Origin: Janthinobacterium psychrotolerans
GTDB lineage: Bacteria; Pseudomonadota; Gammaproteobacteria; Burkholderiales; Burkholderiaceae_D
DNA: 64,000 nt
Assembly (NCBI RefSeq): GCF_001677885.1
Contig: NZ_LOCQ01000059.1
Coordinates: forward strand, 186,001-250,000
Direction: 5' to 3'
Shown here: piece by piece, positions 1-64,000 of the stretch
How the letters are laid out: the number at the start of each line of letters is the position of its first letter
How positions within the stretch are numbered: position 1 is the first letter of the stretch
Notes under the pieces: model-generated
Database searches by the model: none
Seen by the model: only the letters and a program-made list of their open reading frames with translations
What the model was told of the DNA's origin: nothing
Program-made: the position numbers and the translations under genes

Positions 1-8
1 TGCTGCAC

Positions 9-821
9 CTACCACTGCTGCGCCAGTACCTCCCTGACTCTGGCCGAGGCCTGGCGCTGCGGCGCGCCGAGCCGGCTGGCCAGGCCCCGTTCGGGATCCA
101 GGCGAATATCGGCCAGCGCCGCCTGCAAAATCGCTTCCACCTGCGCCACGTCTTCGCTGGACGGCGCATCGGGCTGCACCACCGTCAAGGTCCGCCACAA
201 CAGGCCCAGGCTTGCGTAATTGCCGATGTCGTACGCCATCGGTGGTATCGTCGCCGCCAGCGCTTCGAGCGCTTCGACCGTGCGCAAGGTGATGCGCGCG
301 GCAGATGCCTTGCCCATCGCGTGCACCATCACCTGCGGATCGTCCAACGCGATCAAACGGTTGGCCTGGTAGCCGTGCGCGAGGAATGCACCCGACATGG
401 CCTTGCCGACGATCAGGCCGATCACCGGATGGCCGGCCAGCCGCGCTTCGGCGTACGCCCCTGCCGCGCCGGCCAGCGCCTGGTGGATGCCATAGGCCTC
501 TTCACGCCGGCCATAGGCCTGGCTGGCGACGTCGATCACGGCCACGATCGGCCGCTTGACCGGTAGCGTGCGGTCCTCCGCCACCACCTGTTGCAGCGCG
601 CGCGCCAGCTGCCAGCCTTCGACCAGGCCTATCTCTCCGGTACGCGCGCGTGGAAAACGGTTGTGGGGGTCGGGCAGCACGGCCAGATAGCGCGCCGTCT
701 CGCCCGCCAGGGGCGCGTCGACCACCTGCACCGACGGCGGATAGTCGGGCAGCGCCGGGGCGTGGCCGGTCAAGGCGGCCAGCCAGATGGCGCCGCGGCT
801 GTTCTCTGTCGCCTGGCTCAT
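9..821 (-). CDS. mdcE: Biotin-independent malonate decarboxylase, gamma subunit
   Basis: MdcE (270 aa) pairs with MdcD to form the malonyl-S-ACP decarboxylase half of the soluble malonate decarboxylase, releasing CO2 and regenerating acetyl-S-ACP. The protein has a crotonase/carboxyltransferase-like core with a Gly-rich stretch (GLIVGKAMSGAF) typical of MdcE. Its ATG overlaps the mdcD stop by 4 nt (ATGA), so the pair is probably translationally coupled. It is the last mdc gene in view. The stop lies only 8 bp from the window edge, so mdcG and mdcH, needed for prosthetic-group attachment and malonyl loading, may lie further left. Complete reading frame; family call is firm. Confidence 0.93.
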   Translation of the reverse strand: MSQATENSRGAIWLAALTGHAPALPDYPPSVQVVDAPLAGETARYLAVLPDPHNRFPRARTGEIGLVEGWQLARALQQVVAEDRTLPVKRPIVAVIDVASQAYGRREEAYGIHQALAGAAGAYAEARLAGHPVIGLIVGKAMSGAFLAHGYQANRLIALDDPQVMVHAMGKASAARITLRTVEALEALAATIPPMAYDIGNYASLGLLWRTLTVVQPDAPSSEDVAQVEAILQAALADIRLDPERGLASRLGAPQRQASARVREVLAQQW

Positions 822-1681
822 GATGCATCTCCTTTGCTGTCTTTGCTGTAAATGGTGCGCACGGCGCCGGGCGTGGCTTGCACCTCGGCGTCGACTTCAA
901 GCAGGCGCGCCAGGAAATGCCCGGCCTGGTCGCTGCGGTGCTGGCGCGGCACGCCGCGTACGAACAGTTCGGCCACCGTGGCGCGGATCTGCGCCGTGTC
1001 GTCTTCGACATAGGCATCGGCCAGGCCGGTATGAAAACGCTGTTCGCCGCCCGTCAGGCTCCAGATGAATGGCCTGTTGCGCGAGTCGAATTCCTCGATA
1101 CCCGCTTCCTGCTCGATCACCGCCGGGCCATTCAGGCCCAGTCGCGCTTCGCGCGTCACCACCAGATAGCTGCACAGGCCCGCCGCGATCGACATGCCGC
1201 CATAGCAGCCCACCGTGCCGGCCGTAATGCCGATCACCGGCTGGTAGCGGCGCAAGTCGACGATGGCCGCCTGGATCTCGGCGATCGCGGCCAGGCCCAG
1301 GTTGGCCTCCTGCAGGCGCACGCCGCCCGTTTCGAACAGGATGATGGCGCGCGTCGGCACGCCATGGCGGTTATCGCGCGCCGCCAGTTCCAGCGCGCCG
1401 GCGATCTTCGCGCCACCGACTTCGCCCATGCTGCCGCCCTGGTAGCCGCCCTCAATCGCCAGCACCACCGCCGGCTGGCCGTCGAACAGGCCCTTGGCCA
1501 CCACCACGCCATCGTCCGCCTGGGCGGTCACGCCCTGCTGCGGCAGCCATGGCGAACCGAGGCCGCAGAACGGGTCGAGCAGTTCGCGCATGCTGCCCGT
1601 GTCCAGCAAGGCCCTGGCCCGGCTGCGCGCACCGCGTTCGATAAAACTGTCACGCTGCAAAAGTTCCTGGACAGTGCTCAT
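818..1681 (-). CDS. mdcD: Biotin-independent malonate decarboxylase, beta subunit
   Basis: MdcD (287 aa) is the beta subunit of the malonyl-S-ACP decarboxylase. It has the acyl-CoA carboxyltransferase fold, seen in the segments GLFDGQPAVV, GGSMGEVGGAKI and ILFETGGVRLQEAN, which are characteristic of this family. It overlaps mdcC upstream and mdcE downstream by ATGA junctions, which suits stoichiometric production of the subunits. No frameshift or truncation is visible, and the length is normal for the family. Confidence 0.94.
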   Translation of the reverse strand: MSTVQELLQRDSFIERGARSRARALLDTGSMRELLDPFCGLGSPWLPQQGVTAQADDGVVVAKGLFDGQPAVVLAIEGGYQGGSMGEVGGAKIAGALELAARDNRHGVPTRAIILFETGGVRLQEANLGLAAIAEIQAAIVDLRRYQPVIGITAGTVGCYGGMSIAAGLCSYLVVTREARLGLNGPAVIEQEAGIEEFDSRNRPFIWSLTGGEQRFHTGLADAYVEDDTAQIRATVAELFVRGVPRQHRSDQAGHFLARLLEVDAEVQATPGAVRTIYSKDSKGDAS

Positions 1682-1986
1682 GGCTGGCCCTCCGCTTGAA
1701 TGTCTTCATAGGCCTGCTCGATGCGCATGCGCACCACGCCCGGCGTGGCGCCGCAGTCGTTGATCACGATGCTGGCCGCCGGCAGCAGTTCGCCCGTAAA
1801 CACGCGCGCAAGCAGCGCGTCCCACACGGCGCCCTTGCCGTCGACCGAGGTGTTCACCACGATGCGCGTCACGCCATCGTCTCCCGGCTGCAGCAGCACT
1901 TCCAGGTCGCCCGAACCGACGACGCCGGCCAGGGCCCGCCCGGCCGCCGGTTGCCCGGCGGGGAAGGTATAGTCACGCTTTTCCAT
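1678..1986 (-). CDS. mdcC: Malonate decarboxylase acyl carrier protein (delta subunit)
   Basis: MdcC (102 aa) carries the 2'-(5''-phosphoribosyl)-3'-dephospho-CoA arm on which acetyl and malonyl groups ride during the catalytic cycle. The likely attachment residue is Ser25, in the context VGSGDLEV, matching the position known for this family. I chose the ATG at 1986 (MEKRDYTF) because it gives the expected acyl-carrier length. The frame stays open upstream, but that part only mirrors the end of mdcB. The gene overlaps mdcB by 14 nt and mdcD by 4 nt. Confidence 0.92.
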   Translation of the reverse strand: MEKRDYTFPAGQPAAGRALAGVVGSGDLEVLLQPGDDGVTRIVVNTSVDGKGAVWDALLARVFTGELLPAASIVINDCGATPGVVRMRIEQAYEDIQAEGQP

Positions 1987-2839
1987 GCTGTTCTCCCATT
2001 GCCAAGCTATCGAGGAACAAGGTCGCCGCCAGCAGGTCGGCCGCGCCGCCCGGCGAGACATGCAATTCCAGCATCTTGGTTTCCAGCGCCAGCAGCGCCT
2101 CGGTACCGGCCAGCGTGCCGGCGCCGCCAGCCGCCAGCACCCGCGCCGCACCAGCCTGCACCGCCAGCAAGGCGGCCACGCCGCCGCGCGACAGCACGCA
2201 GGTGTCGTCCAGGCTGGCGATAATGGCCAGCAAGGCGTTCAGCCGCGCCGTGGTGGGGTTGTCGCCACGCGCACGCGCGGCACGCAAGGCCGGCAGGCCA
2301 ACCTCGATCACATGCGGAAAACCGGCCAGCGCCTGGCCGCGCGCGCCGCCCACCTGATACTGGCGGCAGGCCAGCTGGCCCTTGTTGCCGGTCTCGCCAG
2401 GCGCGCTGCGGTCCGTCAGCCGCGCCAGGGCGCCGGCACGCGCCGCCACCGCTGTTGGCGCCAGCGAGTCGCCGCGCTCCTGCAATTGCGCCGCCGCCGT
2501 CACCAGCAGGCCCAGCGCCCAGATCGCGCCGCGGTGGGTATTGACGCCGCCGGTGGCGGCCATCATCACCGCCTCGCCTTCGCGGCCGATGGCGCCAATG
2601 CGCTGGCGCAGCGCGTCGTCATCACCGATTGCCGCGCCCGCATCGGCCATGGCCTGGAATACCGGCTGCAGCGCGCAGGCCGAATGGCACATCAGGGCCC
2701 AGTTCAAGTCCGTGTGCGCGCCACGGCTGCGCAGGTCGACCAGGCCCGGTTTCGGGCTCAGGGTCACTTCGTCGAGCAGCGCCTGCAGCACCTGGCGCGC
2801 CAGCGACGTGGTTTGCTTCATTATCATCATCGTGTTCAT
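1973..2839 (-). CDS. mdcB: Triphosphoribosyl-dephospho-CoA synthase
   Basis: MdcB (288 aa) makes 2'-(5''-triphosphoribosyl)-3'-dephospho-CoA from ATP and dephospho-CoA, the precursor of the MdcC prosthetic group. Family hallmarks include LDEVTLSPKPGLVD near the N-terminus and the later segments ATGGVNTHRGAIW and GETGNKGQ. The start at 2839 (MNTMMIMK) is favoured because an AGGAG lies about 7 nt upstream and the ATG overlaps the mdcA stop by one base (TAATG). A 16-codon upstream extension exists but lies inside mdcA. Confidence 0.92.
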   Translation of the reverse strand: MNTMMIMKQTTSLARQVLQALLDEVTLSPKPGLVDLRSRGAHTDLNWALMCHSACALQPVFQAMADAGAAIGDDDALRQRIGAIGREGEAVMMAATGGVNTHRGAIWALGLLVTAAAQLQERGDSLAPTAVAARAGALARLTDRSAPGETGNKGQLACRQYQVGGARGQALAGFPHVIEVGLPALRAARARGDNPTTARLNALLAIIASLDDTCVLSRGGVAALLAVQAGAARVLAAGGAGTLAGTEALLALETKMLELHVSPGGAADLLAATLFLDSLAMGEQHGKA

Positions 2840-4521
2840 TACCAGCTCCTGAATTTGGCGGGCGGTTGATACAGGCCGTCGGACCATTCGACCAGGTCGG
2901 CGATGCTTTTCGCCGCCAGCAGCGAGCGGCCAGCCTCGCCGCGCTGCACGCCGATATCCTCGGGCAGCGCGATCAGGCCATCGGCACGCAACTTCGTCGT
3001 GGTTTTCGGGTCATGGCGCAGGCCGATCGGCGTGACACCAGCCACCGCCGCCAGCATGGCCTTGCGTTCATCAAGCGAGCGCGCCTTGTACAGGTAGGCG
3101 ATGCCCTCCTCGGTCAGCACGTGGGACACGTCGTCGCCGTAGATCATCACCGGCGCGAGCGGCATGCCACTGGCCTTGCCGACGGCGACCGCATCGAGCG
3201 ATTCGACGATGGTGGGCTGGCCGCCGTCCTGGAAGGTTTCGACCATCTGCACCACCAGCTTCTTGCCGCGCGCCAGCGGATCGTCGGTCTCGATCAGGTC
3301 CAGCCAGGCGGGGGTCGGATGGCGCCGCCCGTGCGGGTCGTGGCCCATGTTCGGTGCGCCGCCAAAGCCGGCCAGACGGCCATTGGTGACGGTGGACGAG
3401 TTGCCAACGCCATCCATCTGCAGGGTGGCGCCGATAAACAGGTCGACCGCATACTGGCCGGCCAGCTGGCATAGCGCGCGGTTCGAGCGCATCGAGCCGT
3501 CGCGGCCCGTAAAGAACACATCGGACCGCGCCGCCGCATAGCCTTCCATGCCCAGTTCGGCGCCGAAGCAGTGCACGCTCTCGACCCAGCCCGTCTCGAT
3601 GGCGGGAATCAGGGTCGGATGCGGATTGAGCACCCAGTTGCGGCAGATCTTGCCCTTCAATCCCAGCTTCTCGCCATAGGTCGGCAAAATGAGTTCGATG
3701 GCGGCGGTATTGAAGCCGATGCCATGATTGAGCGACTGCACCTGGTGTTTTTCATAGACGCCACGGATCGCCATCATCGCCATCAGCACGTGTACCGGCT
3801 TGATCACGCGCGGGTCGCGGGTAAACAAGGGTTCGATAAAAAACGGCTTGTCCGCTTCGACCACGAAGTCGATCCACGAGCCGGGCACGTCGACCCGCGG
3901 CAAATCGCTGACATCGTCGACGATCTGGTTGACCTGCGCGATCACGATGCCGTCGCGGAAGGCGGCCGATTCGACCAGCGTCGGCGTGTCTTCCGTGCTG
4001 GGACCCGTGTACAGATTGCCCTGGCGGTCGGCCATGTAGCCGGCCACCATCACGACGTTCGGCGTCAGATCGACGAACAGGCGCGCATACAGTTCAATAT
4101 AAGTGTGGATGGCGCCCACTTCCAGCAGGCCGTCCTGCAGGAACTGGGCGATGCGCAGGCTTTGCGTGCCGGCGAACGAGAAATCGAGTTTCCTGGCGAT
4201 GCCCCGTTCGAACAGGTCCAGGTGCTCCGGCAGGCTGACGCTGGGCATGATCAGATGCAGATGGTTGATCTTGTCCGGGTTCACCCTGGTCAGCATGCGC
4301 GCCAAAAAGTCGGCCTGCTTCTGGTTATTGCCTTCCAAAACGACGCGGTCGCCGGGCGCCAGCAGCGCTTCGAGCACGGCCACCATATCGCCCTGTTGCA
4401 GCACCGGACCGTTCGCATACTGGCGCACGGCGTCCAGGCGGCGCCGCTTCTCGGTGCGGCGGGTATCCCAGCGCTTGCGCCCCTGTTCGCGCGGCGGCGG
4501 CGCCTGTGTGGCGGTGGACAT
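2839..4521 (-). CDS. mdcA: Malonate decarboxylase alpha subunit (acetyl-S-ACP:malonate ACP transferase)
   Basis: MdcA (560 aa) exchanges the acetyl group on the MdcC carrier for malonate, giving malonyl-S-ACP and free acetate. It is the first gene of the mdc run, and its length agrees with the family. The start at 4521 (MSTATQAP) has a clear GGGAGG Shine-Dalgarno sequence 6-7 nt upstream; a longer open frame to 4584 has no such site. Characteristic segments include DRVVLEGNNQKQADFLAR and GGAPNMGHDPHGRRH. Expression is probably controlled by the divergent regulator MdcR through the palindrome at 4596-4620. Confidence 0.95.
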   Translation of the reverse strand: MSTATQAPPPREQGRKRWDTRRTEKRRRLDAVRQYANGPVLQQGDMVAVLEALLAPGDRVVLEGNNQKQADFLARMLTRVNPDKINHLHLIMPSVSLPEHLDLFERGIARKLDFSFAGTQSLRIAQFLQDGLLEVGAIHTYIELYARLFVDLTPNVVMVAGYMADRQGNLYTGPSTEDTPTLVESAAFRDGIVIAQVNQIVDDVSDLPRVDVPGSWIDFVVEADKPFFIEPLFTRDPRVIKPVHVLMAMMAIRGVYEKHQVQSLNHGIGFNTAAIELILPTYGEKLGLKGKICRNWVLNPHPTLIPAIETGWVESVHCFGAELGMEGYAAARSDVFFTGRDGSMRSNRALCQLAGQYAVDLFIGATLQMDGVGNSSTVTNGRLAGFGGAPNMGHDPHGRRHPTPAWLDLIETDDPLARGKKLVVQMVETFQDGGQPTIVESLDAVAVGKASGMPLAPVMIYGDDVSHVLTEEGIAYLYKARSLDERKAMLAAVAGVTPIGLRHDPKTTTKLRADGLIALPEDIGVQRGEAGRSLLAAKSIADLVEWSDGLYQPPAKFRSW

Positions 4522-4554
4522 ATTGCCTCCCTTTTCAGCTATCGAGCTGCAACA

Positions 4555-4584
4555 ATAGTGAAAAGACAGCACCGCTACAATCAA
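4555..4584 (-). promoter_or_regulatory. Possible mdcA promoter
   Basis: On the minus strand a -35-like TTGATT (4584-4579) is followed after 18 bp by CACTAT (4560-4555). The -10 is a poor match, as is common for activator-dependent promoters. This position would place the centre of the 4596-4620 palindrome near -60, the usual place for a LysR activator. Placement is inference. Confidence 0.35.
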
Positions 4585-4595
4585 GCTGCTACCAT

Positions 4596-4620
4596 GTTCA
4601 TTACTCTCAGGTTAATGAAC
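4596..4620. promoter_or_regulatory. Probable MdcR operator (LysR-type palindrome)
   Basis: A perfect 8-bp inverted repeat, GTTCATTA and TAATGAAC with a 9-bp spacer, sits in the gap between mdcA and mdcR. It contains the T-N11-A core (T4602, A4614) expected for LysR-type regulators and is 21 bp upstream of the mdcR start. It is the only strong dyad in this gap, so it is the likely MdcR site for activating mdcA and repressing mdcR. Confidence 0.75.
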
Positions 4621-4641
4621 TAAACGTTATCGCGGTGATCC

Positions 4642-5565
4642 ATGGCCATCAACGAAGAAATCACGCTGAAAAAACTCGAAGTGTTCCTGAGCTTTATGGA
4701 ACTGAACAACCTGGCCCGGGTGGCAGACGCGCTGGGCCAGAGCACCGTCAGCGTGCACCGCGCCCTGCACAGCCTGGAAGATGGTTTGCGCTGCCCCCTG
4801 TTCAAGCGCGAGGGCCGCAGCCTGATCCCGCTGCATGCGGCCTATACCTTTGCCGAATCGGCGCGGCGCGCACTGGCCGAATGCGAGGAAGGCGTGCGCA
4901 AGGTGCGCGAAATGTCGGGCATCAACCCGGTACGCCTGAAGATCGGCTCGCTGTATTCCCTGACCCTGCACTGCATCCCGCAACTGGTAATCGCCCTGAA
5001 ACTGCGCCGCCCCGGCCTCGATATCGACCTGACCCTGGGTTCGAACCGCGAACTGCTGCAAAGCCTGGCCGCCGGCAGGCTGGACACCATCATTATCGGC
5101 GTGCAGGAAGCCGAACACCATGCGGGACTGGTGTCGGTGCCGCTGTTCCAGGATGACGTGTATCTGGCCGCGCCCTTGCATTCACCGTATGCGGGACAAA
5201 CGGCGCTCGACCTGCAGGCGCTGCGCGACGAGAAATTCGTCACCCTCAACGAAGGCTTCGTCACCTCGCAAAGCTTCAGCCACGCGTTCGAGCTGGCCGG
5301 CTTCGTGCCGGACACGGCGATGCGCGTCGGCGATATTTTTTCGCTGATCAATCTGGTCAGCGGCGGCATCGGCTACAGCCTGCTGCCGGGACGCGTACGC
5401 GCCTTCAGCTCGCGCATCGAATTGATTCCACTCGACGCGCGCTATGGCTCGCACCAGCAGATTACCTTGCTGATGCTGAGCAGCCGGGAGCGCGATGCGA
5501 ATTTATTGGCGCTGGCGGCGGAGTGCCGCTTATACGGCAAACGCGGCAGTTTTGCCAGCAATTAA
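4642..5565 (+). CDS. mdcR: LysR-family regulator of malonate catabolism
   Basis: A 307-aa LysR-type regulator with an N-terminal winged helix-turn-helix (about residues 8-67, with NLARVADALGQSTVSVHRAL as recognition region) and a C-terminal substrate-binding-like domain (about 95-295). Its divergent position next to mdcA and the palindrome between them identify it as MdcR, which in other bacteria activates mdc genes in response to malonate. The start is the first ATG of the frame and includes the complete HTH. No close Shine-Dalgarno is obvious. Confidence 0.9.
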   Translation: MAINEEITLKKLEVFLSFMELNNLARVADALGQSTVSVHRALHSLEDGLRCPLFKREGRSLIPLHAAYTFAESARRALAECEEGVRKVREMSGINPVRLKIGSLYSLTLHCIPQLVIALKLRRPGLDIDLTLGSNRELLQSLAAGRLDTIIIGVQEAEHHAGLVSVPLFQDDVYLAAPLHSPYAGQTALDLQALRDEKFVTLNEGFVTSQSFSHAFELAGFVPDTAMRVGDIFSLINLVSGGIGYSLLPGRVRAFSSRIELIPLDARYGSHQQITLLMLSSRERDANLLALAAECRLYGKRGSFASN

Positions 5566-5887
5566 TGCAATCGAACATTAACGCACAGTAATAATGCGTT
5601 CCAGTAGGAAATATTTATTCTGTGTATAATCGCCTCCTCCAGTCATGCCTGTTAGTCAATCAAGTTGTCTGGCTGTATAGCTGAAAAGCACTCCAGCGCC
5701 CCAACCTCGCGCCGCTTTACCCATTCCCGGATGCTGTTTTCCTGACCCTGCGCGGCTACCGTGCGCCGGCTCGCATGACCGACCGCATCGCATTTCCGCT
5801 CATTTGCCGATGACGCGCCAGCGCGAACGATTCTGATCGTCGCGCAGCCGTCGCACGCACAAGAAAAATAATTGAACCAGCTTACAG
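5566..5887. other. Intergenic region with possible promoter and long leader
   Basis: This 322-bp gene-free stretch begins with a short inverted repeat (AACGCA 5580-5585 and TGCGTT 5595-5600, no T-run, so a weak terminator at best). A perfect TATAAT follows at 5625-5630 without a recognisable -35 or TG extension. Transcription from there would give a leader of about 250 nt before the chemoreceptor gene. I recognised no known riboswitch in it and found no supported small ORF. Confidence 0.5.
5625..5630 (+). promoter_or_regulatory. Consensus -10 box upstream of chemoreceptor gene
   Basis: The hexamer TATAAT matches the sigma-70 -10 consensus exactly and lies in an A/T-rich patch unlike the flanking sequence. 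No good -35 is present 16-18 bp upstream, so it may need an activator or not be used. Confidence 0.4.
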
Positions 5888-7438
5888 ATGAAGACCACCC
5901 TCAAGTTCCGCATCGCCGCCATTATCGGCGTTATCTCCATCATCACGTTCATCATCGGCTTTATCGGCCTGTACGGCATGAACGCATCGAATCAGGGATT
6001 GAAAACGGTGTACGAAGACCGCACCGTCGCCCTGGAACAAGTGTCCAGGATCGACCGCCTGCTGCTGAGAAACCGCTACACGGTCGCCGAACTGCTGGCG
6101 GCGCCGCGCGAGCAGGACATCAAGCCTGCCGCCGACCGCCTGAGGAAGGACAGCGACGAGGTCGAGCGCGTCTGGCAGCTGTATGCCGCTACTTACCTGA
6201 CGCCGGCGGAAACCCAACTGGCCGCCACCTTCGTCGCTGATTACCAGAAGTACAAGAACGACATCGACATGCCGATAGCCGCCCGGCTGGCGGCGAACGA
6301 TATCGAAGGCCTGCGGCCGCTGTTCGCCATGTCGCTGGCGCGCAGCGTGCAGATCAGGGACACCATCGCCAGCCTGCGCCAGTTGCAGGTCGATGTGGCC
6401 AAGCAGGAATATGACAAGGCCGCCGCCACCTACCGGCAGGTCAAGCTGCTCGCCATCGCCCTGATCGCCGGCGGCCTGCTGGTATCCGCTCTGATGGGCT
6501 ACAGTCTGATACGCCAGGTGTATGGCCAGCTCGGTGGCGAACCGGCGTATGCCGTGCAGATCGTCCAGCGCATCGCTGGCGGCGATCTCGGTGGCGAGGT
6601 AGCGCTGCGCGCCGGTGACACCGGCAGCGTGCTGGCGGCGATGAGCAGGATGCGCGCCAATCTCGTCAGCACGGTTGGCGAGATCCGCCAGTCCACCGAG
6701 ACCATCGCCACCGCCTCGGGCCAGATCGCCGCCGGCAATGCCGACCTGTCGGCGCGCACGGAAAGCCAGGCCGGCTCGCTGGAAGAAACCGCTTCCTCGA
6801 TGGAGGAACTGACCGCCACCGTCCGGCACAACCGCGACAATTCCCTGCACGCCAATCAACTGGCGCAGTCCGCGTCCGCCGTGGCCCGCAAAGGCGGCCA
6901 GGAAGTCGCGCTGGTGGTCGGCACCATGAACGAGATCAACCAGTCATCCAAAAAGATCGTCGACATCATCAGCGTGATCGACGGCATCGCCTTCCAGACC
7001 AATATCCTGGCCCTGAACGCGGCCGTGGAAGCGGCGCGCGCGGGCGAACAAGGGCGCGGCTTCGCGGTGGTGGCGACCGAAGTGCGCACTCTGGCACAGC
7101 GTTCGGCCAGCGCCGCCAGGGAAATCAAGGCGTTGATCGGCAACTCGGTGGCGCAGGTCGAGGCCGGCAGCAGGATCGTCGGCCAGGCCGGCGTGACGAT
7201 AGACGAAGTGGTCGCCAGCATCGCGCGCATGACCGAACTGATGGGCGAAATCAGCGCCGCGGCAGGCGAGCAGGACGCCGGTATCGGCCAGATCAACGCG
7301 GCCATTTCCGATATGGATGGCGTCACACAACAAAATGCCGCGCTGGTCGAGGAAGCCGCAGCGGCGGCCGGCTCGCTGGAGCAGCAGACGGTGCAGCTGA
7401 TGCAGCTGGTCAGCGTGTTTACCCTGCCGGCCAGCTAA
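5888..7438 (+). CDS. Methyl-accepting chemotaxis protein
   Basis: A 516-aa membrane chemoreceptor. Order of parts: TM1 (about 6-29), a periplasmic four-helix-bundle-like sensor region (30-185), TM2 (186-207), HAMP (about 208-262) and a long cytoplasmic signalling helix pair. The hairpin tip that contacts CheA/CheW is near-canonical ([20 protein letters not shown]). The segment LGGEPAYA after TM2 is typical of burkholderial receptors. No C-terminal NWETF-like pentapeptide is present (it ends FTLPAS), so CheR/CheB tethering is not expected. No che genes are nearby, so the ligand cannot be inferred. The ribosome-binding site is weak. Confidence 0.95.
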
Positions 7439-7518
7439 GCCGGCTGTATGCAGGCGTGCCGGGCAATAGCCGAACAAGATGATAAGCTTGCCTCATCTTC
7501 AGCCTGCCGCCAACTGCC

Positions 7519-8118
7519 ATGCGATTACTTGCCCTTGCTTTCCCGCTACTACTGTCGCTGTCCGCCTGTGCGCCTGTCATCAAGGCACGGCCGGAAGGCA
7601 TCATGCAAGCGCACGTCAAAACGCTCTCGCAGCCGCAACGTGCCGCCATGCTGGCGCGCGTGGAAAAAGACGCCATCGGTTTCGCCTCGGGCACGCGCTC
7701 GGCCAACCAGGCCTGGGTGTTTTTTGACCCGTATTGCTCCTACTGCAGCGATTTGTGGCGCGAGACGAGCCTGTTGAAGAATCAGGTCGCCTTCGTCTGG
7801 ATACCGGTGGCGCTGCTGGGAGACGACAGCGCCGCGCTGGGGGCGGCGATGCTCGATGCGGCGCAGCCGGCAAGCCTCATGTGGGCCAACGAGGAGGCCA
7901 TGCGCCATGCCGGCACGGCGATGACCTTGACGGCGGAGCCGTCGGAAGCGTCGTTGGCCAAGGTGGCCCTCAACACCGAGCTGATGATCACCGTGGACCC
8001 TGCCGCGCGGCCACCGTCCGTGCCCTTGATGTACTACCGGTCTTCAAGCGGACAGGTCGAGATCATCGCGGGTGCGATGGACGCCAGGGCCTTGAAGGCC
8101 GCCATGAAATTGAAATAG
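7519..8118 (+). CDS. Thioredoxin-fold lipoprotein, DsbC/DsbG-like
   Basis: A 199-aa protein with a lipoprotein signal (LSLSAC, lipidated Cys17) followed by a thioredoxin-like domain. The redox motif CSYC is at residues 73-76, in the context WVFFDPYCSYC seen in DsbC/DsbG catalytic domains. A Ser-Val-Pro near residue 165 probably provides the cis-proline loop. The N-terminal dimerisation domain of DsbC/DsbG is reduced to about 50 residues, so this looks like a compact, membrane-anchored periplasmic disulfide oxidoreductase. It stands alone between the chemoreceptor and a convergent operon. Its substrate is unknown. Confidence 0.75.
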   Translation: MRLLALAFPLLLSLSACAPVIKARPEGIMQAHVKTLSQPQRAAMLARVEKDAIGFASGTRSANQAWVFFDPYCSYCSDLWRETSLLKNQVAFVWIPVALLGDDSAALGAAMLDAAQPASLMWANEEAMRHAGTAMTLTAEPSEASLAKVALNTELMITVDPAARPPSVPLMYYRSSSGQVEIIAGAMDARALKAAMKLK

Positions 8119-8124
8119 TGGCCA

Positions 8125-8148
8125 GGCGCTGCGACCCTGCGCAGCGCC
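8125..8148. terminator. GC-rich hairpin between convergent genes
   Basis: GGCGCTGCG (8125-8133) and CGCAGCGCC (8140-8148) form a perfect 9-bp stem with a 6-nt loop. It lies between the convergent ends of the DsbG-like gene and the GH15 gene and could serve both. There is no T-run, so intrinsic termination is uncertain. Confidence 0.5.
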
Positions 8149-8161
8149 CGCGATGGATTGA

Positions 8162-10015
8162 TCAAATCGCACTATCCCACGGCGCCGACAAGCGCACCGC
8201 GCAATTGATCAGCCCCACCATCGAGTACGTCTGCGGGAAGTTGCCCCACATTTCGCCCGTTACCGGATGCGTGTCTTCCGACAGCAAGCCCAGGTGGTTG
8301 CGCGCCATCAGCATGGTCTCGAAGATCTGGCGGGCTTCTTCTTTCCGCCCGATACGCGCCAGGGCATCGATGCGCCAGAAGGTGCAGATATTGAACGCCG
8401 TTTCCGGCTTGCCGAAGTCGTCCGGCGCCTCGTAGCGGCGCATATAGGGGCCGTCGCACAAGGACGCTTCCAGCGCGTCGACGGTGGCGATAAAGCGCGG
8501 GTCCATCGGGTCGATGAAATTGACTTCCGCCATCAGCAACACCGACGCGTCGAGGTCGCGCCCGCCCAGGCTTTCGGCGAAGGCCTGGCGCTCTTCGCTC
8601 CACGCTTCGCGCAGCAGCCGTTCGCGGATCAGGGTGGCGCGGCTTTGCCAGTGTTCGGCGCGCTCGGGCAGTTCCAGCTTGTGGGCAACTTTCGACAAGC
8701 GGTCGCAGGCCGCCCAGCTCATCAGCATCGACGAGGTATGGACGCGGGCGCGCGTGCGCAGCTCCCACATGCCGGCGTCCGGTTCCGCGTGCAGCTTGAA
8801 GGCCTGCTCGCCGACCGCTTCGAGGGCCGTGAATTCGGCCTTGCCGGCGCGGTGGAACAGGCGGTGGTCCAGAAAAGCTTGCGCCGCGCCCAGCACGATA
8901 TTGCCGTAGACGTCGTGCTGGAAGTGTTCCTGTGCCTGGTTGCCGACGCGCACGGGGCCATTGCCGCGGTAGCCTGGCAAGTGTTCGACCAGCGATTCGG
9001 GCAGCAATTCTTCCAGGCCGATGCCGTACAAGGGCTGGATATGGCCGCCTTTCGAGCGGGCGACGATATTGGTCAGCCAGCGCAGGTATTCCTCCATCGT
9101 CCCCACTTCCGACAAGCTGTTTAGCGCGCGCACGACAAAAAAGGCGTCGCGCAGCCAGCAATAGCGGTAGTCCCAGTTGCGGCTGCTGCCGGGCGCTTCG
9201 GGAATGCTGGTGGTCATGGCGGCGATAATCGCGCCGGTGTCTTCGTACAAGGAGAGCTTCAAGGTGATGGCGGCGCGGATGACCACGTCCTGCCATTCCA
9301 GCGGCACGGCCAGGCGGCGCGTGTAGGTGCGCCAGTAGTTGATGGTCTCTTTTTCAAAGATGCGCGCCGTCTCGTCGATGCCGCCGGCCAAGGTTTCATC
9401 CGGGCCCAGCAGGAAGTTGGCGGTCTTGTCGAGCACGAAGTACGATTCGCTCAGCACATAGTTGAGCGACACATCGGTGTTCAGGCGCAAGGTCTGTTCC
9501 GGACCCACATAGCGGATATGGTGGCTGCCCTGGGTGATCTGCGGCGCCAGTTTGCCCCAGTCGAAACGGGGACGCAGGCGCACGCGGATGCGCACGGCGC
9601 GGTCCAGCGGACGCACGCGGCGGATCAGCATCAGCGGGCGGAACATGCGGTCGCGGCGGAGGAAGCGCGGGGCGAAATCGGTGATCTCCACGCCACGGCC
9701 GTCGGTGTCGTACAAGCGCGTGCGCAGCACGGCCGTGTTCGGTTCATAAAACTGTTCGGTACGGGCGTAGTTTTCAATATCGATGCCCCACACGCTGCCG
9801 TTTTCGGTATCGTCGAGCAAGGTATTGAATACCGGGTCGCCGTCGAAACGCGGCAGGCAGGACCAGACGACCTGGCCGGCCTGGTCGATCAGGGCGCTGA
9901 AGGCGCAGTTGCCGACCACGCCGCAATTGAGGCTGGCCTGGACAGATGGTTTGCTGGAGGTGGGCGAGAATGCGGACGCAGGCGCGCCGCTCGGTGTGTC
10001 ATAGGCTGTCGTCAT
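8162..10015 (-). CDS. Glycoside hydrolase family 15 protein
   Basis: A 617-aa cytoplasmic GH15 enzyme of the glucoamylase/trehalase-like bacterial clade. An N-terminal beta-rich domain (about 25-240) precedes an (alpha/alpha)6 barrel. The signature SRNWDYRYCWLRDA lies around the active-site rim, and a second family segment reads RDLDASVLLM. The C-terminal GNFPQTYSMVGLI block is also typical. It follows otsA and otsB with a 17-nt overlap at its start, so it is co-transcribed with trehalose synthesis. Members of this clade have been assigned trehalase or glucoamylase activity. The linkage favours trehalose or an alpha-glucan as substrate, but this is inference. Confidence 0.88.
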   Translation of the reverse strand: MTTAYDTPSGAPASAFSPTSSKPSVQASLNCGVVGNCAFSALIDQAGQVVWSCLPRFDGDPVFNTLLDDTENGSVWGIDIENYARTEQFYEPNTAVLRTRLYDTDGRGVEITDFAPRFLRRDRMFRPLMLIRRVRPLDRAVRIRVRLRPRFDWGKLAPQITQGSHHIRYVGPEQTLRLNTDVSLNYVLSESYFVLDKTANFLLGPDETLAGGIDETARIFEKETINYWRTYTRRLAVPLEWQDVVIRAAITLKLSLYEDTGAIIAAMTTSIPEAPGSSRNWDYRYCWLRDAFFVVRALNSLSEVGTMEEYLRWLTNIVARSKGGHIQPLYGIGLEELLPESLVEHLPGYRGNGPVRVGNQAQEHFQHDVYGNIVLGAAQAFLDHRLFHRAGKAEFTALEAVGEQAFKLHAEPDAGMWELRTRARVHTSSMLMSWAACDRLSKVAHKLELPERAEHWQSRATLIRERLLREAWSEERQAFAESLGGRDLDASVLLMAEVNFIDPMDPRFIATVDALEASLCDGPYMRRYEAPDDFGKPETAFNICTFWRIDALARIGRKEEARQIFETMLMARNHLGLLSEDTHPVTGEMWGNFPQTYSMVGLINCAVRLSAPWDSAI

Positions 10016-10805
10016 CGGCTACTCCTTGTGTTTGGGTGGATGCGGCCAGCACGGCCGCGTGCAGCAGCACCACGCGCAGTGCGGCCGGGCTGGCCAAGCG
10101 CAGCGAGGCGGCGCTGGCGCCGCTGCCGACCTTGACACCCTGACCGCCGGTCTGTTCCACAAAGGCAAAACCGGCTTCGTCGGTGGTGTCGTCGCCGGCG
10201 AACACGGCGCGCCTGCCTGCGAATGGCGCCTCCGTCATGAAGGCGGCAATCGCGCCGCCCTTGTCGGTGGCGGCCGGCTTGGCTTCGAGCACCATTTTGC
10301 CATGCAACAGCAAAATACCGGGACACGCTTGAACCGCCGCTGTCATTTCCTCCACGCACAGTGCCTGCAATTCCGGCGCCAGCCGGTAATGCAGCGCCAC
10401 CGCGCCGCGCTTCTGTTCCACCAGCAGGCCCGGATGCAGTGCGGCCAGCGCCTGGGCGCGGGCCAGCACCGGCGTCACGTCCGGCGTGGGCGCCAGGCGC
10501 AGCCGACCATCGGCGCCGCGCCGCTCCACGCCGTGCACCCCCGCCACCGGCAGCACCAGCGGCGCCAGCATGGCATCGATCTGCGCCACGGGGCGGCCGG
10601 AGATGATGGCCAGCGCGCCGCCATGGCGCCGCGACAGCAGCGCCAGCGCTTCGGCCACGCCGGCCTCCAGGCGCACGCCGTCTGGCGTGGCGGCCAGGTC
10701 GACCAGGGTACCGTCAAAATCGAGGAAAATCGCGCAGCCGGGGGTATCAAACAAGCCCGCCAGCAGCGCGCTGTCGTCATTCAATGCCTCTGTCGTTACC
10801 GCCAT
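9999..10805 (-). CDS. otsB: Trehalose-6-phosphate phosphatase
   Basis: OtsB (268 aa) removes phosphate from trehalose 6-phosphate. It is a HAD-superfamily enzyme: motif I FLDFDGTLVD (nucleophile is the first Asp, acid/base the second), motif II Ser in IISGRP, and the C-terminal acidic motif GDDTTDEAG. The ATG at 10805 overlaps the otsA stop (TGATG). The frame stays open further upstream, but only as an otsA shadow. Its own end overlaps the GH15 start by 17 nt. This is the standard second step of the OtsAB pathway for osmotic and desiccation protection. Confidence 0.94.
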   Translation of the reverse strand: MAVTTEALNDDSALLAGLFDTPGCAIFLDFDGTLVDLAATPDGVRLEAGVAEALALLSRRHGGALAIISGRPVAQIDAMLAPLVLPVAGVHGVERRGADGRLRLAPTPDVTPVLARAQALAALHPGLLVEQKRGAVALHYRLAPELQALCVEEMTAAVQACPGILLLHGKMVLEAKPAATDKGGAIAAFMTEAPFAGRRAVFAGDDTTDEAGFAFVEQTGGQGVKVGSGASAASLRLASPAALRVVLLHAAVLAASTQTQGVADDDSL

Positions 10806-13102
10806 CAAACCCCCTTGCGCCGGCTCAGGCGGCGGTGAGCGTCGATCTTGGTCATCACCTTGTCGCGCTGGCGCAGGCGCGAGGCGTCGAGCAGCATGCG
10901 GCCGGCCCAGCGATACACATTGAAGTGTTTGACGCGCGCGCGCATGCTCTTCATGCGTTCGCGCTGTTCCACCGGCGGCATTACCAGGCCGCGGTACAGG
11001 GCTTCGGCGCCCTGCTCGATATGGTAGGGATTGATGATCAGCGCTTCGTGCAGTTCGCGCGCGGCGCCCGTGAATTGCGACAGCACCAGCACGCCCATTT
11101 CGTCTTCGCGCGCGGCGATGAATTCCTTGGCCACCAGGTTCATGCCGTCGTGCAGGCTGGTCACCATGCACACCTCGGAGGCGCGGAAGAAACGCTGCAG
11201 CGCATCCTGGCCATGGTGCTCGGCCTTCAGCAGGATCGGCACATAGTCGCCGCTGCCGAAGCGGCGGTTGATGCGCTCGACCATCTTGCGCACGCGGGTG
11301 TCGAAGCTCTGGTACTCATCGAGCGAGGCGCGGCTCGGCGCGGCGATCTGAATAAAGGTGAAGTGCCCCACCATGCCCGGCTGCTGTTCGAGCATCCGTT
11401 CGACAGCCTGGAAGCGCTCGACGATACCCTTGGTGTAATCGAGGCGGTCGACGCCGATGCCCAGCAAATGGTCGGCCGGCACGCCGATGGCGGCGCGGAT
11501 CTCGGCGCGGCAGGTGGCCACGTCGGGCAAATTCGGATCTTCATCGGGCCAGGCGATGGAAATCGGATAATCCTCGACCTGCGTCATTTCGCCGCCATAG
11601 GAAATGGTCGACGCTTCCGGTTCGATGCGGGTTTCCAGATAGCGGTCGACGGTTTCCAGGAAGTTCTTGCGGTGGAACGGCGTATGGAAGCCCAAAATCG
11701 TGCTGCCCAGCAGGCCGTCGAGAATTTCCTCGCGCCATGGGCAAATGCCGAAGGACTCCGAGTTCGGCCAGGGGATGTGCCAGAAAGTAATAATGGTGGC
11801 TTTTGGCAGCGCCTCGCGCACCATGCGCGGCAACAGGGCAAAGTGATAATCCTGCACCAGCACCACCGGGTTGTCGGTTTTCGCTTCGGCGATCACGGCG
11901 TCGGCAAAGCGGCGGTTCACTTTCACATACTGGTCCCAGTCCGACGAGCGGAACACGGGGCGCACGTGGGCGATATGGCACAGCGGCCACATGCCTTCGT
12001 TGGCGAAGCCGTAGTAATAACCCTGCTCTTCCTCTTCCGTCAGCCAGACGCGGCGCAAGGTGTAGCTCGGATTGTCCGGCGGCACCGGCACATGGTCGAG
12101 CTTGTCCACCGTTTCACGGTCGGCCGAGCCGGCGCCGTGCGCGATCCAGGTGCCCGAGCAGGCGCGCATCACCGCTTCCACGGCGGTCACCAGGCCACTG
12201 GCCGGACGCTGCACCTTGATGCCGCCCTCTTCCGTTTTGGTATGGATGTAGGGCTCGCGGTTCGACACCACCAGCACCTGGTCGCCGGCCAGGTCGGCTT
12301 CGAGCAGGCCGCGCAGCTTTTCCGGCGTCCATTCCGAGGTCCAGCCATTGTTTTCACCCTGGCGTTCCAGATGGTATTCCTGCAGCAGTTCGCGCAGGTC
12401 GCCGATCAGGGGCTGCATTTCGGCCGGCGCGGGCGCGATGATGGGCACGGGCGTGGCGTCGGTTGGCGCGGCAACATTTTTCTTGGACAGCAACTCGCCA
12501 CGCAGCACATCCTTGACCGCGGCCAGCCAGCCACGCCAGCTCAGGTGGGCGACGAACACGGTCATCAGGGAAATGAGCACGGCCAGCACGGCCAGGAAGG
12601 CAAAGATAAAGCGCTTGGTATCGGTATTGCGGCGCTCGACAAAGCTCATGTCCTGCACCAGCACCAGGCGGCCCAGCTGCTGGGCGTCGCTCATGACGGG
12701 CGTTTCGCTCAGGTGCACCTGGCCTTGCGGCAGTTGCGCCAGCGACTTGTACAGGCCGCCCGAGGTCGGCGTGGTCCAGCAGCCGATCGAGGCGGGGAAC
12801 TGCGCCGTCTTGTAGACGAGTTTGCCGGCATTGTCGCAAAAACCCAGCGCGATCAGCCGTTCGTCGCGCGTGGCGCCCTGGAACAAATCATCGATACGGG
12901 CGGTATCCTTGGCGGGCAGGTATTCGGTCAGCGACGGGCGTAAGGTACCGGCGAGCAATTCGGCGCGGCTGTCGAGGTCACGCACATACCAGCGCAAGGT
13001 AATGTTGTCGAGCAGGGGGACCACGATATACGCGAACAGCCCCAGTACAAGAGCGAGAGGCAGAATGAAACGCAAGGACATTCTGAGCGATCTTAAAATC
13101 AT
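10805..13102 (-). CDS. otsA: Membrane-anchored trehalose-6-phosphate synthase with periplasmic sensor-like region
   Basis: A 765-aa protein whose C-terminal 490 residues are a GT20 trehalose-6-phosphate synthase (UDP-glucose plus glucose 6-phosphate). It contains VLVVSNREP at the domain start (near residue 276), [29 protein letters not shown] and [12 protein letters not shown]. Unlike soluble E. coli OtsA (about 470 aa), it begins with TM1 (about 10-32), a roughly 130-residue periplasmic segment, and TM2 (about 165-187). This architecture resembles that of a sensor protein. I prefer the ATG at 13102: an AAGGA lies 5 nt upstream. The tandem ATG at 13105 and the ATG at 13117 are alternatives; the latter would place the ribosome-binding site inside the coding region. 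Confidence 0.93.
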
Positions 13103-13341
13103 CATTTTCCTTTGCAAAAGCTAAAAGCATGGCAAGTATGCCAATATTGTCCAGATGGCGTCGTTCTGTTGGTTTCCTTATTGAAACTTCAATTCTCCCG
13201 AAAACGCGCATCATGAGGTACTTTTAGTATCTCCCATGGGAAACGTCTTGTCCGTTAATCAACGCACGCCCCGGCGCTGGCGTCAGGCTTTAAAATATAC
13301 ATTTGCTGCCATTCATTTACAAGTTACAGGAGTTTTAGCCC

Positions 13342-14493
13342 ATGGATCTCACCACCTACCATTCCTTGATGGGAGGGCGGCTCGCTTCCGCAGTCACCGT
13401 TTTACTGAGCGCCATTGTCGCCACCCTGATCGCCATGGCCGTGCACCGCGCCGGCGTCAGCGTGCTCAGGCGCCTGGCCAACGGCCGCCCATTTACCACC
13501 CATGCGACGCGCGTGGCGTTTCGCGCCAGCCAGCTGTGCCTGATCCTGTTCGGCCTGCGCATCGTGCTGGCCGGCGCCCCCGCCGATACGCCGGGCCTGG
13601 TCGGCCTGTCCCACCTGGCCAGCGTGCTGCTGATCGTGGCGCTGACCTGGCTGGCCATGAGATGCATCGATGCGCTGAGCCTGACGATTGCCCAGCTGAA
13701 CCCGGTCGACGTGGCCGACAACCTGCGCGCGCGCCGGCTGATCACGCAGGCGCGCGTGCTCACGCGCAGCGCGCACGCCATCGTCGTCATCCTCGGTCTG
13801 TCCTTTATTCTGCTGACACTGCCCGGTGCGCGCCAGATCGGCGCCAGTTTGCTCGCGTCCGCAGGCGTGGCCGGCCTGGTGGCCGGTATTGCCGCCCGGC
13901 CCGTGCTGGGCAACTTTATCGCCGGCCTGCAAATCGCATTTTCGCAGCCGATCCGCATCGATGACGTACTGATCGTCAACGGCGAGTGGGGCCGGGTCGA
14001 GGAAATCAAGGGCACTTACGTGGTGGTGCGCATCTGGGACGAGCGCCGCATGATCGTGCCGCTGACCTGGTTTATCGAAAACCCGTTCGAGAACTGGACC
14101 CATACCTCGTCGACCATCCTCGGCACGGTGTTCCTGTGGCTCGATTTCAGCGTGCCGGTCGAGCCGCTGCGCGCCGAACTGGACCGTATCTGCCAGGAAT
14201 CGCCGCTGTGGGACCAGCGCGTGTGCAAGGTGCAGGTCACCGACGCCACCGACCGCGCCATGCAGCTGCGTTTCCTGATCAGCGCCAGCAATTCGGGCGA
14301 CGCGTTCGAGCTGCGCTGCGTCATCCGCGAAAGCATCCTCGGCTATGTGGCACAACACTATCCGCACGGCCTGCCGCGCCTGCGCTCGTCGATCGATCCG
14401 ATTGACCTCAACGACACCACCTCGGCCAAGATCATCAACCGGCCCGACGCGTTCGATACGATTATCGACGGTGCGCCGAGCGCCAGGGTGTAA
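13342..14493 (+). CDS. MscS-family mechanosensitive ion channel
   Basis: A 383-aa inner-membrane protein with four or so hydrophobic segments before residue 200, then the conserved MscS core: a Gly/Ala-rich pore helix (ASAGVAGLVAGIAARPVLGNFIAG) and a beta domain starting QPIRIDDVLIVNGEWGRVEEI. Such channels release solutes on hypo-osmotic shock. It diverges from otsA, forming a functional group of solute accumulation and release. An AGGAG lies about 10 nt before the ATG. Related proteins are longer than E. coli MscS (286 aa) through additional N-terminal helices. Confidence 0.92.
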   Translation: MDLTTYHSLMGGRLASAVTVLLSAIVATLIAMAVHRAGVSVLRRLANGRPFTTHATRVAFRASQLCLILFGLRIVLAGAPADTPGLVGLSHLASVLLIVALTWLAMRCIDALSLTIAQLNPVDVADNLRARRLITQARVLTRSAHAIVVILGLSFILLTLPGARQIGASLLASAGVAGLVAGIAARPVLGNFIAGLQIAFSQPIRIDDVLIVNGEWGRVEEIKGTYVVVRIWDERRMIVPLTWFIENPFENWTHTSSTILGTVFLWLDFSVPVEPLRAELDRICQESPLWDQRVCKVQVTDATDRAMQLRFLISASNSGDAFELRCVIRESILGYVAQHYPHGLPRLRSSIDPIDLNDTTSAKIINRPDAFDTIIDGAPSARV

Positions 14494-14538
14494 GGTGTAA
14501 GCTGCCATCCATACTTGCCAGCCTGAAGGAAAACCGCC

Positions 14539-15834
14539 ATGAGCACCACCGCCTGGTTCATCCTGATCGGCTGCCTGATGCTGGCGCGCGGCCTGGCCGC
14601 CACCAGCATCGCCCGCCTGCCTTTTACTTCCTCGATGGCCTACCTGGGCGTCGGCCTGGTGCTCGGCCCCATGGTGCTGGGCCTGTTTTCGCTGGACCTG
14701 GTGGAACAGGCGCCGCTGCTGGAAACCCTGACCGAAATCGCCGTGCTGATTTCCCTGTTCTCGGCCGGCGTCAAGATGCCTGTACCGTTCAGCCTGGCGC
14801 GCTGGCTGCCTTCGCTGCGCCTGGCCTGGCTGTCGATGGCCATCTCGGTGGCGCTGGTGACCGCCTTTGCCTGCCTGGTGCTCGGCCTGCCGCTGGGCGC
14901 CGGCATTTTGATCGGCGCCATCCTCGCCCCCACCGATCCGGTGCTGGCCACCGACGTGCAGGTGCGCCGCCCTGGCGACAGCGATCATTTGCGCTTTACC
15001 CTCACCTGCGAAGCGGGCATGAACGACGGCAGTGCCTTTCCCTTTGTGATGCTGGGCCTGGGCCTGCTCGGCTACCAGGACGCAGGCAACACAGGCTGGA
15101 GCTGGCTGTGGCACGATTTATTGTGGGCCAGCGCCGCGGCGGTCGCCCTGGGCGTGGCCGGCGGCGCGCTGCTGGCGACGCTGGGCTGGCAGTTGCGCGG
15201 CAAGGACCCGAAACACGAAGTGCTCGACGACCTGGTCGGCCTGGGCCTGATCGCCGTCGTGTATGGCGCGACCACCTGGCTGCACGCCTGGGGCTTTCTG
15301 GCCGTGTTCTTTGCCGGCGTGGCGCTGCGCCAGACGGAGTTGCGCCTGGCCGGCGCGCCGGCAGACCAGCAAGGGCTGCTGCAGGCCGAGGAGGTCCATG
15401 CGGGCTCGGCCGTCAAGCCGCAGGAATCGCAAGTGCCGCTGACCGTCAGCGCCGAGTCGCTGGTGTTCAAGGAACACCTGGAACATTTGTCGGAACTGAC
15501 CCTGGTGCTGCTGCTCGGCGGCGCCGTCAGCCAGGCGGCCTGGAACTGGCGCTCGCTGGGCATGGCGCTGTTCCTGCTGCTGGTGGCGCGCCCGGCCAGC
15601 GTCATGCTGGGTCTGATTTCTTCCAACACCAGCCTGCGCCTGCGCTGCATGGCTGCCTGGTTCGGCGTGCGCGGCATCGGCTCCGTCTACTACCTGTGCT
15701 ATGCCATCAATCACGGCCTGCCGGCAGGACTGGCGCTCGAACTGAGCCATATCACCATCGTGGTGGTGATGGTCTCCATCGTCGCGCACGGCATCAGTGT
15801 CACGCCCCTGCTGAACCGCTATTGGCGCGACTGA
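14539..15834 (+). CDS. CPA-type cation:proton antiporter
   Basis: A 431-aa polytopic membrane protein of the monovalent cation:proton antiporter family. It has about 12 hydrophobic segments, an early APTDPVLATDV segment and the ND-type core ECEAGMNDG-like block (CEAGMNDGSAFPF) that carries the ion-binding Asp. It follows the MscS gene by 45 bp on the same strand and may be co-transcribed. Exchange of Na+ or K+ for H+ would fit the surrounding osmotic-stress genes. Substrate is inferred only from family. Confidence 0.9.
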   Translation: MSTTAWFILIGCLMLARGLAATSIARLPFTSSMAYLGVGLVLGPMVLGLFSLDLVEQAPLLETLTEIAVLISLFSAGVKMPVPFSLARWLPSLRLAWLSMAISVALVTAFACLVLGLPLGAGILIGAILAPTDPVLATDVQVRRPGDSDHLRFTLTCEAGMNDGSAFPFVMLGLGLLGYQDAGNTGWSWLWHDLLWASAAAVALGVAGGALLATLGWQLRGKDPKHEVLDDLVGLGLIAVVYGATTWLHAWGFLAVFFAGVALRQTELRLAGAPADQQGLLQAEEVHAGSAVKPQESQVPLTVSAESLVFKEHLEHLSELTLVLLLGGAVSQAAWNWRSLGMALFLLLVARPASVMLGLISSNTSLRLRCMAAWFGVRGIGSVYYLCYAINHGLPAGLALELSHITIVVVMVSIVAHGISVTPLLNRYWRD

Positions 15835-15854
15835 GCGACGAAATGGACGATTGT

Positions 15855-15876
15855 CATTGCTGCACAGCAATGTTTT
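15855..15876 (+). terminator. Probable rho-independent terminator
   Basis: CATTGCT (15855-15861) and AGCAATG (15866-15872) form a perfect 7-bp stem with a 4-nt loop followed by TTTT. It lies 20 bp after the antiporter stop. A perfect 12-bp palindrome, TGCCAATTGGCA (15876-15887), follows at once and may be a separate protein-binding site. Confidence 0.65.
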
Positions 15877-15963
15877 GCCAATTGGCACTGCTTTTTGAGA
15901 AAATATTGTTAAGATAATTAAAACGCCTGCACCAGGCGCGAATTGAGCTCAGGAAAAGAACAT

Positions 15964-17142
15964 ATGAAACGACGAAGCGTACTGGGATTGGGTGTCGCAC
16001 TGGCCCTGTTGCAAACCGGTTGCGCCACCAACCCGGCCGACACGGCCTGGGAGACCGCCTTTGACGCCTTTATGCGCGATGGCCTGGCGCGCACCGAAAC
16101 ACCGGCCATGAGCGTGGCCATCGTGCGTGGCGACAAGACCATCTTTGCCCGTGGCTACGGCATGGCCAATATTGCACAAGACCAGGCGGCCGATGCCGAC
16201 ACGGCTTTCCATATCGCCTCCGTCAGCAAGGTCGTCACGGCCACCGCCATCATGATGCTGCACGAGCAGGGCCTGTTCCAGCTCGACGACAAGGTCGCGC
16301 CCCATCTCGACTTCCCGCTGATCCATCCGAAGTATCCCGATGTGCCGATTACCTTCCGCCATCTGCTGACCCATACCTCGGGCATTTCCGATGCGGTGTA
16401 CGAAAAAACCGCGGCGTTTTCCGTCGAAGGCGACCCGCGCCTGCCCCTGCGCGACTTTTTGAAGGGCTATCTGTCGCGCGGCGGCGGCTGGTATGACGCC
16501 GACCTGTCGTTCGCTGGCCGGCCCGGTACCGAATGGCGCTACAGCAATGTCGGCATCGCCTTGCTCGGCTATCTGGTGGGGCGGTTGAATCCGGAAGGCC
16601 TCGATGCATTCAGCAGGGAGCAGCTGTTCGAGCCGCTGGCCATGGACGACACGGCCTGGAAACTGGCCGGCCTGCCGCGCGGCACGGTGGTGGCCCAGCC
16701 CTACAAGGACAAGGACCCGGGCCTGCAGGTACTGCCGCCGGTGGGCTACCCGGACTGGCCGGCCGGCCTGTTGCGCAGCTCGGCCCATGATTTTGCGCGT
16801 TTCCTGGCCATTTTCAGCAATGGCGGCATGGTCAAGGGCCAGCGCTACCTGAAGGAAGAGACCGTCAAGGCTTTCCTGGAACCGCAGCCGGTCAGCATGG
16901 CCGCTGCCGACCAGCAGACGCGCCAGGCGCTGGCCTGGGTGCTGCGCGACCTCGACGGCATGCAGCTGGCCACCCACAGCGGCGGCGACCCGGGCGCCGC
17001 ATCCGTCGTCTGCGTCGACACGGCCAGCAAGACGGCCGTGCTGGCGTTTGCCAACATCAGCGCGGACCGCGAATTGCGCAGCTTCCAGAAGGAAGTCGTG
17101 CAGCGCCTGCTGGCGCGCGCCAACGAGACGGTCAAAAAGTAA
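15964..17142 (+). CDS. Serine hydrolase lipoprotein, beta-lactamase/EstB family
   Basis: A 392-aa class C beta-lactamase-like serine hydrolase. A lipobox (LLQTGC, Cys20) indicates a membrane lipoprotein. The catalytic SxxK is Ser86-Val-Ser-Lys89, and the YxN motif appears as YSN in EWRYSNVGIA; a HSGGDPG segment near the end occupies the KTG-like position. These features fit esterases, D-aminopeptidases or penicillin-binding-protein-like hydrolases as well as true lactamases. I chose the ATG at 15964 because AGGA lies 9 nt upstream and the signal peptide starts MKRRSVLG; the first in-frame codon at 15943 has no such support. Confidence 0.85.
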   Translation: MKRRSVLGLGVALALLQTGCATNPADTAWETAFDAFMRDGLARTETPAMSVAIVRGDKTIFARGYGMANIAQDQAADADTAFHIASVSKVVTATAIMMLHEQGLFQLDDKVAPHLDFPLIHPKYPDVPITFRHLLTHTSGISDAVYEKTAAFSVEGDPRLPLRDFLKGYLSRGGGWYDADLSFAGRPGTEWRYSNVGIALLGYLVGRLNPEGLDAFSREQLFEPLAMDDTAWKLAGLPRGTVVAQPYKDKDPGLQVLPPVGYPDWPAGLLRSSAHDFARFLAIFSNGGMVKGQRYLKEETVKAFLEPQPVSMAAADQQTRQALAWVLRDLDGMQLATHSGGDPGAASVVCVDTASKTAVLAFANISADRELRSFQKEVVQRLLARANETVKK

Positions 17143-17143
17143 G

Positions 17144-17196
17144 CTTGCCTGGCGCCACTGTGTGGGCGGCCGCACAGTGGCGGTGCGCCAGGCAAG
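17144..17196. repeat. Large imperfect hairpin after the serine hydrolase gene
   Basis: CTTGCCTGGCG (17144-17154) pairs with CGCCAGGCAAG (17186-17196), and CCACTGTG (17155-17162) with CACAGTGG (17173-17180). The result is 19 paired positions with one 5-nt bulge and a 10-nt loop. It starts just after the hydrolase stop. Without a T-run it could be a transcript-end stabiliser, a factor-dependent termination site or a cis element for the small gene that follows. Confidence 0.6.
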
Positions 17197-17239
17197 TATG
17201 CTGGAACGGTCACATAGACCAACTTCCCGGGAGACCAGC

Positions 17240-17401
17240 ATGACCAACCGTATCGGCAACAAAGACATCGCCCAGCAACGCAGCAAAAGCGAAAAAGCCC
17301 GCGTCAAGGCGTCGAATATCGCCAATGAGGCGGTGAAAAAGGCGATTGCGAAAGAAAAATACCGCAATGCCGTCAAGCGCCAGCCAGCTTCGCAAGACTG
17401 A
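17240..17401 (+). CDS. Small basic hypothetical protein
   Basis: A 53-aa Lys/Arg/Ala-rich protein (MTNRIGNKDI...) without hydrophobic segments. A GGGAGACCAGC ribosome-binding site precedes the ATG. The composition suggests a soluble, helical, possibly nucleic-acid-binding peptide; I recognise no family. It ends 2 bp before the convergent YkvA gene. The same frame stays open upstream into the hydrolase gene but only as an antigenic shadow of poor composition. Confidence 0.6.
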   Translation: MTNRIGNKDIAQQRSKSEKARVKASNIANEAVKKAIAKEKYRNAVKRQPASQD

Positions 17402-17403
17402 TT

Positions 17404-17790
17404 TCAGTCTCGGGCGCCGAACCAGCCTTGCAGCTTGTCCGCGGCGCGCAGCTTGACGTCGGCCGTGATATAGGTCGCCACCGTCGCCACGGCGGCGGCC
17501 AGCACGGCCAGGTCGTCGACGTAGCCAACCACGGGCGCGATGTCGGGTATCGCGTCGATCGGCGAAATGAAGTAGCCAAGCGCGCCATAGATGGCCGTCT
17601 TCGCCCATACAGGCGTGCTCGGCTGCTGCGCGGCGTAATACAGCCACAGCGCCTTTTCGATCACTTCGCGCCCGGCCGTCCTGGCGAACTTGATCACCTT
17701 GTCCCAGAAGCTGTCGTCGGTATATTTCTTTTCATACGCCTTTGCCTGCGCAGAATGATCTTGTTCGAGAGTTTTTCTTTTGCCAAACAT
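17404..17790 (-). CDS. YkvA family protein (DUF1232)
   Basis: A 128-aa small membrane-associated protein with the DUF1232 core (GYFISPIDAIPDIAPVVGYVDD) around residues 70-95. The function of the family is not established. The start at 17790 (MFGKRKTL) has a GAGGAG 6-7 nt upstream, whereas the longer frame to 17859 does not. The N-terminal 45 residues are charged. It is convergent with the small gene at 17240 and divergent from topoisomerase IB. Confidence 0.82.
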   Translation of the reverse strand: MFGKRKTLEQDHSAQAKAYEKKYTDDSFWDKVIKFARTAGREVIEKALWLYYAAQQPSTPVWAKTAIYGALGYFISPIDAIPDIAPVVGYVDDLAVLAAAVATVATYITADVKLRAADKLQGWFGARD

Positions 17791-17876
17791 CTGCTGCTCC
17801 TCTTTGCCGCGCGGCCAAACCGGTCGAACGCGCACATTATCATAAATCGTCAATTGCATTGGCTGGAGTATCGTGC

Positions 17877-19007
17877 ATGAAACTCGTCACCCCCATGGAA
17901 ACACCCGCCCTCGCTACCCCCGCCGCCGACCCGGCGCCGCTGATCGCCAGGGCGGCCGGCCTGCGCTATGTGGGCGACCACCAGGCCGGCATCGAGCGCC
18001 GTGGCAAGCCCGGCAAGTTTCACTACGTCGACGCCGACGGCCAGCGCCTGAAAGACGAGGACGCGCTCGAACGCATCAGGAAGCTGGCGATACCGCCGGC
18101 CTGGACCGATGTGTGGATCTGTACCCGCGCCAATGGCCATGTACAGGCCACCGGCCGTGACGCCAGGGGCCGCAAGCAATACCGCTACCACGCGCGCTGG
18201 CGTCAGGTGCGCGACGAAGCCAAGTACGAGCGCATGCTGAGCTTTGGCCGCGCCCTGCCCGCCATCCGCGAGGCCGTCGACGCCGGCATGAAGCTGCCCG
18301 GCATGCCGCGTGAAAAAGTGCTGGCCACCATCGTCCACCTGCTGGAGCTGACGATGATGCGTATCGGTAACGAAGAATACGCGCGCACCAACAAATCGTT
18401 TGGCCTGACCACCCTGCGCACACGCCACGTCAAAGTGACCGGCAGCGGCGTGGAGTTCCATTTCAGGGGCAAGAGCGGCGTGCATCACGACATCAAGCTC
18501 AGCGACCGGCGCCTGGCGCGCGTGCTGCAGACCATCCGCGATTTGCCAGGCCAGGAATTGTTCCAGTATCTCGATGAAGACGGCCAGCGCCACGGCGTGG
18601 ACTCGGGCGACGTCAATGATTATTTGCGCGACATTACGGGCGAGGACTACACGGCCAAGGATTTCCGCACCTGGTCAGGCACCTTGCTGGCGGCACTGGC
18701 GCTGGAAGAATTTGAAAAAGTCGATTCCGAGGCGCAGGCCAAGAAAAACATCGTACAGGCGATCGAATCGGTGGCCAGGAAGCTGGGCAATACGCCGTCG
18801 ATCTGCCGCAAGTGCTATGTCCACCCTGCGGTGCTCGATTCCTACCTGGACGGCAGCTTGCTGGAAGGGATGAAGGCGCGCGCCCTGCAGCAGATGAAGG
18901 AAGACCTGCATGCGCTGGCGCCCGAAGAAGCAGCCGTGCTGGCACTGCTGCAGCGGCGCCTGCAAAGCGAAGACAGTGTCAGGAAAAACGTCAGGCGTCG
19001 CCGTTAG
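17877..19007 (+). CDS. DNA topoisomerase IB
   Basis: A 376-aa poxvirus/bacterial-type topoisomerase IB, which relaxes supercoils through a 3'-phosphotyrosyl intermediate. The N-terminal domain has GKPGKFHYVDADG and IPPAWTDVWIC; the catalytic domain has the Arg/Lys network around HFRGKSGVHHDIKL and KDFRTWSGT. The likely catalytic Tyr is in NTPSICRKCYVHP. The start at 17877 is supported by GGAG 8 nt upstream. The 3' end overlaps the convergent small exported gene by 17 nt. Bacterial copies are accessory to TopA and gyrase. Confidence 0.93.
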   Translation: MKLVTPMETPALATPAADPAPLIARAAGLRYVGDHQAGIERRGKPGKFHYVDADGQRLKDEDALERIRKLAIPPAWTDVWICTRANGHVQATGRDARGRKQYRYHARWRQVRDEAKYERMLSFGRALPAIREAVDAGMKLPGMPREKVLATIVHLLELTMMRIGNEEYARTNKSFGLTTLRTRHVKVTGSGVEFHFRGKSGVHHDIKLSDRRLARVLQTIRDLPGQELFQYLDEDGQRHGVDSGDVNDYLRDITGEDYTAKDFRTWSGTLLAALALEEFEKVDSEAQAKKNIVQAIESVARKLGNTPSICRKCYVHPAVLDSYLDGSLLEGMKARALQQMKEDLHALAPEEAAVLALLQRRLQSEDSVRKNVRRRR

Positions 19008-19236
19008 GCTGGCACTGGGCCGACAGGCTCAGTTCGCGCATGCCGCAGGCCGGCAGCGCGTGGCCACGATCACCGGCCATCTGGGTCGGGGCGGCGATGG
19101 TGGTCTTCGCGCTCGTGGTTTCCGCGTTCACATCGCCATTCCATATGGTGGCAGCCAGGGTTGATACCGTGAACAGGCAGATCAGCACGAAAGGCTTGTT
19201 CATGCCGGAGGTTTTGTGCATCGCTGGCTTGGTCAT
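18991..19236 (-). CDS. Small exported hypothetical protein
   Basis: An 81-aa protein with a signal-peptide-like hydrophobic stretch (KPFVLICLFTVSTLAATIW) and two Cys in the mature C-terminal part. The ATG at 19236 has a GGGA 7 nt upstream; the ATG at 19203 would trim the N-terminus but has no good site. No family recognised. It overlaps the end of the topoisomerase gene by 17 nt on the opposite strand, which lowers confidence that the 3' end is as shown. Confidence 0.5.
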   Translation of the reverse strand: MTKPAMHKTSGMNKPFVLICLFTVSTLAATIWNGDVNAETTSAKTTIAAPTQMAGDRGHALPACGMRELSLSAQCQPNGDA

Positions 19237-19386
19237 GGCAGTTCCCGTTGATTGGTTGCAGAGTGGAATCATCTTCTCGTGTTTCCACAATGCATACAAT
19301 CGGACAGCTGCCGCAGCTGAGGTAGGACTAGGCTGACAAGCTCAACCGTAGGCAGTAAAGGCTTGCAGACCGCATGGGCTGCGGGT

Positions 19387-20199
19387 TCAGGCCGGCAAGT
19401 CGCTCAATTCCAGCTCACTGAAACCGGCCCGGCGCCGCGCTTCCAGGTTGAACGGGCCGCGCAAGGTCGGCGCCTCATAGCGCGCCGCCAGTTCGGCATA
19501 GGTGGCGCGCAGGTCCAGGCCGCGCCGCTCGCACAGGTAGCCATACCAGCGGTTGCCGATTTCCACATGGCCGACTTCGTCGCGCAGGATAATGTCGAGA
19601 ATGGCGGCGGCCGCCATGTCGCCGGCCTGGGCCAGCTTGGCGCGCAGCGGCGGGATGGCGTCCAGCCCGCGTGCTTCCAGGGTGCGCGGCACCAGCGCCA
19701 TGCGTGCCAGCACGTCGCCGCGTGTTTTATCGACCATTTCCCACAGGCTGTCGTGGGCCGGAAAGTCGCCATAGGCGTGGCCCAGCACGTCCAGGTGCGC
19801 CACCAGCAGCGAATAATGCGTGGCTTCCTCGGCGGCAACCTGCAGCCAGTCCGTATAGTATTCAGGCGGCATATCGGGAAAGCGCCACAGCGCGTCGAGC
19901 GCCAGGTTCATGGCGTTGAATTCGATATGCGCGAGCGCATGGACCAGCATGGCGCGGCCTTCCTGCGTGATCATCGAACGGCGGCCGACCAGGCGCGGCG
20001 GCACCAGTTCGGGGCGCCCGGGGCGGCCGGGGATGGCGCCCTGTGCTTGCAGGGCTGCGGCGGGATCGGGCGCGGGGCGTGCCTGGGCCATGGCGGCGAC
20101 CATCACCACCTTTACCGCCGGGTCCGGTTCGAGCAGGCCGGCCAATGCATACGCACGCAGTTCCTGCGGGGCGAGTTCTGTCGAAGGGGATGTGTGCAT
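19387..20199 (-). CDS. DUF455 family ferritin-like protein
   Basis: A 270-aa protein of the DUF455 family, built on a ferritin-like helical bundle. Candidate di-metal ligands are visible as repeated E-x2-H patterns: LAHIEFNAM, AAEEATHYSLL and RDEVGHVEIGNRWY. The family is related in fold to MiaE-type non-haem di-iron hydroxylases, but its substrate is not known to me. No operon partner; the gene stands between the topoisomerase region and dsdA, in the same direction as dsdA, from which it is separated by 41 bp. Confidence 0.82.
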   Translation of the reverse strand: MHTSPSTELAPQELRAYALAGLLEPDPAVKVVMVAAMAQARPAPDPAAALQAQGAIPGRPGRPELVPPRLVGRRSMITQEGRAMLVHALAHIEFNAMNLALDALWRFPDMPPEYYTDWLQVAAEEATHYSLLVAHLDVLGHAYGDFPAHDSLWEMVDKTRGDVLARMALVPRTLEARGLDAIPPLRAKLAQAGDMAAAAILDIILRDEVGHVEIGNRWYGYLCERRGLDLRATYAELAARYEAPTLRGPFNLEARRRAGFSELELSDLPA

Positions 20200-20240
20200 G
20201 GCTGGCCTTGATGCGCGTTTTTAACAAGGGGCGCAGTGTA

Positions 20241-21572
20241 TCAAACTTCCCGGCCCAGCAAATCGCGCCCCCGCGCCACATACCCATCCATCTCGACCTC
20301 AGGCACCATGCCGCCACCCGTGCCCCACACCAGATGCGTGGCGTTGGCCAGCGTTGGCGCATATCGGGCCTGCTCCAGCGCCGGCACGATCCCCGCAAAC
20401 CCAGCCACGGCCGACGGCTCCAGCCGCCAGCCTTCCGTTTGCTCCAGCAGCGCCAGCAGCCGGTACAGTTCATCGTCGCTGACGGTGGCGTAGCCATCGA
20501 CCAGCCGCTGCATGGCGCGTCCGACAAAGCCGGAAGGACGGCCGACAGCCAGGCCATCGGCGGCGGTGATATTGTCGATGCCGATATCCTGCACGCTGAT
20601 CAGCTCATGCAGGCCCGTATGCACGCCCAGCAGCATGCACGGCGAGTGCGTCGGTTCGGCGAACACGCAGTGCACATGGTCGCCAAAGGCCAGCTTCAGG
20701 CCAAAGGCCACGCCACCGGGGCCGCCGCCCACGCCGCACGGCAGGTAGACGAACAGCGGATGGCCGGCGTCGACCGGCACGCCCTGCGTCTCGAACTGTT
20801 TTTTCAGGCGCTCGGCCGCCACCGCATAGCCCAGGAACAGGTCATGCGAGTTTTCATCGTCGACAAAGTGGCAGGTCGGGTCATCCTCGGCCTGGCGGCG
20901 GCCCTGCTCCACCGCCACGCTGTAGTCGGACGCGTATTCGATCACGGTCACGCCATGCGCGCGCAGCTTGTCCTTTTTCCACTGGCGCGCGTCCGCCGAC
21001 ATATGGACCGTGGTGCGAAAGCCCAGGCGCGCGCCCATGATGCCGATCGACAGGCCCAGGTTGCCAGTCGAACCCACGGCGATAGCGTATTGGCCAAAGA
21101 AGGCGCGCACGGCGTCGCTGGCCAGCATGGCATAGTCGCCCTGCTCGGTAATCAGGCCCGCATCCAGCGCCAGCGTTTCCGCATGTTTCAACACCTCGTA
21201 GATGCCGCCGCGCGCCTTGATCGAACCGGAAATCGGCAAATGGCTGTCCTGCTTGAGCCACAGCTTGCCGGGAATCTCGCGCCCCAGGCGCGCCGCCAGC
21301 GCCGCCTGCATGGCCCGCAGCGGCACTACCGGCGACTCGATCACGCCGCCGGCGGCCTGCGTTTCGGGAAACGCCCGCGCCAGGAACGGCGCAAAGCGCG
21401 CCAGGCGCGCGCTGGCGGCGGCCACGTCGTGCGCGTCCAGGCCCACGTCGGCCAGCGCCTCGGCCGCCGGCGCGATACCGGGATTGAACCAGCTCACCGG
21501 CTGCAGCGCGATCAAGCGCTCGATCAATGGATATCGGGCGCGCAGGGCGGCGATCGATGGGAATGGCAACAT
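20241..21572 (-). CDS. dsdA: D-serine ammonia-lyase
   Basis: DsdA (443 aa) is a PLP-dependent fold-type II enzyme that deaminates D-serine to pyruvate and ammonia. The PLP lysine is Lys119 in [12 protein letters not shown]; the phosphate-binding Gly-rich loop reads [11 protein letters not shown]. An almost perfect AAGGAGGT precedes the ATG. The usual neighbours dsdC and dsdX are absent, so it probably works as a detoxification or scavenging enzyme under its own promoter. Confidence 0.93.
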
Positions 21573-21647
21573 GGGACCTCCTTGATAAGCAATCCATGAT
21601 TAGACCGCATCGCGCCGGCCATGGCAAAGCGGCGCGTGCGCGGCGGT

Positions 21648-23735
21648 TCAAAACTTCAGCTGCAGGCCGAGATCGAACGACCTGCCCTCGGCCGGCAAGG
21701 GCTGCAGCGCGCCCCCATTTGCCTGCAGGCCGGACAGATACACGCCACCGAGCGGATCGGCATAGGCCCGGTTGAAGGCGTTCGATATGCCGAAGCTCAT
21801 GCTGGCCAGCCGGTTCAAGGCTACCTGGCTGCGCAGGTTGACGATGGCGTGGCCTCCGGTCTCCGGCTCCAGCCGGCGCGTGTCAGTCTTGTCCTTGCGG
21901 GCGACAAGCTTCGCTTCGAGGCGGTTGCTCCAGGCGCCGATCGCGTGCTCGATACCCAGCAAGGCATTGAACGGCATCATGCGGTACAGGTCGCCTCCGT
22001 CACTGTCACTGCGCTTGCCGCGCGTCCAGGCCGCGTTGCCGGTCGCGGTAAATTTGCCCCAGCGCGGGCTGGCCGCCAGCGGCGCCTGCCACGAAAGGTT
22101 CAGGCCGTACAGTGTCGCGTCGTGATTGGCAAAGCGCAGCAAGTTGCCTTTCGCACCCATCTGCATATAAGGATTGAACGTCGAAAGCGCGTCGGCGTCG
22201 ATATAGTCGCTGACGCGGCTGAAATACGGATTGACGCGCACAAACCAGCCGTCGTCGCCGAGGCCATGCCAGTGGGCCGTGAACGCCACCGTGTAGGCCG
22301 TTTCCGGTTTCAAATCGATATTGCCGACATAGCCGTTGCCGTCGCCGAACCAGTTGGTCATGGTCATGGCCATCGTGCCGCGGCCCCAGGAATAGCGCTC
22401 GTACAGATTGGGCGAGCGCACCTTGCGCGCCAGCGCGAATTCATAGCTGCTGGCCGCGTCAGGCGTAAAACGGGCCAGTGCGGTGGCGTCGATATTGGTA
22501 TCGCGCTGGCGGCGCGAGCGGGCGTTGAAGGCCATGGCCGCCATGGCGTCGGCCATATTCATCATGCCGCTGCCGTAGGCCTGCACCTGTCCGGCATCCA
22601 TGCGCACCGATTCGCCGCGCAGCCCCAGCACGCTGGTCCAGAGCGCATCGAGCCTGCTTTCCAGTTCGCCGAACAGCACCGCGCGGTCGCGCTTGCCGCC
22701 GTTGATATTGAGGTAGGTACGCGGCCCCATCATCATCGAACCGGGTACCGCCGGCCAGTAATCGTCGAGCCGAAAAGCGTGGAATTCGTGGCCCAGGCGC
22801 AGCTCGCCCACGCCGGTCGGCACGCTGGCGGCAAGCACATAGCCGGTGTTTTTGCCATGCGTGATCATCGGCATGGTGCCGGGACGCTCGCTGCTGAAAA
22901 AGCCCATTTCATGGTCGGTCTGCTGCCAGTAGAGGCGCGCGTCAAGGATACCCCAGCCGAAACTGCCCTGGTAAGCCAGGTTGGCGAACTGGCCGTGGTT
23001 GTCCGTCATGTCCATGTACTGGTTGGGGAAGCCCTGGTAGGGAATATGCTGGATGCCGGCGCGCAGGGTCAGCTGCTGGCCATCGCCCCTGGCCGCCAGC
23101 ACGATGGACTGGTTGATGCTCTCGACCATGCTGCCCAGCACCTTGTCGCCATGGCCGTCTTCATAGCTGCGGCTGCGCGCGTAGGCGCCGCTGTAGCCGA
23201 TGGACAGGGTCTCGCTGGCGGCGCTGGCATTGACATTGGTCGCCACGCTGTTGTTCACGCTGCGCCCCAGCAGGCCGGCGCCGCCTTGCGTCAGCAGCCC
23301 CGCGCCCGGTGCGGCAAACACCGGTGCGTCCGAGTGCACCTCGATGGTGCCGCCGATGCTGTCGCCGCCCGCGCTGACGGGCGTCACGCCGGCGATCAGC
23401 CTGATGCGTTGCACCTGGGCCGGCGCCATATACGACAGCGGCGCGTTCATGTGGTTGGCGCAGGCCGAGGTGATTTCCATGCCGTCGATGCGGATTTTCA
23501 GGCGGTCGTCGGCAAAGCCGTTGACCACCGGCAGGCCGGACACGCCACCGCCGGCCGCGACGCTGTAGCCGGGGAGATTGTTCAGCATTTGCGCGGTGTC
23601 GCTCGATGCCGGATAGCTGCTGGCCAGCGCGCTGACGATGACTTTCTGTTCGGGCATGACGATGTCGCCCGTGGCTGCGTGGACACATGCCGGCAGCGCC
23701 AGCGCGATGGAAATCAAAAGAGATGAATGGTTCAT
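21648..23735 (-). CDS. OprC/NosA-like TonB-dependent copper receptor
   Basis: A 695-aa outer-membrane receptor with signal peptide (MNHSSLLISIALALPACVHA), plug (about 30-150) and a 22-strand barrel. Two features point to copper rather than siderophores: CxxxM in the plug (Cys92-Ala-Asn-His-Met96, within ITSACANHMNAPLSY) and HxM in the barrel (His275-Glu-Met277), the residues used by OprC to bind copper. Barrel loops are Met-rich (GSMMMGP, GMMNMADAM), and the segment GFPNQYMDMTDN is also OprC-like. A DUF2946 protein gene sits just upstream, a common companion. The start at 23735 is chosen for the signal peptide; no strong ribosome-binding site is seen. Confidence 0.85.
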   Translation of the reverse strand: MNHSSLLISIALALPACVHAATGDIVMPEQKVIVSALASSYPASSDTAQMLNNLPGYSVAAGGGVSGLPVVNGFADDRLKIRIDGMEITSACANHMNAPLSYMAPAQVQRIRLIAGVTPVSAGGDSIGGTIEVHSDAPVFAAPGAGLLTQGGAGLLGRSVNNSVATNVNASAASETLSIGYSGAYARSRSYEDGHGDKVLGSMVESINQSIVLAARGDGQQLTLRAGIQHIPYQGFPNQYMDMTDNHGQFANLAYQGSFGWGILDARLYWQQTDHEMGFFSSERPGTMPMITHGKNTGYVLAASVPTGVGELRLGHEFHAFRLDDYWPAVPGSMMMGPRTYLNINGGKRDRAVLFGELESRLDALWTSVLGLRGESVRMDAGQVQAYGSGMMNMADAMAAMAFNARSRRQRDTNIDATALARFTPDAASSYEFALARKVRSPNLYERYSWGRGTMAMTMTNWFGDGNGYVGNIDLKPETAYTVAFTAHWHGLGDDGWFVRVNPYFSRVSDYIDADALSTFNPYMQMGAKGNLLRFANHDATLYGLNLSWQAPLAASPRWGKFTATGNAAWTRGKRSDSDGGDLYRMMPFNALLGIEHAIGAWSNRLEAKLVARKDKTDTRRLEPETGGHAIVNLRSQVALNRLASMSFGISNAFNRAYADPLGGVYLSGLQANGGALQPLPAEGRSFDLGLQLKF

Positions 23736-23822
23736 GATTGCTGCTTTCGGTTCGATGGTCGAGGCGAACCACCGCCCACGCACCCAGGGCGCGGCAGGCA
23801 ACGGTTCAAATGGAGCGAGGAA

Positions 23823-24218
23823 TCAGAAAGCGGCGGGCGGGCCGCGCGGCTGGAGCGCGGTCCAGGCAAACAGCGGCGTGGCCGATTGGTAGAACAGCAC
23901 GGGCAGCAAGCCGGCGATCACGGCGCCGGTTGCGGGCGCCAGCGACATGGGTGGCAAGTCCAGGGTAGCGGCGTGCATGCCGCAGCATGGGCAGTCGCCC
24001 ATCTGCATGGCGTTTTTGGCGGGGGCCGCGTCGTCCATCGATAGTTTGAAGGGCACCATATTCATGCCGCCGGCCACCGAGCAGATTTCCAGGCTGGGCA
24101 CGGAACCACCCCGGGCGACGGTCAGCGCGCGCGACAGCGTAGGCGCGAGTGCGGCCAGCAGGATGGCGCAGCACGCCATCCACAATACCCATCTTGCCCT
24201 GGCTTTGCTGGTCAACAT
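23823..24218 (-). CDS. DUF2946 family protein, copper-linked
   Basis: A 131-aa protein with an N-terminal hydrophobic segment (about 10-30), a Met/Cys/His-rich middle (GGMNMVPF, MQMGDCPCCGMH) and a second hydrophobic stretch. The CPCCGMH motif is characteristic of DUF2946. The family commonly neighbours copper TonB receptors, and the metal-ligand-rich region suggests periplasmic copper handling; this is inference. It lies 87 bp upstream of the OprC-like gene on the same strand. The start at 24218 is only about 7 nt from a perfect -10 box, so the mRNA may be leaderless. Confidence 0.8.
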   Translation of the reverse strand: MLTSKARARWVLWMACCAILLAALAPTLSRALTVARGGSVPSLEICSVAGGMNMVPFKLSMDDAAPAKNAMQMGDCPCCGMHAATLDLPPMSLAPATGAVIAGLLPVLFYQSATPLFAWTALQPRGPPAAF

Positions 24219-24224
24219 GGCGAC

Positions 24225-24255
24225 ATTATAGTGGCCGCCATGGTGGTTTTACCAT
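24225..24255 (-). promoter_or_regulatory. -10 box and dyad upstream of the DUF2946/copper-receptor genes
   Basis: On the minus strand TATAAT (24230-24225) lies directly upstream of the DUF2946 start. An inverted repeat, ATGGT (24240-24244) and ACCAT (24251-24255), overlaps the expected -35 region and is placed to bind a regulator. No classical CueR or Fur consensus was recognised in it. Confidence 0.45.
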
Positions 24256-24280
24256 CGCCAGGGTCAAGTCCCCGGCCTCT

Positions 24281-26389
24281 TTACAGATCGACCTTCATGC
24301 TCAACTTGACCGCGCGCGGCGCGCCGGACGCCAGCCGCGTGCCCGCGCCGGCCCAGTAGCGCTTGTCCGCGGCATTGTCGACATTGAGCTGCCATACCAC
24401 GGCCTTGTTCATCATGCGCCCCGCATAGCGGGCGCCGGCGCTGAACACGGTCACGCCGCCAAGGAAGGCCTGGTTCAGATCATTGACCGGCCGCGCGCTG
24501 TAGTAATACGCGCCGCCATTGAGCGACAGGCCGGGCGCGCCATCGAAGGCGTACGAGACAAACGCGCTGCCCGTGCGTTTCGAGGCGTTCTCGGGCGCCT
24601 TGCCGTTGTACAGCGCATTGATATGCTCGAAGCGCGGGTCGAGGAACTGCGCCGAGGTTTGCCACGACAGCTGGCGCGTCAGCTTGCCCTGGGTGGACAG
24701 TTCCAGGCCACGGTAATGCTGCTGACCATCCGAGGTGAACAGATTGCCGGTGTTGGTGTAATAGCCGGGGCGCTCGATGTCGAACAGCGCCGCCGACAGC
24801 AAGGTGCCGCCTGGCGTCATCCAGCGCGCGCCCAGTTCCTGTTGTTTGCTCACGCCCGGCGCCGTCTTGACGCCCTGGTTGGCGGTGCCGGTCGGCGCCG
24901 TCTCGCCCTCTTCCAGGCCGCGCGCCAGCGAGGCGTAGAACGACACGTCCGGCGTCAGCTTGTAGATCAACGAGGCCATCGGCGTGGTCTTGCTGACGTC
25001 ATAATGGCTGGCGCCCTGGTCGCTGCGGTAGCTGCTGCGGCGCACGCCGACCACGCTTTGCCATTGCGGGCCGAACGTCATCCGATCGAGCGCGTACAGG
25101 CCCGTGTCGCGCGTCTCCAGCGCCGCCGTGGTTGGCGAGCTCGGTGCCGCGCCAAACACCACGTTCGTTATCGGCACGGGGTTGTACAGGTTTTGCGCGG
25201 CGATCGTGTAATTGCGCTGGTAGATGGCGTCTTGCGACTTGTCGGTGCGCGAAGCGCCCAGGGTCAGCTCGTGCGCGATAAATCCCGTGTTGAACTGGCC
25301 GGCCAGTTCCGCGCGCAGCAGGTCGGAGGTATTCACGCCATGCTGGATATTGCCCGTGATGCGCCCGGCCCCCGTGGCCAGCGCGGCCGCGTTATTGAGG
25401 CGGAAAATGGGCAGGCGGCGGTCGCGCGCCGTTTCCGAGCGGCCCGCCTCCACCGTCAGCGCCCAGCTGTTCCCCAGCGCATAGTCGGCGCGCAGCTGCG
25501 CATTTTTGGTCTGCGCTTCGAATTTGGCCCAGTCCGGCCCGATCAGCTTTGACGGGTCGACCGCGCGCGGCAAGGTGATCACGCCGTTGACGGCGGTGGG
25601 CAGGTTCACGCCCGCCTGCTCGGTGACCTTGCGGCGCTCGTATTCCAGGTCGGCCTTCAGCAGCAGCTTGTTCGTCACGCGCCAGTCCAGCGCGGCCGAG
25701 ACAAAACCGCGGTTGCCATTGCCGACATGGTCAAGGTAAGAGCCCAGGGTGCCGCCGGCCGCATTGATGCGCATGCCGAACTGCTGCTGCTCGCCGAAGC
25801 GCCGGCCCAGGTCAACACTGGCGACCGCGCTGCCACGGTCGTCAAGCGAGAGGCCCAGGCTGGTGACAGGCGTGCTGCCGGCGCGTTTGGTGACGAAATT
25901 GACCACGCCGGCCGGCGAAGTGAAGCCGTAATACAGGGCCGACGCGCCCTTGAGCACTTCCACCCGTTCCTTGTTCTCCAGCGCCACCTGCGAGAAATTC
26001 ATGATCGGCATCGAGCCGTTCAGGCGGTAATTGGTGCGGTTTTCCACGGCGACGCCGCGTATTACCAGCTGGTCCCAGGTCTCGCCGCCATTTTGCTGGC
26101 GCGTGACGCCGGCCGTATTGCGCACGGCGTCATACAGGCCGGCGGCGCCCTGCAGGTCCAGCAATTCGCGCGTGATGACGTTCACCGTTGACGGCACGTC
26201 CATGATGTTCGAGCCACGAAAACTGCCGGCCTCGGTGGTGAGCGGCACCAGGCCCTGGGCGCGGCTGCCTGTGACCTGCACGGCTTGCATGACCACGTCA
26301 TCCGCGGTTTGAGCGTGAACAGCGGGAATAAAAGCCAGCGACAAGGCGGCGGCCAGGGGGAGCAATCGGGGATGCAATACGGCGGGCAT
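24281..26389 (-). CDS. TonB-dependent siderophore receptor
   Basis: A 702-aa outer-membrane receptor of the FhuA/FpvA type. A signal peptide ends near AVHAQ; a plug domain follows with SNIMDVPSTVNVITRELL and ERVEVLKGASALYYGFTSPAGVVNFVTKR. The barrel finishes with a terminal LSMKVDL. It imports ferric siderophores with TonB/ExbBD energy. A Fur box lies 60 bp upstream of the start. The ATG at 26389 gives a normal signal peptide; the upstream TTG at 26419 is less likely. No siderophore biosynthesis genes are near, so it may take up xenosiderophores. Confidence 0.92.
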   Translation of the reverse strand: MPAVLHPRLLPLAAALSLAFIPAVHAQTADDVVMQAVQVTGSRAQGLVPLTTEAGSFRGSNIMDVPSTVNVITRELLDLQGAAGLYDAVRNTAGVTRQQNGGETWDQLVIRGVAVENRTNYRLNGSMPIMNFSQVALENKERVEVLKGASALYYGFTSPAGVVNFVTKRAGSTPVTSLGLSLDDRGSAVASVDLGRRFGEQQQFGMRINAAGGTLGSYLDHVGNGNRGFVSAALDWRVTNKLLLKADLEYERRKVTEQAGVNLPTAVNGVITLPRAVDPSKLIGPDWAKFEAQTKNAQLRADYALGNSWALTVEAGRSETARDRRLPIFRLNNAAALATGAGRITGNIQHGVNTSDLLRAELAGQFNTGFIAHELTLGASRTDKSQDAIYQRNYTIAAQNLYNPVPITNVVFGAAPSSPTTAALETRDTGLYALDRMTFGPQWQSVVGVRRSSYRSDQGASHYDVSKTTPMASLIYKLTPDVSFYASLARGLEEGETAPTGTANQGVKTAPGVSKQQELGARWMTPGGTLLSAALFDIERPGYYTNTGNLFTSDGQQHYRGLELSTQGKLTRQLSWQTSAQFLDPRFEHINALYNGKAPENASKRTGSAFVSYAFDGAPGLSLNGGAYYYSARPVNDLNQAFLGGVTVFSAGARYAGRMMNKAVVWQLNVDNAADKRYWAGAGTRLASGAPRAVKLSMKVDL

Positions 26390-26448
26390 GGACGGTGAAA
26401 CCTTCAATAAGACAGTCAATCGAAACTAGCAGTGATCGACATGATATC

Positions 26449-26467
26449 GGTAACGAGAATCATTCGC
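26449..26467. promoter_or_regulatory. Fur box
   Basis: The 19 bp from 26449 match the Fur consensus (GATAATGATAATCATTATC) at 14 positions, including the central AGAATCATT half-site contact region. It lies about 60 bp upstream of the siderophore receptor start and would repress it when iron is plentiful. Confidence 0.75.
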
Positions 26468-26589
26468 AAGAAATGTCATTGAAATGGCACATTACTTATC
26501 GCCCGTACCAGCAGCCCAGCCTCCCCGGGCCAAGCGGGCCTGAAAAATGTCGAGGGCAAGGCGCAGCGACGCAGACAGTACGCATGGTC

Positions 26590-26660
26590 GGCAAGGAAGC
26601 TGCAACGCCGCCATCGGCATTTTCTCAGGTTCGCGACTCCGGCCCGCTGTTCTTGATCTT
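26590..26660. repeat. Intergenic repeat, copy A
   Basis: The first 37 bp (GGCAAGGAAGCTGCAACGCC...) are identical except for one base to 54323-54359, and similarity continues through a shared GGCCCGCTGTT block. Both copies are between genes. A related GGCAAGGCGCAGCGACGC occurs about 35 bp upstream of copy A (near 26556), suggesting that the element has an internal periodic structure. Probably a dispersed intergenic repeat family. Confidence 0.7.
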
Positions 26661-26714
26661 TAAAACCTGAACCCGTACAGGCGGCACCGCATTGCACGGT
26701 GCCGCAAGCAAGTC

Positions 26715-29177
26715 CTATTTGGTTTTGCCAGCCGCTGTTGCCCCTTCCGGCAACGCATACGCAATCAGGGTATCGCCCATTTTGGTCCCCAGCGAACCAT
26801 GACCTCCGGCCATCACCACCACATACTGCTTGCCGGTCTTGTCGGAGATATAGCTCATCGGCGTGGCCTGGCCGCCGAACGGCAGGCGCGCCTTCCACAC
26901 CACCTTGCCGTTGCGCACATCGTAGCCGCGGATATAGTAGTCGAGCGTGCTGCTAAGGAAAGCCACGCCGCCACCGGTGGTGCTCATGCCGCCGAGGCTC
27001 GGCACACCCAGCGGCAGCGGGATCGGCACCGGGGCGCTGTCCATGGTGGTGCCGTTCTTGTGCATCCAGACTTTTTTCATGGTGCGCAGGTCGACCGCGG
27101 CCACATAGCCCCACGGCGGCGCCTGGCATGGGAAGCCCAGCGGTGACAAAAACGGCTTGATTTCGACGGCGAACGGCGTGCCGGTCTGCGGCTGCAAGCC
27201 CATTTCGGTGCCGCTGCCGCCCTTGGCGGTGGCCTGCGCGCGCGGCACCAGGCGTTCCAGGAAACCCATGTAGTCGGGGTTCAGCAGCAGCAACTGGCGG
27301 CCCGGATCGACGGCCGCGCCGCCCCATTCGAAGATGCCCAGCGGACCCGGCGAAATGATGGCGCCCTTGATCTTGCCCGAGGCGCCAGTCTGCGGCGTGA
27401 ACGGCCCTTCATAGCGGTGCTGGCGGAAGATGATGCGGCAGGCCAGCTGGTCGAACGGCGTGGTGCCCCACATATCGGTTTCGCTGATGTTCTTCTCGGG
27501 CAGGAAGGTCAATGCCGAAAACGGCTGGGTCGGCGAGACGCGGTCGCCAGCGGCCACGTTACCTGTCGGTACAGGTTTTTCCGGCGCGGGCACCACCAGG
27601 CTGCCGTCGCGCCGGTCGATCACATAGATGTCGCCGCGCTTGGTGGTGGCCACCACCGACGGCACCTTGCCCTTGGGCGTGTCGATATCGACCAGGGTCG
27701 GCTGGCCGCCGATATCCATGTCCCAGATATCGTGGTGCACGGTCTGGTAGACCCAGCGCACCTTGCCGGTGGCCAGGTCGAGCGCGACAATGGCGCTATT
27801 GTATTTTTCACCGTTCGGATTGCGGTTGCCGCCCCAGGTATCGGGCGTTTCGTTGCCCATCGGGATATACACCATGCCCAGCTTCTCATCGACGCTGGAC
27901 ACGCCCCAGGAATTGGGCGAGTTGTTGGTATAGGTCTGGCCGGCCACGATGGGTTCGGTGGCGTCCGGTTTCGACGCATCCCAGTTCCACATCAATTTGC
28001 CCGTAACCGGGTCGTAGCCGCGAATCACGCCCGACGGCTCTTCGGTCGAATCGTTGTCCGTCACGCTGGCGGCCATCACGATCATTTTTTGCGACAGCGC
28101 CGGCGGCGAGGTCGGCATCAGCATGCCCCGCTTTTTGACCGCCATGCCGTGGTACAGGCCGATCACGCCGTTCTCGCCAAAGCTTTTACATGCCTCGCCC
28201 GTGTCGGCGTTGACCGCGATCAGGGTGGCGTCCATGGTGGGCGCGAAGATGCGGCGCGGGCACTCCATGCCGGCCGCTTCCGGTGCCGGATTATCCTTGG
28301 CGCGGCCCGCGTTGACATCCCAGTACGACACGCCGCGGCAGATCATGTGCTGGTAGTGGGCCGCGTCGCGGTTGATTTTCGGGTCGTGGCGCCAGATTTC
28401 CTTGCCGGTGTCCGGGTCGAGCGCGATGACGATATTGTGCGGCGTGCACAGGTACAGCATGCCGTTCACTTTCAGCGGCGTGACCTCGTTGGCGATTTCC
28501 ACCGGATCGGTCGGTCCCTTGAAGTCGCCCGTATGAAATACCCAGGCCTGCTTGAGCTGCGACGCGTTGGCCGGCGTGATCTGCGCGGCTGGCGCATAAC
28601 GGTCGCCATAGCCGGAACGGCCATAGGCCGGCCAGTCGTTGGGGGCGACGCCGGGCGCGAAGTCGCCCTGTGGCGTGGCCGCCATGCTCTCGTCCGGCAC
28701 TACACCATGCAGATTGTGGTAATCCTGGAACAGCGCGAATATGCCCACCGCCAGGGTCGCCACCACGGCGGCCAGCAAGGCGCGCTTGCCGGTGCCCGTG
28801 CTGCCAATGCTGTGGTCGGACCGCTCCAGGCGGCGTCCAACAAACGGCAGCAGCAGCCAGACGCCGGCGGCAAACCAGATATCGAGGCGCGGCAGCAGCT
28901 GCCACCAGTCGAACCTGACTTCGAAAATCGACCAGATCAGCGTGGCGGCCAGCAGAAAGGCCAGGAAGGAGCGCGCCGTGCGGCGGCCCTTGCACACCAG
29001 CGCACCGGCGACGACCATGCCGAGACCGGCCAGGATGTAGTACCAGGAGCCCTTCAGGGTCAGCAGCCAGATACCGCCTCCTGCCAGCGCCAGCCCCAAT
29101 AACACAAAGATAATGCCGGTCACCAGCAGCAGTGGTCCGGGCCGCGCGGAGGCGGAGGCGGAGGCAGAGTCGTTCAT
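26715..29177 (-). CDS. Membrane-bound PQQ-dependent glucose-type dehydrogenase
   Basis: An 820-aa quinoprotein of the glucose/quinate/shikimate dehydrogenase family. The first 140 residues hold about five membrane helices; the rest is an eight-bladed propeller facing the periplasm, with PQQ-propeller repeats such as ALDPDTGKEIW and ALDLATGKVRW. The segments FSALTFLP, MWGTTPFDQLACR and GGQATPMSY closely resemble E. coli Gcd, so oxidation of glucose to gluconolactone with ubiquinone as acceptor is most likely; quinate remains possible. No pqq genes are in the window. The ATG at 29177 has AGGA 6 nt upstream; the frame extends to 29252 without support. Confidence 0.9.
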   Translation of the reverse strand: MNDSASASASARPGPLLLVTGIIFVLLGLALAGGGIWLLTLKGSWYYILAGLGMVVAGALVCKGRRTARSFLAFLLAATLIWSIFEVRFDWWQLLPRLDIWFAAGVWLLLPFVGRRLERSDHSIGSTGTGKRALLAAVVATLAVGIFALFQDYHNLHGVVPDESMAATPQGDFAPGVAPNDWPAYGRSGYGDRYAPAAQITPANASQLKQAWVFHTGDFKGPTDPVEIANEVTPLKVNGMLYLCTPHNIVIALDPDTGKEIWRHDPKINRDAAHYQHMICRGVSYWDVNAGRAKDNPAPEAAGMECPRRIFAPTMDATLIAVNADTGEACKSFGENGVIGLYHGMAVKKRGMLMPTSPPALSQKMIVMAASVTDNDSTEEPSGVIRGYDPVTGKLMWNWDASKPDATEPIVAGQTYTNNSPNSWGVSSVDEKLGMVYIPMGNETPDTWGGNRNPNGEKYNSAIVALDLATGKVRWVYQTVHHDIWDMDIGGQPTLVDIDTPKGKVPSVVATTKRGDIYVIDRRDGSLVVPAPEKPVPTGNVAAGDRVSPTQPFSALTFLPEKNISETDMWGTTPFDQLACRIIFRQHRYEGPFTPQTGASGKIKGAIISPGPLGIFEWGGAAVDPGRQLLLLNPDYMGFLERLVPRAQATAKGGSGTEMGLQPQTGTPFAVEIKPFLSPLGFPCQAPPWGYVAAVDLRTMKKVWMHKNGTTMDSAPVPIPLPLGVPSLGGMSTTGGGVAFLSSTLDYYIRGYDVRNGKVVWKARLPFGGQATPMSYISDKTGKQYVVVMAGGHGSLGTKMGDTLIAYALPEGATAAGKTK

Positions 29178-29264
29178 GACGGTCCTGGTCAAGAATGGAG
29201 GAAGGAATATCCATACTATCCCGATAATGATTTTGCCGTCAGACGGCTGCAAAACGGCGTGCGC

Positions 29265-30476
29265 CTACCCTTCCCGCCCGTCCACACGCGGGCGCCACAG
29301 ATAGGGCGCGTATGTCACGGCATACAGGATGAAAGCGGCCGACCAGCACACGCCCGCCGCCAGCAGGGCCGCTATGGCCAGCGGTGCGGGGCCGACGGCG
29401 GCCAGCAAGCGCGCCAAGGCGCCCAGCTGCACCAGCCAGTACATGGCCGCTTCCTTTGCGCCCGCCTTGAGCGGCCGGCCCGTATGGCCCAGTGTGGTGC
29501 GTGTCATCATGCCGATGATCAGCCCTGCCATCGAACCCACCGTCAACGCATGGAACGCCACACTGGCCGGCAGCCAGTCCAGGCTGGCCGCAGCGAGCAG
29601 CAGGAAGCCGATGCCGATCCAGGCGTAAGACAGATGCAGTATCCACAGCAGCGGCACGCGCAAGGTGCGCTGCGGCTGCCAGGCCAGCAGGTTGGCCAGC
29701 GACATGGCGCCGGCCGCCAGCGCCAGCGGTGCGGTCAGCAATCCCGGCGCGCCAGCGATCCAGGCGACACCGGCGGCGGCCATCAGGCCAACGGCCACCA
29801 GCGCACGCTTCGGGCTGGACACCGGCGTGCTGCCCGGCGCGCCATTGCGGGTAAACATCGGGATCACGCGCGCACCGAGCACCGACTCGATCAGCACGAT
29901 AATGAAAATCGCCGCCTGTACCGGCACAAAATACGACAGCGCCAGCAGATCCATCGCCGAGGCGTGATACAGGCCGTTGGCGATGGTCAGCAAGGCCAGC
30001 AGGCCGACCAGGAACAGGTTGCGGTGATTGCCCGAGCGCCGCAGCACCTGGAACAAGGGCCAGGCGCACAACGGCAGGAACAGCAGGTCAATGGCGGCGG
30101 CCACCGGTGCCGGTGCGGCCAGCATCGCCACCCTGCCCGCCAGCCAGAGTCCCGCCAGCGCCATCAGGTGCCAGCCTTGCGGCGTGGGCAGCCCGGTCCA
30201 GTTACGCCCTGCAGTAAACAGGAAGCCGACCACCACCGCCACCGCAAAACCGAACACCATCTCGTGCATATGCCAGCCCATGCTGACCTGCAGCGGCGCC
30301 GTCGCCACGCCCATGTAGCTGGCCAGCCACAGCGGAATGCTGACGGCCGCGAACAGCGCGGCGAGCAGGTAGAACGGACGGAAACCTAGCTGCCAGACCG
30401 GGTGGCCCGGCTGCCAGGGCAAGGCGCTGCGGGGAGGTGCCGGCCGTGCCGGTTCGCTGATGGGAGTAATGGCCAT
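29265..30476 (-). CDS. nnrS: NnrS family haem-copper membrane protein
   Basis: A 403-aa polytopic protein (about 12 helices) with the NnrS N-terminal signature PFYLLAALFAA and the conserved histidines in MGWHMHEMVFGFA. NnrS proteins bind haem and copper and protect cells from nitric oxide during denitrification or nitrosative stress. This fits the nitrate respiration block 2 kb away. It lies 87 bp upstream of the dehydrogenase gene. The Shine-Dalgarno is weak. An A/T-rich patch at 30490-30520 probably holds the promoter, but I see no clear FNR- or NsrR-type site. Confidence 0.9.
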   Translation of the reverse strand: MAITPISEPARPAPPRSALPWQPGHPVWQLGFRPFYLLAALFAAVSIPLWLASYMGVATAPLQVSMGWHMHEMVFGFAVAVVVGFLFTAGRNWTGLPTPQGWHLMALAGLWLAGRVAMLAAPAPVAAAIDLLFLPLCAWPLFQVLRRSGNHRNLFLVGLLALLTIANGLYHASAMDLLALSYFVPVQAAIFIIVLIESVLGARVIPMFTRNGAPGSTPVSSPKRALVAVGLMAAAGVAWIAGAPGLLTAPLALAAGAMSLANLLAWQPQRTLRVPLLWILHLSYAWIGIGFLLLAAASLDWLPASVAFHALTVGSMAGLIIGMMTRTTLGHTGRPLKAGAKEAAMYWLVQLGALARLLAAVGPAPLAIAALLAAGVCWSAAFILYAVTYAPYLWRPRVDGREG

Positions 30477-30565
30477 GATGGACTCGCGCTTAAAGATATA
30501 TTTTATATCCTACTTTAAATTGGTGGTGCTGTCATCGGCCAAAATGCGTAGGCCGCGTAGGCCAC

Positions 30566-30666
30566 GTAGGTCGGGTTAGCGCTTGCGCGTAACCCGACAC
30601 CACCAGCGGCCAGCGCCAACACTATTGTCGGATTACGCTGGCCTCCGGCCAGCTAACCCGACCTAC
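30566..30666. repeat. REP doublet (REPIN-like), copy 1
   Basis: Two REP hairpins in opposite orientation. The outer arms GTAGGTCGGGTTAGC (30566-30580) and GCTAACCCGACCTAC (30652-30666) are perfect inverted repeats of 15 bp. The inner arms GCGTAACCCGACA and TGTCGGATTACGC differ at one position. It lies between nnrS and the GNAT gene, ending 39 bp before the GNAT start. Such doublets are mobilised by RAYT transposases; none is encoded in this window. Confidence 0.9.
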
Positions 30667-30705
30667 GCGCCTATAATCAGGTATCCGAACTCTCACCGAC
30701 ACGCC

Positions 30706-31161
30706 ATGCTGCAGATCACCTTCGAATCGCCCAACCAGCCCGAGATCATCGCCCTGATCGCCGACCTGGACGCCTACCAGCTGACCCTGTATCCGCCCGA
30801 AGCGGTGTATGCGCTCGATGTGCCATCGCTGCTGCAGCCGCATGTGAAATTCGCCGTGGCGCGCGATGCGGAGAACACCATCGTCGGCTGCGCCGCCGTG
30901 GTGCTGTACCCCGAATATGGCGAGGTCAAGCGCATGTATGTGAAGCCGGCAGTGCGCGGCCTGGGCGCGGCAAAGAAACTGATGGCGCTGCTGGAACAGG
31001 CGGCGCGCGAGGCGGCCTGCCCGGTGATGACGCTTGAAACGGGCCCTTCGCAACCCGAGGCAATCGCCTTGTACCAGCGCCAGGGCTTCGAGCGCTGCGG
31101 GCCGTTTGGCGATTATCGTGACGATCCGCTCAGCGTATTCATGCAAAAACGGCTGGGGTAG
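30706..31161 (+). CDS. GNAT family N-acetyltransferase
   Basis: A 151-aa GNAT acetyltransferase. The acetyl-CoA-binding motif A reads VKRMYVKPAVRGLGAAKKLM and is followed by the usual beta5/alpha5 region (ALYQRQGFERCGPFGDY). The substrate is not predictable. The ATG at 30706 gives a standard GNAT start; the frame extends upstream through the REP doublet without coding character. Its stop codon is directly adjacent to the stop of the convergent carboxymuconolactone decarboxylase-like gene, with no base between them. Confidence 0.9.
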   Translation: MLQITFESPNQPEIIALIADLDAYQLTLYPPEAVYALDVPSLLQPHVKFAVARDAENTIVGCAAVVLYPEYGEVKRMYVKPAVRGLGAAKKLMALLEQAAREAACPVMTLETGPSQPEAIALYQRQGFERCGPFGDYRDDPLSVFMQKRLG

Positions 31162-31488
31162 TCAGGCCACGACTGATGGGTCTTGCCCATCGTAGGCTTC
31201 GACAGCAACAGGCAAGGCGCCAATCACCACCGCTCCGGCGGCAGGCAAGCCGATCAATACGGCGCTCAGCACTTCCTGCCGCGATGCGCCATGCGACCTG
31301 GCCGACAGCACATGAAATGGCATGCCCGACGTATTGCCCGTGGCGGCCAGCACGGCGATATAAGCCAGTTCTTCGGTCTTTTTATCGAGGGCGCTGGCAG
31401 CGTCGAGCGACTTGGCCAACTGCATCCAGGCCGCCGCCTGCGCCGGCGCTTCTTGCATGAAGCAGGTAAATGCCGTGGAAACGCTCAT
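31162..31488 (-). CDS. Carboxymuconolactone decarboxylase-like protein
   Basis: A 108-aa small helical protein of the CMD/AhpD superfamily (ELAYIAVLAATGNTSGMPFHVLSARSHGASRQEV). The CxxC pair of AhpD-type peroxidase partners is absent; SGMPFH occupies that place, so the redox role seems lost. A tandem ATGATG lies at the start; the second ATG (31488) is favoured because AGGAG is 6 nt upstream. The stop of the preceding gene is the TGA embedded in the same ATGATGA, indicating coupled translation. It is the third gene of a GFA-hypothetical-CMD run. Confidence 0.8.
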   Translation of the reverse strand: MSVSTAFTCFMQEAPAQAAAWMQLAKSLDAASALDKKTEELAYIAVLAATGNTSGMPFHVLSARSHGASRQEVLSAVLIGLPAAGAVVIGALPVAVEAYDGQDPSVVA

Positions 31489-32060
31489 CATGTACTCCTT
31501 TTCCAGAATGGATTGTCGCTTGACTTGAAATGTCCAAACAGCGATGCATAAGGCAAGCCGTCTTCGCCAATGACGTTGCACACGCTGGCGTGCACGCCAT
31601 CATGGAGCAGCTTGACGGGGTCGGCCACGACCGGAAGGACAAGGGCTTCAATCAGCCGACGCGCCGCTGCCGGTTGCTCCTCGTCACCGGGGCCGTCCTG
31701 CCCGATCAGCCCGGCAGTCCTGCGCATTTCTTGCAAATCGCCGTTGCCCGAGAATTTCAGCAGATCATGCCAGCGCGGCAATGCCGTCATCAGGCCAAGC
31801 AGTTCGGCCAGACTGCAGGCAAGGCCGCCAGCCTGGCCTTCGGAGCTGGCGTAAAGAATGGGGCGTCGTTCGATTGTGCCGTCGCCATACGCGAGAAAAA
31901 CGCCACCGCTGCTGTCGCCGGCAACAACTGTAAACGGCTGTGGCGGCGACAGCTTGACCCAGGCATTGTCGCGGGCAGCACGGCTCACATCAAAGTCAAA
32001 ATGCAAGGCCAGATCGTGCATTGCTGACGGCGATCGTTGCAGCTCCTCCAGCGTTATCAT
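31488..32060 (-). CDS. Hypothetical protein, faintly SUKH-like
   Basis: A 190-aa soluble protein. The middle part (VVAGDSSGGVFLAYGDG..., then SLAELLGLMTALPRWHDLL) resembles the sheet-plus-helix pattern of SMI1/KNR4 (SUKH) proteins, but the match is weak and made by eye. GAGGAG precedes the ATG at 32060. It lies 13 bp after the GFA gene and overlaps the CMD-like gene at ATGATGA, so the three are one transcript. If SUKH-like, it could be an immunity-type protein, but no toxin is adjacent. Confidence 0.7.
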   Translation of the reverse strand: MITLEELQRSPSAMHDLALHFDFDVSRAARDNAWVKLSPPQPFTVVAGDSSGGVFLAYGDGTIERRPILYASSEGQAGGLACSLAELLGLMTALPRWHDLLKFSGNGDLQEMRRTAGLIGQDGPGDEEQPAAARRLIEALVLPVVADPVKLLHDGVHASVCNVIGEDGLPYASLFGHFKSSDNPFWKRST

Positions 32061-32073
32061 CGTCCGCTCCTCT

Positions 32074-32472
32074 TTACAGTTGACGCACTTGCCTTGGCGG
32101 CGTGTACCAGTTGTCGTTTTTTCCGTCCAGCCAGGTGATGGGCGCATCCGACAGTTCTTCAGGCGTCACGTCATCGAGGCAAGCCAGGTTGACCGCGTAA
32201 AATTTTCCCCAGCGCGGCGAGTGGCCGATGCCAAAGGGCCGCACGCCGCAGTGCCGGCAAAACAGATGCTGCTCGGTCTTGCCCAGGAACTGATACTGGC
32301 TCAGTTCCGATTCGCCCGCCAGCAGCTTGAAAGCCTCGGGCTTGACGATGGCCGACCATAGCCGCAGCTTGGCGCAAATGCTGCAATTGCAGCGGATGGT
32401 CCCGGCACCCAGGTCGATGTCCGCCGCAAAGCGCACCTGGCCGCAATGGCAGCTGCCGTGGAAAATCTTCAT
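32074..32472 (-). CDS. GFA/CENP-V domain zinc protein
   Basis: A 132-aa protein of the glutathione-dependent formaldehyde-activating (GFA) superfamily. Zinc-binding cysteines are arranged as CHCGQVRF near the N-terminus, CNCSICAK around residue 30 and CRHCGVRPFG in the middle. The family includes S-(hydroxymethyl)glutathione synthase-like proteins, but most members have no proven activity. GGAG lies 6 nt before the ATG. First gene of a three-gene run, 43 bp after narL on the same strand. Confidence 0.88.
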   Translation of the reverse strand: MKIFHGSCHCGQVRFAADIDLGAGTIRCNCSICAKLRLWSAIVKPEAFKLLAGESELSQYQFLGKTEQHLFCRHCGVRPFGIGHSPRWGKFYAVNLACLDDVTPEELSDAPITWLDGKNDNWYTPPRQVRQL

Positions 32473-32515
32473 CCGCGCTCCGTGTATTGTTCAATCAAGC
32501 CACTGTAGTTGCGGA

Positions 32516-33178
32516 TCACTTCCCCTGTCGATGCTCGACGGCATAGACGGCCGCCTGCACGCGGCTGGTCAGATTGAGTTTTTTCAGCACGTTCTGCACA
32601 TGGATCTTGACCGTGCTTTCCGCCAGGTCCAGGGTGCGGGCGATACCCTTGTTGCTTTCGCCGCGAGACAGGCAGTCGATGATCTCCTTTTCGCGCGGGG
32701 TCAGCTTGTCCAGTTCCGATGCCGGCTCCTCGCGCCGCGTGCCGGCCTGCAGCTGGGCCACCAGCTTGCCCGTCATCGCCTCGGCGATCACCACTTCGCC
32801 GGCGGCGGCGCGGCGGATCGCGCGCACCAGGTAGTCGGCGTCGATATTCTTGATCAGGTAGCCGCAGGCGCCGGCGCGCAGGGCGGTGGCCAGGTCCTCG
32901 GCGTCTTCCGATACCGTCAGCATCACGATGGCCGTGTCGGGACAGTCGTGCTGCATCAGCTGCAGCGCCTCCACGCCCGACATGCCGGCCATGTTCAGGT
33001 CCAGCAGCACCACGTCGGGCTGCAGCTGGATGGCGCGCTTGATGCCTTCGACGCCGTCGGCCGCCTCGCCCACCACGGAAAAATCGTCGTGGCGCTGCAG
33101 CAGCGAGCGTATGCCGCTGCGGAACAGGGCGTGGTCATCGACCAGCATGACGGTAATCGGTTTGTCGGCAGTAGTCAT
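32516..33178 (-). CDS. narL: Nitrate/nitrite response regulator
   Basis: NarL (220 aa) has a receiver domain (Asp14-Asp15 pair, phosphoacceptor Asp60 in DVVLLDLNM) and a C-terminal LuxR/NarL-type HTH (about 150-210: LTPREKEIIDCLSRG... STVKIHVQNVLKKL). It lies 19 bp downstream of narX, its cognate kinase gene, at the end of the nar transcript. It is expected to activate narK and narG with FNR-type help in nitrate. I could not find NarL heptamers in the nar promoters by eye. Confidence 0.94.
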   Translation of the reverse strand: MTTADKPITVMLVDDHALFRSGIRSLLQRHDDFSVVGEAADGVEGIKRAIQLQPDVVLLDLNMAGMSGVEALQLMQHDCPDTAIVMLTVSEDAEDLATALRAGACGYLIKNIDADYLVRAIRRAAAGEVVIAEAMTGKLVAQLQAGTRREEPASELDKLTPREKEIIDCLSRGESNKGIARTLDLAESTVKIHVQNVLKKLNLTSRVQAAVYAVEHRQGK

Positions 33179-33197
33179 GGTGTCATTCTTTCCGTGT

Positions 33198-35099
33198 TCA
33201 GGCGGCGCGGCGCTGTTCGCGCGCCAGGTGCAATTCTATCGTAGTGCCGCGCCCGGGCGAGGCATGGACGTCAAAGCTGGCGCCGATGCGCTGCGCGCGT
33301 TCGCGCATAATGTGCAGGCCAACATGGCTTTCGCCTTTTTCCAGCACGGCGGCGGCGTCAAAACCGACGCCGTTGTCGCTGACGGTCAGCGTGAAATCCT
33401 GGTCGTCGGCCAGCCGTACTTCGACATGGCTGGCCTGGGCGTGCTTGCGGATGTTCGACAGCGCTTCCTGCACGATGAATAATAGCTGCAATTGCTGTTC
33501 GCGCGGAAACGGCGCGCCGTCGACGTCGGCCAGCAGCTCGGCATCGATGCCGGTCTGGCGGCGGAATTTGTCGAGCGCCGCGCGCAGGGAGCCGATCAGG
33601 TCGTCCTCCATCAGCCGGCTGCGAAAGTTCAGCAGCAGCTCGCGCACGTCATCGTAGCTTTCCTTGATGCCGGCCTGCAGCGCCGGCACGATGTCCTGTA
33701 CCTGGTCGTAGCGTGCCTTGCGCACCGAATCGTCCAGCATCTGCACCTGCAGGTTCAGGAAATTGAGGCTTTGCGCGATGCTGTCGTGCAGGCCCTGCGC
33801 CACCAGGTTGCGCTCTTCCGACACGGCCATCTCGCGCTCGCGCGCGGCCAGGCGCAGGTTTTCCAGCGCGATGCCCAGCAGCTGGCCCAGGGTTTCGAGC
33901 AGCGCCAGTTCGCGCGCGGAAAACACGCGCGCATGGCGGAAATGCAGGTTGAAAAAGCCCAGGTGCTGTTCATGCGCGTGGATCTGGAACACGGAAACCG
34001 TGGCAAAACCCTCGCGATGGCATTTCAGTTCATGCGCGCGGTCGATGCGGCGCATGTCGTGCACCTTGGCGACCTTTTCCTGCACCGCCGTGCCGCACAG
34101 GCAGTCGCCCACTTTCAGGCAGTGCTCGGACGCCACCAGCTCTTCCGACAAGCCCGTATGCACCACCATGTGCAGGTTGCCGCGCTCGGCGTCGAGCACG
34201 CGCACGGTGGAGCCGTCGGCTTCAAAATAGGCGACGATGCGCTCCATGAAGCCGCCGCAGATAGCTTCCAGCGGCTGCGGGCGCTGCAGAAAGGCGGCGC
34301 TTTCGTACAGCAAGGCCAGTTCGCGGTTGCGGTATTCAAGGGTGGCGGTCTTGCTGCGCACGCCCTCCTCCAGGTTGCCGTACAGCGCCTGCAAGCGGTC
34401 GGCCATCTGGTTGAAGCCACTGGCCAGCTGGCCGAATTCGTCATTGCTGTCGACCGCCAGGCGCACGCTGAAGTCGCGCTCCTTCATGCGCTGCATGCCA
34501 AGGCGCAGCCGCGTGACCGGTTCGATGATCAGCATGAACATCAGGTAGATCATGCTGACCGTGCCGATAATGGCCATGCCGACCAGGATCAGCTGCGAGC
34601 CGCGCAGCCAGAAGGTGCGCTGCTCGCTGTCACGCTCGATCAGGCGCACCAGTTGATCGACCTGGCCGGCAAAACCCTGCGCCTCCTGCTCGAAGGCGCG
34701 CGCCTGCGCGGCGGAAGCGACCCCCAGCGCGGCCGGGCGCAGCTCGCGCCGCCACGCCTGCACGATACGTTCGAATTCGGTCTTGATGGCGGCCGACGGC
34801 GGCAGGAACAAGGGCCGCTGCGGATCGCCACGGCCGATCTTGGCCAGCATCTCGTCGACCAGCAGCACTTGCGGCAGCACGCCGGAGCGGCTTTCGCTGC
34901 CGACCAGCAGGGTCAGGCGGTAGGTCTGCATGCGCAGCCGGCCCGTTTCATTGATGGCGGCCGAACTGCCTTCGAGCTGCCAGGACAGGAATAAAGTACA
35001 AGCGATCGCCGTCAGCGCCAGCGCCAGCATGCCCAGCAGGGCGCCAACGATCTTGGTCGAGAGTTTTTGCCACGAGGAGATCATTTGATTGAAGCTCAT
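33198..35099 (-). CDS. narX: Nitrate/nitrite sensor histidine kinase
   Basis: NarX (633 aa): TM1 near the N-terminus, a periplasmic helical sensor with the P-box (INETGRLRMQTYRLTLLV) that binds nitrate, TM2, HAMP, a GAF-like linker with a Cys cluster (CLKVGDCLCG), then a HisKA_3 dimerisation helix (GLHDSIAQSL, phosphorylated His) and an HATPase domain (NIRKHAQ, DNGVGFD). The start at 35099 (MSFNQMI) has AGGA 6 nt upstream. Co-transcribed with moaA upstream (26-bp gap) and narL downstream. Confidence 0.94.
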   Translation of the reverse strand: MSFNQMISSWQKLSTKIVGALLGMLALALTAIACTLFLSWQLEGSSAAINETGRLRMQTYRLTLLVGSESRSGVLPQVLLVDEMLAKIGRGDPQRPLFLPPSAAIKTEFERIVQAWRRELRPAALGVASAAQARAFEQEAQGFAGQVDQLVRLIERDSEQRTFWLRGSQLILVGMAIIGTVSMIYLMFMLIIEPVTRLRLGMQRMKERDFSVRLAVDSNDEFGQLASGFNQMADRLQALYGNLEEGVRSKTATLEYRNRELALLYESAAFLQRPQPLEAICGGFMERIVAYFEADGSTVRVLDAERGNLHMVVHTGLSEELVASEHCLKVGDCLCGTAVQEKVAKVHDMRRIDRAHELKCHREGFATVSVFQIHAHEQHLGFFNLHFRHARVFSARELALLETLGQLLGIALENLRLAAREREMAVSEERNLVAQGLHDSIAQSLNFLNLQVQMLDDSVRKARYDQVQDIVPALQAGIKESYDDVRELLLNFRSRLMEDDLIGSLRAALDKFRRQTGIDAELLADVDGAPFPREQQLQLLFIVQEALSNIRKHAQASHVEVRLADDQDFTLTVSDNGVGFDAAAVLEKGESHVGLHIMRERAQRIGASFDVHASPGRGTTIELHLAREQRRAA

Positions 35100-35125
35100 G
35101 CTGGTCCTGGTCTGTGCCGCCCCAT

Positions 35126-36112
35126 TCACCCACCCGTTTGCGCCATGAAGCGGATGATTTTATCGGGCTGCGTATTGAAATCATGCTGCTGCGGCTTCAG
35201 CTCGATGGCCTGGCGGATGGCCGCTTCCAGCTCCGTGTCGCTGGCCCCGCCGCGCAGCATGGGGCCGAAGGCGAATTTTTCTTCCTGGCCCAGGCACAAA
35301 TACAGGGTGCCGTCGACGGACAGGCGCACGCGGTTGCAGGTGGCGCAAAAATGCTGCGACATCGGCGTGATGAAGCCGATGCTGGCCTGCCCGTCCGGCG
35401 TCGACAGGTAGCGCGCCGGCCCGCCGCCCAGTTCCGCGGCTTGCGGCACCAGGCCGAATTTTTCAGTCAACCGATCGCGCACGCCGTTCAAGGGCATGTA
35501 CTGCGCGTTGCGACCGGTGCTGCCCATCGGCATCGCCTCGATCAGGCGCAGCATGAAATGCTGCTCGATGCAAAACGCCGCCATGGCCTCGATCTGGTCA
35601 TCGTTGACGCCGCGCATGGCCACCATATTGATCTTGATCGGATCAAAACCGGCGGCCTTGCCGGCCATCAGGCCATCGAGTATCGGTTGCAGGCTGTCGC
35701 GGCCGGTGATGGTCTGCATGCAGGCGCGGTCGAGCGAATCGAGGCTGACGTTGATGCGCGAGACTCCCGCCGCGCGCAGCGCCACCGCATGGCGGCCCAG
35801 CTGCGTGGCGTTGGTCGACAGCGACAGGTCCTGCAGGCCCGGCAACAACGACAACCGTCCCGCCAGTTCAGGAAGGTTGCGCCGCAACAGCGGCTCGCCA
35901 CCCGTCAGGCGCACCCGGCGCGTGCCCAGGCGCACGAAAATGCCCAGCAGGCGCTCGATTTCGTCGAAGGTCAGCCAGTCTTTCGGTTCCTCGAAACCGC
36001 GAAATCCCTTGGGCATGCAATAACTGCAGCGCAAGTCGCAGCGATCGGTCACCGACAAGCGTAGATAGTCGATGGACCGGCCAAACCGGTCAAGCAAGGT
36101 GGAACTGACCAT
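35126..36112 (-). CDS. moaA: GTP 3',8-cyclase (molybdopterin synthesis)
   Basis: MoaA (328 aa) is a radical-SAM enzyme that converts GTP to 3',8-cyclo-GTP in the first step of molybdenum cofactor synthesis. The N-terminal [4Fe-4S] ligands are Cys25, Cys29 and Cys32 (CDLRCSYC). The C-terminal cluster is CATC with a later Cys in YLCLGQ. The essential C-terminal Gly-Gly is present. AGGAG 6 nt upstream favours the ATG at 36112 over 36130. Its place in the nar run couples cofactor supply to production of the molybdoenzyme NarG. Confidence 0.94.
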   Translation of the reverse strand: MVSSTLLDRFGRSIDYLRLSVTDRCDLRCSYCMPKGFRGFEEPKDWLTFDEIERLLGIFVRLGTRRVRLTGGEPLLRRNLPELAGRLSLLPGLQDLSLSTNATQLGRHAVALRAAGVSRINVSLDSLDRACMQTITGRDSLQPILDGLMAGKAAGFDPIKINMVAMRGVNDDQIEAMAAFCIEQHFMLRLIEAMPMGSTGRNAQYMPLNGVRDRLTEKFGLVPQAAELGGGPARYLSTPDGQASIGFITPMSQHFCATCNRVRLSVDGTLYLCLGQEEKFAFGPMLRGGASDTELEAAIRQAIELKPQQHDFNTQPDKIIRFMAQTGG

Positions 36113-36200
36113 CGCGTACTCCTGTTTCATGATCTGATTGTAAGGCTTCGGGCCGCGCCTGGCTGTACACCAGACGGGCCGGCAGCCTAGTTACTCTGGT

Positions 36201-36947
36201 CTATTGCACCAGTGGCGTGTCCGTGCCTTCGAGCTCCACGCCGGCGATGGTGGCGCGCCCCACCAGCAGGTGCAGATACTGGTGCACGGCGCGCTGCCAC
36301 GCCGCGCGCGACAGCCGGTCGGCGATCTGCGCCTGCACCGCTTCGTAGGCAATCGGCTGGCCTTCGATGCGGCGCAGCACCTGCACGATGTGGTAGCCAA
36401 AGCGCGTTTCCAGCAAGCGCCCGGCCAGCTCGCCCTCGTCCAGCCGGAACACCAGTGCGTCGAATTCCGGCACGCTCTGGCCCGGCGACAGCTGGCCCAG
36501 GCTGCCGCCCAGGGCGCCCGACGGGCAGTTCGAATACTGGCCCGCCAGCTCGGCAAAACGCTCGGGCGCCGCTTTCAAGGCATCCAACACCGCCTGCGCC
36601 GTGGTGCGCAGCAGGTCCAGCGGCGCCTCCGGCGTGACCTGGAACAGGATATGGCGCGCCTCCACCAGCGCGCCGCTGCGGAACAGCTGCGGGCGCTGCG
36701 CGTAAAAAGTGCGGCAGGCGGCATCGTCGGCCACCGGCACCTTGACCTCCTGCGCAAACAGCGCTTCGACCAGTTCGTCGTCGCTGCCGGCGCACAAGCC
36801 CAGGCGCTGCGCTTCGTCGACCAGCAGCCGGCGCAGCACCAGTTCGTGCACCGCCTGTTTCAAGGGATTGCCGGCGTCCTGGTGATGCGCCAGTTCCTGT
36901 TCCACTTCCTTGTCGTCGATATCGACGCCATTGACCGAGATACCCAT
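36201..36947 (-). CDS. Parvulin-type peptidylprolyl isomerase of the nar operon
   Basis: A 248-aa protein with a charged helical N-terminal part (1-95) and a PpiC/rotamase domain (about 105-210; ARHILFQV, GGSLGQLSPGQSVPEFD, TRFGYHIVQVLR). It has no signal peptide, so it is cytoplasmic. Proteins of this NifM-like shape accompany narGHJI in several betaproteobacteria and probably assist folding or maturation of NarG/NarH before membrane attachment; this role is inferred. GGGGA precedes the ATG at 36947. It lies 19 bp after narI. Confidence 0.88.
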   Translation of the reverse strand: MGISVNGVDIDDKEVEQELAHHQDAGNPLKQAVHELVLRRLLVDEAQRLGLCAGSDDELVEALFAQEVKVPVADDAACRTFYAQRPQLFRSGALVEARHILFQVTPEAPLDLLRTTAQAVLDALKAAPERFAELAGQYSNCPSGALGGSLGQLSPGQSVPEFDALVFRLDEGELAGRLLETRFGYHIVQVLRRIEGQPIAYEAVQAQIADRLSRAAWQRAVHQYLHLLVGRATIAGVELEGTDTPLVQ

Positions 36948-36966
36948 GATATTTCCCCTTTCAAGA

Positions 36967-37650
36967 TTAACGGCGGCGTACCAACTGCCAGGTGCGGCCA
37001 AGATAGCCGACCGCGCCAAAGCCGCTCCACACATGCACCAGGCGGGTGAACGGGAAGATGACGAACAGCGACATGCCCATGAACAGGTGCAGCTTGAAGA
37101 TCCACGGCGCGTCGGCGATAAAGCCGGCGGCGTCGCCGCGGAAGGTAACCACGTGCTGGGCCCAGGTCATCAACAGCACCATCATGTGGCCGTCCATGTG
37201 CGAGGCCGAGACAAAGATCGACGACAGTCCCAGCAGCAGGGTCAACAGGATCCACAGCAGCACCAGCTTGTCCTTGAAGGTGGTGCGGGCGGCCACGCGG
37301 TCATTGCCGAAGCGGCGCGCCAGCAGCATCAGGATGCCGACCAGACACAGGGTGCCCATCACGCCGCCGGCCACCATGGCCACGGTCTGCTTGACGCCGT
37401 GCGTGACGCCCAGCGCGTCCCACACCCAGACGGGCGTCAGCAGGCCTGCCGCATGGCCGAAGAACAGGCCCAGTATGCCGACGTGGAACAGCGGGCTGCC
37501 CAGGCGCAGCATGCCGGTGTTGAGGACCTGGCTCGACTCCGACTTCCAGGTGTACTGCTCGCGGTCGAAGCGCACCAGGCTGCCGAGCAGGAAGATGGCC
37601 AGCGCGATATAGGGATAAATCCCGAATACAAATTGATGCAGGTAGTTCAT
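36967..37650 (-). CDS. narI: Respiratory nitrate reductase gamma subunit (cytochrome b)
   Basis: NarI (227 aa) has five membrane helices and binds two b haems through conserved histidines, including those in VGILGLFFGHAAGLL and the C-terminal FTRLVHVWS. It takes electrons from quinol and passes them to NarH. The ATG at 37650 (MNYLHQF) is preceded by AAGGAGAAGG; the codon at 37665 is an overlap extension into narJ. Follows narJ by 11 bp. Confidence 0.95.
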   Translation of the reverse strand: MNYLHQFVFGIYPYIALAIFLLGSLVRFDREQYTWKSESSQVLNTGMLRLGSPLFHVGILGLFFGHAAGLLTPVWVWDALGVTHGVKQTVAMVAGGVMGTLCLVGILMLLARRFGNDRVAARTTFKDKLVLLWILLTLLLGLSSIFVSASHMDGHMMVLLMTWAQHVVTFRGDAAGFIADAPWIFKLHLFMGMSLFVIFPFTRLVHVWSGFGAVGYLGRTWQLVRRR

Positions 37651-37661
37651 GACCTTCTCCT

Positions 37662-38351
37662 TCAATGATGCGGTGCTGCCGCCTTGGGATAGAAATTGAC
37701 CGGCTGGGTTCCACCCAGACCCGCACCCGCCATGCCACCAGGCTTGAGCAGCGGCTCGATGCCGTCCGCGCCGGGGCCGAAGGTTTCCAGCGCTTCGTCC
37801 ATGTCGCGTACCGGCGGCTCGCTCAGTTCCTCGGCCTGCACCGGCGTCAAGGTCTGCAGCAGGTCGAACACGCAGGCGTAGCTGCTGCCATTGGCGCGCA
37901 GCTTGCGGCCGATATAGGCCAGCACATGGATGGCGTCGCCCAGCAGGCGCTCGGCCTCGCTTGGGTCCTGCTGCGACAAAAACTCCAGGAACAGCGGCAC
38001 GTAATCGGGCAGGTCGTCGCCGACCATCTGCAGGCCGTGGCGGCTGTATTCGGCCAGCAGGTCGACCATGGCCTGGCCGCGGTCGCGCGATTCGCCATGA
38101 ATATGCTCGAACAGGTGCAGCGACTGCGACGGATTGCGGTCGAACGTCATCACATACTGCTGCTGCAGGTCGATCAGCGCGGTGGCCTGCAAGTGCGCCA
38201 GCAGCGGCTGCAAGGCGGCATGCCAGGCCGGCAGGGTCTCCATCAGCAGGCCCTCGATCGCCGGCAGCTCCTGCTGCAGTTCCGGCTCCGGGTACAGCAG
38301 CAAGGCCGACAGCACCTGGTAGCCGCGCATGGTGTTCAAAGAATCAGACAT
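37662..38351 (-). CDS. narJ: Nitrate reductase molybdenum cofactor assembly chaperone
   Basis: NarJ (229 aa) is the dedicated chaperone that holds apo-NarGH and allows Mo-cofactor insertion before docking to NarI. Family motifs include LLLYPEPELQQELP near the N-terminus and a central LFEHIHGESRDRGQAM. AGGAG lies 8 nt before the ATG, and the start overlaps the narH stop by 8 nt. The length matches the family. Confidence 0.94.
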   Translation of the reverse strand: MSDSLNTMRGYQVLSALLLYPEPELQQELPAIEGLLMETLPAWHAALQPLLAHLQATALIDLQQQYVMTFDRNPSQSLHLFEHIHGESRDRGQAMVDLLAEYSRHGLQMVGDDLPDYVPLFLEFLSQQDPSEAERLLGDAIHVLAYIGRKLRANGSSYACVFDLLQTLTPVQAEELSEPPVRDMDEALETFGPGADGIEPLLKPGGMAGAGLGGTQPVNFYPKAAAPHH

Positions 38352-39900
38352 CGAGGCTCTCCTTTTTTTTCCTTGACTTCGGCATCGCCATGAAAATCTC
38401 CGAACCGTGCTTGCGCTTGCCGAACAGGCTGGCGTCGCTGCTGCCGTCCGAGCAGCCGTTGCCGAAGCTGAAGCCGCAGCTGCCCTTCTCGTTGAAGCTG
38501 TCTTCGGCCATTTCCTTGTGGCTGCTCGGGATCACGAAACGGTCTTCGTAATTGGCGATCGCCATGATGTGGTACATGTCTTCCACCGTGGCCGCATCCA
38601 GGCCCACCTGCTTCAATACCTCCAGGTCGGGCACCGGCGCCACATGCTTGCTGCGCATGTAGGCGCGCATGGCCAGCATGCGGTCGAGGGCGCGGATCAC
38701 CGGTGGCTGGTCGCCGGCCGTCAGCAGGTTGGCCAGGTATTGCACCGGAATGCGCAGGCTGGCGGTGTCCGGCAGGATGCCGTTCTTGCCCAGCTTGCCC
38801 GATTCGGCGGCGGCCTGGATCGGCGACAGCGGCGGGATGTACCACACCATCGGCAAGGTACGGTATTCCGGATGCAGCGGGAACGCCACCTTCCACTCGA
38901 CGGCCATCTTGTAGACGGGCGAGCGCTTGGCCGATTCCAGCCACGAGTCAGGAATGCCCTGGCGGCGCGCCTCTTCGATCACGGCCGGGTCATGCGGGTC
39001 GAGGAACAGGCCCAATTGCGACGGATACAGGTCGCGCGGGTCGGCCACCGAGGCGGCGGCCTCGATCTTGTCGGCGTCGTACAGCAGCACGCCCAGGTAG
39101 CGGATGCGGCCGACACAGGTTTCCGAGCACACGGTAGGCTGGCCCGCTTCGATGCGCGGGAAGCAGAAGGTGCATTTTTCAGCCTTGCCGGACGACCAAT
39201 TGTAGTAAATCTTCTTGTACGGGCAACCGGAGATGCACATGCGCCAGCCACGGCACTTGTCCTGGTCGATCAGCACGATGCCGTCGTCCTCGCGCTTGTA
39301 GACCGAGCCCGATGGGCACGACGCGACGCAAGTCGGGTTCAGGCAATGCTCGCACAGGCGCGGCAGGTACATCATGAAGGTGTTCTCGAACGTGCCGTAC
39401 ATCTCTTTTTGCATATTGTCGAACAGCGCATCCTGGCTGCGCTGGGCAAACTCGCCGCCCAGGTCATCCTCCCAGTTCGGGCCCCACTCGATCTTGTCCA
39501 TCTTTTTCCCGGTCAACACCGAGATGGGCCGCGCCGTCGGTGGCGTTTCGGACAGCGGCGCGTTCTGCAGCCGCTCGTAGTCATACGTGAACGGCTCGTA
39601 GTACTCGTCGATCTGCGGCAGGTTCGGGTTGGCGAAGATATTGGCCAGGATTTTCAGGCGGCTGCCCTGGCGCGGCTCAATCTTGCCGGCGTCCGTGCGG
39701 CGCCAGCCGCCGTTCCACTTGTCCTGGTTTTCCCACTGTTTCGGATAGCCGATGCCGGGCTTGGTTTCCACGTTGTTGAACCATGCGTATTCCACGCCAT
39801 CGCGGCTGGTCCACACGTTCTTGCAAGTGACCGAGCAGGTGTGGCAGCCGATGCACTTGTCAAGGTTCAGCACCATGCCGATTTGCGCTCTGATTTTCAT
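38344..39900 (-). CDS. narH: Respiratory nitrate reductase beta subunit (Fe-S)
   Basis: NarH (518 aa) carries the electron-transfer Fe-S clusters. Four Cys groups are visible: CIGCHTCSVTC near the N-terminus, CEHCLNPTCVASCPSG, the [3Fe-4S]-type CRGWRMCISGCPYKK (Trp replaces one Cys, as in the family) and CTFCFPR with CSETCVGR. It lies on the cytoplasmic face between NarG and NarI. The ATG overlaps the narG stop by ATGA. Confidence 0.96.
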   Translation of the reverse strand: MKIRAQIGMVLNLDKCIGCHTCSVTCKNVWTSRDGVEYAWFNNVETKPGIGYPKQWENQDKWNGGWRRTDAGKIEPRQGSRLKILANIFANPNLPQIDEYYEPFTYDYERLQNAPLSETPPTARPISVLTGKKMDKIEWGPNWEDDLGGEFAQRSQDALFDNMQKEMYGTFENTFMMYLPRLCEHCLNPTCVASCPSGSVYKREDDGIVLIDQDKCRGWRMCISGCPYKKIYYNWSSGKAEKCTFCFPRIEAGQPTVCSETCVGRIRYLGVLLYDADKIEAAASVADPRDLYPSQLGLFLDPHDPAVIEEARRQGIPDSWLESAKRSPVYKMAVEWKVAFPLHPEYRTLPMVWYIPPLSPIQAAAESGKLGKNGILPDTASLRIPVQYLANLLTAGDQPPVIRALDRMLAMRAYMRSKHVAPVPDLEVLKQVGLDAATVEDMYHIMAIANYEDRFVIPSSHKEMAEDSFNEKGSCGFSFGNGCSDGSSDASLFGKRKHGSEIFMAMPKSRKKKESLDV

Positions 39901-42900
39901 GCCATGCTCCCTTGTTCTTCTTTCAACGGGCCTTCGAGCCAGTCGATCTTGTTCATCTTGCGGACCAACACGAATTCATCGCGGTTCGAGCCCACCGTGC
40001 CGTAGTAGTTGAAGCCCCACGACAGCTGTGCGTAGCCGCCGATCATGTGGGTCGGCTTGGTTACGGCGCGCGTCACCGAGTTGTGGATGCCGCCGCGCTT
40101 GCCAGACTGTTCCGACCCCGGCACATTGATGATCTTTTCCTGTGCGTGGTACATCATCGTCATGCCTTCGGGTACGCGCTGGCTGACGACGGCGCGCGCC
40201 GTCAGGGTGCCATTGACGTTGAATACTTCGATCCAGTCGTTGTCGACGATGCCGGCGTTCCTGGCGTCGATCTCGGACAGCCACACGTGCGGGCCGCCGC
40301 GCGACAAGGTCAGCATGCGCAGATTGTCCGAATAGGTCGAATGGATGCCCCATTTCTGGTGTGGTGTAATAAAGTTCAGCGCCAGTTCCTTGTTGCCGTT
40401 CGGGCTCGCGCCCAGCATCTGCGTGGTGGTCTTGGTGTTGATGGCGGGCTTGTAGACGCACAGGCCCTCGCCAAAATCACGCATCCAGCGGTGATCCTGG
40501 TAAAACTGCTGGCGGCCCGTCAACGTGCGCCATGGGATCAGTTCATGCACATTGGTATAGCAGGCGTTGTAGCTGACTTCTTCCGACTCCAGGCCCGACC
40601 ACGTCGGCGACGAGATGATCTTGCGCGGCTGCGCCTGCACATCACGGAAGCGGATGGTGTCGTGTTCGCGCGGCAGCGCCAAATGGGTATGGTCGCGCCC
40701 CGTGATTTTGGACAGCGCGGCCCAGGCTTTCACGGCCACGTGGCCGTTGGTTTCCGGCGCCAGCGAGAGGATCATTTCGGCCGCATCGATGGCCGTGTCC
40801 AGCCGCGGCTGGCCGTGCGCCACACCTTCGGCCAGCACGGTGCGGTTGATGCCGCGCAACACGTCCACTTCATGGCCGGTCTGCCAGCTGATGCCCTTGC
40901 CGCCGTTGCCGATATTTTCCAGCAGCGGGCCAATCGAGGTGAACTTCTGGTAAATCTTGGTGTAATCGCGCTCGATGACGGTAAAGTTGGGCATGGTCTT
41001 GCCGGGGACAGGCTCGCACTCGCCGGCGCGCCAGTCTTTCGGGTCGAACGGCTGGCCCAGCTCGCCGGGGGTGTCGTGCATCAGGGGCGTGAGCACGATA
41101 TCCTGCTGGGTGCCGAGATATTCGCCGCCGATTTCCTCGAATTTTTTGGCGATGCCCTTGTAGATATCCCAGTCCGACTTCGATTGCCACAGCGGCTGCA
41201 CGGCTTCCGACAGCGGGTGGATGAACGGGTGCATGTCGGACGTGTTCAGGTCGTCCTTTTCATACCAGGTGGCGGTCGGCAGCACGATGTCGCCGTACAG
41301 GCAGGTGGTCGACATGCGGAAGTCCAGCACCACCAGCAGATCGAGCTTGCCTTCGGCGGCGGGGCGCACTTTCACGTCGCGCGGCTTGATGCAGTTGTTC
41401 TCGTCGCTCATCAGGGCGTTCTGCGTGCCCAGCAAATACTTCAGGAAGTACTCGTGGCCCTTGCCCGAGCTGCCCAGGATATTGGAGCGCCAGACAAACA
41501 TATTGCGCGGGAAGTTGGCCGGATTGTCCGGGTCGTCACACGAGAATTCCAGCTGCTTGTCCTTGATCTGGGCAACCGCATAATCGACCGGATTGACGCC
41601 GGCGGCTTTGGCGGCGCGCGTCACTTCCAGCGGATTGGTCTGCAGCTGCGGCGCGGACGGCAGCCAGCCCATGCGTTCGGCCTTGGCGTTGTAGTCCAGC
41701 AGGGTCATCGGCGCCACGTCGGGGCCGGCCAATGGCGAGGCGATTTCCTCGGTATGCAGCTTTTCATGGCGCCACTGGCTGGTGTGCGCATAGAAGAACG
41801 AGGTGCCGTTCATCTGGCGCATCGGGCGGTTCCAGTCCTGGGCGAACGCCAGCGGCGTCCAGCCGGTTTGCGGACGCAGTTTTTCCTGGCCCACGTAATG
41901 GGCCCAGCCGCCACCGGACTGGCCCACGCAGCCGCACATCATCAGCATGTTGATAATGCCGCGATACGTCATGTCCATGTGGTACCAGTGGTTCAGCGCC
42001 GCGCCGACGATGACCATGCTCTTGCCGCGCGTCTGGTCGGCGTTTTCGGCGAACTGGCGCGCCACGGTGATCACGTCCGCCGCTTTCACGCCCGTGTGCT
42101 TGACCTGCCAGGCCGGCGTGTATGGCACGTCGTCGTCATAGCTGGTGGCGACATTGCCGCCACCTAAGCCACGGTCGACGCCATAGTTGGCCAGGGTCAG
42201 GTCGAACACGGTGGCCACCAGCACGCTGCTGCCGTCGGCCAGCACCAGGCGCTTGGCCGGCACATTGCGCATCAACATGTCGGAGCTGTCTTTGCCGCCA
42301 AAGTAAGGGAAACCGACGGCAACCACTTCGTCGCTCTTGCCCAACAGGGACAGCTGCGGATCGACCGGCGCGTTATTGCCGCCCTCTTTCATCTCCAGGT
42401 TCCACTTGCCCGCTTCGCCCCAGCGAAAACCGATCGAGCCGGCCGGCGCCACGATGCGGCCGGACGCTTCGTCGATGACCAGGGTTTTCCAGTCAGGGTT
42501 GTTGGCTTCGTCCAGATTGTTGGCCAGGTGCGAGGCGCGCAGGAAGTATTCGGGCGCCAGCGTGCCGTTCTGCTCTTTGAGCAGCACCAGCATCGGGAAG
42601 TCGGTGTACTGCTTGGCGTACTCCTTGAAGTAGGCCGATTGATGGACTTTATGGTATTCGTTGAGAATCACGTGGCCCATGGCCATCGCCAGCGCGGCGT
42701 CGGTGCCCTGCTTGGGCGCCAGCCAGATATCGCCGAACTTGGCCATTTCGCCGAAATCGGAAGAAACAGCCACGGTTTTCGTGCCCTTGTAGCGCACTTC
42801 CGTATAGAAGTGGGCGTCGGGGGTGCGCGTCATCGGCACGTTCGAGCCCCATACCATCAAAAAGGTCGAGTTGTACCAGTCGGCCGATTCGGGCACGTCG

Positions 42901-43604
42901 GTCTGTTCGCCCCACACTTGCGGGCTGGCCGGCGGCAAGTCGCAGTACCAGTCGTAAAAGCTCAGCGCCACGCCGCCGATCAGGGACAGGTAGCGCGTGC
43001 CGGCCGCGTAGCTGACCATCGACATGGCGGGGATCGGCGAAAATCCCACGATGCGGTCCGGGCCGTATTTCTTGATCGTCAGCGCGTTGGCGGCGGCGAT
43101 CATCTCGTTCGATTCGTCCCACGTGGCGCGCACGAAACCGCCCAGGCCACGAATGGATTTGTATTGCTGCGAGCGCACCGGGTCCTGGCTGATGTAGTCC
43201 CAGGCGGTGACCGGATCCATGGTCTTGCGCGCTTCGCGCCACATTTCCATCAGGCGGCCGCGCACCATCGGATACTTCACGCGCTGGGCCGAATACACAT
43301 ACCAGGAATAGCTGGCGCCACGCGGGCAGCCGCGCGGCTCGTGGTTCGGCAGATCCGGGCGGGTGCGCGGATAATCGGTCTGCTGGGTTTCCCAGGTGAT
43401 CAGGCCATTCTTGACATACACCTTCCAACTGCAGGAACCGGTGCAGTTGACGCCATGCGTCGAGCGCACGATCTTGTCGTGCTGCCAGCGTTGGCGATAC
43501 GCGTTTTCCCAGGTACGGTCTTCATCGACCACGGTGCCGTGGCCGTTCGAAAACGGTTCGGCGCTCTTGTTAAAAAACTTCAGACGGTCCAGAAAGTGAC
43601 TCAT
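39897..43604 (-). CDS. narG: Respiratory nitrate reductase alpha subunit (Mo)
   Basis: NarG (1235 aa) is the catalytic molybdo-bis-MGD subunit reducing nitrate to nitrite on the cytoplasmic side. The FS0 [4Fe-4S] ligands are His50, Cys54, Cys58 and Cys93, in the same arrangement as E. coli NarG, which also has His instead of the first Cys. The Mo-site region reads SADWYNSTFLMVWGSNVP. The ATG at 43604 has GGAGG four nt upstream. First gene of narGHJI-PPIase-moaA-narX-narL. The long open frames antisense to it are codon-bias shadows. Confidence 0.97.
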   Translation of the reverse strand: MSHFLDRLKFFNKSAEPFSNGHGTVVDEDRTWENAYRQRWQHDKIVRSTHGVNCTGSCSWKVYVKNGLITWETQQTDYPRTRPDLPNHEPRGCPRGASYSWYVYSAQRVKYPMVRGRLMEMWREARKTMDPVTAWDYISQDPVRSQQYKSIRGLGGFVRATWDESNEMIAAANALTIKKYGPDRIVGFSPIPAMSMVSYAAGTRYLSLIGGVALSFYDWYCDLPPASPQVWGEQTDVPESADWYNSTFLMVWGSNVPMTRTPDAHFYTEVRYKGTKTVAVSSDFGEMAKFGDIWLAPKQGTDAALAMAMGHVILNEYHKVHQSAYFKEYAKQYTDFPMLVLLKEQNGTLAPEYFLRASHLANNLDEANNPDWKTLVIDEASGRIVAPAGSIGFRWGEAGKWNLEMKEGGNNAPVDPQLSLLGKSDEVVAVGFPYFGGKDSSDMLMRNVPAKRLVLADGSSVLVATVFDLTLANYGVDRGLGGGNVATSYDDDVPYTPAWQVKHTGVKAADVITVARQFAENADQTRGKSMVIVGAALNHWYHMDMTYRGIINMLMMCGCVGQSGGGWAHYVGQEKLRPQTGWTPLAFAQDWNRPMRQMNGTSFFYAHTSQWRHEKLHTEEIASPLAGPDVAPMTLLDYNAKAERMGWLPSAPQLQTNPLEVTRAAKAAGVNPVDYAVAQIKDKQLEFSCDDPDNPANFPRNMFVWRSNILGSSGKGHEYFLKYLLGTQNALMSDENNCIKPRDVKVRPAAEGKLDLLVVLDFRMSTTCLYGDIVLPTATWYEKDDLNTSDMHPFIHPLSEAVQPLWQSKSDWDIYKGIAKKFEEIGGEYLGTQQDIVLTPLMHDTPGELGQPFDPKDWRAGECEPVPGKTMPNFTVIERDYTKIYQKFTSIGPLLENIGNGGKGISWQTGHEVDVLRGINRTVLAEGVAHGQPRLDTAIDAAEMILSLAPETNGHVAVKAWAALSKITGRDHTHLALPREHDTIRFRDVQAQPRKIISSPTWSGLESEEVSYNACYTNVHELIPWRTLTGRQQFYQDHRWMRDFGEGLCVYKPAINTKTTTQMLGASPNGNKELALNFITPHQKWGIHSTYSDNLRMLTLSRGGPHVWLSEIDARNAGIVDNDWIEVFNVNGTLTARAVVSQRVPEGMTMMYHAQEKIINVPGSEQSGKRGGIHNSVTRAVTKPTHMIGGYAQLSWGFNYYGTVGSNRDEFVLVRKMNKIDWLEGPLKEEQGSMA

Positions 43605-43747
43605 GCTACCTCCACACATGCGCCGAACGGGCGGCGCCGGGTCTTAAAAAACGCTGCAGGCCAAGGCCATGGCGTCGATGGTAAGAGTCTAGCGAGCGGG
43701 TGCGAGCAGCGGTATTGGCAGGAAGTCGGTTTTCGGCACCAGGAATG

Positions 43748-43775
43748 CATAGGCGGGTAGTCACTAATGCCTATG
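43748..43775. promoter_or_regulatory. Inverted repeat upstream of narG
   Basis: CATAGGC (43748-43754) and GCCTATG (43769-43775) form a 7-bp dyad with a 14-bp spacer in the 233-bp gap between narG and the divergent small gene. It is the clearest regulator-like symmetry there. It does not match the FNR or NarL consensus, so the binding factor is unknown. Confidence 0.4.
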
Positions 43776-43837
43776 GGCTGGAGCCGTGCGCTGCGGTATA
43801 TCTGTCGGCCTCGATCATTCACACAGGAGTTAGCATC

Positions 43838-44218
43838 ATGAGCATTACCGATTACGCCAGCCTGGTCGCCAGCGCACGCCAGCAGGACCAGCCTCAGCGA
43901 TTGCTGTTCACCTTTACGCGCGCCGAAGCCGAGCCTGGCGGCCAGGGCAAGTCGCTCACGCCGGTGCTGTGCGCCGACAAGCTGCCCGAGGAACTGGACA
44001 GTTTTGCAGCCTTGCTGGAGGAATCGAAACAGATGCCCACGCACTGGGACGTGGTCTTCGTGGCGGGGCTGGCCGGCAGCGATGGCCAGCCGCCCGCGTC
44101 GCAAGCATGCGAAGCGCCGCTGCGCTCCATGGTCAAGGCGATCGAGGAAGGACGAATCGAGAACCTGCTGGCGTTCGACCGCAATGGAGATTTGTTACGG
44201 TTCGGTAGGTCGGATTAG
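43838..44218 (+). CDS. Small conserved-type hypothetical protein
   Basis: A 126-aa acidic soluble protein (MSITDYASLVASARQQ...). Pattern: an amphipathic N-terminal helix, a beta strand (RLLFTFTRAEAE), a central helix and a final LLAFDRNGDLLRF. Proteins like it occur in other Burkholderiales without known function, as far as I recall. An AGGAG precedes the ATG. Its last four residues (GRSD) and its TAG stop are encoded by the left arm of the REP doublet at 44205, so the native C-terminus was probably altered by insertion. It diverges from narG. Confidence 0.75.
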   Translation: MSITDYASLVASARQQDQPQRLLFTFTRAEAEPGGQGKSLTPVLCADKLPEELDSFAALLEESKQMPTHWDVVFVAGLAGSDGQPPASQACEAPLRSMVKAIEEGRIENLLAFDRNGDLLRFGRSD

Positions 44219-44305
44219 CGCGCTAGCGCGTAATCCGACACCACTACCGGCCCACGTCAACATTGTTGTCGGATTACGCGGCGTACCGCCGCTAATCCGA
44301 CCTAC
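44205..44305. repeat. REP doublet (REPIN-like), copy 2
   Basis: Outer arms GTAGGTCGGATTAGCG (44205-44220) and CGCTAATCCGACCTAC (44290-44305) are perfect 16-bp inverted repeats. The inner arms GCGTAATCCGACA and TGTCGGATTACGC are perfect as well. The element is the same family as copy 1 at 30566 and has the same overall length. It sits between two convergent genes and contains the stop codons of both. Confidence 0.93.
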
Positions 44306-45009
44306 GGAATCGGCCTGGCTTGCGATGAATCCGGCCACGGGCGCTCATGCAGATGGCGCGCCCGCTCGATCGGACACACCAGCGGCAAGAACTGCTGCTG
44401 GCGCGCCGAATACGCCATCAGCGCGCCGCTGTCGATATCGAAATACCAGCCGTGCAGCTTCAGCAGCCCCTGCTCCACGCGGCGTTTCAGCCACGGGTAG
44501 GTCAGCAGGTTGTCGAGCGACTGCAGGATGCTGGCCAGCTCGCAGGCATGGCGCTGTTCATGCGCCGAACGGTGGCCCAGGTCGCGCCGCACGCGCTGCG
44601 CCACCGGCTCGGCGATGCGCATCCACTGCCCCACGAAGTCGGTTTCCTGCCCTTCCGCCCTTGGCTGCGGTTCGAGCAGCGCGCGGATGCCGCCACAGCG
44701 CGCATGGCCCAGCACGATCACCCGCGCCACTTCGAGCTTGCAGACGGCGAACTCGATGCCGGAGCTGACGCCCGGCGGCGCGTCCGGCGTACACGGCGGC
44801 ACCAGGTTGGCGATATTGCGGATCACAAACATGTCGCCCGGGTCGCTGCCCGTCAGCAGCATCGGGGCGACCCGCGAATCGCAGCAGCCGATCAGCAAGG
44901 TCGACGGCCGCTGGCCGTCGCGCAGGCTGTCGTACAGGGTCTGCGGCTCGCCGAAGTACTGCTGCTGGAACAGGCTGAAGCCGTTGAGGAATTTTTCCAG
45001 TTCTTCCAT
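44302..45009 (-). CDS. Beta-carbonic anhydrase
   Basis: A 235-aa beta-class carbonic anhydrase interconverting CO2 and bicarbonate. Zinc ligands are Cys42, His102 and Cys105, with Asp44-Arg46 as the CxDSR dyad. It starts 12 bp after narK2 and appears to be the third gene of the narK1-narK2 transcript, so it may serve pH or bicarbonate balance during nitrate respiration. The extended C-terminus (RPWPDSSQARPIP) ends on a TAG that lies in the right arm of the REP doublet. Confidence 0.92.
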   Translation of the reverse strand: MEELEKFLNGFSLFQQQYFGEPQTLYDSLRDGQRPSTLLIGCCDSRVAPMLLTGSDPGDMFVIRNIANLVPPCTPDAPPGVSSGIEFAVCKLEVARVIVLGHARCGGIRALLEPQPRAEGQETDFVGQWMRIAEPVAQRVRRDLGHRSAHEQRHACELASILQSLDNLLTYPWLKRRVEQGLLKLHGWYFDIDSGALMAYSARQQQFLPLVCPIERARHLHERPWPDSSQARPIP

Positions 45010-45021
45010 GATGGTCTCGAC

Positions 45022-46407
45022 TCAGCAGGGCATCGGCGCATTCTTGCGCGCATAGCAACACCAGGTAATCGCGATGCAGCTGACATAAAAGCCGATAAAG
45101 GCCCACAGCGCCGCGTCCGGGCTGCCCGTCAGGGCGATCGAGGTGCCATAGCTTTTCGGGATAAAGAAGGCGCCATACGCGGCCACGGCGGAGGTAAAGC
45201 CCAGCACGGCCGCGCCTTCCTTGTTGGCGTCGACGATGGCCTGCTCCTGCACCGCCTTCGGCTTGCCGGCTGCTGCGCGCTGGTGTTCGGTCAGGAAGAT
45301 CACGGGGATCATGCGGAAGGTCGACGCATTGCCGACGCCGGTGCCGGCAAACAGCAACATGAACATCCAGAAGAAGCCGGAAAAACTGCCGCCCACGCCA
45401 GCATGCGGCATAAAGTACAGCACGCCCAGCACGGCGGCGATCATCAGGAAGAACGACCACAGGGTGACGCGCGCGCCGCCCAGCTTGTCGGAAATCACGC
45501 CGCCGGCCACGCGCGCCAGGGCGCCGACCAGGGGGCCAAGAAACGCGAAATCGAGTGGATTGACGTCCGGGAACTGGATCTTGATCAACAGCGGAAACGC
45601 GGCCGAGTAACCGATAAAGGAGCCGAAGGTGCCCGTGTACAGCCAGCACATCAGCCAGTTGTGCTTGCGCTTGAAGATTACCGCCTGCTCGGAAAACGAG
45701 GCCTTGGCCGAGGCCAGGTCGTTCATGCCGAACCAGGCCAGCAAGGTCGACAGCGCAATGAACGGCACCCAGATAAAGCCGGCGTTCTGCAGCCACATCG
45801 CCTTGGTGGCGCCGGCCTTGGTCCAGGTCAGGGACTCGCCGCCCCAGGCGCCAAACACCGCCATGGTGATCACCAGCGGCACCACGAACTGCACCACCGA
45901 CACGCCCAGGTTGCCCAGGCCAGCGTTCATGCCCAGTGCGAAACCCTTGCTCGCTTTCGGATAAAAGAAGCTGATATTGGCCATCGAGGAAGCGAAATTG
46001 CCGCCGCCGAAGCCGCACAGCAGCGCCAGCACCAGCATGGTCGGATAGCCCGTGTTCACATCCTGCACGGCAAAGCCGATGCCGATCGCCGGGATCAGGA
46101 GCGAGCCGGTGGAAATGGCGGTCCAGCGGCGGCCACCGAAGATTGGCACCATGAACGAGTAAAAGATGCGCAAGGTGGCGCCGGACAGGCCAGGCAAGGC
46201 GGTCAGCCAGAACAGCTGGTTGTTACTGTAGGTAAAGCCAATATTGGGCAGGTTCACCACCACCACGCTCCACACCATCCAGACGGCGAACGCCAGCAGC
46301 AGCGCGGGGATCGAGATCCACAGATTGCGCCCGGCCGTGGCCTTGCCGGTCTGTTGCCAGAAGCTGGGCGTCTCTGGCTCCCAGGTATTGATCATATAGC
46401 GGCTCAT
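45022..46407 (-). CDS. narK2: Nitrate/nitrite antiporter, NarK2 type
   Basis: A 461-aa major facilitator with 12 helices and the long first periplasmic/cytoplasmic features of the NarK2 (type II) branch: WEPETPSFWQQTGKATAGRNLWISIP at the N-terminus, nitrate-signature segments GFGGGNFASSMANISFFYP and FAGTGVGNAS. Such proteins exchange nitrate for nitrite. The ATG at 46407 lies one base after the narK1 stop, and its AGGAG is inside the narK1 3' end, so translation is coupled. Confidence 0.92.
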   Translation of the reverse strand: MSRYMINTWEPETPSFWQQTGKATAGRNLWISIPALLLAFAVWMVWSVVVVNLPNIGFTYSNNQLFWLTALPGLSGATLRIFYSFMVPIFGGRRWTAISTGSLLIPAIGIGFAVQDVNTGYPTMLVLALLCGFGGGNFASSMANISFFYPKASKGFALGMNAGLGNLGVSVVQFVVPLVITMAVFGAWGGESLTWTKAGATKAMWLQNAGFIWVPFIALSTLLAWFGMNDLASAKASFSEQAVIFKRKHNWLMCWLYTGTFGSFIGYSAAFPLLIKIQFPDVNPLDFAFLGPLVGALARVAGGVISDKLGGARVTLWSFFLMIAAVLGVLYFMPHAGVGGSFSGFFWMFMLLFAGTGVGNASTFRMIPVIFLTEHQRAAAGKPKAVQEQAIVDANKEGAAVLGFTSAVAAYGAFFIPKSYGTSIALTGSPDAALWAFIGFYVSCIAITWCCYARKNAPMPC

Positions 46408-46408
46408 A

Positions 46409-47719
46409 TTACGCTCCTGCGAGTTGATTATTGATAGGTTGGACATTGGCCGCGCGTTGCGGCTTGAAGGAAAAATGCATCCAGACGAGCGACACGCAGA
46501 CGGTGCCGTACAGCAGCATGAACGCGCTCGAACGCACGCCGGTGATATCGACCAGGGCGCCGAACATCACCGGCAGCACGAAGCCACCGAGGCCGCCGGC
46601 CAGGCCCACCACGCCCGAGACGGCGCCGATATTGTCGGAAAAGTCGTCGCCGATAAACTTGAAGACGGATGCCTTGCCCACCGCCATGGCGATGCCGACC
46701 ACGAACAGCAGTACGGTAAACAGCAGCGGCGACAGGCCGACATGGAAGGCCAGCGGGCCGGTGACGGTTTCGATCACCATCTGCGTTTGCGGATACGACA
46801 GCAGGAAGAAGCACACCCAGCACACCCACATCACGGCCCAGGTCACTTTCGCCGCGCCGTATTTGTCCGAGATCCAGCCGCCAAAAGCGCGCAGCACGCC
46901 GCCGGGCAGCGAGAAGCAGGCGGCCAGCAGCGCCGCGTGTTTCAGGTCAAACCCATATTCGGCCACGTAGTATTTGGTCATCCACAGCGCCAGCGCCACA
47001 TAGCCGCCGAACACCACCGAGTAGTACTGGCAGTAGCGCCACACGCGCGGGTCTTTCAGCACCCTCATTTGCGAGGCAAAACTTTCACCGGCGGGTGCCA
47101 GGTGCGATTTGTCGGTAAATGAAAACAGCCAGAAGATGATGGCCGTGGCCAGCATGGCCACCGCGTACACCTTGGGCAGCATCTGCCAGCCGAATGCAGC
47201 GACGATGCCGGGCGCGACGAACTTGGTCAGGGCCGAGCCGGAGTTGCCGGCGCCGAAAATGCCCATCGCCAGCCCGCGCCGCTCTTTTTCGTACCAGCGC
47301 GCCACGTACGGCGTGCCGACCGAGAAGGAACCACCGGCCAGGCCGACGAACATGCCCAGCACCAGGAAATGCCAGTAGGCGGTGGCATAGGAAATCAGGT
47401 AAATCGGCACCACGCTGGCGAGCATCAGCAGGAAGAACACGCGCCGTCCGCCGTATTTGTCGGTCCAGATGCCCAGCGGCACGCGCACCAGGGAGCCGGT
47501 CAGCACCGGCATGGCGGCCAGCAGGCCGAATTGCGTCTCGCTCAAGCCCAGGCTGGCCTTGATCGGGATGCCCAGCACGGCAAACATCATCCAGACCGCA
47601 AAGCAGATGGTGAAGGCGAAGGTACTGCTGACCAGCACGGAAAACTGCCTGCGCCGGATGCCGGGCGCGCCGGCTTGCCTGGTACTACTGTTATTGTTGT
47701 TGCCATCTAAGGTAGCCAC
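46409..47719 (-). CDS. narK1: Nitrate transporter, NarK1 type (probable nitrate/H+ symporter)
   Basis: A 436-aa MFS protein of the NarK1 (type I) branch, with the nitrate-signature motifs GLAGGSFSVGTPYVARWY and GLAGGLGGFVLP. Type I proteins import nitrate with protons and start respiration before nitrite accumulates. I place the start at GTG 47719 (encoding VATLDGNN...) because GGAG lies 7 nt upstream; the frame is open to 47824, but that extension is Arg-rich and lacks a ribosome-binding site. First gene of narK1-narK2-carbonic anhydrase. Confidence 0.9.
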   Translation of the reverse strand: MATLDGNNNNSSTRQAGAPGIRRRQFSVLVSSTFAFTICFAVWMMFAVLGIPIKASLGLSETQFGLLAAMPVLTGSLVRVPLGIWTDKYGGRRVFFLLMLASVVPIYLISYATAYWHFLVLGMFVGLAGGSFSVGTPYVARWYEKERRGLAMGIFGAGNSGSALTKFVAPGIVAAFGWQMLPKVYAVAMLATAIIFWLFSFTDKSHLAPAGESFASQMRVLKDPRVWRYCQYYSVVFGGYVALALWMTKYYVAEYGFDLKHAALLAACFSLPGGVLRAFGGWISDKYGAAKVTWAVMWVCWVCFFLLSYPQTQMVIETVTGPLAFHVGLSPLLFTVLLFVVGIAMAVGKASVFKFIGDDFSDNIGAVSGVVGLAGGLGGFVLPVMFGALVDITGVRSSAFMLLYGTVCVSLVWMHFSFKPQRAANVQPINNQLAGA

Positions 47720-47942
47720 GATGCTTCTCCATGAATGCACTGGCCGTCTGGCCAGCCGTCCCGACCAGCTTACGTGGCGGGCGCGTGCGGCACTATCGGC
47801 CACAGGGTGGTTTTGGGAAGGCAATCTGAATAGAGGGGTCGGCAGAAGTGACTAGGCAAGGTGGCGGTCGCTTGCATCCTGGCGCGGTTGCGCCTATAAA
47901 CAAGGAAGGTGGATGGCCGATACTGTCGGCGAGGAGATTGCC

Positions 47943-48431
47943 ATGCGCAAGACCGCACAGATCCAGGCCCGCGTGTCCATGCTGATGCATGCGACACCGG
48001 CGCACATTGCCCATGCCTTCACCGACCCCGGACAACTGGCCAGCTTCTGGCTGGCATCGAGCAGCGGACCATTGACCTTGAACAGCAGCGTACATTGGCG
48101 ATTCATGGTGGCCGGCGCCGAAGTCGACACCATCGCCACCCGCATCGACGCCGACTGCGGCCTTGCATGGGATTGGTCCGACGGCACGCACGTCGATATC
48201 TCGCTTGAAAAACTCGATGGCGGCGCCGTGGCGGTGACCTTGATACACGACGGCTTTCGGGGCAGCGCGGAAGACATCATTGCCGCCGCGCTCGACGCCT
48301 GCGAGGGCTACGCGCTGGTGCTGGCCGACTTGAAAACACTGCTTGAGCAAGGCGTTTCCGCCCGTATCGTGCGCGACAAGGCACGCCTGATCGCGCGACG
48401 CAAAAACATTGCCTTTGTGGCAGGCGATTAA
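47943..48431 (+). CDS. SRPBCC (AHSA1-like) domain protein
   Basis: A 162-aa protein of the START/AHSA1 fold: an N-terminal strand (QIQARVSMLMHATPAHIAHAFTDPGQLASFWL), a beta-sheet core with WRFMVAGAEVDTI, and a long C-terminal helix. The first residues and the DPxxLxxFW pattern are typical of AHSA1-family proteins, which bind hydrophobic ligands or co-chaperone targets. GAGGAG 7 nt upstream selects the ATG at 47943 over 47913. It diverges from narK1. Function unknown. Confidence 0.8.
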   Translation: MRKTAQIQARVSMLMHATPAHIAHAFTDPGQLASFWLASSSGPLTLNSSVHWRFMVAGAEVDTIATRIDADCGLAWDWSDGTHVDISLEKLDGGAVAVTLIHDGFRGSAEDIIAAALDACEGYALVLADLKTLLEQGVSARIVRDKARLIARRKNIAFVAGD

Positions 48432-48504
48432 TTCCGACGACCTATGGCGTCCGGCGCCAAAGCCCGCTATGCTGGCGCCACCGTCAACGCCGGAAAAGTC
48501 TTTC

Positions 48505-48882
48505 ATGGATTACCTGAGCCTCAAGCATTTCCACATGGCTTGCGCCGCCACCAGCGGTGCGCTGTTCCTCTTGCGCGGCGCCTGGATGCTGCGCGCCTCG
48601 CCCGCGCTGCAACAGCGCTGGGTGAGAATCGCACCCCACCTGGTCGACACGGCCCTGCTGGCCAGCGCCATCACCCTGGCCGTGTGGAGCGGCCAGTCGC
48701 CGGGCAGCCAGCCCTGGCTGACGGCCAAGCTGTGCGCGCTGCTGCTGTACATCGTGCTGGGCACCATCGCGCTCAAGCGCGGCAAGACGCTGGCCGTGCG
48801 CGCCACCGCGTTCGCCGCCGCCCTGCTGGTGTTTGCCTATATCGTGGCGGTGGCCGTGACGCGCCAGCCCTGGCCGTTCTAA
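48505..48882 (+). CDS. SirB2 family membrane protein
   Basis: A 125-aa inner-membrane protein with four hydrophobic segments and the SirB2 pattern: LSLKHFHMACAATSGALFLLRG at the N-terminus, RIAPHLVDTALLASAITLA in the second helix and LTAKLCALLLYIVLGTIALK in the third. The conserved His in helices 1 and 2 are present. Despite the family name (invasion gene up-regulator) its molecular role is unknown. The ATG at 48505 is the natural start; the extension to 48409 overlaps the preceding gene. Confidence 0.85.
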   Translation: MDYLSLKHFHMACAATSGALFLLRGAWMLRASPALQQRWVRIAPHLVDTALLASAITLAVWSGQSPGSQPWLTAKLCALLLYIVLGTIALKRGKTLAVRATAFAAALLVFAYIVAVAVTRQPWPF

Positions 48883-48971
48883 TGCGCGGCGTGGTCTTTC
48901 GGGCAATGCTACTATTTCGGGCATCACCAGCCGGCCACCCTGGCCCTGCGTCCCCCCCTTGAAAGGCAATC

Positions 48972-49487
48972 ATGCTCTTGTCCGAACTGCTGACCCGAAT
49001 GACCTGCGGCGACCTGGAAGGCGAAGAACTCGAGGCAGCCGTGACCGCCATCACCGGGGCGCCGTCGCAGCCCCTGGAAGACTGGGTCGACAGCGATGCG
49101 CAGGCCTATGCGCTGGAGATCATCAACCAGCTCGGCGGCTATATTGCCTCGAGTGACAAGATCGACGAGCTGCATGAACAGATCCAGGAGATGTTCGAGG
49201 AATTTCCCGACTTTCCCTACGAATTGCTCAAGGACCGCGAGCGCGGCGTGCTGCCCTATTACGAATGGCTCGATGGCGAGCTGGCGCAGCGCGCCGTCGA
49301 CGAAGGCGGCTATGACCTGATCCAGATCGAAGGCTCCGGCACGGATAATATGGACGCGCTGATCGTGTACCGGCGCGACACCGCCGACATCATCCAGGCC
49401 GCCGCCCTGATGGGCGTGACCATCGAGCGGCCGCTGGCGTATTTTCGCGGCGTGCAGGCGCAGATCGACGCGCACAAGCACGGGTGA
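48972..49487 (+). CDS. Hypothetical acidic protein
   Basis: A 171-aa acidic soluble protein with no signal peptide or membrane segment. It has a helical N-terminal half (LEGEELEAAVTAITGAP, KIDELHEQIQEMFEEFPDFPYELL) and a C-terminal alpha/beta part. No family recognised. A purine-rich GAAAGGCAATC lies before the ATG. It is followed after 27 bp by another unknown gene on the same strand. Confidence 0.7.
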   Translation: MLLSELLTRMTCGDLEGEELEAAVTAITGAPSQPLEDWVDSDAQAYALEIINQLGGYIASSDKIDELHEQIQEMFEEFPDFPYELLKDRERGVLPYYEWLDGELAQRAVDEGGYDLIQIEGSGTDNMDALIVYRRDTADIIQAAALMGVTIERPLAYFRGVQAQIDAHKHG

Positions 49488-49514
49488 CACGGACAGATTG
49501 AGGGAAGCAGTCGC

Positions 49515-49868
49515 ATGAGCACGGCCAAATCACCGCAGGAAAAGAAGGCGCTGAGCCTTGCAAAGGACCGCCGCAACCTGTACGGCGAAAGTCCGCATTC
49601 TAGCCGCAAGAACATCAAGCGCGGCAAGCAGAACCAGCACCAGGAAGAGCGGCGCACGGCCAACCAGGCGCTGGCGCTGATCAATGCCGGCAGCTCGGAA
49701 GAGCAGATGATCGCGCATGAAGTGGCGGCCGAGACCCGCGCCAGGCTGCACCGCCTCGATGGTTTCAAAAAGGAGGCGGACCGGCCGCTGGGCGACTTTA
49801 TCGAGCGCCAGCAGGAACGGCGCGAACGCAGCGGCATGCTCGACGGGCAGCCGAAGCGCGATGGCTGA
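49515..49868 (+). CDS. Hypothetical charged protein
   Basis: A 117-aa highly charged, probably helical protein (MSTAKSPQEKKALSLAKDRR...). The first half has RRNLYGESPHSSRKNIKRGKQ, a conserved-looking basic block that suggests RNA or ribosome association, but this is speculation. GAGGGAAG lies before the ATG. No family recognised. It probably forms a pair with the preceding gene. Confidence 0.65.
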   Translation: MSTAKSPQEKKALSLAKDRRNLYGESPHSSRKNIKRGKQNQHQEERRTANQALALINAGSSEEQMIAHEVAAETRARLHRLDGFKKEADRPLGDFIERQQERRERSGMLDGQPKRDG

Positions 49869-50024
49869 TGTCCGCACCCTGCCCAGGCCTTACGCCATCA
49901 CGAATGGCTTCGGCTTTGATCGTGGCCGCAAATGCACTTGCCTAAATAATATGGACTCGCGTACACTTGCAGCCCCAGCCACCCCACACTCGCGCGCGTG
50001 GCTGCATCGACTGCTAGGGATCTG

Positions 50025-52319
50025 GTGCCATCCATCTTCAATACCAATAGCAAGCTGATCTCGGCGCTGCTGCTGGCCAGCGCCGCCGCCACTGGCGAAG
50101 CCAGCGTGCCAGGCGCGGCCGCCCTGCCCGCCATGGTGAGCGCCGGCGCCCTGCCACAGCTCGACGGCGTACTGGACGACGACGCCTGGCGCGACGCGCC
50201 CGTGTACGACACTTTCCACGAGTACCTGCCCGAAAACGGCCGGCCCGCGCCGCCACAGCTGCGCACCACGGTGCAGGTGCTGGTGGCTGACGGCGCGCTG
50301 GTGTTCGGCATCCGCGCCTGGGACAACGCGCCGCACCAGCGCCAGGACGCGCTGGCACGGCGCGACAAGGTCGGCATGGACCAGGATTTTATCGGTATCT
50401 GGCTCGACCCCACCGGCCACGGCCGCGCGGCGCAGTTCGTGCGCATCAATACGGCCGGCGTCATCAGCGACGGCATGTACCGCGCCGACGAGGACCTGTC
50501 CGACCTGGGCCCGGATTTCCCGATCGACGCGGCCGTCAGGCTGCTCGACGATGGCTACAGCATGGAAGTGCGCTGGCCCCTGTCCAACCTGCGCTTTCCC
50601 TACGAAGGCGGCAAGACCTGGCGCGCCATGATCGAGCGCAGCGTGCCGCATGCGGGCGGACTGCTGCTGACCAGCACTCCCTTGACCGGCGACGCCCTGA
50701 GCCATATCGCCGTGCTGCAGGACATTACCGGCATGGGCGCCACGGTCGCTGGCGTGCGCGACCGGGCGTTTTTGGAACTGAAACCCGAACTGACCATGCG
50801 CGCCACCCGCGACGACGACGCCGATGGACTACGCCGCGCCAACCGCGCCAGCCTGGGCCTGGAAGTGAACGCCCGTCCGCGCGCCGACTGGGTCTTCAAT
50901 GGCACGCTCAACCCTGATTACTCGCAGGTGGAAATCGACGAGCCGACGTCCTCGGGCGCCAGCCGCATTGCGCTCAGCCTGCCCGAAAAACGCGGATTTT
51001 TCCTCGAAAGCGCCGACGTGCTGGGCCTGCCGCTGGCGGCGTTTTATTCGCGCACCGTGGCCGACCCGCAGTGGGGCTTGCGCGCCACCTGGCGCGCCGC
51101 AGCACTGGACGCCACCGCCATGAGCTTGCGCGACCAGCCCGGCGGCGTGGTGCTGCGCGGCGGCCCGTATGAAACGGCGCAATACGACCAGTCGGCTCGC
51201 ACCCTGGCCAGCCTGGTGCGCGGACGCTGGCATGGAGCTGGCCTGCTGCTGGGTGCTTTCGCTTCCCGTCGCGACTATGGCCGCGACGGCGCCAATACGG
51301 TGTTCGGGCTTGACGGCCAGTGGCGTGGCGACGGCCAGCAGGCGGCATGGCTGCTGATGCAGTCGAACAGCAATGTCGCACTGCGCGACGAGGGCCTGCC
51401 CGCGCAGCGCACGGCCACCCGCCGCGGTGTGTATGGCTGGGGCAAATTCACGCACATCAGCGACGTCTGGTGGAACGACGCGGCCTTCGAAGCGAGCAGC
51501 GGCGGCTTTGTCAACGACAACGGCTTCGTGCCGCAAACCGGCGTGCTCAGGTTTGAGGTCAACCTGAACCGCCGCCTGGGGGCGCAGCGGCCGGCCTGGA
51601 ACGGCCTGGCGGTCGACTTGTACGAGACCGAAGCGCATCTGGGCCTGCATGAAATCCGCACCGTCGGCGACAGCGTTTCGGGACAAACCGGCGGCCAGGT
51701 GGTGGAGCGCAAGCTGCAGCCCGGTGTCTGGTTCCGTGGCCCGCGCCAGCTCAATTTCTGGGCCAACCTGGGCTTCGACCAGCAGCGCGCCAACCGCCTG
51801 GGCCAGTTGCACGATACGCGCGCCCTGCACTTCGGCGTCGAATCGTCGCCCCTGCCCTGGCTGCCCAGGTTCAATGCCGAAGTGACCCTGGGCCGCCAGC
51901 TCGACGTCGACGCCGACCGCGTCGGCCGTGGCGGCAATGTCACCCTGGACCTGGGCTGGCGCCGCGCGCTGCCCAATGGCTGGGCGGTGGAACTGGACCA
52001 GCGCTGGAACCGCGCTTGGGTGCAAGGCACGCTGGGCCAGCCGGCGTTTGTCGACACCGGCTGGCGCATGCTGGCCATGCTGCATTTCACGCCCGCCGAT
52101 TCATTGCGGCTGCTGGCGCAAAACACGGCCGGCGAACGGCGCGACGACGGCGTCACGGCCCTGGAACCGTGGGCGGAGAAGCAGCTGCACCGCTCGCTGC
52201 TGTATCGTCATTTGTGGCGCCATGGCCGTTCGATGTCGGTCGGCTACTCGCGCGACCGGACAAGGATGCCGGCGGTCACGAACCAGGCGCTGACCGTCAA
52301 GTTTCAGTGGGAAGTGTAA
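50025..52319 (+). CDS. DUF5916/CBM9-type outer-membrane-like protein
   Basis: A 764-aa exported protein. After a signal peptide (SKLISALLLASAAATGEA) comes a CBM9-like N-terminal domain (LDGVLDDDAWRDAPVYDTF; later GMDQDFIGIWLDPTGHGRAAQFVRIN) and a large beta-rich DUF5916 domain with porin-like alternating strands ending in FQWEV. Such proteins are thought to be outer-membrane barrels; substrate unknown. No ATG fits: GTG at 50025 has AGGGA upstream, while GTG at 49998 is an alternative nine residues longer. The 156 bp before it hold no other feature I can support. Confidence 0.78.
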   Translation: MPSIFNTNSKLISALLLASAAATGEASVPGAAALPAMVSAGALPQLDGVLDDDAWRDAPVYDTFHEYLPENGRPAPPQLRTTVQVLVADGALVFGIRAWDNAPHQRQDALARRDKVGMDQDFIGIWLDPTGHGRAAQFVRINTAGVISDGMYRADEDLSDLGPDFPIDAAVRLLDDGYSMEVRWPLSNLRFPYEGGKTWRAMIERSVPHAGGLLLTSTPLTGDALSHIAVLQDITGMGATVAGVRDRAFLELKPELTMRATRDDDADGLRRANRASLGLEVNARPRADWVFNGTLNPDYSQVEIDEPTSSGASRIALSLPEKRGFFLESADVLGLPLAAFYSRTVADPQWGLRATWRAAALDATAMSLRDQPGGVVLRGGPYETAQYDQSARTLASLVRGRWHGAGLLLGAFASRRDYGRDGANTVFGLDGQWRGDGQQAAWLLMQSNSNVALRDEGLPAQRTATRRGVYGWGKFTHISDVWWNDAAFEASSGGFVNDNGFVPQTGVLRFEVNLNRRLGAQRPAWNGLAVDLYETEAHLGLHEIRTVGDSVSGQTGGQVVERKLQPGVWFRGPRQLNFWANLGFDQQRANRLGQLHDTRALHFGVESSPLPWLPRFNAEVTLGRQLDVDADRVGRGGNVTLDLGWRRALPNGWAVELDQRWNRAWVQGTLGQPAFVDTGWRMLAMLHFTPADSLRLLAQNTAGERRDDGVTALEPWAEKQLHRSLLYRHLWRHGRSMSVGYSRDRTRMPAVTNQALTVKFQWEV

Positions 52320-52392
52320 AGCGGAGTCATGAAAATGCGTTACGCCAGGACTTCTCGTCAACAGCAGGCATGTGATACCGATGGAGCAAACG

Positions 52393-52620
52393 ATGACATT
52401 TGACTGGCACGGCGGCGTCATATCGCACGCGACTGAAATCGACGCAGGCTACAGGAACACGCAAAATGTGCGGCGTTTTTTGCTTGCGCAATGCGGCGCG
52501 CAATTTCGCTTTGACAGAGCGCTGATGGCCTGGATAGGCGATGGCGGCGCGAAAACCATGGGCGATGTGGTGACCGAATGGAAGCGCCGCCACAGCATGG
52601 TCCAAGTACCAACACAATAG
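52393..52620 (+). CDS. DUF6434-like small protein
   Basis: A 75-aa protein with the pattern FDWHGGVISHATEID, YRNTQNVRRFLLAQCG and FDRALMAWIGDGGAKTMGDVVTEW, which I recognise as the DUF6434 domain often fused to SAP domains; here it stands alone. GGAG 6 nt before the ATG at 52393 supports this start over those at 52372 (GTG) and 52381. Function unknown, possibly nucleic-acid related. Confidence 0.72.
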   Translation: MTFDWHGGVISHATEIDAGYRNTQNVRRFLLAQCGAQFRFDRALMAWIGDGGAKTMGDVVTEWKRRHSMVQVPTQ

Positions 52621-52639
52621 CTCGAAAGGAATCAAGTCA

Positions 52640-53185
52640 ATGCCTATTCCAGACATGTCGCCGCATCATCTGCAGCGCGCCTGGCAAAGCGCAGCCCGCT
52701 GCGACGCCTTGATGACGCCTGAGGAATCGATGAGAGCCTATCGCCATGACCCGGCCTGGTCGAACGGCATTGCGATGGCCAGATTCGACAACGGCGCCGG
52801 CGACCACGTCATCGGTTTTTTCACCGCTGAAGGCAAGGCCGTGCTCAAGGGCTTTGACCACGAGTCGGAACTCAGTCCCCATGCGCAAGATGAATATGCG
52901 GTCTGGCCCGGCATCTACGACGGCCTGCCGCAAGAGCTGCTCGACTTGCTGCACCACGAAGCGGTCGATCATGAAGACGTTACCTTCTGCTGCTGGAGCG
53001 TCGACGGCGTCTCCTGGAGCACCGGCACCGCGCAGATAGCGGAAAACATGGAGGATGGCGCCGGCTGGCTGCTGCCGATGGTGCAGATGGACGCACAGCA
53101 GTTTATCGAGTGGGCAAAACACTATTATGGCGATCAGTTCGGCAAAATCGGCGAAGCCGGCCTACTGGCGGCGTTTGAAAAATAG
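52640..53185 (+). CDS. Hypothetical soluble protein
   Basis: A 181-aa acidic cytoplasmic-type protein (MPIPDMSPHHLQRAW...). The middle (VIGFFTAEGKAVLKGFDHESELSPHA; WPGIYDGLPQELLDLL) and end (FIEWAKHYYGDQFG) suggest an alpha/beta fold. No family that I can name. It starts 19 bp after the DUF6434-like gene with AAGGAATC upstream, so the two are probably co-transcribed. Confidence 0.72.
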   Translation: MPIPDMSPHHLQRAWQSAARCDALMTPEESMRAYRHDPAWSNGIAMARFDNGAGDHVIGFFTAEGKAVLKGFDHESELSPHAQDEYAVWPGIYDGLPQELLDLLHHEAVDHEDVTFCCWSVDGVSWSTGTAQIAENMEDGAGWLLPMVQMDAQQFIEWAKHYYGDQFGKIGEAGLLAAFEK

Positions 53186-53265
53186 CTGGTCAATATGAGG
53201 GCTGGACGTCATCTTGCCGCCACCGGCCCCTGTCGGTTCGCGCGCGCTTCCGGTATCATGCGGGG

Positions 53266-53907
53266 ATGAACCAGATCCCTTTCCATCCGTTTGTTATTGG
53301 TGTCGCTGGCGGAAGCGGCAGTGGCAAGTCCACCGTATCGCAGCAAGTGCTGGCGTCTTTCGGGGCCGACATGGTCTCGGTCGTGATGCAGGACGATTAC
53401 TATTGCGACCAGACCCACCTGCCCCCGGAAGTGCGCCCCCAGCAAAATTACGACCACCCGCAGGCCTTCGAATGGCCCTTGCTGGTGCGCCACGTCAAGG
53501 CCTTGTGCAATGGCGAAGCGATCGAAATGCCAGAGTACAACTTTACGCTGCACAATCGCTCCGACAAGACCATTGCCGTCAAGCCGGCGCCGGTGATCGT
53601 CATCGAAGGCCTGTTTGCCCTGTACGACGAAGACCTGCGCAACATGATGTCGCTGAAGATCTTTGTCGACACCGCCTCGGACGTGCGCTTTATCCGCCGC
53701 ATGCAGCGCGATATCACCGAACGCGGCCGCTCGGTCGAAAGCGTGGTCGAACAATATCTGGAAACCGTGCGCCCGATGCACAAGCAGTTCATCGAGCCGA
53801 CCAAGCGCAATGCCGACATCATCCTGCCGCATGGCGCCAACGGTCCGGCGGTCGACATGATTACCACCAAGGTGGCGAGCGTGATCGGCAAGTCGAAGCG
53901 GGCCTGA
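53266..53907 (+). CDS. udk: Uridine kinase
   Basis: Udk (213 aa) phosphorylates uridine and cytidine in pyrimidine salvage. The Walker A loop GGSGSGKST is at residues 15-23; QDDYYCDQTHLPPE and EGLFALYDEDLRNMM are family signatures. The length equals that of E. coli Udk, so it is intact. Its TGA stop is followed immediately by an open reading frame in the same frame (see 53908-54255). Confidence 0.93.
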   Translation: MNQIPFHPFVIGVAGGSGSGKSTVSQQVLASFGADMVSVVMQDDYYCDQTHLPPEVRPQQNYDHPQAFEWPLLVRHVKALCNGEAIEMPEYNFTLHNRSDKTIAVKPAPVIVIEGLFALYDEDLRNMMSLKIFVDTASDVRFIRRMQRDITERGRSVESVVEQYLETVRPMHKQFIEPTKRNADIILPHGANGPAVDMITTKVASVIGKSKRA

Positions 53908-54255
53908 TACGACGCCCAGAAGCAGGCCGTGCTCGCCAAGCTCGACAAGATTTCGCCGGCGGAAATCTATCAGCGTCTGGCGCCAGCGCTAACCAGCGTC
54001 ATTTCCGCCGACACGGCGACCGAGATGACCCGCTACTACAACACCGCTTGTGGCAAGCAGGTCATCTACAAGAAGTACAACTCCGGCGCCCAGCTGATCA
54101 TGCCGGGCGCAACGAAAGCCGTGCCGCCGGAAGAAAAGGAGGAGCGCAAGCGCGCCGCCTATGTCAAGGCCAGCCAGGAACTCGACGAGGCCGAACCTGC
54201 AATCGAGCACGAAGCGTTCAAGCTGGTGCAACTGATTAACAAGGAAAAGCGGTAA
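53908..54255 (+). pseudogene. C-terminal fragment of an unknown gene, in frame behind udk
   Basis: After the udk stop the same frame stays open for 115 codons with coding character from the first codon (YDAQKQAVLAKLDKISPAEIY...). The sequence resembles the C-terminal half of a small periplasmic protein, perhaps DUF2059-like (EMTRYYNTACGKQVIYKKYN). There is no signal peptide, and the only possible starts are internal GTG/ATG codons (GTG at 53929) without a good ribosome-binding site. The simplest reading is a deletion that removed the promoter and 5' part and joined the remainder to udk. An expressed short protein or readthrough product cannot be excluded. Confidence 0.6.
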
Positions 54256-54322
54256 TTCGGCAAGCGCCCCGGAAAACAAGCTTGGGGCAAGCGGCGGTGG
54301 ATGGCCAACAGCGGCTATGTAA

Positions 54323-54396
54323 GGCAAGGAAGCCGCAACGCCGCCATCGGCATTTTCTCTGGCCCGCGCGTCTGCGGCCCGCTGTTTTTCAATCTT
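54323..54396. repeat. Intergenic repeat, copy B
   Basis: Matches copy A (26590-26660): the first 37 bp differ at one base and a GGCCCGCTGTT block is shared after it. It lies in the 291-bp gap between the udk-linked fragment and the permease gene. The rest of that gap shows no supported gene. Confidence 0.7.
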
Positions 54397-54546
54397 CACA
54401 CTCACTGCAACAATAAACAACCCCCGCACACCATTTCACACTTTACTTCAAGAATACCCCTCCCCTGCGCTAGAATCTGGCTGCACCTGGCCACCCACGA
54501 GGCGGCCACGATGACAAAACCATTATAAAAACGCACGGGAGTGACA

Positions 54547-55944
54547 GTGAGCTTATTGAGAACCAAAAACCTGGACGACATGATCGCCCACAGCAAAAAG
54601 CCCGGCGGACTGGCCAAGGTACTGGGGCCGTTCGACTTGGTGCTGATGGGTATCGGCGCCATTGTCGGCACCGGCATCTTTGTATTGACGGGCACCGGCG
54701 CGCTGACGGCCGGTCCTGCCCTGTCGCTGTCGTTCGTGATCGCGGCCGTGGCCTGCTGCTTCGCCGCCCTGTGCTATGCGGAATTTGCCTCCACCGTGCC
54801 GGTCGCCGGCTCGATCTACACCTATACCTACGCCACCATGGGCGAACTGGCGGCCTGGATGATAGGCTGGGATCTGCTGCTCGAATATGGCCTGGCGGCG
54901 GCCGCCGTCTGCGTTGGCTGGTCCGGCTATTTCCAGTCGCTGATCGCCGGCTTTGGCATCGTGCTGCCGGTGGAGCTGACGGCCGCACCGGGCGCCTTGC
55001 CCGGTGTATCGACCTGGATCAATCTGCCGGCGCTGGTGATCATGCTGCTGCTGACGGCCATGCTGGGCTGGGGCGTGCGTGAATCGGCGCGCCTGAACAA
55101 CATCATGGTGGCCATCAAGATCGGCGTGGTGCTGCTGTTTATCATTTTCGGCGCGCGCCATGTGCAGCCGGCCAACTGGCAGCCCTACATGCCATTCGGC
55201 ATGACCGGCGTGATGAGCGCGGCGGCGCTGGTGTTCTTTGCCTTTATCGGTTTTGACGCCGTCACCTCGGCCGCCGAGGAAGTCAAGAAACCGTCGCGCG
55301 ACCTGCCGATCGGCATTATCGGTTCCCTGGCCGTGTGCGCCGTGCTGTATGTGGTGGTGTCAGCCATCATGACGGGCATCGTGCCGTACCAGAAATTCCT
55401 TGGCGTCGACCATCCGGTGTCGCTGGCGCTGCAATATGCGGGCGAAAACTGGATCGCGGGCTTTGTCGATCTGGGCGCCATTCTGGGCATGACCACCGTG
55501 ATTCTGGTGATGGCATTTGGCCAGACCCGCATCATCTTCGCCATGTCGCGCGACGGCCTGCTGCCGGCCCGTTTGTCGAGCGTGCATCCGCGCTTCCAGA
55601 CGCCGTTTTTCGCCACCTGGCTGGTCGGCATCGTGTTCGGCCTGATCGCCGCCGTGATCCCGCTCAATATCCTGGCTGAACTGATCAATATCGGCACCCT
55701 GGCCGCCTTCACCCTGGTGGCGATCGCCGTGGTGGTGCTGCGCAAGAAGCGCCCTGACCTGCCGCGCGCCTTCCGTTGCCCGGCCGTGCCGGTGATCCCG
55801 GCGCTGGCCGTGATCTTCTGCGTGGCCTTGATGAGTTACCTGAGCCTGGTGACCTGGATCGCCTTCGGCATCTGGCTGCTGATCGGCCTGGCGATCTACT
55901 TCGGCTACGCCCGCAAACGTTCGCTGCTGCACCCAAAAGCCTGA
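54547..55944 (+). CDS. APC-superfamily amino acid permease
   Basis: A 465-aa inner-membrane transporter with 12 helices, of the cationic amino-acid transporter-like branch. Helix 1 carries the substrate-binding GIGAIVGTGIFVLTG; helix 3 has EFASTVPVAGSIYTYTY; helix 6 has FFAFIGFDAVTSAAEEV. Substrate probably a basic or neutral amino acid, not decidable here. Start is GTG at 54547 with GGGAG 5 nt upstream; the GTG at 54541 would overlap that site. Confidence 0.9.
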   Translation: MSLLRTKNLDDMIAHSKKPGGLAKVLGPFDLVLMGIGAIVGTGIFVLTGTGALTAGPALSLSFVIAAVACCFAALCYAEFASTVPVAGSIYTYTYATMGELAAWMIGWDLLLEYGLAAAAVCVGWSGYFQSLIAGFGIVLPVELTAAPGALPGVSTWINLPALVIMLLLTAMLGWGVRESARLNNIMVAIKIGVVLLFIIFGARHVQPANWQPYMPFGMTGVMSAAALVFFAFIGFDAVTSAAEEVKKPSRDLPIGIIGSLAVCAVLYVVVSAIMTGIVPYQKFLGVDHPVSLALQYAGENWIAGFVDLGAILGMTTVILVMAFGQTRIIFAMSRDGLLPARLSSVHPRFQTPFFATWLVGIVFGLIAAVIPLNILAELINIGTLAAFTLVAIAVVVLRKKRPDLPRAFRCPAVPVIPALAVIFCVALMSYLSLVTWIAFGIWLLIGLAIYFGYARKRSLLHPKA

Positions 55945-55955
55945 TTTTCGTGGTC

Positions 55956-55996
55956 AACTGCGGCGTGCGCGACAGCCCTTGTCGCCCGCCGCAGTT
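55956..55996 (+). terminator. Strong hairpin after permease gene
   Basis: AACTGCGGCG (55956-55965) pairs with CGCCGCAGTT (55987-55996), and inside it GCGACA (55969-55974) pairs with TGTCGC (55980-55985). It lies 11 bp past the stop codon. There is no T-run, so it may be a transcript-stabilising or rho-aided end. Confidence 0.55.
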
Positions 55997-56031
55997 ATGA
56001 TGGCGCTCTCTACCTCAAGAAGAGTTTCGCC

Positions 56032-57312
56032 ATGCCCCCCGCTCCCATTCTCGCCGAACCACGCAGCGCCGACCAGTTGAAGCGCGACCGCCTGCGCACC
56101 ATGCAATGGGTCGCCGTCGGCCTGCTGCTGGCCGCCGCCCTGCTGTTTGCGCTGGCCCGCTCGCAGCGCGCAAGCCATCCCGCCTGGGGCTACCTGGAGG
56201 CGTTTGCCGAAGCGTCGATGGTGGGCGCGATCGCCGACTGGTTTGCCGTCGTCGCCCTGTTCCGCCATCCGCTGGGCATCCCGGTCTGGCATACGGCGAT
56301 TATCCCGAACAGCAAGGACAGCATTGGCCAGAGCCTGGGCGCCTTTGTGGAAAACCATTTCATTACCGAGCAAGGCATTGCCGAACGCATCGCCCAGGCA
56401 GACCCGGCAGAACTGCTGGGCGCCTGGCTGCGCGATCCCCTGCATGCACAGCAACTGGGCCAGTCCAGCGCAGGGGTCGCCAAACAGCTGCTGTCCATGC
56501 TCGACCATGAGCACCTGCGCGAACTGGTGCGCAGCAAGGCGAGCGCCTACCTCGGCCAGCTGAACCTGTCCAGCGTGGCGGCCGACTGCATCGACGCCCT
56601 GATTGCCGACGGCAAGCCGCAGGAGCTGCTGGACTTCGTGCTCGACAAGGGCGCCGACTATCTGGCCGACGAAAGCCACCATGCGGCCATCGGCGACTTT
56701 GCGCTGAACGCCTTCCATATCGAGAACAAGCTGGTCAAGGCGGCGCTGGTGCTGTACGAAGCGCGCATGATCCGGTCCTTGCAGGAATTCGTCGTTGCCG
56801 TGCGCGCCGACGCGCAGCACCCGGTGCGCTCGCGCCTGTCAGGCTGGATCGGCGACAGCGCGCTACACCTGAAAAACGATCCCCGCTGGCAGGACACCGT
56901 CAGGCAGTACCAGCAGCAGGCATTGGCCAGCGACAAGGTGCAAGCCATGCTGGGCGAGGCCTGGGATAGCCTGGTCGCACGCCTGCAGGCAGACCTCGAC
57001 AGCGAGCAGCCGGCGCTGGCGCGCGCCATCGCCAGGCTCGCCGGCAATACCGGCAAGGTGCTGGGCAGCGATGCGACAGCCAGGCAGTGGCTCAACGACA
57101 CCATCGTCGCCGGCAGCAGCGCGCTGGTGCGCCGCTACCGCGGTGAAGTGGGCGCGTTTATCGAAAGCCGCCTGGCCCTGTGGAGCAAGGACGAAATGAG
57201 CGAGCGCATCGAACTGGCGATCGGCCGCGATTTGCAGTTTATCCGCATCAACGGCACGGTGGTGGGCGGGCTGGCAGGCCTGCTGATCCATACTGTCAGC
57301 CAGGCGTTCTGA
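56032..57312 (+). CDS. DUF445 family membrane protein
   Basis: A 426-aa protein with an N-terminal membrane segment (VAVGLLLAAALLFALA) and a C-terminal one (GTVVGGLAGLLIHTVSQAF), between which lies a long helical domain. The family signature FAEASMVGAIADWFAVVALFRHPLGIPVWHTAIIP is nearly complete. DUF445 proteins are conserved but of unknown function. The 3' end overlaps the convergent AraC-family remnant by 17 nt. Confidence 0.88.
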   Translation: MPPAPILAEPRSADQLKRDRLRTMQWVAVGLLLAAALLFALARSQRASHPAWGYLEAFAEASMVGAIADWFAVVALFRHPLGIPVWHTAIIPNSKDSIGQSLGAFVENHFITEQGIAERIAQADPAELLGAWLRDPLHAQQLGQSSAGVAKQLLSMLDHEHLRELVRSKASAYLGQLNLSSVAADCIDALIADGKPQELLDFVLDKGADYLADESHHAAIGDFALNAFHIENKLVKAALVLYEARMIRSLQEFVVAVRADAQHPVRSRLSGWIGDSALHLKNDPRWQDTVRQYQQQALASDKVQAMLGEAWDSLVARLQADLDSEQPALARAIARLAGNTGKVLGSDATARQWLNDTIVAGSSALVRRYRGEVGAFIESRLALWSKDEMSERIELAIGRDLQFIRINGTVVGGLAGLLIHTVSQAF

Positions 57313-57510
57313 CTCTCGGCGCAAGCCGGTCGGCGTGACAGAAGCGTTGCCGGCAGGCGCCCGGACTGGTGTCGACCAGGCGCCGGAAATGCCGGCGCAG
57401 CGATTCTTCCGAACCAAAACCGGCCAGCTCGGCCACCTGCGCCATCGGCGTGGCGGGCGACTCCTGCAAGTCCCTGGCCAGCGCCACCCGTTCGCGTATC
57501 AACCAGCTGC
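57296..57510 (-). pseudogene. 5'-truncated AraC-family regulator
   Basis: The frame encodes the second HTH of a GlxA-type AraC regulator: SWLIRERVALARDLQE, then VAELAGFGSEESLRRHFRRLVDTSPGACRQRF. The amidase-like N-terminal domain and the first HTH are gone; upstream of about 57510 the frame loses any family resemblance and runs into the end of the dynamin gene (57565). This looks like a gene whose 5' part was replaced when the neighbouring cassette arrived. Confidence 0.75.
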
Positions 57511-57564
57511 AATGAAGGTTTTTACTTAAAACTGCCTCCACCGGTCTGCCGAGAGCATGACGAG

Positions 57565-59265
57565 CTACATGGCCGAAAATTCCACGTCGATCGCTTCGCC
57601 GGTCATGCGCCACGCATGGAATTTCTCTCGCTGCTGCTGACGTTGCGCAACATCCTTGCGCACCGCCTCGACATCGCCGACCAGTGTCACGTAGTCGCTG
57701 AAAAAAGTTTCATTAAACGCGGGATCGTCAATCAGGGAAAGCAGCTCAGCACGCTGCTGCCCGAAGTTGGCGACCATGGTCGCGCGCAGCTTCGTGAACT
57801 GTTCCTGGCGTTTGGCCTGCTCCAGGCTGTCCCATGCTTCCAATGCCAGCCCGGCAATGGCAAATACGCCATTGATATTTTTGGCAAGATTCGATGCGCC
57901 CCATGGCTTGAACTTCAGGTATTTACCCAGATCCAATCCCACCATGTTACCGATGTTAACCAAGCCGTCACGCGCACCAAGAACACTCTTATTGTTGATC
58001 AAATTATTACTACGCACATAATCGATACCCTGCTTGCCATACTGTTTGATCATGCCGTTGAAATGACTGACTTCGGAGTCAAACCCGATTTGTATCTTGC
58101 TCACTTCAAGCGCGGCCGATTTCAGAGTACGCTGGAAAATGTTTTTCAGCCGTTCGGACACGATAATACCTTCGCTGCCGACCTCACGTTCAAAAAATTC
58201 GCCTGCTGTTTCCATCGTCACACCTTGGGCCTGCAGGATAAGGTCTGAAAAATACTCAAGAACTGAAGCCCGCAGGCGAACCTTGGCATCGACGATCTTG
58301 CCATCTGTAACGGCAAGCTGTTTCTTCAGACTCAGGTTCATGTCTTCCAAACGGGCCAGTTCCGCCGCCAACTTTTCATCGGTGGCCACAGCAATCGGCA
58401 TTTGCCGGGTCAGCACGTCGCGGATGATGCTCTTCCTAGTTTCGTCGGCGATTGCGACGGCCCCGCCATTGGCCTTGATTTTTTCGGATGTTGCTGCCTG
58501 CAAGGTGGCGATGTGCGAGAGCGCCTTGAATTGTTCCAGGTGGCCCAGCCAGTGATTGACGCCCATATCGAAGGGATTGGCTGCTACGCCGACGATGGCC
58601 AGCGCGGACGATTCTTCCGCAGTCAGCCCGATCAGCTCAGTCAGCCGGCTGACCACACTGGCACGTTTGATTGACAGGCTTTGCTTGTGTTCCTCGACAT
58701 CGGCCACATCGGCCACTTCATCGAAGCGGCTCAGCACAAAAATTGTGCGAGGCAACAGGTTCAGCGTACGGAACAACCACCCCAGATCATCCTGATGGCT
58801 TTCCTTGATCGGATTGACCGGATTCATTACGTACAACACGAGGTGCGCCTCGCTGACGTATTTCTTGGTGATGTCCTTGTATTTTTCGATCGCTTGCGTG
58901 TCGGCGTTAATTTGCTCCTTGAATCCGAACAGCCCAGGCGTGTCTATCAGTTCAAAACCCGCGCCCACATCATAAATCACCACTTCGTTCGACGACTCGC
59001 GGTGACTGATTTTCATGCTTGCCTTGTCCAGTTGCTCCATCCAGGCAGCGGCAATCGAGGTTTTGCCTTCCGAAAAACCGCCAACCAGCGCAATCCTCAG
59101 CTTGTCACCAGAAACACTCTGCAGTGCGGTTTCAAGCTTGTTCCGGGTATTTTCTTCGATCTCGACGCCCGCTTCCCGGCCTTGCTGCAAAAATGCCTGC
59201 AGTTTCTGCAAAATCAGCAGCGCTTGTGCCTTTTTTGTTTGGAATGCATCCAAAGTAGTTTCCAT
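57565..59265 (-). CDS. LeoA-like dynamin-family GTPase
   Basis: A 566-aa large GTPase resembling LeoA, the bacterial dynamin of enterotoxigenic E. coli, in size and in the unusual P-loop GGFSEGKTS (residues 62-70). G3 is DTPG (108-111), and the G4 position reads SRFD (179-182) instead of TKxD. A long helical region follows (about 280-480), and a hydrophobic stretch near NINGVFAIAGLALEAW could be the membrane-binding tip. It overlaps the preceding GTPase gene by one base (TAATG). Dynamin-like pairs act on membranes; roles in toxin vesicle release and phage resistance have been reported for relatives. Confidence 0.82.
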   Translation of the reverse strand: METTLDAFQTKKAQALLILQKLQAFLQQGREAGVEIEENTRNKLETALQSVSGDKLRIALVGGFSEGKTSIAAAWMEQLDKASMKISHRESSNEVVIYDVGAGFELIDTPGLFGFKEQINADTQAIEKYKDITKKYVSEAHLVLYVMNPVNPIKESHQDDLGWLFRTLNLLPRTIFVLSRFDEVADVADVEEHKQSLSIKRASVVSRLTELIGLTAEESSALAIVGVAANPFDMGVNHWLGHLEQFKALSHIATLQAATSEKIKANGGAVAIADETRKSIIRDVLTRQMPIAVATDEKLAAELARLEDMNLSLKKQLAVTDGKIVDAKVRLRASVLEYFSDLILQAQGVTMETAGEFFEREVGSEGIIVSERLKNIFQRTLKSAALEVSKIQIGFDSEVSHFNGMIKQYGKQGIDYVRSNNLINNKSVLGARDGLVNIGNMVGLDLGKYLKFKPWGASNLAKNINGVFAIAGLALEAWDSLEQAKRQEQFTKLRATMVANFGQQRAELLSLIDDPAFNETFFSDYVTLVGDVEAVRKDVAQRQQQREKFHAWRMTGEAIDVEFSAM

Positions 59266-61463
59266 TATGTAGACGCCTTTTCAATGTTGTGTGACATGGT
59301 TTTCAATTTGATTTCTGATTCGCTCAACACAAGGATGATGCCATCGACTTGCTTGACCGGTTGCCTGACCGCCGACTTCAGCGCGCTCATCTTTTCCTCA
59401 AGTTGTGGCCATGCCTCCCCCAGACTTTCGTCCAAGGACTGGCGCAGCTTGCGCACGACTTTTGACAAGTTTTCGGACACGGCCTTGCGCTGTTGCGCCA
59501 TTTTGTAGTCCTTGCTGAAAAAACCAGCGACCGACTTGGCGACACTTACCAAAGCCGTCACCGCGCCAACGGCCACTATGGCCCAGCCGGCAGGATTCCA
59601 GAATGTCAACGCGATACCCACTACGGCACCAATCAGGCCTGCCACCTTGATGCCATTGTCGATATCGACTTTCAGTCTGAATTTGCGGTCTGCGCCCTTG
59701 ATCTGTACATTGCCGTAGGCGTCGAACAACTCCTGCGCAAATTCATGGAAACGCTCGATCACCTCCCTGGTCTCGTCCTGGAAACGCGCCACCTCTTCCT
59801 GCAACAGGCTGGAAAACTGCAGGACCAACTTTTCTTGCCCGTCTCTGATGCTCATCTCAAGCATGTCCCTGAAATCATCGTTATCGATGCCGTCCTTGAT
59901 TTCACTGTCGGTGGTGCGGCGTACCTCGCTACTGAAATTACTGATGACATCCTCGCAACGCGCATCGAGCTGGCTTCTCAGACCGTTGAAAGCCAGTTCC
60001 AGCTGCTGCTCTGCCTGATCCGCATCCTTGTTCAACTTCACGCGAAGTGGCCGGAAGGAGCTACGCAGCAACTCGTCCACCTTGGCGCCGGCTTGCCTGA
60101 CCACCTGACTGGCCTTGTTGAAGTTTGAACGGATAATTTTCTGCCGATAATCGCGCACCATCTCGACCGTCAACAATTGCTGGAATGCGCGAACCCCGGA
60201 TTTTTCAAGCAATTGTGCACGGCTGTAATCAGACAGGAACTTGGCCTGGCTTTTTGCGTGGGGAGATTCAGGGACCAGGCAACTGGCCGCAGCCAGGAAA
60301 GCTGGCTGGGCACTCAACGTCACCGTACGGGCGTAGTTTTTGCCAAGATACTCGAACATTTTCTTGTCCAGGTCATCGAGGCTGCCCTGTTCATCATCGG
60401 AGACCAGGCTGGCTTTCTGCAAGGCTACCGGGTTGGTCAGCCGTTTGTTGAACAGCGTCCAGACTTCGGTTTGTGCGTTCAGGTGTTCCTGAATTTTTTC
60501 CAGCGTTCCCTTGTTGCCAGCATCGCCTTGTTGCGGTGGCGCAGCCTTGCTCGTCACGTAAAACACCGCATGCGCCGTTTTCACGGCAGAGAGTATACTG
60601 TTTATCACCGCGCTTTCATGGCCTTCGATACCGGGCACGTCCAGTAAGGCAAATTGCTGCCCGTGAGCGACAAAGTCATAACGTTGCGTTGTACGGGTGA
60701 AATCGGCGCGCCCGTCGCCAATAATCGCGCCATCTGCCGTCGCAGCCAACTGCCCCATCGATTCATGCGCGCGTTTCTCGGCGTGGACAGTTGCATCTGC
60801 TTGCTGTCGGGCATCTGCCTGGCGTTTTTGCAATTGTGCCAATGCCTGTGCTTGTTCCGCCTGATGGGCGCCAACAGCTGCGGTGAGCTGGGCATGCTCT
60901 TTCTCTTCAGAAAGTTTGGAAAACAACTGGACGAATTTCTGCCACAACGAGGCCTGCTGCTTGAGTTCAGCGACTGTGCGTGCCAATTTGTCGCGCTGCG
61001 CCAACAAGCCAGCTTGCTTGTTGCCGGCCTCCTGCTGCAATGTCAAATGCTCTTGTTCCAGCTGCGTGATGATCTGCGTCGCCTGGGTCACTGCCACCGA
61101 CAACTGCGCCAGATCGGCAGGAGTAATACCGAGCTTTGCCTGCAACTCCTTGAAGTCCTGTTGCTGCTGCAATTTACCTTTCTCATTCAGCAAGATCCTG
61201 AGTGTCTCGATCACGGTTGACTTGCCCGCATTCGTTTCACCGTACAACGCAATGGTGAAGGTCTGCCATTCGGCATTGCCATCAAGCTCGGCCAAATTGG
61301 TTTGCAACTGGTCGAGCATTACGTTCAGTTGCCCGACACCTTCCTCGCGAGCCTTTTCCAGCGCCGCATCCCCGGCAGGATGGTTCAGGCTGCTAATAAG
61401 TCCCTTTATCTGCTTGCTTACGGCACTGAAAATATCTTTTGGGTTCGGTAAATCAAGACTCAT
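59265..61463 (-). CDS. Partner dynamin-like GTPase, LeoB/LeoC-like
   Basis: A 732-aa large GTPase. P-loop GETNAGKST at 75-83; G3 DVPG at 275-278. Between them lies an unusual insertion of about 140 residues that is almost entirely coiled coil (Gln/Glu/Ala-rich, about 95-235). The C-terminal half is helical and contains a hydrophobic double segment (VAGLIGAVVGIALTFW, GWAIVAVGAVTALVSVA), a probable membrane-insertion paddle. The ATG at 61463 has AAGGA 8 nt upstream. It is translationally coupled to the LeoA-like gene, so the two probably form a hetero-oligomer. Alternative: an unrelated dynamin subfamily. Confidence 0.8.
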   Translation of the reverse strand: MSLDLPNPKDIFSAVSKQIKGLISSLNHPAGDAALEKAREEGVGQLNVMLDQLQTNLAELDGNAEWQTFTIALYGETNAGKSTVIETLRILLNEKGKLQQQQDFKELQAKLGITPADLAQLSVAVTQATQIITQLEQEHLTLQQEAGNKQAGLLAQRDKLARTVAELKQQASLWQKFVQLFSKLSEEKEHAQLTAAVGAHQAEQAQALAQLQKRQADARQQADATVHAEKRAHESMGQLAATADGAIIGDGRADFTRTTQRYDFVAHGQQFALLDVPGIEGHESAVINSILSAVKTAHAVFYVTSKAAPPQQGDAGNKGTLEKIQEHLNAQTEVWTLFNKRLTNPVALQKASLVSDDEQGSLDDLDKKMFEYLGKNYARTVTLSAQPAFLAAASCLVPESPHAKSQAKFLSDYSRAQLLEKSGVRAFQQLLTVEMVRDYRQKIIRSNFNKASQVVRQAGAKVDELLRSSFRPLRVKLNKDADQAEQQLELAFNGLRSQLDARCEDVISNFSSEVRRTTDSEIKDGIDNDDFRDMLEMSIRDGQEKLVLQFSSLLQEEVARFQDETREVIERFHEFAQELFDAYGNVQIKGADRKFRLKVDIDNGIKVAGLIGAVVGIALTFWNPAGWAIVAVGAVTALVSVAKSVAGFFSKDYKMAQQRKAVSENLSKVVRKLRQSLDESLGEAWPQLEEKMSALKSAVRQPVKQVDGIILVLSESEIKLKTMSHNIEKAST

Positions 61464-61506
61464 CTTTTCGTCCTTTAGATCAACATGCCACATCATGCGG
61501 CAACTA

Positions 61507-61523
61507 GCGACAATAGCTGTCGC
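61507..61523. promoter_or_regulatory. Palindrome upstream of the dynamin gene pair
   Basis: GCGACA (61507-61512) and TGTCGC (61518-61523) with a 5-bp spacer lie in the 79-bp gap between the WYL regulator stop and the first GTPase start. It may be an operator for the WYL protein or a hairpin in a joint transcript. The same hexamers also occur in the hairpin at 55969-55985, which weakens the operator reading. Confidence 0.4.
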
Positions 61524-61542
61524 AGCAATATTATTTGGAAAA

Positions 61543-62550
61543 TCAGTGATAGGCGTCCACCATCAGGCGCGCTGTCTCGGCCATCTCACTACGCAACGTC
61601 GCCGGTTCAAGCACCTCGACGCTGGCGCCGAAGCCCAGCAGCCACCAGCGCAGCGCCTGCGTATTGGGCACGGTTGCGCGCAGTACCAACGAGCCATTTT
61701 CTGCCCGCTCCAAGGTTTGCTCGGCATGTATCGGTGTTTCATACAAGTGAGCGCCTGCCGTGCTGGAGAAGATTGCATGCAGCATTAGCGGAGTTCCGCT
61801 CACGATGCCGAAGTGGCCCGCCGCAATATATGCGTCGAGATTGAAATCAGGGCATGTGCGAGCAGATTCGTAGCGCCGTTCGGCGTGTACGATGCGGTGC
61901 AGGGCCAGCATGCGGATGTCGGTGTATTCGGCAAACATGCATATCAGGTAAAGCACGCCAGCCCGTTCGGCAATTGCCAGTGGATGGACGACGGGATAGG
62001 TAACCGCCCTGGTGGCATCGCGTCGCCGGTAGCTGAGCATAAGCTGGCAATCCTGCATCAGTGCTTCGTACACGATATCGCGCGACGCTTCATCTAGCAC
62101 CGGCGGCAATAGCGGCAACATCGACGGAATGTGACGTATCTTATCCAGCCACGCATTGGAAGACAGGGCATCTCCTGCCGTGGCCAGGGTGCGCGCGGCA
62201 GCTGCGAAATGCGGGCGCAAAGCGTGTGCCGTGTGCGGTGGCAACTGGTGGTGCAGATGCTGCTCTACCAGTTTGAGGGTCAGCGCTTCGGGTATGGTAA
62301 CGCCAGGAATGCTGAAGGATGGCGCATCACGCCGCCAACTCCAGCCAAAAGGTTTGTCACGGTCATCGACTTCAAGTGCAAATACCTCACGCAAGGCTTG
62401 CAGATCACGTTGTACAGTACGCACAGTAACTACGTAGCCAAGATTTTTCAAGCGCAAGCAAATGTTTTCTACCGACTCCTTGCTGGGTGCCCGTGGAATA
62501 TCCTGGAGCATGTGCCAATGACGTAACAATGACTGCTGATTCGTTGCCAC
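61543..62550 (-). CDS. WYL-domain transcriptional regulator
   Basis: A 335-aa regulator with an N-terminal winged HTH (about 1-75; LKNLGYVVTVRTVQRDLQALREVFALE), a WYL domain (about 150-225; RDIVYEALMQDCQLMLSYRRRD, VHPLAIAERAGVLYLICMF, LHRIVHAERR) and a C-terminal WCX extension (ETPIHAEQTLERAENGSLVL...WWLLGFG). WYL proteins sense nucleic-acid or nucleotide ligands and often control phage-defence genes. It lies directly upstream of the two dynamin genes on the same strand and is their likely regulator. Its upstream gap (62551-62802) is strongly A/T-rich at 62580-62660 and probably holds the promoter. Confidence 0.9.
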   Translation of the reverse strand: MATNQQSLLRHWHMLQDIPRAPSKESVENICLRLKNLGYVVTVRTVQRDLQALREVFALEVDDRDKPFGWSWRRDAPSFSIPGVTIPEALTLKLVEQHLHHQLPPHTAHALRPHFAAAARTLATAGDALSSNAWLDKIRHIPSMLPLLPPVLDEASRDIVYEALMQDCQLMLSYRRRDATRAVTYPVVHPLAIAERAGVLYLICMFAEYTDIRMLALHRIVHAERRYESARTCPDFNLDAYIAAGHFGIVSGTPLMLHAIFSSTAGAHLYETPIHAEQTLERAENGSLVLRATVPNTQALRWWLLGFGASVEVLEPATLRSEMAETARLMVDAYH

Positions 62551-62802
62551 GAAAGTTCCTTTTGCTTTTAGACTAACGCGGCATTTTATTTCCTACGGGA
62601 ATTTTTAGAAAGAGCTAAACAATATTTATTTATTTAGAACTAATATGGACAACTTTTTTCGTGTTCTATTGGAAGATGTGGCACTTTCAACGAACACAGC
62701 TGAAACGCTCCGGCATTGACAGATATGACTGATGCGACCATCACGCAATGATCTCCTCCTGCGCCCAGCACAAGCGCCGCAGGCAGCCATGAGATAATCG
62801 AA

Positions 62803-63789
62803 TTACAACCACCCTTCGCGCTTGAGCCGCCGGTGCAGGAAATAACAACCCGCCACGATCACCGCCATCACCGCCGGATAGCCGCCGCGCCACTTCAGCT
62901 CGGGCATGAACTCGAAGTTCATGCCGTACAGGCTGAACACCATGGTCGGCACGGCCAGGATGCCGGCCCAGGCGGCCAGACGCTTGACCACTTCGTTCTG
63001 GCGGATCGAGATCTGGCCCAGCGCCACCTGCATGGCGGCGTTGACCATTTCGCGCATCTGGTTGGCGGTGTGCGTGACCCGTTTGACGTGATCGAGAATG
63101 TCGCGGTAATAGATGCGGTTTTCCTTGGGAACGATATCGCCATGAAAACGAATCAGCTGGGTGCAGATTTCATGCAGCGGGTTGACGGCCGCGTCGAGTT
63201 TGAGCAGTTCGGTTTTCAGCTGGTAAAAATCCTGCAGCTTGTCTTCGTTCAGGCTGGGCTTGAACAACTGGGTTTCATATTGCTGGAACTTGGCCTGCAG
63301 CATGTCGATGCAGGGCTGGTACTGGTCGACGATAAAATCGATGATGGAATACAGCACGTAACCGGGGCCGCTGGCCAGTTTCTCGGGCACGGTTTCCTTG
63401 CGCTCGCGCAGCTTGGCGTAGCCGGCCGAGGGGCCATGGCGAACGGTAATGATGAAGCGGCAGCCCAGGAACACATGGGTTTCGCCGTAGACGATGGCCT
63501 GGCCGTCCAGGCTGGCCGTGTGCATCACCATGAACAAAGTGTCGCCGTATTCTTCCAGCTTGGGCCGCTCGTGCGCGCCTTCGGCGTCTTCCACCGCCAG
63601 CTCGTGCAGGCCGAAGGCCGTTTGCAAGGCCTGCATGGCGGCGCTGTCGGGGCCGGCCAGGCCGATCCACACAAAACAATCGGGATCGCCGAGAAAATCG
63701 CCGACCTTGTCGATGTCGAAGTGGGCGAGTTTCTTGCCGTGACGATAGGCTTCGCAATTGACGACGGCGGCGTGCTGACTCAAGTCCAT
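62803..63789 (-). CDS. corA: CorA family magnesium/divalent cation transporter
   Basis: A 328-aa CorA-type channel: large cytoplasmic N-terminal domain (1-265), a long stalk helix, and two C-terminal membrane helices with the selectivity motif GMN (LYGMNFEFMPEL) between them and a basic tail (HRRLKREGWL). Pentameric magnesium uptake is the standard role; cobalt or nickel transport is possible. It borders the dynamin cassette on the right and resumes the G+C-rich composition of the rest of the window. The 211 bp upstream to the window end are A/T-rich without a recognised gene. Confidence 0.93.
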   Translation of the reverse strand: MDLSQHAAVVNCEAYRHGKKLAHFDIDKVGDFLGDPDCFVWIGLAGPDSAAMQALQTAFGLHELAVEDAEGAHERPKLEEYGDTLFMVMHTASLDGQAIVYGETHVFLGCRFIITVRHGPSAGYAKLRERKETVPEKLASGPGYVLYSIIDFIVDQYQPCIDMLQAKFQQYETQLFKPSLNEDKLQDFYQLKTELLKLDAAVNPLHEICTQLIRFHGDIVPKENRIYYRDILDHVKRVTHTANQMREMVNAAMQVALGQISIRQNEVVKRLAAWAGILAVPTMVFSLYGMNFEFMPELKWRGGYPAVMAVIVAGCYFLHRRLKREGWL

Positions 63790-64000
63790 GGTATGCGTAC
63801 TGGCTGCTGGGGAGGACGGCCAGTATAGCGGAAAAGAAAGAAATTTCTCTTAATCGTTTCACAATACAAGGGAACCTCGCGCGGTGTTCCTCCTCGCTCT
63901 CAATAGCGGCAGCTTGCGTTCAACATCCTATTGCGCGACTGAGCATGACTGTCTGCAACATCAAAGCAATAATGATTTTTCAACAAATATAATTTCCCCA

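Follow-up and report, generated by a model that had tools for sequence, protein, structure and literature searches.

A WYL-led pair of LeoBC- and LeoA-type dynamin-like GTPase genes beside corA in Janthinobacterium psychrotolerans, a candidate defence cassette of the Eleos/'Dynamins' type

The window analysed here, a stretch of 64,000 nucleotides of Janthinobacterium psychrotolerans, contains a cassette of three genes. Judged from its sequence, it is a further example of 'Dynamins' (PADLOC), alias Eleos, a type already catalogued as a candidate for defence; we consider it probable that this WYL-regulated LeoBC-LeoA pair is such a defence system and that it came to lie beside corA through allelic replacement. 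A preliminary description had reported a WYL regulator and two dynamin-like GTPases at 57565-62550, the two GTPase genes overlapping by one base. Both points were borne out: according to the ORF list, the genes follow each other in the order WYL, LeoBC, LeoA on the minus strand, all frames are intact, the regulator carries WYL and WCX domains, and the one-base overlap of LeoBC and LeoA reads TAATG (Table 1). Because G092, a relative, does not have the upstream ATGs of LeoBC in frame, the likely start of this gene is 61463 and not 61496, giving a protein of 732 rather than 743 aa.

Table 1. Features of the cassette and of its borders (positions in the window).
Feature	Positions	Strand	Basis
WYL/WCX transcriptional regulator, 335 aa, GTG start	61543..62550	-	Pfam domains; 82% identical in G092
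LeoBC-type dynamin-like GTPase, 732 aa	59265..61463 (ORF readable from 61496)	-	PADLOC LeoBC match
LeoA-type dynamin-like GTPase, 566 aa	57565..59265	-	NCBIfam NF041922, PDB 4aur
LeoBC G1/P-loop GETNAGKS, residues 75-82	61218..61241	-	Motif scan; nearly all invariant in 4-sequence alignment
LeoBC predicted helical hairpin insertion, residues 115-247, between G1 and G2	60723..61121	-	AlphaFold2, arm covariation
Amphipathic aromatic hairpin tip SLWQKFVQLFSKLS, LeoBC residues 172-185	60909..60950	-	Hydrophobic moment
LeoBC hydrophobic paddle-position segment, residues 624-646	59526..59594	-	Hydropathy
A/T-rich leader upstream of WYL, GC 0.421	62551..62802	-	WYL-proximal part conserved with G092
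ftrA-like AraC-family regulator gene, 3' remnant	57313..57509 (about)	-	Homology to intact G570 gene
CorA-like native gene bordering the cassette	62803..63789	-	CorA name from reading of the sequence

The kinship with LeoA proposed earlier was confirmed by HMM searches. LeoA scored 688.5 bits with NCBIfam NF041922 (cutoff 325), 382 bits with Pfam DLP_helical and 546 bits with the PADLOC LeoA model, and its closest solved relative is LeoA of ETEC (PDB 4aur, E 7.6e-58). Its partner scored 501.6 bits with PADLOC LeoBC over residues 12-741 of the 743-aa reading, is matched by the PADLOC LeoC and LeoB models one after another, and reached 25.3 with Pfam Dynamin_N, slightly below the model cutoff of 27. 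The motif scan identified GGFSEGKT, DTPG and SRFD in LeoA, and GETNAGKS and DVPG in LeoBC; it gave no match to the aspartate-containing G4 pattern in LeoBC, where the alignment places NKR. A candidate for the membrane-insertion segment announced for the larger protein was also found, the 19-residue hydropathy of LeoBC being maximal (1.98) at residues 628-646 of 732, within the paddle-position segment.

The regulator matches Pfam WYL (36.9 bits) and WCX (65.1 bits), both above the Pfam cutoffs. No HTH family was found in it at E <= 1 with Pfam and no PDB match at E <= 0.001 with the single sequence; a three-sequence WYL profile gave eight weak PDB matches, to PafC and other WYL-type regulators. 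In the window copy of the leader upstream of WYL, no inverted repeat or operator was seen, and the scans for promoters (5 found, 3.2 expected) and terminators (7 found, 6.4 expected) remained near chance. WYL relatives at E <= 1e-25 occur in 24 of 300 genomes of the order. Twenty of their neighbourhoods were taken and the downstream ORFs judged by eye; seven proteins from six of them were hand-picked for PADLOC, four also for Pfam, and they therefore serve as an illustration and not as a rate. They comprise a DNA methyltransferase with a strong PADLOC match (L102), a GmrSD_N protein with 50 bits to PADLOC HEC-05 (L095) and two proteins with weak scores of about 30 bits to Cas4 (L092 and L094, the latter being Pfam DUF2779); no PADLOC match was obtained for two proteins of L098 (MoxR-type AAA and VWA by Pfam) or for that of L097. 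The second WYL protein of the host (51% identical) adjoins a helicase with 300 bits to the PADLOC candidate PDC-M27C. Such neighbours fit a guard role and prove nothing for the cassette of the window.

The preliminary description had located the block at a broken gene, found it richer in A/T than its flanks and proposed a horizontal acquisition. The composition was as stated: GC is 0.535 at 57510-62802, against 0.618-0.665 in windows of the same size on the left and 0.642-0.661 in the ten on the right beyond corA (itself 0.599). A broken gene is present as well; by our correction it is an ftrA-like AraC-family regulator gene, of which the 3' end remains. The ORF holding this remnant scores 59.4 bits with NCBIfam FtrA, below the model cutoff of 425, and the gene is whole in G570 (328 aa) and G584. 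In G570, the closest relative at the locus (about 92-93% DNA identity), four genes come after corA: one for a 176-aa protein, two whose products look by eye like a GNAT and a rhodanese protein, and the whole ftrA-like regulator gene. Homology to this intact gene ends at 57509 (left junction 57509/57510; 57507 with G584), and the G570 DNA is 93% identical from 62803, the last base of corA, on (right junction 62802/62803; 62804 with G584). Some 2.4 kb have therefore given way to a block of about 5.3 kb. A clean insertion was rejected since G570 and G584 show a replacement of about four genes, and so was a clean insertion at a tRNA, the 64-kb window having no tRNA. The replacement junctions and the sporadic occurrence of the genes speak for a horizontal acquisition.

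The genome G092, of the same genus, has a copy of the cassette that is 76% identical in DNA; there, too, it abuts corA, while its opposite flank differs. This shared corA-side position would fit an exchange between Janthinobacterium strains via corA; no clear recombination tract was seen in corA from the identity in 100-base blocks. A defence hotspot at the corA locus was also considered and rejected, the genes appearing ordinary in 15 comparison intervals from other Janthinobacterium genomes (15 of 20 intervals, leaving out L063 from the cassette carrier G092 and L068-L071, which do not span both anchors; genes called by coding score and judged by eye from their N-termini, with no HMM). In these 15 other genomes, the corA site is no evident defence island.

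The scar left by the replacement could also be that of a cassette decaying or functionless after transfer. Indeed, LeoA was found in 2 of 40 genomes of the genus (own included), so that 38 are without a match, three of the relatives viewed appear interrupted (L043, L113 and G250), and the identity of LeoBC to that of G092 is not higher in protein (72%) than in DNA (73%). We nevertheless regard decay as very unlikely, all three frames being intact in both Janthinobacterium copies and the protein identities of LeoA and WYL (84 and 82%) exceeding their DNA identities (79 and 76%).

In broader samples, LeoBC was present in 2 of 195 genomes of the family (own included), and the Raoultella LeoA used as query against a sample of the phylum retrieved the own genome only (1 of 398). 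The PADLOC LeoBC model matched 151 of 369 genomes of the class sample at E <= 1e-10, with all but three of the genomes listed at no more than 90 bits; G528 and G250 are among the three, and the count itself is left aside here. Among 72,556 plasmid records, LeoBC occurs in 9 and LeoA in 8; 4 of 5,426 E. coli genomes match, and a megablast of the Raoultella pair DNA against E. coli returned none. With alignment queries, viral contigs (IMG/VR) yielded LeoBC at five loci and LeoA at four, partly on the same contigs; a scan of viral contigs with a single window protein yielded nothing. A phage-borne system was rejected, no match being found in 50,697 phage records.

A conserved WYL-GTPase-GTPase order, for which a survey had been suggested beforehand, was recovered in part of these loci. 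A same-strand WYL gene lies directly upstream of LeoBC in 4 of the 11 loci judged, in three lineages: Janthinobacterium (twice), the IMG/VR contig L081 and a plasmid of Chryseobacterium (Bacteroidota). No WYL was seen upstream in the other seven LeoBC-LeoA loci (the gene tables of the plasmids among them are incomplete, and in L042 the reading skips about 1.6 kb before LeoBC), and WYL is therefore optional. The WYL protein of L081 is 33% identical to that of the window, and the kinship of the Chryseobacterium one is limited to 26% identity in a C-terminal part. As WYL-LeoBC-LeoA recurs in three lineages, one version of the system seems to include the regulator. The loci judged were the window, G092, L037, L041, L042, L075, L080, L081, L082, L083 and L112, by annotation or by ORF reading with Pfam on P0013 and P0022; L084 (partial), L076 (LeoA only), L043 and L113 (interrupted), L111 and L114 (duplicates) were omitted and the count leaves out other plasmid and E. 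coli records.

The neighbours of related pairs include integrase genes. On the Chryseobacterium plasmid, WYL-LeoBC-LeoA adjoins two DUF262 genes, and in the two E. coli loci viewed (including TC24) type I restriction genes and a TIR pseudogene adjoin the pair. Since relatives lie on viral contigs, on plasmids and beside restriction genes, we suggest that defence is the best reading. A core-genome pair unlinked to WYL or defence genes, named beforehand as evidence to the contrary, was not encountered: LeoA is confined to the 2 genomes of 40 mentioned above, restriction genes are among the neighbours and WYL recurs.

The Raoultella and Klebsiella plasmids viewed differ in that the pair follows Ter-type genes (TerD, VWA, TerY-C, PP2C phosphatase and kinase). 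This stress-gene context would suit a general role in repairing the envelope under stress, be it from antibiotics, from bacteriocins or of the tellurite type, phage being one of several triggers, as would Bacillus subtilis DynA, which delays phage lysis and is described as membrane surveillance in the accessible text of PMC8844932. However, the Ter linkage concerns one closely related plasmid group and the other neighbours include restriction, DUF262 and integrase genes, and we consider such a repair role unlikely. The homology to ETEC LeoA, the closest solved relative, raises another possibility, namely a membrane-vesicle or secretion role as proposed for ETEC LeoABC, in which outer-membrane vesicles would be released and phage would be irrelevant; in the part of the ETEC study available (PMC4159319), deletions of leoA, leoB and leoAB cut vesicle cargo to about half. 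Yet no toxin gene was seen by eye among the immediate neighbours, in agreement with the preliminary description, and relatives lie on viral contigs, on plasmids and in a restriction island. Moreover, some relatives belong to the Gram-positive Enterococcus, so that outer-membrane vesicles cannot be the shared job. We therefore judge the vesicle role unlikely.

For a defence function of the cassette, we infer the following membrane mechanism. The WYL protein would hold down expression of the operon until an infection occurs or signals derived from DNA appear; LeoBC would then bind the inner membrane via its paddle and would also contact it through the amphipathic tip of a hairpin emerging from its GTPase domain, and LeoA would dock on LeoBC, G-domain to G-domain. 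A GTP-driven assembly on the membrane may hold the envelope and so delay lysis, as reported for DynA, or may alternatively disrupt the envelope and stop the infected cell.

While the LeoA/LeoBC family is already catalogued, this predicted hairpin and a hydrolase fusion found in relatives are the parts worth specialist attention. The start of G3 lies 46 residues after that of G1 in LeoA and 200 in LeoBC, where the preliminary description had noted a coiled-coil insertion. Its helical nature is predicted by AlphaFold2, but no significant heptad periodicity was detected in its arms, the observed power being attained by 222 and 541 of 2000 shuffles. In the LeoBC model (six sequences), helices 115-169, 173-181 and 185-247 are placed between G1 and G2 with a pLDDT, in ten-residue blocks, of mostly 77-87, 69 in the tip block and 65-68 at the ends; the whole model is of modest confidence (mean pLDDT 65.9, pTM 0.41). 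The protein of L080, which has longer arms, was modelled with the same six sequences and gave helices 394-481, 484-492 and 496-595, again with modest confidence (mean 62.4, pTM 0.40) and a low confidence in its hydrolase part.

The two arms change in length together (Pearson 0.991, n=10 proteins), a correlation that rests on few events because six of the ten proteins are near-identical in values: 72/56 once, 91/70 five times, 91/74 once, then 120/99, 122/106 and 123/106, with tips placed by hand on the LeoBC alignment and by eye for Chryseobacterium. The three long-armed proteins sit in separate parts of the tree (one fork open). Among 13-mers with mean H >= 0.6, the tip has the highest hydrophobic moment in the window LeoBC; of the six LeoBC ranked, it is also first in Raoultella, E. 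coli and L082, whereas it does not lead the ranking in Enterococcus and L083. Not every protein that matches the LeoBC model has the hairpin: the translation of G528 (342.6 bits) has no insertion between P-loop and DTPG.

In G250, the LeoC-like and the LeoB-like part are in separate frames and the insertion is where they are divided, through either a natural split or decay. The match to the PADLOC LeoC model extends to about residue 214 in the window (732-aa reading) or 252 in E. coli TC24, and that to the LeoB model starts at about 197 or 201, respectively; by these alignments the two models would meet inside the insertion or at its base. This agrees with the ETEC split, which is loosely placed in this way. 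In ETEC, the P-loop and switch 1 are on LeoC, whose C-terminal 22 residues are hydrophobic (Michie et al., accessible part of PMC4159319), and the ETEC break would thus be at the hairpin base rather than mid-hairpin. Why LeoC and LeoB exist as two chains is left to speculation in the available text of Michie et al. 2014 (PMC4159319); the hairpin offers a reason why they can be.

Two viral-contig LeoBC proteins, of L081 and L080, are extended at the N-terminus by about 270-280 residues, in which DUF726 is matched with 51.7 and 43.0 bits, respectively (cutoff 22.6). In this part, GHSLG with the conserved D193 and H223 could, by our own assignment, form a triad. The scan of viral contigs retrieved DUF726-LeoBC fusions only in these two, the DUF726 domain gave one weak plasmid match (23.6%), and no paper with both 'DUF726' and 'dynamin' was found in a search mostly without subscription papers. 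The hydrolase-fused forms point to an assayable effector activity. Our tentative reading of these models is that the LeoBC GTPase domain might possess a second membrane contact, the hairpin with its amphipathic tip coupled to the GTP switch, that the ETEC chains could zip through the hairpin, and that the DUF726-bearing forms might be a membrane-triggered, lipid-acting effector. It predicts that mutation of the tip aromatics or shortening of only one arm would abolish membrane binding or GTPase coupling with the enzyme still folded. From the Leo papers found, we have the impression that a covarying-arm hairpin between G1 and G2 is new.

Compared on the LeoA/LeoBC genes, the window pair shares with Eleos and the PADLOC Dynamins both proteins, the LeoBC-then-LeoA order and the tight coupling; in the window the pair is led by a WYL regulator. 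Eleos, which we take to be the name used by DefenseFinder, was reportedly described originally by Millman and colleagues in 2022. In fold comparison, the LeoBC model has as some of its best matches 5owv and 5oxf (presumably the Campylobacter dynamin pair), IniA (6j72) and SynDLP (7zw6); with Foldseek E values of about 1e-4 to 4e-2 and query TM-scores of 0.10-0.25, these indicate a kinship of fold only. The BrxR/CapW-type WYL regulators, to which an N-terminal winged helix and a palindromic operator also belong, resemble the window protein in being WYL+WCX regulators heading a defence-type operon.

In the searchable text of the papers found, 'Dynamins' and Eleos annotations often co-occur and are grouped as one system (PMC11811056), Eleos is enriched in Rhodococcus (PMC10482375) and also named in PMC12915292, LeoA/LeoBC dynamins are termed anti-viral (PMC10999152), and a dynamin pair on island I55 was inactive against UFV-like phages (PMC12595487). 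In this literature, most subscription papers lying outside the search, three papers name LeoBC, and no paper naming both Eleos and LeoBC or combining 'WYL domain', dynamin and defense was found. With ETEC LeoABC, the window has in common a LeoA homologous to the solved protein (4aur) and a LeoBC matched by the LeoC and LeoB models; it differs by its single uninterrupted 732-aa LeoBC chain in place of two, by its WYL gene and by the absence of tia-type pathogenicity genes among the neighbours seen. Finally, B. subtilis DynA is likewise a bacterial dynamin-like protein with a reported phage effect (lysis delay), but it consists of two dynamins fused in one chain (accessible part of PMC4159319), whereas the window encodes its two in separate genes.

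The LeoBC proteins of two viral contigs, L081 (IMG/VR) and L080, carry a DUF726 alpha/beta-hydrolase fused in-frame at the N-terminus, in which a Ser-Asp-His triad is plausible. On the Mu-like contig L082, the ORF immediately 5' of LeoBC resembles, as read by eye, a fragment of a Cas3-type helicase.

Comparison loci (coordinates internal to each locus)
Locus	Coordinates	Feature
L081	6659-9688	hydrolase-fused LeoBC
L080	7164-10409	hydrolase-fused LeoBC
L082	6504-7961	helicase-like ORF
L037 (genome G250)	13288-15416	two frames
L039 (genome G528)	153-3986	two genes
L112	5404-10181	WYL-LeoBC-LeoA
L087 (contig C6)	9527-14754	WYL protein and helicase

In G250, one LeoB-like and one LeoC-like frame are separated by a break within the region of the hairpin (the predicted helical insertion between G1 and G2), which may be either a natural split or decay. 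The G528 protein scores 343 bits against the LeoBC model, lacks the hairpin and is followed by a further P-loop protein whose start is unlike LeoA; these two genes are perhaps a separate dynamin pair.

On plasmids of Raoultella (L041) and Klebsiella (L111), a TerD/VWA/TerY-C/PP2C/kinase row ends in LeoBC-LeoA, past which lies a PD-(D/E)XK nuclease gene. A plasmid of Chryseobacterium balustinum (L112, Bacteroidota) has WYL, LeoBC and LeoA in the gene order of the window; upstream of these three lie one AAA gene and a pair of DUF262 genes. The J. psychrotolerans genome itself encodes another WYL protein (51% identical), which adjoins an SNF2-like helicase matching the PADLOC candidate PDC-M27C.
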